Below, piece after piece: positions 1 to 35,776 of a stretch of 35,776 nt of DNA. Each line of letters begins with the position of its first letter. Positions within the stretch are counted from its first letter, which is position 1. Under the pieces are notes generated by a model. That model saw only the letters and a list, made by a program, of their open reading frames with translations, was not told where the DNA came from and did not search any database. The position numbers and the translations under genes were made by a program. The DNA is from a virus. The stretch covers positions 1-35,776 of the IMG/VR virus record IMGVR_UViG_3300024518_001238; one strand, given 5' to 3'.

Positions 1-2901
1 AGCCATCATCATCTTACTTAACCGGGTAATAGCTAACTCGCTCTTCATCCCTCCACGAAATACATCTGCCATTAATCCTAATGTAGCCATTCTGTATCGT
101 GGAGCATACATTACAAATCCAGTTAGAAATTTTCTGCGTGATGGACTTAATCCTAAATTAGCCATACTGACTGTTCCAGTCATCTTGGCAATATGTCCAG
201 AAAGAATTTCTTCTGCTTCTCTTTGCAACCTGGTATATTCAGGAGTTCCCTCAATGATACCTTTCTTTCTCGCCTGTTTAGTAACATATTTAGGAATCAT
301 TCCTTCCATTGATTCCCATAATCCAATTTTGCTAGATAATAAAAATGCCTCAAACTGACGTTGAATACCTTCTACTTTACCAAGAGCCTGTTTTGCAGTA
401 CCTCTTCTAACACGCTGAAATCCAGTTTCTGGTTCTAAAACTTCTGTACCGCGTGTTGTTCCCTTCATTCTACGCCTGGATGCGTATCTTCCTAACGTAC
501 CTGATTTTTGACCATATAAACCTTCAATTAGATCTGATGCTCCACCATGAAGCATATTATGAGAATTAAGTTTCTGAATCGTTTCAGTATGTTCACTTAC
601 TAATCTTTGTATAACAGTTTCATCTCGCATTGCAGCAAAAGCATTTTTAACTGATTTGCCCCACAATACTGGATCGCTTAATAATACTGGCAATCCATGA
701 ATCAATGGTGCACCAAAGTCAAATGCTGACTGCATAGTACGCATTGTAATAGATATAGAACTGGAACTATCTATAAATTTCTTTAATACATTATCAGATT
801 GAGGTTTTAACATATCCCGGATAACTTTTTTAGTTGCTGGATCAGTCTTGAATGTTTTAATTAAATCATCTGTATCAAGTCTAATTCCTTCTTTAATACG
901 TTTCATGGCTACTGGACTCCAAGCTCCAATAATAGGTGCAAGTTTAGCCTCAGCCATATGCTGCATCATTCCACGTAAGGTAATATTGATTGCCTGTATT
1001 GGATCAATAGGACGTTTACCAACATTCAAAGCATCTGTTGTATAGTCAAATAATCTGGAATTTTCATATCCCTTAGCTTGATTAAATATGGAAGCATCAC
1101 CAGTTTCCTTTAGATATCCCATATCATCATACATCTTCCATATATTAGGAAAGTAATTACCTTTTACTGGTTTTAATACATCATCTATATCAGTAATATC
1201 AGCACCTGGTATAGCTTTTAATGTATCCAGTAAGAGATTTCTATATCCTGCAAATACATTATTAATTTCATTCACAGTTCTTAACTGTCCAGGTGTTAAA
1301 TTATAAAGTTCAGGATTCTGCATTATTTCATTAAAATATACTGGACGAGGCTGCCTACGTCCCTCACGCTTTACTGCTACATTTATTGCTTCATCAATAG
1401 CATTTCTTATAATAGGCGAACCTACTGAAGAAGGATTTGATAATAATATATGAACTCTTTTCTGTAATTCTGCGTCCTGTAATAATTCTCTAACACGTAC
1501 ATTGGTTAATTTTTTTGTCTGAACTCCAAGATTACCCTGTTTTGCTAATTCACGAACTACTTGTCTACGTGATGTTTCCATGTAACTGCGTAATGCAGCC
1601 GGGGTAATACCAATACGTGCAGCAGCACTAAGAAATACATCTGAATCTACCATTCTGCCAAGATCAAAAGTAATTCCTGGTGTAGCTCCAGCAGGAAGTC
1701 CACCCGGTGGAATCTTAGAAGGAACATAATACTTGGCTTCTACTGCTTCCTTGAATAATTGAGGTAATTCCTGGGCTAATCGTGCTGATGATGGAGGAAT
1801 ATTCCCAATATCAGATTTAAGCATAATATCAACTGAAAAGTCTGGATTACGAGAGATAACTTCAAATCCCTCGTCAGCAAATTGTCCATCCATTAATGCT
1901 GCTAGACGTAATGAATCTACATTAGCTAATTCATTACCAATTTCCTCATATTGTTCTTTTCCTAGTTTTAATTTAGCAACATCTGATCCATCAAAGAAAG
2001 CATTAGGATTAAATAATCCAGCCAGTGCTTTAATACCAGTATATTTAGCAATATCACTATTTAATAATTTATTAGTTCTATGGTCTGGACTGTAAACACG
2101 ATCAATAATATCATCTAGTTCAGGTAATGGAGCAGGTTTATATCCCTGTTCTGCTGTTTTTAGACCCGGAGTAATAGCTGATTCAGCAGCATCTATTAAA
2201 GGTGTTAATGTAGTATCTGTTGCACCAATTCTTCTTAGTCCTTTCGCTCCTGCTTGGAAAGCAGTTTTTGGTGCTTTAAGAACAGGACCGCCAACTAGAT
2301 TCAGAGGATCATAAATTAATTCTGTAGCAAGTTGCATGGCAAACGGACGTTCTCGTTGAATGTCTGCTAATTGATCCCATGCTTCTCCTGGACTTATTTG
2401 ACCGTTAGTAACTTGATGGACAATATTACTAGTACGATCAAGTCTTTCCTGTTCCTCTGATCCACCACCCATAGGAGCAGTTGTATATAAACCTGGATTA
2501 AATCTCGTATGAGCAAAAGGACCAACAGGATTTAATGCACCAAGTGCAGCAACTGGTTTACCAACATTTTCATCATACCAATTTAATCCACCAACAATTC
2601 CTTTACCTACAGCAGCTAATGCACTGGGTAATTTTTTCCAGTCATATAAACCATAGTCAGATTGATCTGGTTCATCTTTCTTAGGCTGCATTGATGCAAG
2701 AATTTCATCTTTCATTGGACCAGTTTGCGGCCTTGAAGTCTGAAAGAACTGTTGTGCTGCTACTGCTCCTAAAGATGTAGACGCACCTCCAGCACCTCGT
2801 GATGAGCTTCTAGGTGATGGAAAGCTAGGATAGGATGGTTCATCCATCAATCCTAATTCTTCAGCAGTTGGTAATGATAATCGCGGTAATCTTGGTTCCA
2901 T
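1..2901 (-). CDS. Large putative internal virion protein, N-terminal 967 residues (partial)
   Basis: The minus strand is open for 967 codons from an ATG at 2901 and has no stop before the left edge, so the C-terminus is missing. The start overlaps the stop of the upstream gene as TAATG, which suggests translational coupling. The N-terminal 100 residues are Pro/Ser/Gly-rich; the rest is mixed helical sequence. Around residues 575-640 there is a block with GNYFPNIW followed by a Y-x-N-S-R-x-F-D-Y...G-K-R-P-I-D-P-I-Q-A-I pattern. This resembles large phage polyvalent or internal virion proteins, but I recognise no catalytic motif. Position after the portal and the 842-aa gene, plus size, suggest a protein packaged in the head or ejected with DNA. 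That function is inference. The DNA looks clearly more AT-rich than the portal and terminase genes. Confidence 0.8.
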   Translation of the reverse strand, partial: MEPRLPRLSLPTAEELGLMDEPSYPSFPSPRSSSRGAGGASTSLGAVAAQQFFQTSRPQTGPMKDEILASMQPKKDEPDQSDYGLYDWKKLPSALAAVGKGIVGGLNWYDENVGKPVAALGALNPVGPFAHTRFNPGLYTTAPMGGGSEEQERLDRTSNIVHQVTNGQISPGEAWDQLADIQRERPFAMQLATELIYDPLNLVGGPVLKAPKTAFQAGAKGLRRIGATDTTLTPLIDAAESAITPGLKTAEQGYKPAPLPELDDIIDRVYSPDHRTNKLLNSDIAKYTGIKALAGLFNPNAFFDGSDVAKLKLGKEQYEEIGNELANVDSLRLAALMDGQFADEGFEVISRNPDFSVDIMLKSDIGNIPPSSARLAQELPQLFKEAVEAKYYVPSKIPPGGLPAGATPGITFDLGRMVDSDVFLSAAARIGITPAALRSYMETSRRQVVRELAKQGNLGVQTKKLTNVRVRELLQDAELQKRVHILLSNPSSVGSPIIRNAIDEAINVAVKREGRRQPRPVYFNEIMQNPELYNLTPGQLRTVNEINNVFAGYRNLLLDTLKAIPGADITDIDDVLKPVKGNYFPNIWKMYDDMGYLKETGDASIFNQAKGYENSRLFDYTTDALNVGKRPIDPIQAINITLRGMMQHMAEAKLAPIIGAWSPVAMKRIKEGIRLDTDDLIKTFKTDPATKKVIRDMLKPQSDNVLKKFIDSSSSISITMRTMQSAFDFGAPLIHGLPVLLSDPVLWGKSVKNAFAAMRDETVIQRLVSEHTETIQKLNSHNMLHGGASDLIEGLYGQKSGTLGRYASRRRMKGTTRGTEVLEPETGFQRVRRGTAKQALGKVEGIQRQFEAFLLSSKIGLWESMEGMIPKYVTKQARKKGIIEGTPEYTRLQREAEEILSGHIAKMTGTVSMANLGLSPSRRKFLTGFVMYAPRYRMATLGLMADVFRGGMKSELAITRLSKMMMA

Positions 2902-5429
2902 TATCTTATCATTCCTCCAGAAGTACGCTGGTCAAAAAGAGGTTTCTGCTTAACTATGCGTCTATGATCTATACCTGAAGTACTAGGAGTAATATCTGCT
3001 GCTTTTCTACGGATATCTTGAGGAGATGTTCCTGTTGTTGCTCCAATGGATTCAAGTAGACTCATATCCATTGTAGATAAATTACTTAAATCTCCAAGAG
3101 TTGGCGGTCCTTCAGGAAAGAATCTACTGAATGGAGATTGTTGTCCATATTGCGCTCCTGAAGGAACCTTAAATCCCATATTCAGTAAACCTTGAGGAAT
3201 TGTACCAGCCTGTTGTTGAGCCTGTTGTCTCTGTTGCCCCTGTTGTTCTCCTTGTTGTTGCGCCGCTGCTAAATCAGCATACGCATTTTCTCCTCTGTAT
3301 ACAGAAGTAGGAGTATGTGGAGCTACAGCACTACCTGTTGCTACTGTAGGTTGCTTTGATTGTTCATATGCAATATTCGGTGGAACGCCCTGTTGAACAA
3401 GCCTATCAAATTCTGCTCGTTGTGTAGCACCACCTGTTTGAGTTGGAGCAGTCTGTGCCTGACCTGGAATCATACCACCAGCAAATACATTAGGTGCTCC
3501 TGTAGGAGCAGTTGGGCCACGACCCAGAAGATTTAATGCAGCAACATTAAATGGATTAGCTACATCTGTCTGGTATCTTTGTAATTGCAGAGCCTGGTTT
3601 GCTTGATTAGCACTCTGTTCTGCCTTTTTATAATCAAACCAAAGTCTTTCATCTACCTGTCTGCCTGATTGTTGAGCATTAACAAGATCAAACTCTAATC
3701 TGCGCTTTTTTATTTCAAAGTCTCTATCAGCATTAATCTTATCCTGCTCTGATTTTGCCTCTAATAAATCACGATTTAACTGATTAGTTATTAGTTGATC
3801 TGCGCTGATATCTCTTTTATCTAATGCAGCTTTATTGGCATCAAATGTTTTCTGTAATGTTTGTAAAGACTGAATCTGTTGTTGAACAGTAAATACAGTA
3901 CCTGGTTGACCTAGTATGCTAGATGCAATAGGAATATCCTGTAATTCGGTAAGATTAATACCCGACATATTACCAGATTGCCATATCTCATTAGCTAACT
4001 TTTTATAAATACTCTGTTCAGATTCTCCAGTAGGGGGAGTAGGGGGAGTAGGAATAACATCAGGAAGCTGTTCCTGTAAACCACCTTCGCCTCTAGCTTC
4101 TCTTGCCTGGCGTTCTTCTTCTGCTCGTCTTTCAGAGTCAGGCATTGGCTTTTCCTCTACTGGGAATACTCCCAATACAGGGTCTACCTCTCTACGCCCA
4201 CGATAATAAGAATCAATAGTGCTAGGATCGTTTATCATCTCTGTAAATTCACGAATTAACTTATTATATAAACCTCTTCGCGCTACTAAAGATGTTAAAT
4301 TAGAATCTAAATTATTAGGTAATAGATCAGGTCTAACATCAAGATTTAACCGATCTGTTAATTCTTCAAATGTTGAAATAGGAACTTCTGCTCTTTCAGA
4401 AAGTCTCCTGTTAATATAATCAAGGATTTTTCGTTGTTCTGGACTATATCTATCTCGTGGGTCTGCACCTGTTCCAGGTACATACTGTGGCGCACCTCCA
4501 GTTTGTTCTAGTATTCCAGCTAAAGGATCATATTCTTCTGGTCCCCCAGATGGTCCACCAGCTACTCCACCCTGTCCGTTAATCCCTACATCAAGCCCCA
4601 TTACATCAACACCAGGCTGATTACCACCACCAAAACTTGTACCTGTAGATGGTTGTGTACCACCTATACCATACTGACTTGTAACTTCTGCTGGAGATAG
4701 ATTCAGAAAGTTTAATGGATTACGAAAAGAAGGAGCATCCTGGATTTGCTGTAATGAACCAGGGTCTTGAGCCATTCTTTCCCTGACATTTCGCATCGCT
4801 TCAGCATCAGGATCAATTCCTAAAGCTCTATCTTCGCGAGTAAGAGAAGGTAGGATATTTGGAGTAGGAGATGCTTCTCGTTCCCGTGTTGCAACAATTT
4901 GCCTACCACGTTCTTCTGCCTCTGCAACAGCCTGTGGATTAATATTACGCCCTACTGTATCTGGAATAGCGTACATCATATTACTGGCTGTTTCATCCCA
5001 TGCCTGTAATAATTGAGTCCTTCCAGAACTAAATGCTTCAGAAGCAGCTTGCATATCTGTAATCTGATCCCTGACGCTATCTTTGTCCTGTTCCCAGTCA
5101 TCAAGTCTCTGCCTGTAATAAGCAGGCCACCAAGACTTCGCCTTATCTTTAGCAGTAGCCTTACTTTCTGGAGGTTTATTTTCAAGCCTTCTAAGATCAG
5201 TCTGTGCATCAGAAATACGTTGATTATATCTGGATTCTTTTCTTGATAACTCAGAAGCAAATTCATTTCTAATTGTTTTACGTCTTTTATCAGCATTAAT
5301 AAGTTCTTGGTTTATATTTGCTGTTTCACTACGATCTAATCCAGACATAATTGCTGAATTAGCATTAGATAAAATGCTACCCCATAAACGTCTTATTTCC
5401 TGTTCTGCCTGAGTAAGAAATTGTGCCAT
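2901..5429 (-). CDS. 842-aa putative structural or internal virion protein, low complexity
   Basis: ATG at 5429 has GGAGG six to seven bases upstream and overlaps the previous stop as TAATG. Residues about 35-120 are charged and look coiled-coil forming. Residues about 245-310 are Gly/Pro/Ser-rich. A Pro-Thr run near residue 470 comes from a short GTAGGGGGA tandem repeat at about 4028-4050. Residues about 550-620 are again charged and helical, and the C-terminal third is Gln/Gly/Ala-rich, with a CAA/CAG-type tract at about 3210-3265. No enzyme motif is visible. The place between the portal and the 967+ aa protein argues for a virion-associated or scaffold-like role. Disordered segments alternating with coiled coils fit an internal head protein, but this is inference. 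The family is not recognised. Confidence 0.75.
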   Translation of the reverse strand: MAQFLTQAEQEIRRLWGSILSNANSAIMSGLDRSETANINQELINADKRRKTIRNEFASELSRKESRYNQRISDAQTDLRRLENKPPESKATAKDKAKSWWPAYYRQRLDDWEQDKDSVRDQITDMQAASEAFSSGRTQLLQAWDETASNMMYAIPDTVGRNINPQAVAEAEERGRQIVATREREASPTPNILPSLTREDRALGIDPDAEAMRNVRERMAQDPGSLQQIQDAPSFRNPLNFLNLSPAEVTSQYGIGGTQPSTGTSFGGGNQPGVDVMGLDVGINGQGGVAGGPSGGPEEYDPLAGILEQTGGAPQYVPGTGADPRDRYSPEQRKILDYINRRLSERAEVPISTFEELTDRLNLDVRPDLLPNNLDSNLTSLVARRGLYNKLIREFTEMINDPSTIDSYYRGRREVDPVLGVFPVEEKPMPDSERRAEEERQAREARGEGGLQEQLPDVIPTPPTPPTGESEQSIYKKLANEIWQSGNMSGINLTELQDIPIASSILGQPGTVFTVQQQIQSLQTLQKTFDANKAALDKRDISADQLITNQLNRDLLEAKSEQDKINADRDFEIKKRRLEFDLVNAQQSGRQVDERLWFDYKKAEQSANQANQALQLQRYQTDVANPFNVAALNLLGRGPTAPTGAPNVFAGGMIPGQAQTAPTQTGGATQRAEFDRLVQQGVPPNIAYEQSKQPTVATGSAVAPHTPTSVYRGENAYADLAAAQQQGEQQGQQRQQAQQQAGTIPQGLLNMGFKVPSGAQYGQQSPFSRFFPEGPPTLGDLSNLSTMDMSLLESIGATTGTSPQDIRRKAADITPSTSGIDHRRIVKQKPLFDQRTSGGMIR

Positions 5430-5776
5430 TATATTCCTCCACCAAACATACTCATTATGTCACCCATTCCCTCTGGGGGAGAACCAGGTTGTGTTGGTAG
5501 TTCTCCTGGAGGTGCTGGACTTGGCATTGGACTTGGAGCAGGTCTTTCAGGCGCACTCACCTGGGATTCTCGTATAGCCTGTCCATGTATTTGTGACTGT
5601 TGTAATACTGTATCCAATACAGAATCAAGAGACTGTCCTTCAATCATATCAACTCTTTCTGTTTTTTGAGGGCCAAGAATAGCATTGAAGATAATATCCT
5701 GTGTGCCAGCAACCATCTGCATAGCTATATCTATAGGACTCTGTACCTGGTTTGTATCATTTTCTAATTTTACCAT
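5429..5776 (-). CDS. 115-aa Pro/Met-rich protein downstream of portal
   Basis: ATG at 5776 directly follows the portal stop (TAAATG), with AGGGGGA as the ribosome binding site. The first 75 residues are predicted helical; residues about 76-108 are a run rich in Pro, Ser, Gly and Met; the protein ends in a Met/Gly-rich tail. The portal C-terminus has a similar Gln/Pro/Gly-rich composition. Position next to the portal fits a small head-assembly or scaffold-like protein, but no family is recognised. Coding status is well supported by the seamless junctions on both sides. Confidence 0.65.
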   Translation of the reverse strand: MVKLENDTNQVQSPIDIAMQMVAGTQDIIFNAILGPQKTERVDMIEGQSLDSVLDTVLQQSQIHGQAIRESQVSAPERPAPSPMPSPAPPGELPTQPGSPPEGMGDIMSMFGGGI

Positions 5777-7648
5777 TTATCCCCCTATTCTCTGTCCAGA
5801 GGGCATATTTACGGGTCCACCATTCGGACTACCTAGCGCATTGCCCAGACTATCTATTCCACCCGGACCCTGTGGATAAACACTCGGCTGTCCCTGTTGT
5901 GATGCTACCCGTCCCTGCTGAATCATTCCTTCACCCGGACGAGGCAGTTGTGGGCCTCCAAGATTCATGGAGCCTACATTACCACCGCCACCCATCTGGG
6001 GAGAGACTGACTGTTCCATCTGTTGTCCCAATCCCATCTTTTCCAGAAGTTGCTGCATCTGGGCCTGTAGCATCTGCTCATTGTTAAGTAGCTGCTCTGC
6101 CCTGATCTGCATGGATTCTTCCAGCGGATTGGTAATACCAGCACGGCGTTGTGCTTCATACATGGATATGATCCCTGCTGACTGCAACCGCATGGCAAGC
6201 AGGGCTTCACGTTCCCTTTCTTCTGGTGCTTCTGCCTTGACCTTTACTATATTCTCGTACATTCCCCTGATATCATCAGGTTCAATGCTCTGGTCAAAAC
6301 TATTAATATCACTACGGGCATGAACCGTAATCCTGCCCTTGATCTTGTTCTCTACCAGCTTGGCAAACTTGGAATTGCTTTCTTCAATAGACCTCTGCAT
6401 TCCGTCTGCTACTGCCTGGAACACCAATCTTCCCATACCAGCCAGCACGGATATACCGAATCCTGCCGATACACCCCTTGGTCGCATACCGCGTACCACG
6501 TTGGGGAAGGTAGCAGCCTCGATATAGTTCTGTACCGTGGCTAATTGCTGGTACAGGTCTGGTGGAACCTGTCCCATAGGAGATAGACCTACGCTTACGC
6601 CCGGAGGCAGGTAGTTCTTTGCTCCGAACATCTCGTAGTTCTGCATTGCTTCTTCTGACAATGATCTCGGACCCTGGAAATCTATGGTTCTCCATGCTAC
6701 TGTACGGATAATTGCCTGTATCTGTGTTACCAGCCGGGCTTCCTCGTCCAGTAGGCTCTTAACATTCTCAAGAATACCTGAGTATCTTTCATGGGGTGGC
6801 CCATCATCATAGGTATATGACCTGTTAGGCACGTTCTTGGTATAGGGTAAGAACCCATATCCGTGCTTGTATGGACCCCAGATGAACTGGTTGTCCACCA
6901 GGTAGGCGCACCACTCTTCATCCCAGTATTCCATCCATGTGGCGCAGCCACTCAGTTCCATATCTACTGTAGGAACCCATTCCGGGTATCTTTTCTTGAT
7001 ATCAGTGACAGGACGCTCGTAAAACTCTATTGCCCACTTCATCCGGGTCTTGGAATCGTCCCATACAAGGTTTATAGGGCGTACTACTGACTCATCAATG
7101 GGCCATGTAATGCATCGCATATCCATGAAATCTTCCAGTGCGGTCTTGTATGCACTGAGATCATCACCGAAATCATCAAAATGGGGAGCATTGGGCCACT
7201 TGTCCGTATCGAACATGGTCTTTCTGAAGGAGATTCCATACAAAAAGCTCTGGGCTACGGACGTTCTAAGCACTGGAGTCTTGAAGGACTGCCATGCGCC
7301 CTGGTAAAACTTCTTCAGTCTTTCGGCACGGGCCTTTGCCCTTGGGGATGAAGGAACATCTATCGCCAGATTGTTGACATCAACATGGTCTGTGGCGATA
7401 TTTACTATTGCGTTTGCTGTTCCCGGCCATACCGGGTCTATTCCTTCTGGTGCAGGGACTCGCCTGTTACCCCTGTAGTATTCCTCAGCAGTCCTGCATT
7501 GTGCATGAAATGAGTTGAAATACTGCCGGCTTTCCTTGAATAAGGTAAGTATCTCATCCAGTGAAGGGGGTTTATCCCTTTCCTGTTCTGTTTCCCAGTA
7601 TCCTGGGACTGCTATACCATCCTGTCTGTCCTGTGAGGAGATTACCAC
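5777..7648 (-). CDS. Portal protein
   Basis: This is a 623-residue head-to-tail portal candidate. The dodecameric portal forms the DNA entry and exit vertex and docks terminase. The assignment rests on size, on position just after terL, and on a portal-like layout: a mixed N-terminal wing and clip region with many aromatic residues (about 30-330), a helical stem and crown region, and a Gln/Pro/Gly-rich C-terminal tail of about 90 residues. I place the start at GTG 7648 because AGGAG sits seven bases upstream. The frame also opens at TTG 7672, which would add eight residues but has only a weak site. The gene overlaps the end of the 78-aa gene only if the TTG is used. Confidence is high for a portal-type structural protein, moderate for the exact start. 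Confidence 0.82.
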   Translation of the reverse strand: MVISSQDRQDGIAVPGYWETEQERDKPPSLDEILTLFKESRQYFNSFHAQCRTAEEYYRGNRRVPAPEGIDPVWPGTANAIVNIATDHVDVNNLAIDVPSSPRAKARAERLKKFYQGAWQSFKTPVLRTSVAQSFLYGISFRKTMFDTDKWPNAPHFDDFGDDLSAYKTALEDFMDMRCITWPIDESVVRPINLVWDDSKTRMKWAIEFYERPVTDIKKRYPEWVPTVDMELSGCATWMEYWDEEWCAYLVDNQFIWGPYKHGYGFLPYTKNVPNRSYTYDDGPPHERYSGILENVKSLLDEEARLVTQIQAIIRTVAWRTIDFQGPRSLSEEAMQNYEMFGAKNYLPPGVSVGLSPMGQVPPDLYQQLATVQNYIEAATFPNVVRGMRPRGVSAGFGISVLAGMGRLVFQAVADGMQRSIEESNSKFAKLVENKIKGRITVHARSDINSFDQSIEPDDIRGMYENIVKVKAEAPEEREREALLAMRLQSAGIISMYEAQRRAGITNPLEESMQIRAEQLLNNEQMLQAQMQQLLEKMGLGQQMEQSVSPQMGGGGNVGSMNLGGPQLPRPGEGMIQQGRVASQQGQPSVYPQGPGGIDSLGNALGSPNGGPVNMPSGQRIGG

Positions 7649-7658
7649 TTCTCTTCTC

Positions 7659-7895
7659 CTATTCCAGTTCAAATTCCCTGGGATAGTTAGTCACCAGCCA
7701 TGTTACCGCACCATTATATAGGGCTAATGGACTAACATATAGTGTTGATATTCCCTGTCCATCAAAGGCAAAATACGAATATGCTCCTATCTGGCTATTG
7801 GTACATCCTCTTGACCTGGCTGCTTCCATCACCCAGTAATGCTTTGGATCATCTCCAAGTTTACATAGATCATTCGTATACGTAATAGTAAACAT
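7659..7895 (-). CDS. 78-aa hypothetical protein between terL and portal
   Basis: ATG at 7895 lies six bases after the terL stop codon and the TAG stop is at 7659-7661, close to the portal start. Only a weak TAGGT site precedes it, so translation may depend on coupling to terL. The product is aromatic-rich (many Tyr, Phe, Trp) and has two cysteines. It looks like a small soluble beta-rich protein, perhaps a packaging or head-assembly accessory. No family is recognised. Confidence 0.6.
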   Translation of the reverse strand: MFTITYTNDLCKLGDDPKHYWVMEAARSRGCTNSQIGAYSYFAFDGQGISTLYVSPLALYNGAVTWLVTNYPREFELE

Positions 7896-7901
7896 TATAA
7901 C

Positions 7902-9350
7902 CTACAATAACTGCAATTGATCCTGTCTGTCACGGATTTTATCAAGGATTCGTTCCCTTGCATACCTTTGTGCTGATTTCTGTGCGCCACTGGGTATCTG
8001 GTTGTTGTTCGCCTCGTTCTGGGTAGGCGCGTATCTACCACCCATTCTGCGTGAGCGCATACCAGTATCCGTAGTGGGTGCTGGAGCGCAGCAGTTCAGG
8101 GCCAGTGCAAGGGCGAACACCTCGTCATCGTGTTCTCCGGGTGGAGCTTCGGCCTTTGGCCTACCGCTTGGCAGCTTTCGCACCTGAAATGCCCTGAGTT
8201 CACGGAGCAATGCGTCTATCTGGGGGAACCGTATACTTTCCCTCTCCATTGCTACCGATAAATCCTGTAGTATGCTTTCCCTTGAAGCCTGTGTGAATAT
8301 GAAGGGTTCGGCTGGTACTCCAGCTTCCAGCATTTCGGACATGAACATATCACCACCCATGCCAGTAGCGTCAACCATTACCCTGCTCAAACCCCATTCA
8401 TTGGCAATCCGTACTATGGAATCCCTTTGCAGCACCCAGTTCTCCGAGTCATCCCACCTATGGTGAAAGACTACCCGGCGTTCCCGTGCGTCCATTACAG
8501 TCAGTACAGATGCGTCAACCTTGCGCCCAAGATCCAGTCCCCCGACATACTCTGCTCCGGGGAGAGCCTCTGGCAGCAGATCACCAGCAATACATCTGGA
8601 TACGTTATTGAAATAGCCAGCGTCCTCATTAAAGTTCGCCAGGTACATACGCTCCCATACCCTGATGGGGAGTAAGTCCTTATCTCCTTCTACTTCAGCT
8701 ACGTCCTCGGGACTGAGGGTAGGATTGTCATATACCGTTGCATGGAAGTAGGCGTGGTTCTCCCTGCCACCTGAAGCAGCAGCGCAGCCCCTTCGGAACC
8801 AGTGGTCGGAATAGAGGGAGGGAATCCCCTCAAATACGGCTCTACTCATCCGTCCGGGGCTACGCAGTGTGGGGAGAAGTTTTTCAAATGCCTTGTTAGC
8901 GATATCCTGGGACTCAGTGACCCACAGGAAATCCAGACCAGCAGTCTGCAAGGCTTCCGGGTTATGACAGGACTTCACTTCCAGTAGACCCCATGGTCTT
9001 ACCTGTGATCCCCTTAGATATATAGTACGGTCATCCTGGTTAGTCCTGTATATGAATGCCGGGGGAATCAGGGACATGAGTTCGTTCCATACCTGGTTGG
9101 ACTGGGGAAAGCTGGGTACAGCAATCCATGCATGGAAAGGTGGAACCATAGAGTTGTCCACTGGTAATACCATCGCGTCCTGGTAGGCTTTAAGAAATTC
9201 TCCAAAGGCAGACCGGGACTTACCGAAACGCCGGGCCATCTCCAGCCACTTGTTCTGGGAGACAGACTGGTGTATTGGCCTCTGTCCAGCGTGCGGACTA
9301 TAGTAATCAGAAAGATTTACATTCGTTTCAACTAACTGCTCAGTAGTCAT
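7902..9350 (-). CDS. terL: Terminase large subunit (packaging ATPase-nuclease)
   Basis: This 482-residue protein powers DNA packaging through the portal and cuts the concatemer. The ATPase half has an arginine-type Walker A, R40-R-F-G-K-S-R46, and a Walker B strand ending in the catalytic acid, L-D-F-L-W-V-T-E146. The nuclease half has an RNase H-like fold with acidic residues D273 (G-L-D-L-G), D327 (V-M-V-D-A-T-G) and D408/D409 (H-D-D-E). All of these are in the expected order and spacing. The last 60 residues are polar and probably disordered, as in many TerL proteins. The start ATG at 9350 follows the 92-aa gene closely. Assignment as TerL is secure; whether packaging is headful or cohesive-end cannot be told from this sequence. 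Confidence 0.95.
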   Translation of the reverse strand: MTTEQLVETNVNLSDYYSPHAGQRPIHQSVSQNKWLEMARRFGKSRSAFGEFLKAYQDAMVLPVDNSMVPPFHAWIAVPSFPQSNQVWNELMSLIPPAFIYRTNQDDRTIYLRGSQVRPWGLLEVKSCHNPEALQTAGLDFLWVTESQDIANKAFEKLLPTLRSPGRMSRAVFEGIPSLYSDHWFRRGCAAASGGRENHAYFHATVYDNPTLSPEDVAEVEGDKDLLPIRVWERMYLANFNEDAGYFNNVSRCIAGDLLPEALPGAEYVGGLDLGRKVDASVLTVMDARERRVVFHHRWDDSENWVLQRDSIVRIANEWGLSRVMVDATGMGGDMFMSEMLEAGVPAEPFIFTQASRESILQDLSVAMERESIRFPQIDALLRELRAFQVRKLPSGRPKAEAPPGEHDDEVFALALALNCCAPAPTTDTGMRSRRMGGRYAPTQNEANNNQIPSGAQKSAQRYARERILDKIRDRQDQLQLL

Positions 9351-9352
9351 AG

Positions 9353-9631
9353 TTATTTATTCCATCTGGATTCTACAGTATTATCATATCTTCCATAATT
9401 TCTACCGACTCTGTTCTTCCTTCCACCTTTTCGGAATTTGTCAAAAAGAAAACATGATCCTTCCTGGGGTTTCTTTGATGGGTCTATTTGCTCTTCGGCC
9501 CATATTTTAATATCTGCTCTATTTGTTCCATACCCTGTTATTCCTGTAACCACCCAATCCTCAATTATGTGGTAGAAATGATCCAAGTCCTGCTGACTGT
9601 CAAAATCAACTGTATGCCTGTATATTGTCAT
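9353..9631 (-). CDS. 92-aa hypothetical protein between terS and terL
   Basis: The start ATG at 9631 overlaps the terS stop as TAATG and the stop lies two bases before the terL start, so all three are probably co-translated. The N-terminal half is acidic and aromatic (D-F-D, D-H-F-Y, E-D-W motifs); the C-terminal third is basic (K-F-R-K-G-G-R-K-N-R), as in small nucleic-acid-binding proteins. A packaging accessory role is suggested only by position. No family is recognised. Confidence 0.62.
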   Translation of the reverse strand: MTIYRHTVDFDSQQDLDHFYHIIEDWVVTGITGYGTNRADIKIWAEEQIDPSKKPQEGSCFLFDKFRKGGRKNRVGRNYGRYDNTVESRWNK

Positions 9632-10134
9632 TATCCCTCTATTACCTTTACATCAGTTGGATTGTCAAACCCCTGGATATTTATAAAGTTCATCGTAGAT
9701 GCCCCATTACCAGCAAACCAGGGCTTGTCCCCAAGCAGCAATACCATGTCCGTTAATTGCTTTGAAACCTTGATAATCACCTGCGGATTCTCACTAGTCT
9801 CCAGTACATTCCTCATACGCATGGCTGCCCTTGGTAAAGCCTCCTCAGCTATCGCCTTGGCCAACTCCTTCGGATACTCCATTACATAATCCAGCATCTC
9901 CTGGAATCCCTTTACCACCCTGCATTTGTTCGTTACCCAATCAAGCCCTACCCCAGAAGTACGGGCAGCTAACCCTATATCCCTGTAATATACATAATGC
10001 CCCAGGAATACCTGCTCCTGCCCACTTAAATCCTTCCAGTAAGCAAGATCACTCAGCTTCCCCTTTCCCGTACTCTCACTGATCTCCTGTAAACTGTTGC
10101 CAACCTGCGCTGGATGCTTCTTGGCATTCGGCAT
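9631..10134 (-). CDS. terS: Terminase small subunit
   Basis: This 167-residue protein should recognise the packaging site and deliver DNA to TerL. It opens the leftward operon, with GGAGG six bases before ATG 10134. Residues about 38-90 form a helix-turn-helix-like segment (D-L-S-G-Q-E-Q-V-F-L then Y-Y-R-D-I-G-L-A-A-R-T-S-G-V), as in many phage terminase small subunits. It is followed by a helical oligomerisation-type region (about 90-140) and a polar C-terminal tail that may contact TerL. An alternative ATG at 10138 is in another frame. The assignment rests on position upstream of terL, size and the HTH. Confidence 0.8.
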   Translation of the reverse strand: MPNAKKHPAQVGNSLQEISESTGKGKLSDLAYWKDLSGQEQVFLGHYVYYRDIGLAARTSGVGLDWVTNKCRVVKGFQEMLDYVMEYPKELAKAIAEEALPRAAMRMRNVLETSENPQVIIKVSKQLTDMVLLLGDKPWFAGNGASTMNFINIQGFDNPTDVKVIEG

Positions 10135-10287
10135 TCATTACCTCCAGTAAACCCAGTATACTTAGTAATCTTCTCTTAGTACCCATAGCAGTCCAGTTCA
10201 CAGACTACGCTTTTGAAATCTATGTTATCACGTCTGAGGCTACCACGCATATATAGAGTACCCCAAACGTTAACGGGTCGCGTATTC

Positions 10288-10301
10288 TAATGTATACATT
10301 A
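10288..10301. promoter_or_regulatory. Perfect 14-bp palindrome, possible operator
   Basis: TAATGTATACATTA is a perfect dyad lying about 155 bases upstream of the terS start, in the leader of the leftward arm. CGTTAACG at 10268-10275 and GTTAAC at 10303-10308 lie close by. Such symmetry suits a dimeric regulator, but it could arise by chance in AT-rich DNA. Confidence 0.35.
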
Positions 10302-10345
10302 TGTTAACTAGAACCTATGTTCGCGTTGTGGCCAGTAGTCGATGT

Positions 10346-10633
10346 CTACAGAATACCGAACGCTACGAGTTCAACCTGGATACGCTCGAGTGCTTGCTTG
10401 CTTGCTGAGAATCCACAGAGTGAACACAGAGTACCTAGTTTGCTACGTTGAAGCTTACAACGTACGATCTCGCCGTTGACTAGTATGTGCTCGTGTACTC
10501 TATCGTCTACTCGTAAACTCTTAAGCTTTAGACGTAACCTATACTCACGTTGGTTACAAGATCTTGTATGCTTTAATCCTGTAATCTTACAGGTACACTT
10601 GTGATCTCTCGCTATCGCTACCATAGATTGCAT
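10346..10633 (-). CDS. Possible 95-aa Cys-rich protein in control region
   Basis: An open frame encodes a basic protein with C13-x-C15, H22, C26 and, further on, C59...C70-x2-C73, arranged like a zinc-binding domain; the segment around residues 48-76 (H-E-H-I-L-V-N-G then C...L-C-S-L-C-G-F) looks like genuine protein. Against it, the ATG at 10633 has no recognisable ribosome binding site and the surrounding sequence is not packed like the other genes. If real, it could be a leader-arm regulator transcribed from the minus promoter at 10728-10757. It contains the inverted repeat CCTGTAA-TC-TTACAGG (10578-10593). The frame may be non-coding. Confidence 0.35.
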   Translation of the reverse strand: MQSMVAIARDHKCTCKITGLKHTRSCNQREYRLRLKLKSLRVDDRVHEHILVNGEIVRCKLQRSKLGTLCSLCGFSASKQALERIQVELVAFGIL

Positions 10634-10727
10634 TAATATGTACTCTACTCGTTACCTGGTACGCTCTTCGTTGATTCCGTGACCTCTCGAAGTCTAGTGG
10701 CTCCGAAATTATAACTGTGCTTGAACA

Positions 10728-10757
10728 ATCCTAGTTTCACGCTGTCTGAATTGTCAA
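10728..10757 (-). promoter_or_regulatory. Possible minus-strand sigma-70 promoter
   Basis: On the minus strand, TTGACA (10757-10752) is followed after 18 bases by TAGGAT (10733-10728). The -35 box is perfect and the -10 box matches four of six positions. It would drive the 95-aa frame and perhaps the terS arm. I see no better leftward promoter nearer terS. Confidence 0.35.
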
Positions 10758-10830
10758 GATAGAATAGTCAGTGCTCCCAAACGCTACTTTGACACCAGGT
10801 TACGCATTTTTTCCCTTATTTTTGGCCTAT

Positions 10831-10866
10831 ATTCTCATTATTGGTCCGCTATTCTCATTTATTGGT
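10831..10866 (+). repeat. Two tandem imperfect repeats upstream of early promoter
   Basis: ATTCTCATTATTGGT at 10831-10845 recurs as ATTCTCATTTATTGGT at 10851-10866, a period of 20 bases, about two helical turns. A weaker third relative (CCCTTATTTTTGG) lies just upstream at 10813-10825. The repeats end 12 bases before the -35 box of the early promoter, where an activator or repressor would bind. Confidence 0.5.
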
Positions 10867-10877
10867 AGTATTTTCTA

Positions 10878-10906
10878 TTGCATTATGATTACCAATTTCT
10901 TATAAT
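10878..10906 (+). promoter_or_regulatory. Early rightward sigma-70 promoter
   Basis: TTGCAT (10878-10883), a 17-base spacer and a perfect TATAAT (10901-10906) form a strong promoter. Transcription should start near 10913, giving a leader of about 33 bases before the ATG at 10946. It probably drives the plus-strand early operon using host RNA polymerase. Confidence 0.75.
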
Positions 10907-10945
10907 ATCCTTATAGATATATATAAAGGGAGCATAGGAAACATT

Positions 10946-11698
10946 ATGACTAACTCAAATTTACTGGAATTCTCGCCGATGGCCGACAACGTAAAAACAT
11001 TACGATTATTAAAGCTATTAGGCATCGCCAGGTCGCGCGGTTATGTATTCAACCTCCCGTCAGGTTTTACTTGTCCTGGCGCATTGGACTGCTTAAGCAA
11101 GGCCGACAGAGTGACAGGCAAAATTACGGACGGCAAAAATACACAATTTCGATGCTTTTCGGCCACTACTGAAGCACTACGCACGCGTGCGAGGGATCAA
11201 GGCTGGCGCAATTTCGATAAACTCCGAGGCCTTGACTATGAACAAATGGTCCAGATTATCAACGAGTCATTGCCAGAGAATGCCGAAATTGTCAGGCCTG
11301 GAGTGAGAGGCGATTTCTTCAATCAGACCTATTTTGAAGCATGGCTAGCTGTCGCCCGGTTACGTCCGGGAACTCTGTTCTATTGCTATACCAAGTCTGT
11401 CAATTATGTTGTCGCTAATCTGGACCGTATACCAGAGAATTTCATAATCAATGCATCGCGCGGCGGCCGATATGATGACCTGATAGATCAGTATAATCTA
11501 AAGGTCGCGGAAGTAGTATATTCGCCAGAAGAAGCAGAGGCTAAAGGATTACCTATAGACCACGATGAAACACACGCAATCACAAAAACAGGAAATTTTG
11601 CGCTACTGCTACACGGCCAACAACCTAAGGGATCAGAAGCAAACCAGGCCATTAAGGATATGAAAGCTAATAACGTGGAGTTCGCATACTCTCGATAA
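10946..11698 (+). CDS. GP88-like early protein
   Basis: This 250-residue product is encoded by the first gene after the early promoter; AGGA lies about seven bases before the ATG. Residues 37-50 (L-P-S-G-F-T-C43-P-G-A-L-D-C49) and a third cysteine at F-R-C70, then a segment with many Arg and aromatic residues, recall the phage gene product 88 (GP88) family, whose members share a Cys-rich motif after a Leu-Pro/Ala-Pro-x-x-S-G stretch. The family has no established function that I know. The late H-D-E-T-H-A sequence (about 206-211) could bind metal. As the first early gene it may act in host takeover. A 16-bp hairpin follows directly. Family assignment is by recall of the pattern and is tentative; coding status is secure. 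Confidence 0.7.
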   Translation: MTNSNLLEFSPMADNVKTLRLLKLLGIARSRGYVFNLPSGFTCPGALDCLSKADRVTGKITDGKNTQFRCFSATTEALRTRARDQGWRNFDKLRGLDYEQMVQIINESLPENAEIVRPGVRGDFFNQTYFEAWLAVARLRPGTLFYCYTKSVNYVVANLDRIPENFIINASRGGRYDDLIDQYNLKVAEVVYSPEEAEAKGLPIDHDETHAITKTGNFALLLHGQQPKGSEANQAIKDMKANNVEFAYSR

Positions 11699-11713
11699 AA
11701 GTTTAGCTACTAC

Positions 11714-11748
11714 ATTAGCCAGTCATCTACCGTAGATGACTGGCTAAT
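11714..11748. other. Perfect hairpin with 16-bp arms after the first early gene
   Basis: ATTAGCCAGTCATCTA (11714-11729) and its exact complement (11733-11748) flank a CCG loop. The hairpin begins 15 bases after the stop codon of the GP88-like gene. No T-run follows on either strand, so it is not a standard intrinsic terminator. An RNase III site, an mRNA-stabilising end or a transcription attenuator are all possible. Confidence 0.8.
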
Positions 11749-11794
11749 GGCTAGCGGAACTTATAACCAAATAAAATACCAGGAAGTGAGATAG

Positions 11795-12043
11795 ATGACT
11801 ACACGAAACACGCCACGCATAAACCGTAAAGACTACACTATCACGTGCTCTGATGGAAGTATATTAGATATTGACGATATCATCGCGAGTATCGAAGCAG
11901 ACCAGCTTGACGGTTACTGCTTGAATTGCGCCGCGTCAACCTGTAATAGTGTAGAGCCAGACGCGCGGAAGTACCCATGTGAGTCTTGTGAAGTGCGTGC
12001 GGTATTCGGAGCACAAGAGCTATTATTTATGATTGGAGCATAA
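11795..12043 (+). CDS. 82-aa zinc-ribbon-like early protein
   Basis: AGGAAG lies about eleven bases before the ATG. The C-terminal half carries C42-x2-C45, C50 and C62-x2-C65, a spacing typical of a zinc ribbon or treble clef; the N-terminal half is acidic. It is the first of a series of small Cys-rich proteins in this arm. Such phage proteins often bind host factors or nucleic acid, but its role is unknown. Confidence 0.65.
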   Translation: MTTRNTPRINRKDYTITCSDGSILDIDDIIASIEADQLDGYCLNCAASTCNSVEPDARKYPCESCEVRAVFGAQELLFMIGA

Positions 12044-12046
12044 CCA

Positions 12047-12232
12047 ATGCAAGACATCAAGCAACAAATAAAACAATTCATGGCTACTAATCCAAGTAGC
12101 GAGCAGATAGAACAATTCTATATCAACGTAGTGTTGCCAGTAGATACCAGGTCAATTAACGAGATCCTCAATAGCGAGCAGATTACCAGACAAGATCTCA
12201 CGGACCATATAACCATAATCAGTATTAGCTAG
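12047..12232 (+). CDS. 61-aa hypothetical early protein
   Basis: GGAG lies seven bases before the ATG, inside the last codons of the preceding gene. The product is a small mainly helical protein rich in Gln and Ile, with no cysteine. It sits in a tight run of small genes with the same GGAGCATAA-type ribosome binding site. No family is recognised. Confidence 0.55.
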   Translation: MQDIKQQIKQFMATNPSSEQIEQFYINVVLPVDTRSINEILNSEQITRQDLTDHITIISIS

Positions 12233-12241
12233 GAGCATAAA

Positions 12242-12445
12242 ATGAAAATGGAATTATATATATACGAATCGCATCACGTATGCAAAATTGAATTTATAAA
12301 CGATCTCCCATATAGAGTTATTGAACATCACAATGAAATTGACCACGATGGAAACTCACTGCCATATGGCGCATTAGTCAGGACCGGAACAAGTCCAGCA
12401 GGAAAATTTCAGACTGTAATTGTTAGAAGTAAAAATAAAGAATAA
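12242..12445 (+). CDS. 67-aa hypothetical early protein
   Basis: AGGAG lies six bases before the ATG. The product is beta-rich and His-rich (H-H, E-H-H-N-E-I-D-H) and ends in a basic tail. It uses notably AT-rich codons compared with its neighbours. It is the last gene before a candidate internal promoter at 12470. No family is recognised. Confidence 0.55.
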   Translation: MKMELYIYESHHVCKIEFINDLPYRVIEHHNEIDHDGNSLPYGALVRTGTSPAGKFQTVIVRSKNKE

Positions 12446-12469
12446 TATAAAACTCGTACTATAAATCTA

Positions 12470-12498
12470 TTGACATTAGTAAATCCATCGGCTATTCT
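12470..12498 (+). promoter_or_regulatory. Internal sigma-70-like promoter
   Basis: TTGACA (12470-12475), a 17-base spacer and TATTCT (12493-12498) lie in a 94-base gap between genes. The -35 box is perfect and the -10 box matches four of six. It would start a transcript about 35 bases before the ATG at 12540 and could re-boost early transcription. Confidence 0.5.
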
Positions 12499-12539
12499 TA
12501 TACACACAGGCGCAGAGACTACAAAAGGAGATAGAGATC

Positions 12540-12737
12540 ATGTTAAACGACCAGAGGCTTTACCAGAAGATCATCAGGTATTTAGGCAATACGACTTGGG
12601 ATTTTCGCACGTTACACCAGGTATATCCACAGTTGTGCGACAGGTTAATCGCAATATTATCTGCTGAGCTAGGATATACCCGTAGCGAATTGATGAAATT
12701 CTATGTACCAAAAAATATATACGCATACACGCGATAA
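12540..12737 (+). CDS. 65-aa hypothetical early protein
   Basis: A GGAG site precedes the ATG by about nine bases and the gene lies just after the promoter at 12470. The product is basic, helical and Tyr-rich. An overlapping frame from 12470 would begin inside the promoter and is rejected. No family is recognised. Confidence 0.6.
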   Translation: MLNDQRLYQKIIRYLGNTTWDFRTLHQVYPQLCDRLIAILSAELGYTRSELMKFYVPKNIYAYTR

Positions 12738-12757
12738 GAGGAGAGAAGGAGATAGTT

Positions 12758-13219
12758 ATGACCACGATTATGTCAGGATACAACGAAAACTTAACACTCG
12801 CGGAAGTCACCGTCATACAGGCAGATGAGCGTATAGGTGACATACGCAAATTACTCGATGCTGGTGGAGAGTATGTAGAGGATATAGGAGAGCTTTACGA
12901 GTATGGACTGTGCTTTGATGCAGTAGAGGAAGAATGTGAGGATTGCGGATCTGAATTATTCAGCTATTACAGATACCAGATATCCACTGGTGGACCAGGT
13001 GAGGAGATTAGATACCGACCAACAACCACTTTAGGAGTCAGAAGGAACAGTTGGCTTTGTGAGTTTGTATACCTCGAATGGTTTAAGGGTCATACAATTA
13101 CGCTGACAGGGGATCAGCACGACACCGCAATAGAATTACTGGACGCACACATAGATTGCGGTGGATGGAATAGCCACAAGGACCACGTCAACGGACACTT
13201 TTGCGAAGGAGATGAGTAG
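12758..13219 (+). CDS. 153-aa acidic Cys-containing early protein
   Basis: GGAGATAGTT precedes the ATG. The N-terminal 60 residues are acidic and helical. Cysteines occur as C-E-D-C-G near residue 60-63 and then C-G-G and a terminal H-F-C, so a zinc site built from the middle and the end of the chain is possible. It overlaps no neighbour and is followed two bases later by the next start. No family is recognised. Confidence 0.65.
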   Translation: MTTIMSGYNENLTLAEVTVIQADERIGDIRKLLDAGGEYVEDIGELYEYGLCFDAVEEECEDCGSELFSYYRYQISTGGPGEEIRYRPTTTLGVRRNSWLCEFVYLEWFKGHTITLTGDQHDTAIELLDAHIDCGGWNSHKDHVNGHFCEGDE

Positions 13220-13221
13220 TT

Positions 13222-13590
13222 ATGGACCCATTGAAAGCATTTAACTATAGAGGCTCATTCAGTAATCTTCAAACATCTTGGGAAGAACACCAGGTATCAG
13301 CGTTGGTAGGGGAAATTGTAACCTCTCCCCACCATCAAGATAACACTAGCGTGAAGGAGAATGGCATGGCTACAATCGGAGACTACCAGGCGTTAACGAG
13401 CGATACAGTATCACAGGCCAAAAATCGACTAGGTAGACTAGACAACCACATAGCACGGCTGGACAGGCTACAGCATCATTACAGGCAACAGTCTGACGAG
13501 ATCGGGAAGCTAATATTCCACGCTGGCGAGACTATGGGATCAATGGCGCGACTAGACGCAATCAAATACCCAGAGAAGGAGCAAGACTAA
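13222..13590 (+). CDS. 122-aa helical early protein (or 74 aa from an internal start)
   Basis: The frame opens at ATG 13222 with AAGGAG, but the spacing is long (about ten bases). An in-frame ATG at 13366 has AAGGAG at the better spacing of six, which would give a 74-residue protein. The C-terminal 70 residues are a strongly helical, Arg/Gln-rich, likely coiled-coil segment; the extra 48 residues of the long form look less ordered. No family is recognised. Confidence 0.6.
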   Translation: MDPLKAFNYRGSFSNLQTSWEEHQVSALVGEIVTSPHHQDNTSVKENGMATIGDYQALTSDTVSQAKNRLGRLDNHIARLDRLQHHYRQQSDEIGKLIFHAGETMGSMARLDAIKYPEKEQD

Positions 13591-13592
13591 TA

Positions 13593-13901
13593 ATGCAAAA
13601 TGCAAAAGAAAAGGCATACCTCAGACCAAGACTGGAGACTAATGCGGAGATAGAAAAAAGATTAGGCTGTAGCCTGTCAGACAAGTTCAGAGAATTGACC
13701 AACGAACAGTTAGGCGTTGTTGATATCGCCGAAAGGCTCGGCATGAATCGGCAACAGGTAGACAGGAGAATCCTGGAGCTTGGCCTTGTCAAGCAGACCG
13801 TGCTCATAGATCCACGCGTGGAGGTGATAATGATAAAGGCACGTAAGAGGGTGGACGAACCACAAATCCAGGTACAGGAACATAAAGAGGAGAAGAAGTA
13901 A
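13593..13901 (+). CDS. 102-aa helix-turn-helix protein
   Basis: Residues about 35-65 read as a helix-turn-helix (L-T-N-E-Q-L-G-V-V-D-I-A-E-R-L-G-M-N-R-Q-Q-V-D-R-R-I), close to AsnC/MarR or sigma-4 type DNA-binding helices. The C-terminal 20 residues are charged. It ends with E-H-K-E-E-K-K inside a 36-bp direct repeat shared with the end of the next gene. Its stop overlaps the next start as TAATG. It is probably a small phage transcription regulator; the target is unknown. Confidence 0.65.
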   Translation: MQNAKEKAYLRPRLETNAEIEKRLGCSLSDKFRELTNEQLGVVDIAERLGMNRQQVDRRILELGLVKQTVLIDPRVEVIMIKARKRVDEPQIQVQEHKEEKK

Positions 13902-13911
13902 TGACCACTAC
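13876..13911 (+). repeat. 36-bp direct repeat at gene junction, copy 1
   Basis: This 36-base sequence is identical to 14268-14303. It covers the last codons of the HTH gene (E-H-K-E-E-K-K), its AGGAG site, the TAATG stop/start overlap and the first codons (M-T-T-T) of the next gene. It is therefore a repeated translation-junction unit. Confidence 0.9.
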
Positions 13912-14293
13912 TACTATAGAAACCATAACTTTAGACGGGTACTGTTGGCAGTGCAAAATACATACCCCCCACCTAGTCTGGTTGGAGCCTGACTATGACA
14001 ATAAGTGTACCGTATGTCAGGCTCGCCACTGTTACGCAACAGATGGAGAACAGGACTGCATCGACACCTTCAATGACTGCGCAACGTGCGATCAATACTA
14101 TTGGTCGCAAACGCACCCAGATTTCTGCACCGGAGCAGATTGTGCTTGCCACGAGGGAGAACAAGAACGCGAACATGATGATAGCCACTGGGACAATTTA
14201 GGTATGCCATTAAATGTGTCTATGGATGACCTGATACATCGAAAATGGTGGCAAGGCTGTACATTAGAGGAACATAAAGAGGAGAAGAAGTAA
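13901..14293 (+). CDS. 130-aa Cys-rich zinc-binding protein
   Basis: The protein starts inside the first 36-bp repeat and ends inside the second, so its two boundaries are copies of each other. It has about a dozen cysteines, many as C-x2-C pairs (C-W-Q-C, C-T-V-C, C-A-T-C), with His between them, which suggests two or more zinc sites. The last 40 residues are acidic and Trp-containing. The whole gene lies between direct repeats, as a cassette would. No family is recognised. Confidence 0.65.
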   Translation: MTTTTIETITLDGYCWQCKIHTPHLVWLEPDYDNKCTVCQARHCYATDGEQDCIDTFNDCATCDQYYWSQTHPDFCTGADCACHEGEQEREHDDSHWDNLGMPLNVSMDDLIHRKWWQGCTLEEHKEEKK

Positions 14294-14303
14294 TGACCAC
14301 TAC
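14268..14303 (+). repeat. 36-bp direct repeat at gene junction, copy 2
   Basis: Identical to 13876-13911. It again contains E-H-K-E-E-K-K, the AGGAG site, TAATG and M-T-T-T codons. The 392-base spacing equals the length of the 130-aa gene unit. Confidence 0.9.
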
Positions 14304-15042
14304 CACAACAAGCGTAAGGACACTGACAGGCAAACTGGTCGCTGTTGAGGACACAACGATTGCAAACGGCACGCCAAAGATTGTACTGTCGGTGCTCCCG
14401 TTTAGTTCAGCGCAACATCCCGTTACCTTTGGGATTCCGCAGTTTATGCAACCGCTCTACGAGACTGTTGTAGCCTTACTCTACGATCCAGAACAAAGCG
14501 GATACAGGACAGATATCCACGTCACCACTCAATCAATGAAAAATGCCAAGGGTTTCATTGACCTACTCTCCGTAGCCATCGCTGAAGATGGTAAATTCTA
14601 CGATAGCCAAAATACATTTGGACAAGATACACCACCGATAACACCACCAGTCCCTGACACTACTCCAACAATAACCAAGGGAGAACAAAAGGATATATCA
14701 GAAATTCTGGACCAAGTGTACCCGACAAAGCCAGATCCAGAGCCAGAGATCAAGCCGTATCCATTCGGACCCGGCGCACCAGTAGATATGCCAACGCATT
14801 TGCGAGAGATCATCAAGGAGTGGAACACCCAACTGCAAATAGGATACGCCCAAGGTTACAACCTGGCATTGGGAGAACTGGCCTACCTAGATGATCCAGA
14901 TCGCTATATCGACAGGGCTTGGTTCCACTTCCAGGCAATAACCCACATAACCCACATACCACAAGCGACTGAGATCAACGGAGACGATTCCCAGGGTACT
15001 ACAGTACCCGTAGAAAAAGGAGATACAGATGGTAGTAACTGA
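14293..15042 (+). CDS. 249-aa early protein with OB-like N-terminus
   Basis: Residues about 8-100 are beta-rich (T-L-T-G-K-L-V-A-V-E-D, then P-K-I-V-L-S-V) and could form an OB-like nucleic-acid-binding fold. Residues about 110-175 are a Pro/Thr/Glu-rich linker, and about 175-235 are helical. The layout recalls single-strand-binding or recombination accessory proteins, but no conserved motif proves it. Its start lies in the second 36-bp repeat, and the next gene starts 14 bases before its end. Confidence 0.6.
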   Translation: MTTTTTSVRTLTGKLVAVEDTTIANGTPKIVLSVLPFSSAQHPVTFGIPQFMQPLYETVVALLYDPEQSGYRTDIHVTTQSMKNAKGFIDLLSVAIAEDGKFYDSQNTFGQDTPPITPPVPDTTPTITKGEQKDISEILDQVYPTKPDPEPEIKPYPFGPGAPVDMPTHLREIIKEWNTQLQIGYAQGYNLALGELAYLDDPDRYIDRAWFHFQAITHITHIPQATEINGDDSQGTTVPVEKGDTDGSN

Positions 15043-15283
15043 TGAAAGATTTTGGGATTGTGAGTGCGATGATAATTACATCCACCCTGTTAGCGTTAAG
15101 TCATGTCCTATATGCAAAGCATTAGAAGATGATCAACCTAACTCTCGGCCCAATGAAATGATTGCTGACGCAGTATATGCAAACTACAAAGAAAGTGAGG
15201 TGCTATATCGAGAGGAGATAAATAGCGATTCGCTAATAATTACAATCAACTTACCGATAGGGCCAGGAGATTTTCAAAAGTGA
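15029..15283 (+). CDS. 84-aa rubredoxin-like zinc protein
   Basis: AAGGAG lies about seven bases before the ATG at 15029, within the end of the previous gene. Residues 9-30 have W-D-C11-E-C13...S-C26-P-I-C29-K, a zinc-knuckle spacing. The C-terminal half is acidic and then beta-rich. The next gene starts at GTG 15280, overlapping the stop. No family is recognised. Confidence 0.62.
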   Translation: MVVTDERFWDCECDDNYIHPVSVKSCPICKALEDDQPNSRPNEMIADAVYANYKESEVLYREEINSDSLIITINLPIGPGDFQK

Positions 15284-15780
15284 ATAACTGGACATACACC
15301 AAGGACAACGAACCCAAGCCAGACCGATGGGATAGTATGACCGAACAGCAGATGCAAGAGTATCTGGCATCAGCATTTATGTACGAGGACTTGCAAGAGT
15401 TTCTTTGGAACTATATGCAACCATTTATCCCCCATAGAATTGATGGGACAGATACTTCACCCCAAGAATTTTCTCTGGCATTAGCTGAAGGCATCCGTGA
15501 AAGTTTTGAATGTGGCTTAGAAGGTTTCTGTCACCCGGACTCCAGACTTGACGATCTGATAGATAAGGCTGAGTCAGGTGAGGTTGATATGCACTACCTT
15601 GTTAGCACCGTACAAAGTTGGCTAAGGTCACAGGTACATGAACCATATGATGGAACCTATAAAAATACCACACGCATGGAACCCCAAAGGACATTAATTA
15701 TAGACTTTGGCGATTGGATCATGGAAGGCGATATGTCCGACCTAGTTAGCGATGCCGATATGGTAATCAAGGCAGAATAA
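15280..15780 (+). CDS. 166-aa acidic hypothetical protein
   Basis: The start is GTG 15280 in a GTGA overlap with the previous stop; AGGAG lies ten bases upstream. The protein is acidic, helical and aromatic-rich, with no zinc motif. It could be a small inhibitor or host-takeover protein, but that is only suggested by its place in the early arm. No family is recognised. Confidence 0.6.
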   Translation: MNNWTYTKDNEPKPDRWDSMTEQQMQEYLASAFMYEDLQEFLWNYMQPFIPHRIDGTDTSPQEFSLALAEGIRESFECGLEGFCHPDSRLDDLIDKAESGEVDMHYLVSTVQSWLRSQVHEPYDGTYKNTTRMEPQRTLIIDFGDWIMEGDMSDLVSDADMVIKAE

Positions 15781-15803
15781 AAAGGAGATAAGAGGAGATA
15801 GTT

Positions 15804-15823
15804 ATGCCATTTACTAAAGAGGA
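15804..15823 (+). repeat. 20-bp repeated start cassette, copy 1
   Basis: The first 20 bases of this gene (M-P-F-T-K-E-D codons) are identical to 16289-16308, the start of the next gene. The rest of the two proteins is unrelated. Confidence 0.85.
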
Positions 15824-16265
15824 CCAGGAACTAGCCGCGCAGAATGTTATAAGCTGGCTAACAGATTTCTTTAAGTGGGAAACCTACGATGAGCAAGAGA
15901 TAGACGAGTTAGGGATGCTACGTGGTTTCACATGGGAAGGCCATCGTGATCCCATTTGGGCTGACGGGGAGATGACAGAGTATCTAAAAGAAAGATTCAC
16001 GCCCAGGAATCCGATGACACAGATGCTAGTGGGGGAGCAAAGTTCTGGGGATAGCTGCCCTATAGCTAATACAATTCGGCGAGGGTTCCCTAATTTTAAT
16101 AAAATGATTATTGAAGTATCTGCTGAGACTATCAGCATTGAGGATGCAGAAACCTACGAGATAGTAAACATTCCATGCCAGAATACGCCAGTAGATTTCT
16201 TTATATATGCCTTTGACGCTGGACACTTGCCGATGTATCAACACCAAGAAGAATACACAGATTAG
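15804..16265 (+). CDS. 153-aa hypothetical protein
   Basis: A double AGGAGATA tract precedes the ATG at 15804. The protein begins M-P-F-T-K-E-D, identical to the following gene, and then diverges completely. It is acidic and aromatic-rich, mixed alpha/beta, with two isolated cysteines. No family is recognised. The shared start suggests that gene ends were exchanged or copied. Confidence 0.6.
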   Translation: MPFTKEDQELAAQNVISWLTDFFKWETYDEQEIDELGMLRGFTWEGHRDPIWADGEMTEYLKERFTPRNPMTQMLVGEQSSGDSCPIANTIRRGFPNFNKMIIEVSAETISIEDAETYEIVNIPCQNTPVDFFIYAFDAGHLPMYQHQEEYTD

Positions 16266-16288
16266 CAAATAATAAAAGGGAGATGACC

Positions 16289-16308
16289 ATGCCATTTACT
16301 AAAGAGGA
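16289..16308 (+). repeat. 20-bp repeated start cassette, copy 2
   Basis: Identical to 15804-15823; it encodes M-P-F-T-K-E-D at the start of the HTH_17 gene. Confidence 0.85.
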
Positions 16309-16471
16309 TGTATTAAAACCACTCGATGTACAAAAGCTTTTAGGACTTTCAAAAACAACTGTAGCGGAGTTGCTTAGAAGCGGAAAGATCAGACACCAAC
16401 GTGCAGGGCGTAAGTACTTGATATCTAGGCAAGCAGTAGAAGATTTTGTAAATAACAAAACGGAAGAATAA
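16289..16471 (+). CDS. 60-aa HTH_17 (excisionase/MerR-like) DNA-binding protein
   Basis: The protein reads P-L-D-V-Q-K-L-L-G-L-S-K-T-T-V-A-E-L-L-R-S-G-K-I-R, followed by R-A-G-R-K-Y-L-I-S-R-Q-A-V-E-D-F-V, the classic winged helix of excisionase-family (HTH_17) proteins. Such proteins bend DNA at att sites or regulate promoters. I start at ATG 16289 because GGGAG is six bases upstream; the earlier in-frame ATG at 16283 has no room for a site. No integrase is visible, so a regulator role is as likely as a true excisionase. Confidence 0.8.
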   Translation: MPFTKEDVLKPLDVQKLLGLSKTTVAELLRSGKIRHQRAGRKYLISRQAVEDFVNNKTEE

Positions 16472-16513
16472 AAGGTACTTATTGCGTCTCAAATATTAAA
16501 TCAAGGAGATATC

Positions 16514-16789
16514 ATGGCAAAAGGAGTAATCAATATGTATGAATTTCCACGTTCATGTGCGGTATGCCGTGAGGGTGATGCCACGTCAGTAACCTCTGAA
16601 GTGACATGGGCTGATAGCACTGGCATACACAGGTGTACAAAACCATACGAACCAGGTGTATTCGATACACCACCAGTTCCGTTCATTAGATGCACTTACT
16701 GCAAAGGCTGGCTATGCTCAAGGCACTCCACCCATCAGGGGCAGTGCTACGTAAACATAATACAAAAAAGGACAGGAGAGAGTAACTAA
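16514..16789 (+). CDS. 91-aa zinc-finger-like protein
   Basis: AAGGAG lies five bases before the ATG. C15-x2-C18, C41, C60-x2-C63, C68, H71, H74 and C78 form what looks like a double zinc-binding or RING/treble-clef arrangement. The middle is a Pro-rich link. Its stop overlaps the next start as TAATG. The likely role is protein or nucleic-acid binding; no family is recognised. Confidence 0.65.
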   Translation: MAKGVINMYEFPRSCAVCREGDATSVTSEVTWADSTGIHRCTKPYEPGVFDTPPVPFIRCTYCKGWLCSRHSTHQGQCYVNIIQKRTGESN

Positions 16790-17238
16790 TGACCATGCAA
16801 GACACAGGGAGAATGCTACAGCAATACCACGATACACTAGAGGAGATCAAAGCCTTACGCAAAAAGGCAGACATGATGAAGCAAGAACTCATAGGTATCA
16901 TCGAGTTCACAGGAGCAACCTCTATACCGGACCCTACCTTTGAGTGTAAGCTAGGCCAAACCAACACCTACGATAAGCTCCAATGGAACAATCTGGTCAA
17001 CAGCGAGGTGGTTGAAATACTTCCAGATGATGTTGCCAAGATCCGGCCAGTAGAGGAGATGACCGCACAACAACTGGTAGACCAGGGCCGTGGCAAAGAG
17101 GTAGTCCAGCACATGGAGTGGGGGAACGCATCAACAGTGGAGTCTGTCTGCAAGCAGTACGGCAGGGATGCGCTAAGAATATTTGAAGCAAGTAAAATCC
17201 CCGGCGATCCTACCCTGACATTCAAGTTGAAGAAATGA
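16789..17238 (+). CDS. 149-aa coiled-coil early protein
   Basis: The start ATG overlaps the upstream stop as TAATG. Residues about 5-40 form a likely coiled coil (E-E-I-K-A-L-R-K-K-A-D-M-M-K-Q-E-L); the rest is a compact alpha/beta domain ending in a basic tail. Similar N-terminal coiled coils occur in small phage recombination and replication accessory proteins, but I recognise no family. It lies just upstream of the replication genes. Confidence 0.62.
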   Translation: MTMQDTGRMLQQYHDTLEEIKALRKKADMMKQELIGIIEFTGATSIPDPTFECKLGQTNTYDKLQWNNLVNSEVVEILPDDVAKIRPVEEMTAQQLVDQGRGKEVVQHMEWGNASTVESVCKQYGRDALRIFEASKIPGDPTLTFKLKK

Positions 17239-17390
17239 CAGAGAAACGACCACGTAGAACCAGGGGTAAGGGCCGTTCCATTAAATTGTTCTGCAATATA
17301 TGCAACATGGAAGTGCCAAAACAAGACCCGGATCACTACACCCAACACGCAGAAGAATTAAATAAGGATAAAAAAAGACTGCTCGGTTAG
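17235..17390 (+). CDS. 51-aa C2H2 zinc-finger protein
   Basis: The ATG at 17235 overlaps the previous stop as ATGA. The product is a basic N-terminus (K-R-P-R-R-T-R-G-K-G-R) followed by C20-x2-C23...H34-x3-H38, a complete C2H2 spacing, and a Lys-rich tail. The basic arm plus the finger suggest DNA or RNA binding. The gene is short but has a clean coupled start. A stem-loop with GACTGCT/AGCAGTC arms lies over its end (17377-17404). Confidence 0.6.
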   Translation: MTEKRPRRTRGKGRSIKLFCNICNMEVPKQDPDHYTQHAEELNKDKKRLLG

Positions 17391-17427
17391 GCGACCAAGC
17401 AGTCCAAAAGGAGATAGGTTCATAGTT

Positions 17428-17463
17428 ATGAGCCTAACTCACTTACACTACCATACCGCTTGA
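17428..17463 (+). other. 11-codon micro-ORF before the initiator gene
   Basis: The frame M-S-L-T-H-L-H-Y-H-T-A-stop ends eleven bases before the initiator ATG at 17474, and the AAGGAG of that gene overlaps its stop. The micro-ORF's own AAGGAG is about 14 bases upstream, which is long. It could be a leader peptide coupling translation of the initiator, or chance. Confidence 0.25.
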
Positions 17464-17473
17464 AGGAGAGTCA

Positions 17474-18253
17474 ATGAGCATCAAGGCTTTGAACTGGGCA
17501 ATACATGAGGCAGACGTTACTAATCCGTTGCAGAAATGGATGCTTGTATGTCTTGCTGATTTCCACAACCAGGAAACAGGACAGTGCAATCCAAGTGTCG
17601 CTACCCTACTGAAAATGTCAGGGATGAAAAGATCTACTGTATACCAGTACCTCAAGGAACTGGAAGCAGAAGGAATTATAACCAAGGACACCAGCTACAG
17701 GGAGAACGGATCGCAGACAACTAACTACTACTACTTGAACATGGATGGTGTCCATGAACTGGACGGGGGGGTCCATGAGCTGGACCCCTTGAACCAGTAT
17801 ACTAATATAAACATAGTAAACAAAGAAAACATAGTAAACAATGTAGACGTAGTAGACAACGTAGTAAACAACGTAGTACCCATAGATACCAACGATGACT
17901 TAGAGTTACCTGATTGGTATAAACTTTTGCAGACCGAACCTAGATGGATTGATCCACCTACTGGACCTGCTCTTAAAGATTATATAGCCGTGACTGAGAA
18001 GGCTGTACTGGATAAGAAAGAATCTATACTGAGGGCAACGGGACAGGAAAAGAATGTTCTTACTTTAGCTAATGAGTTTATTGGACACGGTAAGACAGGG
18101 GACAAAGGTAAGAAATGGAAAGATCTTCAGTCAGCTTTTAGAAATTGGATATCTCGTGCTGATAGAGAGTGGCAACCAAAGCCACCCACTGGAAACGCAA
18201 GCCACTCAAACCAGGATAAGTACACACAGGCAAAAACAGATTTAGGGAGATAG
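17474..18253 (+). CDS. Replication initiator/replisome organiser (winged-helix, lambda O-like)
   Basis: This 259-residue protein has a winged-helix domain at residues about 15-75 (K-W-M-L-V-C-L-A-D-F, P-S-V-A-T-L-L-K-M-S-G, R-S-T-V-Y-Q-Y-L-K-E-L) of the type found in phage replisome organisers. A linker follows, and a C-terminal helical domain (about 145-245) with an A-N-E-F-I-G-H then K-W-K-D-L-Q-S-A-F-R-N-W-I pattern seen in DnaD-like and phage primosome proteins. AGGAG is six bases before the ATG. The next gene encodes a DnaC-type loader, the standard partner. The linker (residues about 112-136) is Asn/Val-rich because its DNA is an iteron-like array. The role is to bind the origin and recruit helicase and loader. 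Confidence 0.8.
   Translation: MSIKALNWAIHEADVTNPLQKWMLVCLADFHNQETGQCNPSVATLLKMSGMKRSTVYQYLKELEAEGIITKDTSYRENGSQTTNYYYLNMDGVHELDGGVHELDPLNQYTNINIVNKENIVNNVDVVDNVVNNVVPIDTNDDLELPDWYKLLQTEPRWIDPPTGPALKDYIAVTEKAVLDKKESILRATGQEKNVLTLANEFIGHGKTGDKGKKWKDLQSAFRNWISRADREWQPKPPTGNASHSNQDKYTQAKTDLGR
17810..17880 (+). repeat. Iteron-like array in initiator gene, candidate origin
   Basis: Units close to AACATAGTAAACAA occur at 17810-17823 and 17828-17841. Related units ACGTAGTAGACAAC (17847-17860) and AACGTAGTAAACAA (17858-17871) follow, with a final AACGTAGTA at 17870-17878. Spacing is 18-19 bases and then 12. The stretch is AT-rich and lies inside the initiator gene, as the lambda origin lies inside gene O. 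Confidence 0.5.
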
Positions 18254-18256
18254 GAT

Positions 18257-19138
18257 ATGACAGATGATGATGTAGGGCCAATAGTCAGGGTAGCTTCCCA
18301 GGAACTAGCCAAGGGGAGTGAAGGGGAAACCCAGGAAGAAAAGATGGACAGGATCAGGAAGGCAGTACAGGGTGCAATGGGAGAGCCTATGCCAGAAGAA
18401 GCACAATGCACTGACTGCCGTAAGTATGACGGCACTCATCCCAAGGTGAAGGAGATTTTAGGTGAAAGGGTAGCCAGAGCCGGGGGTAATCACGCGGTCG
18501 TACTCGGAGTGGAATGTTCATGCAAGCAAACCAGGGAGTTTGAAATTGAACGGCGGTGGATGCAGTCTGGTCTACAGCGTGACGGGGGAGCCATCAATAC
18601 CTTCAGTAACTTTGATAACAGGGGGTATCCAGTTTTACAGGAAGCCTACGAGAAGGCTCTCAGATTGACAGAGAACCCCGACCACTTTGTTTTGACACTG
18701 GTAGGCCCGGTTGGGGTAGGCAAGTCCCATCTGTTGGAAGCAGCCTGTAGACAGGCTCTTGATCTTGGCAAGTCAGCCCGGTATGAATTGTCATCCAGCA
18801 TTATGGACAACCTGAGAAGTGTATACAGCAATAGTGACAACACATACTCTATGGCTGATTGGATGCAGTGGTACTCAACCAAGTGGCTTCTGGCTATTGA
18901 TGATCTAGGGACAGAGAATGGCACGGACTTTGTACAGGAAAGACTGACGATGATCCTGGAGTACCGTATCAAGAACAATCTCCGCACCATATTATCCAGC
19001 AATGAGGTAAAGGGTGAGGTAGAGAACAGGTTTGGCAGTCGTGTCGCGTCACGGTTGTTCAGTTCAAATCAGCATCTGTCGGATTCAGAAGTGTTGATTA
19101 TCAACAACGTGCCAGACTATAGGGCAAAGAAAGATTAA
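18257..19138 (+). CDS. DnaC-like helicase loader ATPase
   Basis: This 293-residue AAA+ protein should load the replicative helicase at the phage origin. The ATPase core has Walker A G150-P-V-G-V-G-K-S157, Walker B L-L-A-I-D-D216, a sensor-1-like T-I-L-S-S-N and an Arg-finger-type G-S-R-V-A-S-R-L segment near 260-267, all as in DnaC/DnaI. The N-terminal 100 residues carry C51-x2-C54 and C87-x-C89, a likely zinc site, which fits the helicase-binding domain of DnaI-type loaders. It starts three bases after the initiator stop and is surely co-expressed. Host helicase would be the partner, as no phage helicase is visible. An IstB-type transposition ATPase is unlikely here because no transposase is near. 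Confidence 0.88.
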   Translation: MTDDDVGPIVRVASQELAKGSEGETQEEKMDRIRKAVQGAMGEPMPEEAQCTDCRKYDGTHPKVKEILGERVARAGGNHAVVLGVECSCKQTREFEIERRWMQSGLQRDGGAINTFSNFDNRGYPVLQEAYEKALRLTENPDHFVLTLVGPVGVGKSHLLEAACRQALDLGKSARYELSSSIMDNLRSVYSNSDNTYSMADWMQWYSTKWLLAIDDLGTENGTDFVQERLTMILEYRIKNNLRTILSSNEVKGEVENRFGSRVASRLFSSNQHLSDSEVLIINNVPDYRAKKD

Positions 19139-19139
19139 T

Positions 19140-19514
19140 ATGAGCGTTGCATACAAACATACTGTATTTGAAAACGGTTGCCGTGTACGCAATGGGAAGG
19201 ATGATGTTATGTTCCAGCATAACAACTGCTTTACCTGTCCCCTTCCCATGTGTGTTCTCGACTACAACCAGGGTGGATCTAGGGGTAGGGCATTAAAAAG
19301 ACTCAGGGTTTATCCTGACATACATGGCCTTGCCCGTTGTCCCGAGGAAAGTAAATCCGTAATGGTAAAGATAATAGCCACAGATCATAAGGTCACTGTC
19401 CGTACTGTGTGGCGGTGGCTTAAAGAGTTTGTGGAAGTTAGTGGAAACCGGGAGCAGTTTCTAGGAAATGAACTTTTACTAGGAGTGGAATCATGCCAAC
19501 CCAAGGAGCTATGA
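19140..19514 (+). CDS. 124-aa Cys-rich helix-turn-helix protein
   Basis: The start follows the loader stop in a TAATATG arrangement without a strong ribosome binding site. C30-x2-C33 and C38 with further Cys at 14 and 67 suggest a metal site; residues about 75-97 (V-K-I-I-A-T-D-H-K-V-T-V-R-T-V-W-R-W-L-K-E-F) form a helix-turn-helix. It overlaps the methyltransferase start by 22 bases. It may be a regulator of the early region; the family is not recognised. Confidence 0.62.
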   Translation: MSVAYKHTVFENGCRVRNGKDDVMFQHNNCFTCPLPMCVLDYNQGGSRGRALKRLRVYPDIHGLARCPEESKSVMVKIIATDHKVTVRTVWRWLKEFVEVSGNREQFLGNELLLGVESCQPKEL

Positions 19515-20029
19515 ATCATGTAAGCCTGTTTACAGGCTATGAAGGATTTGGACTAGGACTAAAGATGGCAGGAATGCCCATAAGGACGGTACTTTATTGT
19601 GAGAACGAACCTTACGCACAAGAGATACTCAGAGCCAGAATCAAAGAAGGATACCTCGATGACGCTCCCATCTGGCCTGATATCAACGATTTGCCCGGAT
19701 CACTCTTTGCTGGAAAAGTGGACATCATCACTGCCGGGTTCCCGTGCCAGCCACATTCAGTCGCAGGACACCGACAGGGAGAGTCCGATGAGCGCAATCT
19801 CTGGCCTCAAACGAGGCGAATTATTGATGAGATACGACCGTCCATTTGCATGCTGGAGAACGTACCAGGGATCTCTGTTCGACCTGACGATGGACGGCCA
19901 GCATATGGGGGCGTTGTACTCGGAGAGCTTTCCGAACTCGGGTATGATTGTGTCTGGACAACTGTATCAGCTTCCGACTCAGGCGCACCCCATCTCCGCA
20001 AACGATGGTGGGTTATGGCCCACGCCTAA
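19493..20029 (+). CDS. DNA cytosine-5 methyltransferase, catalytic half
   Basis: This 178-residue product carries motif I (L-F-T-G-Y-E-G-F-G-L-G-L), the catalytic motif IV (G-F-P-C-Q-P-H-S, with the cysteine nucleophile), motif VI (E-N-V-P-G) and motif VIII (G-A-P-H-L-R-K-R-W-W-V) of C5 DNA methyltransferases. It would transfer methyl from SAM to cytosine. AGGAG lies seven bases before ATG 19493. The frame stops after A-H-A, before any target recognition domain or motif X. Those are encoded in the +1 frame, in the gene starting at about 19827. So the enzyme is split, frameshifted or assembled from two chains. No restriction endonuclease is visible, so it is probably an orphan or anti-restriction enzyme. 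Confidence 0.88.
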   Translation: MPTQGAMNHVSLFTGYEGFGLGLKMAGMPIRTVLYCENEPYAQEILRARIKEGYLDDAPIWPDINDLPGSLFAGKVDIITAGFPCQPHSVAGHRQGESDERNLWPQTRRIIDEIRPSICMLENVPGISVRPDDGRPAYGGVVLGELSELGYDCVWTTVSASDSGAPHLRKRWWVMAHA

Positions 20030-20510
20030 AGCCGGGAACCCCGGAAGCCGTCCAAACGGCAAAGGTGGCAAAATTCTCAACGAAGAAGTGCAGATTGCCG
20101 AAGGCTTGAGGAATCGTGGTGAATTATGGCCCACGCCAACGGCAAGGGATCATAAAGACGGTACTGCTGAATCCTGTAGCAACGTGCCTGAGAACGGACT
20201 GCTTGGCAGAACGATCCATGAAGGACAGAACCAGCCCACCGCAGCACTAAATCCTGATTGGGTGGAATGGCTGATGGGAGTACCCATAGGCTGGAGTTCT
20301 CCAGAGCCTTTACCAGAGGGCGCATGGGAAGAATGGATAACTGACATTACCTCTGGCACCTGGTGGGACACTGAACGAGATATCCCAAGGGTTACAACTG
20401 AGAGAACCAACAGGGTGAAGCGTTTGAAAGCCCTGGGGAATGGCATTGTGCCTCGCTGTATACCAGTATTTTTAGGAGTAGTACCATGTATAGTCCAGGA
20501 GACAGACTAA
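19827..20510 (+). CDS. Methyltransferase C-terminal/target-recognition-like protein in the overlapping frame
   Basis: This frame runs +1 to the catalytic half and overlaps it by 203 bases. From ATG 19827 it has a pattern known from free-standing phage methylase-related proteins: E-S-F-P-N-S-G-M...G-Q-L-Y-Q-L-P, two W-P-T-P motifs, then L-N-P-D-W-V-E-W-L-M-G-V-P-I-G-W, and motif X-like R-L-K-A-L-G-N-G-I-V-P. The frame opens further upstream (to 19599) but that part has no recognisable motif. The start is uncertain: GAGG lies ten bases before ATG 19827. Possible outcomes are a separate subunit, a frameshift fusion or a broken gene; conserved sequence in both frames argues against plain decay. 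Confidence 0.7.
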   Translation: MRYDRPFACWRTYQGSLFDLTMDGQHMGALYSESFPNSGMIVSGQLYQLPTQAHPISANDGGLWPTPKAGNPGSRPNGKGGKILNEEVQIAEGLRNRGELWPTPTARDHKDGTAESCSNVPENGLLGRTIHEGQNQPTAALNPDWVEWLMGVPIGWSSPEPLPEGAWEEWITDITSGTWWDTERDIPRVTTERTNRVKRLKALGNGIVPRCIPVFLGVVPCIVQETD

Positions 20511-20704
20511 CATCAGGCGAATCAAGGGCACTAGGACTCCGTAGCACTCCTCATATCAGGGTCAAATGTGCTGGAGAAGATGACTACGGAAAGCAGTACG
20601 GATGCGGTGAGGAGCGGTGGGCTATCAGGAAGCTCGGAGTCTCATCCACATTCATGTGCCGTAAATGTGCCATAGACAAACGTAAGCACGGATTCAAGCT
20701 ATAA
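20486..20704 (+). CDS. 72-aa zinc-ribbon-like protein
   Basis: AGGAG lies seven bases before the ATG, which overlaps the end of the methyltransferase C-terminal frame by 25 bases. C28, C40 and C58-x2-C61 form a probable zinc site in a basic protein. It lies between DNA-modification and sigma-like genes. No family is recognised. Confidence 0.65.
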   Translation: MYSPGDRLTSGESRALGLRSTPHIRVKCAGEDDYGKQYGCGEERWAIRKLGVSSTFMCRKCAIDKRKHGFKL

Positions 20705-20726
20705 AAGGGAGATACAAGGAGAGATT

Positions 20727-21338
20727 ATGGAAGAATTACTAACCACAGAAGAAATAGAAAGTATGTGGGATTGGTGGGCTAAAACCTCACTAATGACCGG
20801 ACACTACCCTTCTACCCTGACTGACCGAGAAAAGAGAGTTATGGATTTGAGATACGGACGATCTCGTTGCAGCATTCATGCCGGGCCTGAAGCCCTACAA
20901 TGCCCTAAATGCTATATAAGACGGTCGGATGAAGAGATCAATAAAATTCTAGATAATAAAAATTGGATGATTAGTAGGTGGAATAAGGGCAATGATAGAT
21001 TGTACGCAATGACCATATATAGGAAAGATGGGACTTCAGAGAACATGCGAGTTACTCCTTACAAATTTGAGGAAATTGATAGATACATTCTTGCTCCTAG
21101 ACCAAACTGGCGCGTACAGCATACACAGAAAGAAGTAGGTATAGCATTGGGACTACAGGACAAGAGAGTCGGCCAGATAGAGGCTAAGGCCGTACGAAAG
21201 ATAAAATCCCATATGGTTACACTAACGAACAAATTTGCCAGAATGGTAGAAATAGCAGACAGTTTTTCACTTGAAATGGAAGAGGATTCAGATGGCAAGA
21301 GAACCTTAGTTGTAAAAGATATAAGGGCTGATGATTAG
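20727..21338 (+). CDS. Sigma-70 region 4-like protein with split HTH, paralog 1
   Basis: Residues 31-44 read L-T-D-R-E-K-R-V-M-D-L-R-Y-G, the start of sigma-70 region 4. The helix-turn-helix itself appears only at 132-160 (H-T-Q-K-E-V-G-I-A-L-G-L...R-V-G-Q-I-E-A-K-A-V-R-K-I-K). An insert of about 87 residues with C48 and C59-x2-C62 lies between. In ordinary sigma factors the two parts are only a few residues apart. The next gene but one (21382) has the same plan. GGAG is close before ATG 20727. It probably acts as a transcription factor, perhaps a sigma-like or anti-sigma regulator for late genes; regions 2 and 3 are absent. Confidence 0.72.
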   Translation: MEELLTTEEIESMWDWWAKTSLMTGHYPSTLTDREKRVMDLRYGRSRCSIHAGPEALQCPKCYIRRSDEEINKILDNKNWMISRWNKGNDRLYAMTIYRKDGTSENMRVTPYKFEEIDRYILAPRPNWRVQHTQKEVGIALGLQDKRVGQIEAKAVRKIKSHMVTLTNKFARMVEIADSFSLEMEEDSDGKRTLVVKDIRADD

Positions 21339-21351
21339 TAGGGAGATAGTT

Positions 21352-21381
21352 ATGAGTTATTGGAGTGAGGAGAAGGATTAA
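21352..21381 (+). other. 9-codon micro-ORF with strong ribosome binding site
   Basis: GGGAG at the ideal six-base distance precedes M-S-Y-W-S-E-E-K-D-stop, whose TAA abuts the ATG of the next gene (TAAATG). Its GAGGAGAAGG codons serve as the ribosome binding site of that gene. It may be a coupling leader peptide or the remnant of a lost gene. Confidence 0.4.
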
Positions 21382-21990
21382 ATGGAAACTTTAACAAGAA
21401 ATCAATTACTGGATTTGTCCCAGTGGGCAATGAAAACACAATTCATGGCAAAGCATTATTCGCCCGGGTTAAACGACCGGGAAAGACAGGTGTTGCTTTT
21501 AAGATATGGGTGGGATTATTGCAGCAACCGAGAATGTAAAAAATGCTGGGAGCTTATACCGACCTCTACCTGGAATACTTGGACTCAGTTTATGACCGGG
21601 AACGAAACCAGCTTCTTTAAAATCCCCACCGCCGAGGAAAGAAGGGCGATGCACCAAGACATGGAAGTTGAAAGTGGATTGATTGATCCGACAGGTCAAT
21701 ACATCCAGCCTCAGCCAGTGGTCAGGACCGTGACCACATCAATATCCGTACCCCCAGACGAAGATTTTCACTGGCGTCCGGTTACGGTTAACGATATATT
21801 ACACCAGGACACCCACCGAAGAAAAAGGAAACCCAAACCACACACACAAAAGGAAATCGGCGTTGAATTGGGTGGAATAACGGGTGGCAGAGTCAGTGCT
21901 ATCGAAGCCAAGGCCATCAGAAAGAACCGTTACCATCTGCACCAGTTATGGAAGAAATTTACCACGATGGTAGAAGCTACGGATGATTAG
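21382..21990 (+). CDS. Sigma-70 region 4-like protein with split HTH, paralog 2
   Basis: Residues 30-43 (L-N-D-R-E-R-Q-V-L-L-L-R-Y-G) match the start of sigma region 4 and residues 154-181 (H-T-Q-K-E-I-G-V-E-L-G-G...R-V-S-A-I-E-A-K-A-I-R-K) match the HTH, with an insert of about 110 residues carrying C47, C52 and C55. The N-terminal 30 residues also align with paralog 1 (S-x-W/W-W...M-x-x-H-Y-x-P/S). The inserts themselves are not alike. The pair is a tandem, strongly diverged duplication. Its end overlaps the rusA remnant by eight bases. Confidence 0.7.
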   Translation: METLTRNQLLDLSQWAMKTQFMAKHYSPGLNDRERQVLLLRYGWDYCSNRECKKCWELIPTSTWNTWTQFMTGNETSFFKIPTAEERRAMHQDMEVESGLIDPTGQYIQPQPVVRTVTTSISVPPDEDFHWRPVTVNDILHQDTHRRKRKPKPHTQKEIGVELGGITGGRVSAIEAKAIRKNRYHLHQLWKKFTTMVEATDD

Positions 21991-22023
21991 CATAGAACTA
22001 CCATACCTACCACCAAAGGAGTT
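21986..22023 (+). repeat. 38-bp direct repeat, copy 1 (duplicated rusA 5' end)
   Basis: Identical to 22976-23013, which is codons about 3-15 of rusA. Here it continues an ATG at 21983 to give M-I-S-I-E-L-P-Y-L-P-P-K-E-F and then a stop at 22025-22027. It is a truncated rusA start, and its AAGGAG codons (K-E) act as the ribosome binding site of the radical SAM gene. Confidence 0.9.
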
Positions 22024-22026
22024 TTA

Positions 22027-22980
22027 ATGGAAGTCAGACTAACACATATTGACGGTAAACTACCAAACCTTGCGTTGATGAAACTGGCGCACTGGCACAA
22101 GGAACAGGGTGACAATGTTACTCTAGCCAGAACACCATCGCCTGATATGTTTGAACCGCAATACGACAAGGTGTATGGATCAGCAGTATTTCAATGGTCA
22201 TCCAAACGTGTTGTTAAGGATTTGCTGAACGCCTTCCCCGATGCGGTTGTTGGCGGTACTGGTACAAACGAAACCCACACAGTTGAAGGACTGCTGGAAG
22301 TGGACGAGTACGAGCATTACAACTATTCGATATACCCGGAGTACGAATGGAGTATTGGTTTTTCGCAACGTGGATGCCGGTTGAATTGTGGCTTTTGTGT
22401 AGTGCCCAAAAAAGAGGGTAGACCAAGAAGCGTTAATTCGATCTGGGATATCTGGAGACCTGGCACTGAACGTAATATCTGTTTACTGGACAACGACTTT
22501 TTCGGTCAAGCAAAAGATCAATGGGAAGCCAGGATTGAGGAAATAAAGGAAGGTAATTTCAAAGTAAATTTTAATCAAGGCATAAACGTCAGGTTAATCA
22601 ATGATGAAAGCGCAAAGGTTTTATCAGAAGTGGAATATTATGACGCACGTTTCAAAAACAAAAGACTCTATACAGCATGGGACAACGTGGGGCAGGAAGA
22701 TATATTCTTCAAGGGTTTCAACCAGTTAACCAACGCAGGTATCAACCCGAATCATATAATGGTTTATATGTTAATTGGTTATAAGCCAGGGGAAACAATG
22801 GAAGAAATCCTATACCGATATCAAAAATTAAAGGATGCTGGATGCCTTCCATATCCGATGGTTTACAACAACGAAAACAAAAGACTCAAAAGATTCCAAA
22901 GATGGGTGGTTACTCGTATTGATGCCCACGCTACATGGGAAGAGTTTGAAGCATCATATAAGAGCCAGTATGACTATTAG
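22027..22980 (+). CDS. Radical SAM protein, inserted cassette
   Basis: This 317-residue protein has the radical SAM cluster motif C117-x3-C121-x2-C124 in G-C-R-L-N-C-G-F-C. The N-terminal 80 residues (D-K-V-Y-G-S-A-V-F-Q-W...A-V-V-G-G-T-G) look like the B12-binding-type Rossmann segment seen before the core in MiaB-like and other radical SAM enzymes; the rest forms the expected alpha/beta barrel. Chemistry could be methylthiolation, methylation or another modification of RNA, nucleotide or protein; the substrate is not evident. The ATG follows AAGGAG by five bases and overlaps the stop of the rusA remnant as TAATG. The gene is bounded by 38-bp direct repeats, which marks it as an acquired or duplicated-end cassette (moron-like). 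Confidence 0.85.
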   Translation: MEVRLTHIDGKLPNLALMKLAHWHKEQGDNVTLARTPSPDMFEPQYDKVYGSAVFQWSSKRVVKDLLNAFPDAVVGGTGTNETHTVEGLLEVDEYEHYNYSIYPEYEWSIGFSQRGCRLNCGFCVVPKKEGRPRSVNSIWDIWRPGTERNICLLDNDFFGQAKDQWEARIEEIKEGNFKVNFNQGINVRLINDESAKVLSEVEYYDARFKNKRLYTAWDNVGQEDIFFKGFNQLTNAGINPNHIMVYMLIGYKPGETMEEILYRYQKLKDAGCLPYPMVYNNENKRLKRFQRWVVTRIDAHATWEEFEASYKSQYDY

Positions 22981-23335
22981 CATAGAACTACCATACCTAC
23001 CACCAAAGGAGTTCAGTCGCAACTCAAGGGTACACTGGACCGCACTCCACAGGGTTAAGGATCAGGTCTATGATGATATCCTGATTACCCTGCTGGAGTC
23101 TGGTTTCAGAAAGGATGTCCAGCCACTGGACACGGCTGTTGTAACCTTCACATTCTATATACCAGACAAGCGAAACCGTGACGCTGACAACCTGATTACC
23201 TCAGCCAAGCCCATGCTTGATGGACTGGTGAGGGCTGGAGTGATAGCTGACGATAACCTCATGGCAATAGGAGTCCCGGTTTATAAGTGGGAGAGCAGAC
23301 CACGTAAACCGGGAACTCTGATTACGGTGGAGTAG
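22970..23335 (+). CDS. rusA: RusA-family Holliday junction resolvase
   Basis: RusA is a small dimeric endonuclease that cuts four-way junctions and helps phage recombination and packaging. This 121-residue protein has the family signature: a beta-rich N-terminus, then R-N-R-D71-A-D73-N-L-I...K80-P-M-L-D84-G-L and V-I-A-D94-D95-N, matching the catalytic aspartates and lysine. I start at ATG 22970, which overlaps the radical SAM stop by 11 bases; the upstream in-frame extension (from 22835) lies inside that gene and is not RusA-like. Its 5' end is the source of the repeat at 21986-22023. Confidence 0.9.
   Translation: MTISIELPYLPPKEFSRNSRVHWTALHRVKDQVYDDILITLLESGFRKDVQPLDTAVVTFTFYIPDKRNRDADNLITSAKPMLDGLVRAGVIADDNLMAIGVPVYKWESRPRKPGTLITVE
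22976..23013 (+). repeat. 38-bp direct repeat, copy 2 (in rusA)
   Basis: This is the intact copy, encoding the start of rusA (I-S-I-E-L-P-Y-L-P-P-K-E-F). It is identical to 21986-22023; the distance is 990 bases, the length of the radical SAM unit. Confidence 0.9.
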
Positions 23336-23400
23336 AAGAGAGGACCAACCCTTCTACCCCACCAACAAGGAGATCGTCCAACGTACCACCGCGTTGAACG

Positions 23401-23613
23401 CTACTCTACTTCTACCGGTACTTCTTCTTCTATATGCCCATTGTCAGATACTTCAGACTCCGCATCCAATGCTGACCGTAAGGCATTAACCTCTGACTTC
23501 AGCAGTATGATCTCCAGCTTGGCCTGTGCCAGTGGAGTCAGTGCATCAGTCAGTGGCAACTGTTGGAACAGTGCAGACAGTGCATCAGCCAGTGTTGTTT
23601 CTGGTGGTGTCAT
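23401..23613 (-). CDS. 70-aa acidic helical protein, end of late arm
   Basis: I start at ATG 23613, which has GGAG five bases upstream and overlaps the previous stop as ATGA; the frame opens further back (to 23697) but that part has no site. The product is a likely coiled coil (L-E-I-I-L-L-K-S-E-V-N-A-L-R-S-A-L-D) with a very acidic C-terminus. It is the last gene of the leftward arm, converging on rusA across 65 bases (23336-23400) where only a weak CAACG/CGTTG stem is seen. Function unknown. Confidence 0.6.
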   Translation of the reverse strand: MTPPETTLADALSALFQQLPLTDALTPLAQAKLEIILLKSEVNALRSALDAESEVSDNGHIEEEVPVEVE

Positions 23614-23855
23614 ATAATCTCCATGTATCGTAGTATGACACCCACTATACCAGTTACGATAGCAGCAGTCAGTATGCCAGCCAGCTTGGTTAACCATGAC
23701 AGGTTGCTACTCATAGTAGCCAGCTTTATATCCATCAGGTTCAACCTGGTGTTAATGTGAGCAAGGTCATTAGTCTTGAGCCTGTCCACGCTGATCTGTA
23801 GATCCTTGATAGCTGACAGTTGTTTGAATGCCCCGTAATCGTCAGGCATTACCAT
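23610..23855 (-). CDS. XhlA-like membrane protein
   Basis: The 81-residue product has a helical, heptad-like N-terminal part and one transmembrane helix at about 57-76 (L-A-G-I-L-T-A-A-I-V-T-G-I-V-G-V-I-L). That is the layout of haemolysin XhlA-type phage proteins, which work with holins in lysis. Possible starts are ATG 23855 (AAGAG upstream) or ATG 23849; I use the former. It overlaps both neighbours. Confidence 0.6.
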   Translation of the reverse strand: MVMPDDYGAFKQLSAIKDLQISVDRLKTNDLAHINTRLNLMDIKLATMSSNLSWLTKLAGILTAAIVTGIVGVILRYMEII

Positions 23856-24057
23856 TGCAACTCTTAACAAATTTCCAGAAGTCCTTGGTCAACTGGTTGT
23901 GTTCATTCCTTGTGAACTTGCCATCCTTGCTAGTCTCCTGGACTGTGTCTATCAACTGGATAGCATTGGCAATGATCTCAGGATTACGCTGGAGTATAAC
24001 CATAGCATCCTTAATCCCTTGTGGATTCTTAATTACCTGTAGTAGTAAATTTAACAT
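23842..24057 (-). CDS. 71-aa helical protein with EF-hand-like loop
   Basis: AAGGAG lies five bases before ATG 24057. The chain is helical, and D-T-V-Q-E-T-S-K-D-G-K-F-T-R-N-E resembles the calcium-loop pattern sometimes seen in small phage proteins near holin genes. No membrane segment is evident. It ends overlapping the XhlA-like start. Function unknown; a lysis accessory role is suggested by its place. Confidence 0.6.
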   Translation of the reverse strand: MLNLLLQVIKNPQGIKDAMVILQRNPEIIANAIQLIDTVQETSKDGKFTRNEHNQLTKDFWKFVKSCNGNA

Positions 24058-24066
24058 ACCATCTCC

Positions 24067-25113
24067 TTATTTCACCGTTATCGGTGTATCCACCAGATTG
24101 GATGTCCCACTCATAATTGACACTGAATCGTCCACGACATATGAGGCTGAGTTAATACCCGTGCCATCCCCAAATTTAGAGGTAGCATCTTGAATTAGCT
24201 CACCAGCTTTGATATTTGATAGTGACACTTTCCCGATAGAACAGTGGACATTCTTGAACTCAACCTCACCCACAATCGGGCCAGTTGATCCAGCTAAACT
24301 GATTACGATCCTATCCACCTTGGAGTCCTTGGCAGTGAAGGTTCCAGCCCCTCTATCGGACTGCACGGTGATATCAGAGATAGTTGAACTCTGCGTAGGC
24401 CCATACGTATGACCGTCTACTTTTCCAGCTAATGTGAGCGTGGATATTTCCGAGCCTGTAGTTAAAAATGTCGGTGCTGACACATTGGTTAGCGTTAGCT
24501 TATCCGTGTTCAAGAAGGCAGTCGTAGAAACAGCAGTAGTTGCATACGTAATGTCGATACAGTTATCCAGACCCGATTTGCCTAGAGACATATTCTCAAA
24601 GAGCAGCTTATCGAGCCTACTTGTATCACCAAGGTTAAGCTGTAAGGTCTGGCTTGCCTGTTCGGGAGTCACGATGTCTGGCTCAAGGGGGACTCCGAAA
24701 GTATACGGTAGTTTATAGGATGCTCCTGCCTCTGGAAATATCGGAGTTGTGTCAGTGGACGCAATTACCGTAGTGAGTGCAGCCGCAAATCCAATCCCTA
24801 CTATTCCGGTGCTAGTAGCCAACCCACGCCACCCACTAAGGTTGAAGCGAAACTTGGGAATAGGAATCCGTAGTGCAGACAGGAACCCTATTCTTGGAAT
24901 GTAAGGCACAATAATTTTCGCAAATTGTATCTCTTTATTTCGCAGTATCAGGGCTTTGTATCGCCAAAGCAATGTCGATACGCCAACGCTGATACCTGCT
25001 CCTGCTATTGCAATTATCAGCATTGAAGCCCAAACAGAAACCTCCTCTGGAGATCCTGTGGAATTAGTTATCCACGCTGCCAGGTTTCGTATCCATTCAG
25101 TTACAGAAAGCAT
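24067..25113 (-). CDS. 348-aa membrane-anchored beta-rich protein, unknown
   Basis: A GGGGGTGATTAA junction places a ribosome binding site just before the ATG at 25113. Two transmembrane helices lie at about 28-49 and 98-118 with a basic loop between. The remaining 230 residues are Ser/Thr-rich, beta-strand-like (repeats of the type L-T-L-T-N-V-S-A-P and T-L-T-L-A-G-K) and contain two lone cysteines. An N-terminal membrane anchor plus an external beta-helix-like domain is an unusual plan for a gene in a lysis-type cluster. It could be a membrane-fixed structural, exclusion or lysis-related protein. No family is recognised. Confidence 0.7.
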   Translation of the reverse strand: MLSVTEWIRNLAAWITNSTGSPEEVSVWASMLIIAIAGAGISVGVSTLLWRYKALILRNKEIQFAKIIVPYIPRIGFLSALRIPIPKFRFNLSGWRGLATSTGIVGIGFAAALTTVIASTDTTPIFPEAGASYKLPYTFGVPLEPDIVTPEQASQTLQLNLGDTSRLDKLLFENMSLGKSGLDNCIDITYATTAVSTTAFLNTDKLTLTNVSAPTFLTTGSEISTLTLAGKVDGHTYGPTQSSTISDITVQSDRGAGTFTAKDSKVDRIVISLAGSTGPIVGEVEFKNVHCSIGKVSLSNIKAGELIQDATSKFGDGTGINSASYVVDDSVSIMSGTSNLVDTPITVK

Positions 25114-25437
25114 TTAATCACCCCCTTCGTTTTTACCTTTTACATCGGCCATTAGTCTTTGAGCAAGTGTTGCTACGAATGCTGTGATTGGAGCCGAGAA
25201 GATTGAAAAAGCCACAAGCACGATGTCTAATTCTGGCCCCACTTCAGAAGGATTTGAGGTCGTTTTATACACTATGATGATGCCCAAAACAACGAAAGCC
25301 ATCACCATCGGGAAAACGAAAATGATTGTTAGAAATTCTGTCCCCGACAGAGTCGTAGAGGTCTTGGCTTTTAGCCTCTCGATCTCTCGTGCCTGTTCCA
25401 GTAACCGTTCCTGTATGTCTGGCTGTTCGCTAGCCAT
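25114..25437 (-). CDS. 107-aa two-helix membrane protein, holin candidate
   Basis: An N-terminal charged helix (Q-E-R-L-L-E-Q-A-R-E-I-E-R-L-K) is followed by transmembrane helices at about 35-57 and 71-92 and a charged C-terminal tail. Size and topology fit a class II-like holin, which would form the membrane lesion that starts lysis. The ATG overlaps the previous stop as TAATG. Holin assignment is by topology only. Confidence 0.6.
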   Translation of the reverse strand: MASEQPDIQERLLEQAREIERLKAKTSTTLSGTEFLTIIFVFPMVMAFVVLGIIIVYKTTSNPSEVGPELDIVLVAFSIFSAPITAFVATLAQRLMADVKGKNEGGD

Positions 25438-25547
25438 TAGTAAATCTTAATCTCCAGTGTCCTGCCTAATCCGTCAGGTTCCCTGTACACTACAGTCCCC
25501 TGATCCTTTGGTGGTTTCCTGCGAAAGAGTTTCTTGATCCAGTTCAT
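25437..25547 (-). CDS. 36-aa basic peptide in the lysis-type cluster
   Basis: A GAGGG site precedes ATG 25547, which overlaps the previous stop as TGATG, and its stop overlaps the next start as TAATG. The product starts M-N-W-I-K-K-L-F-R-R-K, an amphipathic basic helix, and ends in a short beta-like tail. It is small but coupled on both sides. It may be membrane-active; function unknown. Confidence 0.5.
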   Translation of the reverse strand: MNWIKKLFRRKPPKDQGTVVYREPDGLGRTLEIKIY

Positions 25548-25726
25548 CACTCGCCCTCAAGTACCTTCATACCCAAAGCTATGATCCCACCTATGGTAGC
25601 AGTAGCTACCTCTGGTATAGAAGCGTACACTGCATACCCTGCTAGGCCAGCCAGTGCGCCGATTGCCAAGAATATCTGCGGTCGAAACTTACCCATACGC
25701 TTTCTCTCTACACCTAATAGCGGCAT
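25547..25726 (-). CDS. 59-aa small membrane protein, holin-like
   Basis: ATG 25726 overlaps the previous stop as TAATG and the stop overlaps the next start as TGATG. After a basic N-terminus (R-K-R-M-G-K-F-R-P) there are two hydrophobic segments, about 18-34 and 37-53, rich in Ala, Gly and Ile. It could be a very small holin or antiholin. No family is recognised. Confidence 0.55.
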   Translation of the reverse strand: MPLLGVERKRMGKFRPQIFLAIGALAGLAGYAVYASIPEVATATIGGIIALGMKVLEGE

Positions 25727-26121
25727 TAGTAGCCGTATCCACCATAGTCCCTACGCTCTCCTGAAGGTAGTGCTCCTGCTTTCCCTAGCTCTTTGAGAGC
25801 ATCACCAAATCCGTTGTGGTCGCTCATAATTGTGTTCATCTGGTCATTCGCCACAGCTAAGTCTCTCTTTAGTTTTTCAATGCTCGGAGAATTATTGTTG
25901 ACCTCTTCAATCAACTCAGCTATCTGGTTACTCAGCTTATTGATTTCTATCTGAGTTTCCGTGAGCGATTCATTTACTGTAGGTAGCTCATTCTTGAGTT
26001 CAGAGATCTGTACCTGAGACGTAGTTATATCCGCTCTCAAGGTGAACACCCATGATACTAGACCCACGGCTACTATAAGCAGTGGGACTATAGTGGAAAC
26101 TAATTGCAGATGCTTGCTCAC
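25726..26121 (-). CDS. 131-aa signal-anchor coiled-coil protein, i-spanin-like
   Basis: The start is GTG 26121, overlapping the previous stop as TAGTG, with no clear ribosome binding site, so translation probably depends on coupling. One transmembrane helix (about 8-28) is followed by a long heptad-rich coiled coil (about 35-100) and a Gly/Tyr-rich tail. This is the layout of inner-membrane spanins, which fuse membranes in the last step of lysis of Gram-negative hosts. No outer-membrane lipoprotein partner is seen, so a stalk-like structural role is also possible. Confidence 0.58.
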   Translation of the reverse strand: MSKHLQLVSTIVPLLIVAVGLVSWVFTLRADITTSQVQISELKNELPTVNESLTETQIEINKLSNQIAELIEEVNNNSPSIEKLKRDLAVANDQMNTIMSDHNGFGDALKELGKAGALPSGERRDYGGYGY

Positions 26122-26474
26122 TACAGGTTTTCAACTGTAGTTGCGCCAGTTACTGAGAATGACTCATCAACTAATAATGTTCGTAGACCTTTATCAGTTT
26201 CTCCATCACCGTGAGTTACATCAGCAAAGTCGTACCGGGTGTGGTACATAAATAGATAATTTCCATTCGGGCCTAGCTTAACTCTGTCATGTACGCAAAT
26301 AGTCTGATCAATATCTTTCTCTTTCGTATGGTTTAAGCTACGCAGTTTTGCCGCATTTACATCATTAGAACCATCCAGTGCGGCGGCGGCTGTTTCAATA
26401 GCCGCATCTCTGGTATCCCTGTTAGCTTTTAACCCGGCAATAATTGCATCGATATCTGAACTTGACCTAGCCAT
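26121..26474 (-). CDS. 117-aa hypothetical late protein
   Basis: A GGGGGGAT site precedes ATG 26474. The N-terminal 50 residues are helical and Ala/Asp-rich; the rest is beta-like and ends in a V-T-G-A-T-T motif like those repeated in the upstream fibre. It probably belongs to the tail or fibre tip. No family is recognised. Confidence 0.6.
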   Translation of the reverse strand: MARSSSDIDAIIAGLKANRDTRDAAIETAAAALDGSNDVNAAKLRSLNHTKEKDIDQTICVHDRVKLGPNGNYLFMYHTRYDFADVTHGDGETDKGLRTLLVDESFSVTGATTVENL

Positions 26475-26486
26475 ATTATCCCCCCG

Positions 26487-26801
26487 TTATTCCTTAGTTT
26501 TGTAACCAGCATAATAAAAATATATATCTGATGATGGGTGACCATTATAAAAAGATAACATATTCGTTTGATCTACAGGTAACGTCAATCCAGTCTGTCC
26601 GTTATATACCGCCATCGTCTTATCAGCAGTCCCAATTCTAGGTCTGTTAGTTCCATCACTGACATGGAGCCTATAATATGCTGAGGCCGAATCAGACCCC
26701 CAAGCCTTAATGACAACCTCGTCCCCACTTGCTATTGATATATCAGAGTACGCACCCTGAGCAACGCTTACAATATCCCCGACAAAATCCCCTCGTGCCA
26801 T
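26487..26801 (-). CDS. 104-aa beta-rich structural protein
   Basis: AAGGAGG precedes ATG 26801. The chain is beta-rich, with many Ser, Gly, Tyr and Thr and no charged stretches, typical of a small virion decoration or fibre-tip protein. It follows the fibre gene at 12 bases. No family is recognised. Confidence 0.62.
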   Translation of the reverse strand: MARGDFVGDIVSVAQGAYSDISIASGDEVVIKAWGSDSASAYYRLHVSDGTNRPRIGTADKTMAVYNGQTGLTLPVDQTNMLSFYNGHPSSDIYFYYAGYKTKE

Positions 26802-26813
26802 AACTAATCCTCC

Positions 26814-29078
26814 TTATGAATACATCATTACTTCTGTTAATACTATGATATCGTTCGCCTCAAGCCCACCCCCAGCATCTTCCCATGCTGGAGCAGTTCC
26901 TGCCCCGGTTGAAGTCAGTACCTGCCCATCAGTTCCGTAGTTAGCACCGCCAACACCAAGTTCACCCTGAGAGGTAAACCTAAATTTCTCAGCTGCTGCC
27001 TCTGAATGGCCTGTATAGAATATTAGGTCTGTAGCATTTACTGTTGCGCTAAATGTGTCTTGAGCAACAGCTTGGATACTGGCAGCTACGGTAAGAGCAT
27101 CAGTTCCAGTTTCTGCTGGAGCTTGGAATTCTATCTTGCCTAGTACATCACTAGCTACAACAGTTGCTTCCCCTGTAGTTAGTTTTAGATGTCCCGGCCC
27201 TGCTGCTGTTGCTCCTCGTAGCTCTAGTAAGTTTAATGATTCATCCCATTCCATGTATGCACCAGCAGATGCGCCAAAGAATTTAACATCATGTCCTGTA
27301 TCATCTACACCTACAGTAAGTGTTCCTCTTTGCACAACACCGTCAGCAGACGTATCCCACAGCCAATATCTACTGGCTGTATCCCCAAAGAACGTAACAT
27401 CGTACCCAGTATCATCTACTCCTACTGTAAAGGCTGCTGCTTGGGAACCCAGTGAGGTTATCTGTGTCTGGGCAGCGTCCACGCCTATAACAGAACTAGA
27501 TGCTGTAAGTCCTGTCCCTGCAAACAAGGTAGCCAGTGCAGTAGTGGTAGTCTTTTGTTCATTAGCTCCATCAGAATCTAAGGTTGAAAAGAAATCTCCA
27601 TCAGCAGGAGTCACTGTACTTAGTTCAGACAAATCCAGTGTTAAGGTAACTCCTCCAGAAGAGCCACCGCCTGATAGTCCAACACCAGCAGTCACCCCTG
27701 TAATATCCCCTGATCCTGTACCGCCGCCAATATCAGATAAAACCTCCGTTCCTGTTCTGTAGTCCACATTACCTGAGCTATCCAGCACCAGGAACTTGTC
27801 TGTATCTGTACCAGCAGCAGCTACTGTCCCAAGAGTCAGCGTCTTGGCTATGCTTACTGCTTCAGAACTGTCAGTGGTAACGAATGTCATATAAGCAGTG
27901 TCTGCTTCTTCTATGACAAGGGAAGTGCCTGAGTTATCCAGTATCTTTATTGAACTGGCTGCACTGAATCTTAATGCCCCATCTGTTCCAGCAGATAATG
28001 TTAAGTCACCAGCTATGTCTGCGTTCCCTGATATGTCTAGTGTAGCTGCATCCAGTTCTCCTGTAATCGTCAGGTTTCTTTGCCCTGATGTATCTATGTT
28101 TGCATCAGTAGTAACTACCTTAGAAGCAATAGCTGTACCAGCAGTTAAACCATCCAATAGTTCTAATTCAGCCTCTGCAAGAACAGCACTGCCAGCAGTA
28201 AATCCTGTCCCTGTTACTATTCCAGTTGAAGTAATTGCTCCAGAGCCTATTGTTCCAGCAATGGTTAATGCACCATTAGCTACTGTAATTAAGTCTGTAT
28301 CATCTGTATGCCCTATGGTCGTACCGTTAATCAAGACGTTATCAATATCTAAAGACCCGGCAGTTACCAAGCCAGTTGTAGTAATGGCAAGCGCACCATT
28401 ATCTACTCCACCAAGAACAACAGTACCGCTAAGATTAGGGAATGTGATTGTTCGGTCTGCGGTGGGATCAGTGTAAGCTAAAGTAGTTTCATATCCATCT
28501 GCTGTAGCTCCTTCAAATACCAAAGCACTCGCACCGGCAAGTGTTCCATTCACTGTAATAACATCTGATGCTGCATCACCAAGGGTTACATTGCCATTGA
28601 GTGTCGTAGCTCCAGTTACTGTAAGGGCTTCCGCTACTTCCAGATCGCCACCGTGAATAGTAACCTTGCCGTTTGCCCCGTCTAGTTTCAGCAGTCCCTT
28701 GGAGTTGCCACCATCCGATACGACAAACATGATATCGCCGTCATCAGTGATATTGGATATTATCAGGGAGTTAGCCGCTACACCCGGATGATCTGAGGTT
28801 CCTTCTATGATGCCAGTCAGTTCAGTATCAGCACTCAGTGCCGTACTGCGGTTAAGGCTGACAATATCTGCATTGGTTCCCCACCTGAGTAAGTCCTCAT
28901 CACCAAAGGTAAGGCTTGCTCCAGTATAGGTAGCAGTCCCAGTAAAGCTGGTTGCTTCTATTGTCGCGTTACCATCCGTACCGTCATGCGTATGCGTGGA
29001 CAGTACATCTGTCCTGATGTTATTAATATGATCTGCAACTGCGAGATCGCCCTGTGATACAACTGAACTTGTAGGCAT
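26814..29078 (-). CDS. Tail fibre-like protein with repeats
   Basis: The 754-residue protein is built of short Gly/Thr/Ala/Ser/Asp-rich beta units (patterns like G-T-L-A-G-A-S-A-L, T-G-A-T-T-L-N-G-N-V-T-L-G-D and D-I-A-G-D-L-T-L-S-A-G), as in trimeric phage fibres and tail spikes with a beta-helical shaft. Two near-identical segments of the type V-G-V-D-D-T-G-x-D-V-x-F-F-G occur at about 555-610. The C-terminus has G-T-D-G-Q-V-L-T-S-T-G-A-G-T-A-P-A-W, a common fibre end motif. No endosialidase chaperone is visible. It is likely to bind the host surface. GGGGGTAATG supplies the ribosome binding site. Confidence 0.85.
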   Translation of the reverse strand: MPTSSVVSQGDLAVADHINNIRTDVLSTHTHDGTDGNATIEATSFTGTATYTGASLTFGDEDLLRWGTNADIVSLNRSTALSADTELTGIIEGTSDHPGVAANSLIISNITDDGDIMFVVSDGGNSKGLLKLDGANGKVTIHGGDLEVAEALTVTGATTLNGNVTLGDAASDVITVNGTLAGASALVFEGATADGYETTLAYTDPTADRTITFPNLSGTVVLGGVDNGALAITTTGLVTAGSLDIDNVLINGTTIGHTDDTDLITVANGALTIAGTIGSGAITSTGIVTGTGFTAGSAVLAEAELELLDGLTAGTAIASKVVTTDANIDTSGQRNLTITGELDAATLDISGNADIAGDLTLSAGTDGALRFSAASSIKILDNSGTSLVIEEADTAYMTFVTTDSSEAVSIAKTLTLGTVAAAGTDTDKFLVLDSSGNVDYRTGTEVLSDIGGGTGSGDITGVTAGVGLSGGGSSGGVTLTLDLSELSTVTPADGDFFSTLDSDGANEQKTTTTALATLFAGTGLTASSSVIGVDAAQTQITSLGSQAAAFTVGVDDTGYDVTFFGDTASRYWLWDTSADGVVQRGTLTVGVDDTGHDVKFFGASAGAYMEWDESLNLLELRGATAAGPGHLKLTTGEATVVASDVLGKIEFQAPAETGTDALTVAASIQAVAQDTFSATVNATDLIFYTGHSEAAAEKFRFTSQGELGVGGANYGTDGQVLTSTGAGTAPAWEDAGGGLEANDIIVLTEVMMYS

Positions 29079-29084
29079 ATATCA

Positions 29085-31532
29085 TTACCCCCAGTGAAAT
29101 TGACCCCACCATATTTGGCCCCACGGTAGAGCTGTCTGTGCGTTGGACTGTAATATTACAACTTGTAATCCTCTTACATAAGAGTCAGTACCTTCTCTGG
29201 TACTACCTTTTACCTGGACTTCTGACATTTCTATTATATGCCCTGTCCATGTGACTCCATCAAGATCAGTAAACCTAATAGGTGAACCTTCTTTTGATAA
29301 TATATTCATATTCTGCATTAATTTGGCAGAAGGCATAGCCATTGAAACCATAGATCCATGCCGATTCCCTTCTTCAATAGCAATTACAAATGTCCACTTG
29401 CGTAATCGTGGTGGCCTCCAGGCTGACTCCAGTGTATAGGTCTTTAATACCGGACTTGCCGTAGCATCATCCGTAGACATAGTAAATTTGAATCGTAACC
29501 TGCGACCAACTATTCCAGCGTCAAATGCCATTGACTGAATCGGACTGCTGGTAAAGGTATAGGCCGTACTGTGGACATTGGTAAATGTCGTATCATTATC
29601 CAACTGGTACGATACATCTATCTTCTTGCTTGCAGTAAGGTTCTCAGATACTGCAAACAGACGGTCCATAGACTTGCGTATATTAGGACGGGTCCAGTCC
29701 ATGTATGGAGTAATAATATATCCAGTAAGGGCAAGGTCTACATTCGTTCCGAGTCTTGGTTCATCTGTTCTATTAGGAACCTGTATACAATAAGAGTATG
29801 CTTCATCATTGATATCCCCAGATATATATATGAATCTATTGGTTGCTCCGCTTGGCTTATGTACAAATATATCCAGACCATCAGACATAACCAGTGAGCA
29901 TATGGTATGAACTATTGGGCCTTCTTCCCTTATCTCAAGGGCAAATAACCAGCATTTCTTTGTCAGGCTGTCTGCATTCAGATCCTCTACCAGCATATAC
30001 AGCCAGTGACCATCGGTTCCAAATGCCCTGACCCTGTTACCAAATTCACTAAAGCCGGGAGAGCGGATAACATGATCCATCTCTACCCACGTATGTCCAT
30101 CATTGCTGGAGAACTTGTATCCAGCCAATCCAGTTTCACCAAGAATCGTATAGAAATACCCATTGAACATAATGCCACGGCTGAAGTTCTCAGGGGATGG
30201 CATATGGTTTCCACCAGGGTATGCGTTCTGGAACTGGTTATTGGTAGGAGCCATATATCTATATAGCCCATCTTCCTTACCAACACCTACTGCTCCATCC
30301 AGTGTATACAACTGGTTAATTGCAAAGTCATCACTACCTACAGTAACCGCACTACCCCATGTAGTAACATCTGTAGGATCAGTACCAACGTATACAGCCT
30401 TGTCATCAATGGTCTTGTACATTCCGTATACACCAGAAGCATTCAATCCCTGGGTGAATATAACTGCCCTTGGCTGGTAGGTACTTCCACCAGATGCAGT
30501 ATTCCATGTGGCAGGATCACCAGCATCACTGTATTGATACGCGGTACTGGCTCCAAATGCTACGAATACACGGTTGGCAAATGTCTCAACTCCTGTAATC
30601 TCAGCACCGAATGCTTTCTGTAAGCACCAGTAATTTCCAGTAGTATCTTCTTTCCAGATACTTCTGTCTGTCACACAGAGTAGATTGGTTCCTAACTGTT
30701 TCATCTGGGCATTATTCGTATTTGGTGAACTATCTCCTGATGAACCTGCTACCATCTGTACTGAATCAAAGTACACAGTTCTATCTGAGCCACCATCTGC
30801 TACCATTTGTAACCGGATCACTACTCCAGTGCTATCACTCTGCAGTGTTACTGATGCACTTAATGTCTGGTAGCTGGTAGTCAGGGCTGTTGTACTGCCA
30901 CTGGTAGTAGGAGTGGATGAACCACCGCTTTCCACTATCTGAATCCGCATCGTTCCAGTAGCATCACTGGCATTCTTTACCCGTGCAGTGACGTTAATCA
31001 GTACACTCTGTAGCCGTGCTGCTGGCTGCTCAGTCTGTACTAGGGACAACTCACAGTAGTCATTGGTACTCCAATCTGCTCCCTGGAAATGATACTCACC
31101 TGTATGGGGAGATGTAGTAACAGCAGTCAGGGTTACACCACTGGTACTCCAGTTGGTCGTAGCTTTTAGCTGACACGCGCCGTTACGTGTACCATAGGTT
31201 CTCTCACGTACAGCAGAACCAAGGGATATCTCATTAGGAGTTTGTGTGTGTATTCCATCAGAAAGGGCATAACGTATGGGAAGTAGTTCATCGTGATAAG
31301 TCTGTAATGCCCCACCACTAAAGTCTCTTTGACTAGCCGTTAACATCTGGTCATTTCTATATGCACTATAGTTAACATCGGACTCTATTACTTTAGGAGC
31401 TGGAGGTTCTGCCAACCCCCATCCATAAAGCAAATATCCATTTTCATCCTGTAAAAGACGAACTGCTGTCTCAAATGTGTCATCAACATATTTTTTAAGA
31501 GTAAGATGACGATATCCTACTGATGATGGCAT
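29085..31532 (-). CDS. Propeller-like tail protein with CBM-like insertion
   Basis: The 815-residue protein begins with a mixed region (1-110), then a jelly-roll segment at about 115-264 (W-S-T...H-T-G-E-Y-H-F-Q-G...T-V-Y-F-D-S-V-Q-M) that resembles carbohydrate-binding module family 4/9-like folds. Residues about 275-640 show repeated hydrophobic/aromatic strands like a beta-propeller, as in podovirus tail nozzle proteins; the end is a beta domain with a Trp/Gly-rich tail (W-G-Q-I-W-W-G-Q-F-H-W-G). It starts at TAAATG directly after the adaptor-like gene. A tail nozzle or hub is the best guess. Confidence 0.7.
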   Translation of the reverse strand: MPSSVGYRHLTLKKYVDDTFETAVRLLQDENGYLLYGWGLAEPPAPKVIESDVNYSAYRNDQMLTASQRDFSGGALQTYHDELLPIRYALSDGIHTQTPNEISLGSAVRERTYGTRNGACQLKATTNWSTSGVTLTAVTTSPHTGEYHFQGADWSTNDYCELSLVQTEQPAARLQSVLINVTARVKNASDATGTMRIQIVESGGSSTPTTSGSTTALTTSYQTLSASVTLQSDSTGVVIRLQMVADGGSDRTVYFDSVQMVAGSSGDSSPNTNNAQMKQLGTNLLCVTDRSIWKEDTTGNYWCLQKAFGAEITGVETFANRVFVAFGASTAYQYSDAGDPATWNTASGGSTYQPRAVIFTQGLNASGVYGMYKTIDDKAVYVGTDPTDVTTWGSAVTVGSDDFAINQLYTLDGAVGVGKEDGLYRYMAPTNNQFQNAYPGGNHMPSPENFSRGIMFNGYFYTILGETGLAGYKFSSNDGHTWVEMDHVIRSPGFSEFGNRVRAFGTDGHWLYMLVEDLNADSLTKKCWLFALEIREEGPIVHTICSLVMSDGLDIFVHKPSGATNRFIYISGDINDEAYSYCIQVPNRTDEPRLGTNVDLALTGYIITPYMDWTRPNIRKSMDRLFAVSENLTASKKIDVSYQLDNDTTFTNVHSTAYTFTSSPIQSMAFDAGIVGRRLRFKFTMSTDDATASPVLKTYTLESAWRPPRLRKWTFVIAIEEGNRHGSMVSMAMPSAKLMQNMNILSKEGSPIRFTDLDGVTWTGHIIEMSEVQVKGSTREGTDSYVRGLQVVILQSNAQTALPWGQIWWGQFHWG

Positions 31533-32921
31533 TTAGAGACCTCCATCTGGTATCTTCAATGCCCTCGGTGATACAGGTGTTCCATGAGACTCTATCAATT
31601 CGGCTTTCTGGTTGCGTAACTGGGTTAACCTTCTACGCATATACTGCTCATCCATATCTGGAGAGCTTTGCAGCATACGTTCATATAACTCTACAGCCGC
31701 AAATGAATACAGTAACTGGGTCTGAGGAGATGTAATCTCCATCGTGTCTGTCTCAGCCGATACTGATGATAATTCAGCTTTACCTGATATCCGTAATACA
31801 TGATTGTCAGGCAGTAGATACGGGAAATCTATGTAACTTCTTCTACTGGTATCTTCAAATAATGGAACATATGTCCAGTTACGCAGGACTTGACCACCAA
31901 TCTCTGCTTCCTGGATAGGACCAACTGTAACTATAGCTTCATCAACATAGAACTCTGTGTTATCTGTAGCCGATGAAACTACTGATAGTCCGAGAGTCAG
32001 ACTGCTCAGTGTAACTGTAGCATCTTCATAATGAGTAAGACGTTCCCATCCTGTTCCCCTATGAAGTCCACCTTCTGTTGCTGCACCCAGATTGATTGTC
32101 CCATTAATGGTGATCTGGGTTGAGATAATACTGGCAGTCAGGGAATACACCCATATAGATATACCAATCCGTTGACCAGAATAGGTACTCGGACTTGATA
32201 TTGTCTGTAGTAGGGTTCCTGTACTGCTTCCCTGAGATGTACACCTGGCAGAATACGTGTCCCGAAATACTGCATAGTTCTTGGGAGTAGTAGTCTCCTG
32301 TTCCTGTGTTACATCAAGGTTGGTTCCAGACCAATTGGTTAATGTAGTGGAGTTAGTCCACGTCTCAAAAGCTCCATCAGTCAGTATGTTATTGGCGTAA
32401 TCAGACTGCAATCCATTATCAAGATAAATAGCAGTAGGTTTTTCAAAGATATTACTTGGTATCTCATATCTTGTAATACCCTGGGACGTAGGTACAGTCC
32501 GTTGTATGGGAGCATACAATACATCACGAGCCATCAACCGAGCTTCATTGATGAGATTATTAATCAAGCTAGGTGAATGTCTATGAACTTCAAAATCCAT
32601 AGAGCCAGATTCAGCAGACAGATCAGTTCCTGTTACTGTAATCTGTCCTGTGGACGCATCATATAATCTTACACGGCGTACTACGTTAGCATTGTTACTG
32701 CCTAATATCTGCACCCAGTAATTCTGGATACTATCATCACCAGATCCTGCGCCCATGTAATCATCCATACCATAGTCGCGTAGCTCTGTTGATATAACGG
32801 CAGTTCCTGATCCAATATTAGTAGTGGTAGTCCATGCACTACCATCTTTACCTACTAACTCTGAATAACCTAGATACGCCGCAAATCCTCTTCTTAGATT
32901 TTGCCACGTTGTACTAGGCAT
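31533..32921 (-). CDS. Adaptor-like head-tail protein with CBM-like insertion
   Basis: Residues 1-170 and 336-462 look like parts of one head-tail connector-type protein (helical L-I-N-N-L-I-N-E-A-R-L-M-A-R and, at the end, a helical Q-Y-M-R-R-R-L-T-Q-L-R-N-Q-K). Between them, about 180-335, lies a jelly-roll CBM-like segment (D-G-A-F-E-T-W...G-W-E-R-L-T-H...F-Y-V-D-E-A-I-V). Similar insertions in tail genes may decorate the virion with sugar-binding domains. The gene overlaps the 94-aa gene by one base (TAATG). Confidence 0.68.
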   Translation of the reverse strand: MPSTTWQNLRRGFAAYLGYSELVGKDGSAWTTTTNIGSGTAVISTELRDYGMDDYMGAGSGDDSIQNYWVQILGSNNANVVRRVRLYDASTGQITVTGTDLSAESGSMDFEVHRHSPSLINNLINEARLMARDVLYAPIQRTVPTSQGITRYEIPSNIFEKPTAIYLDNGLQSDYANNILTDGAFETWTNSTTLTNWSGTNLDVTQEQETTTPKNYAVFRDTYSARCTSQGSSTGTLLQTISSPSTYSGQRIGISIWVYSLTASIISTQITINGTINLGAATEGGLHRGTGWERLTHYEDATVTLSSLTLGLSVVSSATDNTEFYVDEAIVTVGPIQEAEIGGQVLRNWTYVPLFEDTSRRSYIDFPYLLPDNHVLRISGKAELSSVSAETDTMEITSPQTQLLYSFAAVELYERMLQSSPDMDEQYMRRRLTQLRNQKAELIESHGTPVSPRALKIPDGGL

Positions 32922-33205
32922 TACACATATCCAGCCGATACAGTTATATTTGATCCAGGAATATCACAATAGATACCTGTCTTACAATACAGGCCACCCT
33001 GATCTGGCATTCCCAGATATATGTGAGTCATGGAATTAGCTGGAACCACAAAGCCCATTACATCAGTACCACTATCATCGGTGCTATTATTAATCTGAAC
33101 AGCACCACCTGTAGCTACCGCACTGATAGTAAGCCATACCAATGTTCCACCAGTTGCCTTGATTTGACCATCTGAGGTCAGAATCGTTGTACTTACTTGA
33201 CCCAT
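32921..33205 (-). CDS. 94-aa beta-rich structural protein
   Basis: The product is a compact beta-sandwich-like protein (V-W-L-T-I-S-A-V-A-T-G-G-A-V-Q-I-N-N-S-T, then G-L-Y-C-K-T-G-I-Y-C-D-I), the composition of small decoration or tail-completion proteins. The start at 33205 has GGGGG about eight bases upstream. It lies between a basic small gene group and the adaptor. Function by position only. Confidence 0.65.
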   Translation of the reverse strand: MGQVSTTILTSDGQIKATGGTLVWLTISAVATGGAVQINNSTDDSGTDVMGFVVPANSMTHIYLGMPDQGGLYCKTGIYCDIPGSNITVSAGYV

Positions 33206-33218
33206 TATTTATATCCCC

Positions 33219-33749
33219 CTAGTTAAATTGCCTTGGCCTTCTACGTCTTTTGAACGTCCAGCCGGGGCCATTAGGGTTTGGAACAGCACCGACTTCTTCA
33301 GGTCTTGGCATTATATCCTTGAGAGCATCCTGGTTCCCCTTATACATGACAGGAGTACCATCCTCATCAGGGATCATTACATTCCATATCTTGGAATCAT
33401 GCTCGTCAGGAACTACTACCATTTCTGGTACTGGCCCTTTCCAGCGATGCCACCTGGCTATCTTTCTTTTTATTTCCTGCCACTCACTAGAATAGTCTAT
33501 AGCGTATAGCTGATTCCTACCTGCAGTGTAGGCATTCTTGATGTCCTGAGTCGTATGTCTATGACCGTGACCACCATGACGAACATCATTGCATCTATAC
33601 AAGGAATCAGCTAGTTCTCCTGCTGCGTCCTCGATCTCTTCCCCCGTCCATCTGAACGGATTTCTGGGATCAAGTCCATCATCCAGCAGAACCATATGTT
33701 CATGCGTTGAATGTTCGGGGTAAAAGCTGATCCATACTGGATGACCCAT
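33219..33749 (-). CDS. 176-aa His/Arg-rich structural-region protein
   Basis: ATG 33749 overlaps the stop of the 42-aa gene as TAATG. The N-terminal third is mixed, a H-G-G-H-G-H-R-H-T cluster lies near residue 60 and could bind metal, and the C-terminus is Pro-rich then very basic (K-R-R-R-R-P-R). The basic tail fits contact with packaged DNA. No family is recognised. Confidence 0.62.
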   Translation of the reverse strand: MGHPVWISFYPEHSTHEHMVLLDDGLDPRNPFRWTGEEIEDAAGELADSLYRCNDVRHGGHGHRHTTQDIKNAYTAGRNQLYAIDYSSEWQEIKRKIARWHRWKGPVPEMVVVPDEHDSKIWNVMIPDEDGTPVMYKGNQDALKDIMPRPEEVGAVPNPNGPGWTFKRRRRPRQFN

Positions 33750-33877
33750 TAACTCTTACCCCTATATAGTTCTTTCTTTTTCTTTGCAGCAGACGCTGCC
33801 GTAGCATGGCGAGTCATCTTGCCACCCTTGGCCTTAACACCATAGCCACCCTTTGTCTTTCTTATCTTTGCTGGCAT
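33749..33877 (-). CDS. 42-aa very basic protein under hairpin control
   Basis: The ATG at 33877 is preceded by GGAGG at four bases. The product, rich in Lys, Gly and Ala (K-G-G-Y-G-V-K-A-K-G-G-K), is similar in kind to small basic proteins found in other environmental phage structural clusters. It may bind DNA inside the head. Its ribosome binding site is the 3' arm of a hairpin (33882-33900), so its translation is probably regulated. Confidence 0.6.
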   Translation of the reverse strand: MPAKIRKTKGGYGVKAKGGKMTRHATAASAAKKKKELYRGKS

Positions 33878-33881
33878 ATCG

Positions 33882-33921
33882 CCTCCAATGGGAGTGGAGG
33901 GGAACTACGGTAGCTCCCCTC
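33882..33921 (-). promoter_or_regulatory. Two mutually exclusive hairpins over a ribosome binding site
   Basis: On the minus-strand RNA, a first stem (33921-33897) reads GAGGGGAGCTA-CCG-TAGTTCCCCTC with one mismatch. A second stem pairs CCTCCA (33900-33895) with TGGAGG (33887-33882), hiding the GGAGG of the 42-aa gene. The two share bases 33897-33900, so only one can form. No T-run follows, so intrinsic termination is unlikely. Confidence 0.55.
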
Positions 33922-33934
33922 TGAGCTACCCATA

Positions 33935-34675
33935 TTACGGTCTGATTCTAAGGTCAACAACACCGTAATCAGTCGTGACAGGAGCAATCAGTGATGCTAC
34001 ACCGATACTCTCTTCATTCTCATGCGTTCCATCTCTATCGAGAGGTTCGCCTGAACCTGCTGTACCGTCTGATACACGGACATGATTACCTATAACAAAA
34101 GCAACATCGCAAAGAACGGCTGCTGGACCCCAGGTTTGAAGCCATCCATACGCACCGTCTGCAATATCCGTTGCAGTTACCCCAACAGCATGACCTGTTG
34201 CAGTAGTGGGATAGACAATGAAGCCATGGTACTGATTCTTTACAAGACCTATGATAGTTGCCGCAGCAAATGCGACCTTTATAGGATCGCTATCATAGAG
34301 ATTAATCGTACCTGATCCGCTACTATCGATGGCATCATGTTGGCGAATCTTGTAAGCATGACCTTCGCCAGTTCCATCATTGACATAGACAGAGCCGTCC
34401 TTGTACTGATCTTCAGTAACAGCGGTTCCCCCTACTGTTACAGTAAGGGACTTATCTCCTGCTGAAGCAGTGTTTACAGCCAAGTCCATATCATGGTTGG
34501 CTATACCAACAGCACTCTGGCAAATCTTGCCAGCAGTTATTGCGCCATTAGCTTGCCCGTAGTAAAACACCTTGTCATAGATTTTCATACCTGTACCTAG
34601 AGTATGCAACTGGGTTGTTCCAGTGGCTTTTTCGTCACCGGGATTACCCCCAATTTGTCCATATATAAAAGCCAT
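33935..34675 (-). CDS. 246-aa capsid or decoration protein candidate
   Basis: GGAGG lies seven bases before ATG 34675. The protein is beta-rich, Gly/Ala/Thr-rich and almost free of low-complexity segments, with a repeated pattern of short strands (K-S-L-T-V-T-V-G-G-T-A-V-T, then G-S-V-Y-V-N-D-G-T-G-E-G). The C-terminal half contains D-G-A-Y-G-W-L-Q-T-W-G-P-A, a pattern I associate with structural proteins of marine-type phage contigs. It could be a coat, decoration or head-fibre protein. I cannot identify an HK97 fold by eye. It is the best capsid-related candidate in the window. Confidence 0.62.
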   Translation of the reverse strand: MAFIYGQIGGNPGDEKATGTTQLHTLGTGMKIYDKVFYYGQANGAITAGKICQSAVGIANHDMDLAVNTASAGDKSLTVTVGGTAVTEDQYKDGSVYVNDGTGEGHAYKIRQHDAIDSSGSGTINLYDSDPIKVAFAAATIIGLVKNQYHGFIVYPTTATGHAVGVTATDIADGAYGWLQTWGPAAVLCDVAFVIGNHVRVSDGTAGSGEPLDRDGTHENEESIGVASLIAPVTTDYGVVDLRIRP

Positions 34676-34693
34676 TTGTTAGCCTCCAGAAAG

Positions 34694-35440
34694 CTAGTTA
34701 ATTTTCATTTGTTCCGTAGTAGGATGTTGCGCCTTACCACCTTTGCCGAGTTCAGTGCGTTGATGTCTCCACGCACTCTTATAACTGGAAAAACCACGGT
34801 TGTGAATAAAGCAGAAGTAAGGATATTCCAGTGCCAGTTTCTGTACTTCTTCAGGAGGCTCTGATTCCAGATTCTCCTTATATTGGGTACAGTGAGCAAT
34901 GTAACCCTTCCAACTTTTGAAGGTACGACTCTTATTGCCATGCCTTCTGCAAGTATAGGTTTGTACTTCTATCTCTTCTTCAGGTTCCTGGTCGATTAGC
35001 TCCAGAGCCTCAGCAGTGAAGGCAGACTGCAACGTCTCAACGCTCACTCCTGCTTCGGGTGGACGGAGACGGAATCCTTTGTTCAGGTAGTGTGCAATAG
35101 TCGATGCGTTATTAGCAGGTAACCCATGTTTCTCAGAAGATGGAAACCATCCATGAGACACATCTTCAAGCCCCCAGTATGTTGCTCCGTAATTAGTCTT
35201 TTCAACCTTTTCACGAACAATAAGCTCGTTCCAGTATACCGCTTTACCCGGTGCAACCCAATGAGGTTCCAGCCCTACAGGTAACTCTATCTTGTAGGGT
35301 TCCTTGGCTAGTTCCCTTACTATGTTGGGCCATTCCGACTCACGGAATCGGTCAATATGATTATACGCATCAGGATTGACTTCATCATCGACAAAGTTAT
35401 CCCAAGGCAACCTGGAGGTTTTATCTTGAAGTTCGACCAT
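34694..35440 (-). CDS. 248-aa protein with two C2H2-like fingers, head region
   Basis: I start at ATG 35440 because AGGAG lies six bases upstream; the frame opens earlier (35587) without a site. Residues 1-150 are mixed, with an acidic end. Two similar finger-like units follow: Y-T-C164-R-R-H167...H183-C184 and Y-F-C210-F-I-H213...H226. Each has aromatic, C-x2-H and then H about 13-16 residues on. The gene overlaps its upstream neighbour by 20 bases, and that neighbour also has a Cys/His finger. A head-assembly or scaffold-like function is suggested by position; the fingers are unusual for it. Confidence 0.65.
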   Translation of the reverse strand: MVELQDKTSRLPWDNFVDDEVNPDAYNHIDRFRESEWPNIVRELAKEPYKIELPVGLEPHWVAPGKAVYWNELIVREKVEKTNYGATYWGLEDVSHGWFPSSEKHGLPANNASTIAHYLNKGFRLRPPEAGVSVETLQSAFTAEALELIDQEPEEEIEVQTYTCRRHGNKSRTFKSWKGYIAHCTQYKENLESEPPEEVQKLALEYPYFCFIHNRGFSSYKSAWRHQRTELGKGGKAQHPTTEQMKIN

Positions 35441-35776
35441 TTCTACTCCTGCGCCGTTTACGGCTTTGCTGCGGTGCATCAACCTTATCGGGACGCATAC
35501 CAACAGCTCCTTCAATCTGGATATCATCAGACCCTTCATACACAGACTCATGTCTAAGTATTTCAGGCTGCTGAGGCTCCAGAGCAAACCGCTTTATTAA
35601 CAAGGCATCTACCTGAGTATGATTACCTGGAAAGTTCTGTATAGTTTCCAAGTGTTTTCTTGCCTGTCCCTTTCGGGCAGAGAACATCTCACTGCATCCA
35701 CTGCACATAATCCGTCCATCGTTCTGAGGAACAAGATATGCACCAGCATGATCCTTGTAAGATTCAATACCCTGAG
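35421..35776 (-). CDS. Zinc-finger-like protein, C-terminal part (partial)
   Basis: The frame is open to the right edge, so the N-terminus is missing. The visible 118 residues include M-C-S-G-C-S-E-M-F-S-A-R-K-G-Q-A-R-K-H-L, a C-x2-C...H finger, and a very basic end (R-K-R-R-R-S-R-N-G-R-T-S-R). A possible internal start is ATG 35708 but it has no ribosome binding site. It overlaps the next gene by 20 bases. The fingers and basic tail suggest nucleic-acid binding. Confidence 0.6.
   Translation of the reverse strand, partial: QGIESYKDHAGAYLVPQNDGRIMCSGCSEMFSARKGQARKHLETIQNFPGNHTQVDALLIKRFALEPQQPEILRHESVYEGSDDIQIEGAVGMRPDKVDAPQQSRKRRRSRNGRTSR

Follow-up and report, generated by a model that had tools for sequence, protein, structure and literature searches.

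The DNA analysed here, called the window throughout, makes up an entire IMG/VR record (35,776 bp), a metagenome-derived virus contig. The locus comprises three consecutive genes on the + strand, encoding a small sigma-70 region-4 protein (21382-21990, 202 aa; Pfam Sigma70_r4, E 2e-9), a radical SAM protein (22027-22980, 317 aa; phrog_9298, E 3e-55) and a RusA-like Holliday junction resolvase (22970-23335, 121 aa; phrog_34, E 2e-15). A repeat search revealed two 38-nt direct copies on the same strand, at 21986-22023 and 22976-23013, which were 100% identical and spaced 990 nt apart, exactly as the first-pass annotation of this DNA had reported. No exact direct repeat in the 35.8-kb record is longer, and since the whole window holds just three exact direct repeats of at least 16 nt (38, 36 and 20 nt), chance is excluded. 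GC content (42% versus 44% for the genome) was uninformative. Elsewhere in the record, a C5-cytosine methyltransferase (19493-20510) is split over two overlapping frames by a frameshift, either real or from sequencing, with 19493-20029 corresponding to the N-terminal part and 19599-20510 to the C-terminal part of its relatives, and 10946-11698 encodes a Gene product 88 family protein (PF17338, E 9e-32).

The repeat had been described as the start of rusA. It does carry the rusA 5′ end, with the first 12-13 codons, but it also holds the end of the sigma-like gene with its stop codon, and copy 2, in which the rusA 5′ end is in place, begins just within the gene, two codons past the present start. 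In copy 1 the sigma-like gene ends GAT GAT TAG, of which the repeat includes ATTAG; in another frame these bases give ATG ATT AGC, the start of rusA. This start opens a rusA stump on the + strand (21983-22027) of 14 codons, MISIELPYLPPKEF-stop, whose stop shares bases with the ATG of the radical SAM gene (TAATG); here the reading frames confirmed what had been claimed. The AAGGAG of copy 1 lies 5 nt 5′ of the radical SAM ATG, which suits the proposal that the duplicate was recruited as a ribosome-binding site, but a Shine–Dalgarno sequence of the gene's own, acting as microhomology at the joint, fits equally. In a relative, L029, AGGAGTT precedes the radical SAM ATG by an equal distance, so the two origins are indistinguishable. 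At the other end, the radical SAM stop (TAT TAG) comes from copy 2, and the present rusA ATG (22970) lies inside the radical SAM 3′ end, giving the N-terminus MTISIELP... where the stump has MISIELP.... The insert between the copies (22024-22975) comprises 952 nt and is coding apart from 2-3 nt, leaving no room for a promoter or terminator, so that the label of moron does not hold in its strict sense. We reconstructed the empty joint between the sigma-like gene and rusA as GGATGATTAGCATAGAACTACCATACCTACCACCAAAGGAGTTCAGTCGC, and an in-silico join showed that deleting either 38-bp copy together with the insert keeps both genes open.

The match of the radical SAM protein to phrog_9298 covers nearly its full length, and C117, C121 and C124 of its CxxxCxxC motif were invariant across 33 aligned sequences; Pfam PF04055 alone scored under its cut-off (19.1 versus 29.5 bits). 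The AlphaFold2 model (pLDDT 89) combines an N-terminal Rossmann-like domain with a radical SAM barrel, so that the protein has the profile match, the motif and, in the model, the fold of the radical SAM family. VIA-align returned AprD4 as the best match (Z 17.3, 4.2 Å over 289 residues), followed by TsrM, MgmA, MtaB, MiaB and RimO (Z 15-17 for the whole set). Plain Foldseek with the model returned nothing at E ≤ 0.001; its top PDB rows, dihydropteroate synthase and triosephosphate isomerase, were dismissed as generic barrels, and phmmer matches in the PDB to PPR proteins and antibodies were dropped as chance. The profile and structure searches suggested in the first-pass annotation, with MiaB and B12-binding enzymes among their targets, therefore upheld a radical SAM fold resembling AprD4 and TsrM, but the features of the MiaB and B12-binding classes were absent. 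A MiaB/RimO methylthiotransferase was rejected, as there is no cysteine before C117 and no TRAM domain, the protein ending about 10-20 residues past the barrel; the NCBIfam methylthiotransferase models scored 11-15 bits against cut-offs above 250. A cobalamin-dependent enzyme was rejected on the absence of DxHxxG in residues 1-110, although the modelled N-terminal domain still aligns structurally with cobalamin-dependent radical SAM enzymes.

A small-alignment search of IMG/VR gave 396 relatives of this protein among 498 candidate stretches, and 89 were found in bacterial and archaeal genomes. The nearest were 67-69% identical, and the close subfamily within phrog_9298 spans 50-69% identity across phages. 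The gene itself is thus old and widespread in phages, and only the insertion could be recent. Its neighbours elsewhere are mixed, including DNA methyltransferases, a Mom-like protein, nucleases and nucleotide enzymes. A lasting partnership with rusA was rejected, as rusA occurred in just 3 of 44 radical SAM records. Members of phrog_9298 commonly have a C-terminal tail that the window copy lacks. Among the radical SAM C-termini of L027-L106, a QLxLF-like peptide was present in 23-26 of 54 family tails, compared with about 1-4% of control windows. Such peptides resemble sliding-clamp binding motifs, which suggests that members of the family may bind the sliding clamp. The window copy ends SQYDY, and that of L028 ends in read-through of its own repeat; neither has a QLxLF-like tail, which is what truncation of the 3′ end at the joint would produce.

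The two remaining repeats of the window, also on the + strand, have the same placement, so that its three longest direct repeats each flank a single gene at gene junctions. The 36-bp copies lie at 13876-13911, covering the end of one gene (13593-13901) and the start of the next, and at 14268-14303. Between them is a gene for a 130-aa protein of no family (13901-14293) whose first and last codons belong to the repeat: its last residues, EHKEEKK, come from the end of the upstream gene and its first, MTTT, from the start of the downstream gene. Compared with these two neighbours, it proved to be a paralog of neither. The 20-bp copies are the starts of two genes in succession, one at 15804-15823 (ATGCCATTTACTAAAGAGGA), opening a gene for a 153-aa protein of no family (15804-16265), and the other at 16289-16308, at the start of an HTH/excisionase-like gene (16283-16471). 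When one repeat copy and the enclosed gene were removed in silico, the neighbours stayed open in all three cases of the window.

Filled and empty versions of such sites were found in other phages. Relatives of the sigma-like gene occur in unrelated phages (L022-L026) at 63-76% protein identity, and the DNA similarity to them (74-83%) stops at 21985, one base short of copy 1. The shared DNA (21362-21985) is sharply delimited, starting at the ribosome site and ending right ahead of the stop codon, and in L022-L026 its context is terminase and portal genes; within the window the gene is paralogous to 20727-21338. By these alignments, the small sigma-like gene is mobile in its own right. In L024 and L025, independent contigs whose filled alleles are 99.8% identical over the 600 bp compared, the relative of the sigma-like gene is followed by an insert of 627 bp that encodes a GNAT acetyltransferase and is flanked by a 20-bp duplication (GAATAACACGGCACGACAAC). 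As in the window, the inserted gene ends on the duplicated stop and the ATG of the next gene lies in the insert tail. L026 has an empty joint with one copy, and its flanks are 92.6 and 93.8% identical to those of the filled contigs; this site is empty too in L022 and L023, which are more distant, making gain the simpler reading for L024/L025. A second case was found in L046 (1251-1975), where a 624-bp GNAT-type gene sits directly behind a radical SAM gene. It has a 49-bp duplication, identical at most positions, and leaves 19 codons of the following, HNH-like gene as a stump (MSIKTENGRRGFPCRKHKI-stop); L040, L041 and L043 are empty at this position. Two more filled/empty pairs carried duplications of 22 and 12 bp.

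An indel scan of all fetched contigs yielded about 13 distinct gene-sized indels, grouped into events by eye, of which four had duplications of 12-49 bp, one had a duplication of about 9 bp and the remainder overlapped by 0-5 bp. The duplications listed measure 38, 36, 20, 20, 49, 22 and 19 bp, with no fixed length. We found no terminal inverted repeats at the insert ends, which matched no better than shuffled sequence, and saw no transposase in the inserts. A transposable element with target-site duplication was rejected on these grounds, and the spread of overlap lengths together with the lack of inverted ends favours illegitimate joints over a transposase.

Repeats of this kind were also surveyed more widely. 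For radical SAM genes we compared 55 non-redundant loci, counting that of the window. Exact flanking repeats of at least 12 bp occurred at nine, against 0.09 expected from random pairing of upstream and downstream ends; some of the nine share one lineage, leaving about six independent cases. The locus in L028 has a 19-bp flanking repeat and that in L033 an imperfect one of about 135 bp. In the latter (L033:3842-5038), the diverged repeat, which takes in the 3′-terminal codons of the radical SAM gene, recurs upstream of that gene, so that the neighbouring gene shares its tail. Over all called genes on IMG/VR contigs, repeats of at least 14 bp flanked about 1% (10/1021), with a null of 0. In nine named cultured phage records, junction repeats flanked 5 of 480 genes against 1.5 expected, a weak excess, so that the effect should not be called universal. 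Gene calls in these genome-wide surveys were mechanical and the rates are approximate. The comparison of 9/55 with about 1% indicates that radical SAM genes are over-represented and that the pattern is not theirs alone.

The first-pass annotation had read the locus as an insertion that duplicated its target. The duplication gains support from the two further cases in the window and from the repeats and filled/empty sites elsewhere, but the direction of events at this locus is one that we infer from those other cases. The proposed relative with the sigma-like gene directly before rusA did not turn up in protein or DNA searches: among the records that these searches could reach, from which very near ones may have been absent, we found no close relative of this phage, either with or without the radical SAM gene, in IMG/VR by the exact repeat or by the radical SAM, rusA, DnaC-like and first sigma-like proteins, or by DNA in phages. 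A terminase search led to phage L012/G001, whose terminase is 92% identical; this 22.6-kb sequence covers structural genes only and is thus uninformative on the radical SAM locus. Along 5728-9356 the window and L012 share a portal gene 90% identical, with no blastn-level similarity just outside this stretch, where tblastn still finds L012 tail genes at 74-98%; by this comparison there is apparent modular exchange beside the packaging genes. Another phage, G005 (the L029 record), has four structural proteins in common with this one (25-47%), and its radical SAM gene (67%) likewise closes the early operon, in a slot comparable to that in the window; the gene could therefore be older in this lineage. 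In the tree, L027 and L029 formed a pair (97/88) with the window protein branching outside, which argues against simple descent shared with G005.

Taken together, we consider it likely that a radical SAM open reading frame was inserted into the junction between the sigma-like gene and rusA, and that the junction was duplicated by two overlapping non-homologous joints. The incoming frame would have entered where the stop of the sigma-like gene and the start of rusA overlap. Two independent joints, non-homologous and probably guided by microhomology, would have overlapped by 38 bp and so left the junction present twice. Copy 1 would preserve the stop of the sigma-like gene and, in the 14-codon stump, the native start of rusA; the stump would bring the Shine–Dalgarno AAGGAG and the TAATG coupling to the insert. 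Copy 2 would supply the insert's stop codon, the duplicated TAG of the sigma gene, and restore the rusA 5′ end, with the ATG placed in the insert's tail. Joints that overlap in this way would survive as both neighbours stay intact and the insert is translated; both the microhomology at the joints and the selection for overlap are features that we infer. Recombination between the repeats would remove the radical SAM gene cleanly and leave an intact rusA. Alternatively, repeats that were already present could instead mediate deletions.

The main rival is module exchange, by which a phage with the sigma gene next to rusA recombined with one carrying a radical SAM gene and rusA in an out-of-register crossover, fusing the 5′ end of the first phage's rusA to the DNA immediately preceding the radical SAM gene of the second and leaving the stump as a scar. 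Such an exchange yields the same final sequence, and it is in keeping with a sigma-like gene that moves between unrelated phages and whose homology stops exactly at the repeat; L027 has a radical SAM gene and a rusA relative within one operon, though not adjacent. It requires, however, identical rusA 5′ ends in both parents, and plain insertion suffices for the filled/empty pairs. The rusA start beside the radical SAM gene also looks rebuilt, while that of the stump matches in length the one of L027 rusA (MLRIELP), but as other RusA starts vary in length, this argument on polarity is weak. We regard module exchange as unlikely. Less probable still is a dedicated mobility system that inserts single-gene cassettes by staggered nicking and fill-in or through a phage annealing recombinase at forks. 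That one architecture recurs in several phages, with three instances in the present genome, would suit such a system, but the duplications range over 9-49 bp, insert ends share no common sequence or inverted repeats, the inserts hold no transposase and many gene-sized indels overlap by just 0-5 bp. That a chimeric assembly joined two variants at the 38-bp repeat is very improbable: although this is a single metagenome-derived contig known without its reads, stops, starts and spacing are functional on both sides, the family core of the window protein is normal, and the allele shared by L024 and L025 shows that such structures are real.

Repeat-flanked gene gain is of a kind already published in mycobacteriophages. 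In cluster C1, LRRHood and Cali differ by a 1.35-kb segment with 29-bp direct repeats that are single-copy in empty relatives, and the authors left gain versus loss open (PMC3029335). That segment, like the one in the window, lies at a gene end with direct repeats at both ends, but it holds four genes instead of one, and the passages on it describe no downstream stump or reuse of stop and start. Empty relatives with one copy, as for LRRHood, were found here for the pairs L024/L026 and L046/L040. The morons of lambdoid phages, as outlined there, are extra genes between otherwise contiguous ones, as the window insert would be; strict morons have their own promoter and terminator (PMC3029335), whereas the window insert, coding over its whole length, depends on borrowed signals. 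The PeSL cassettes of T4-like phages (Arbiol 2010; Comeau 2014), cited in PMC4503421, also link repeated boundaries with gene shuffling, but they are recurrent promoter/stem-loop motifs, and each window repeat is a locus-unique gene junction. Start-associated sequences of cluster K mycobacteriophages are repeats at gene starts too; they are one motif at many genes, in contrast to two copies each at consecutive junctions in the window (PMC3203893). Campylobacter phages with numerous radical SAM genes, and with CDSs that have repeats at their borders, have also been described (PMC2853527). What is added here is the anatomy, with the stop reused, the start rebuilt and the stump serving as leader, together with the finding of three cases in a single genome and of several pairs of filled and empty sites. 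We found no general account of junction-duplicating inserts in the literature, of which coverage was partial.

A broader and more doubtful idea, which we put forward only tentatively, is that stop/start junctions are general, perhaps enzyme-assisted, landing sites for single genes in phage operons. Were this true, inserts would duplicate the junction, use borrowed translation signals and be able to leave by repeat recombination, and phages would have a reversible pool of single-gene cassettes that needs no transposases, with the repeats marking recent arrivals. It has long been asked how phages acquire single genes without damage to operons that are so tightly packed, and duplication of the stop/start junction would solve this in one step, leaving both neighbours whole and the newcomer translated at once. 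Junction repeats would also offer a simple signature of recently gained genes in any phage, together with a testable route for their loss.
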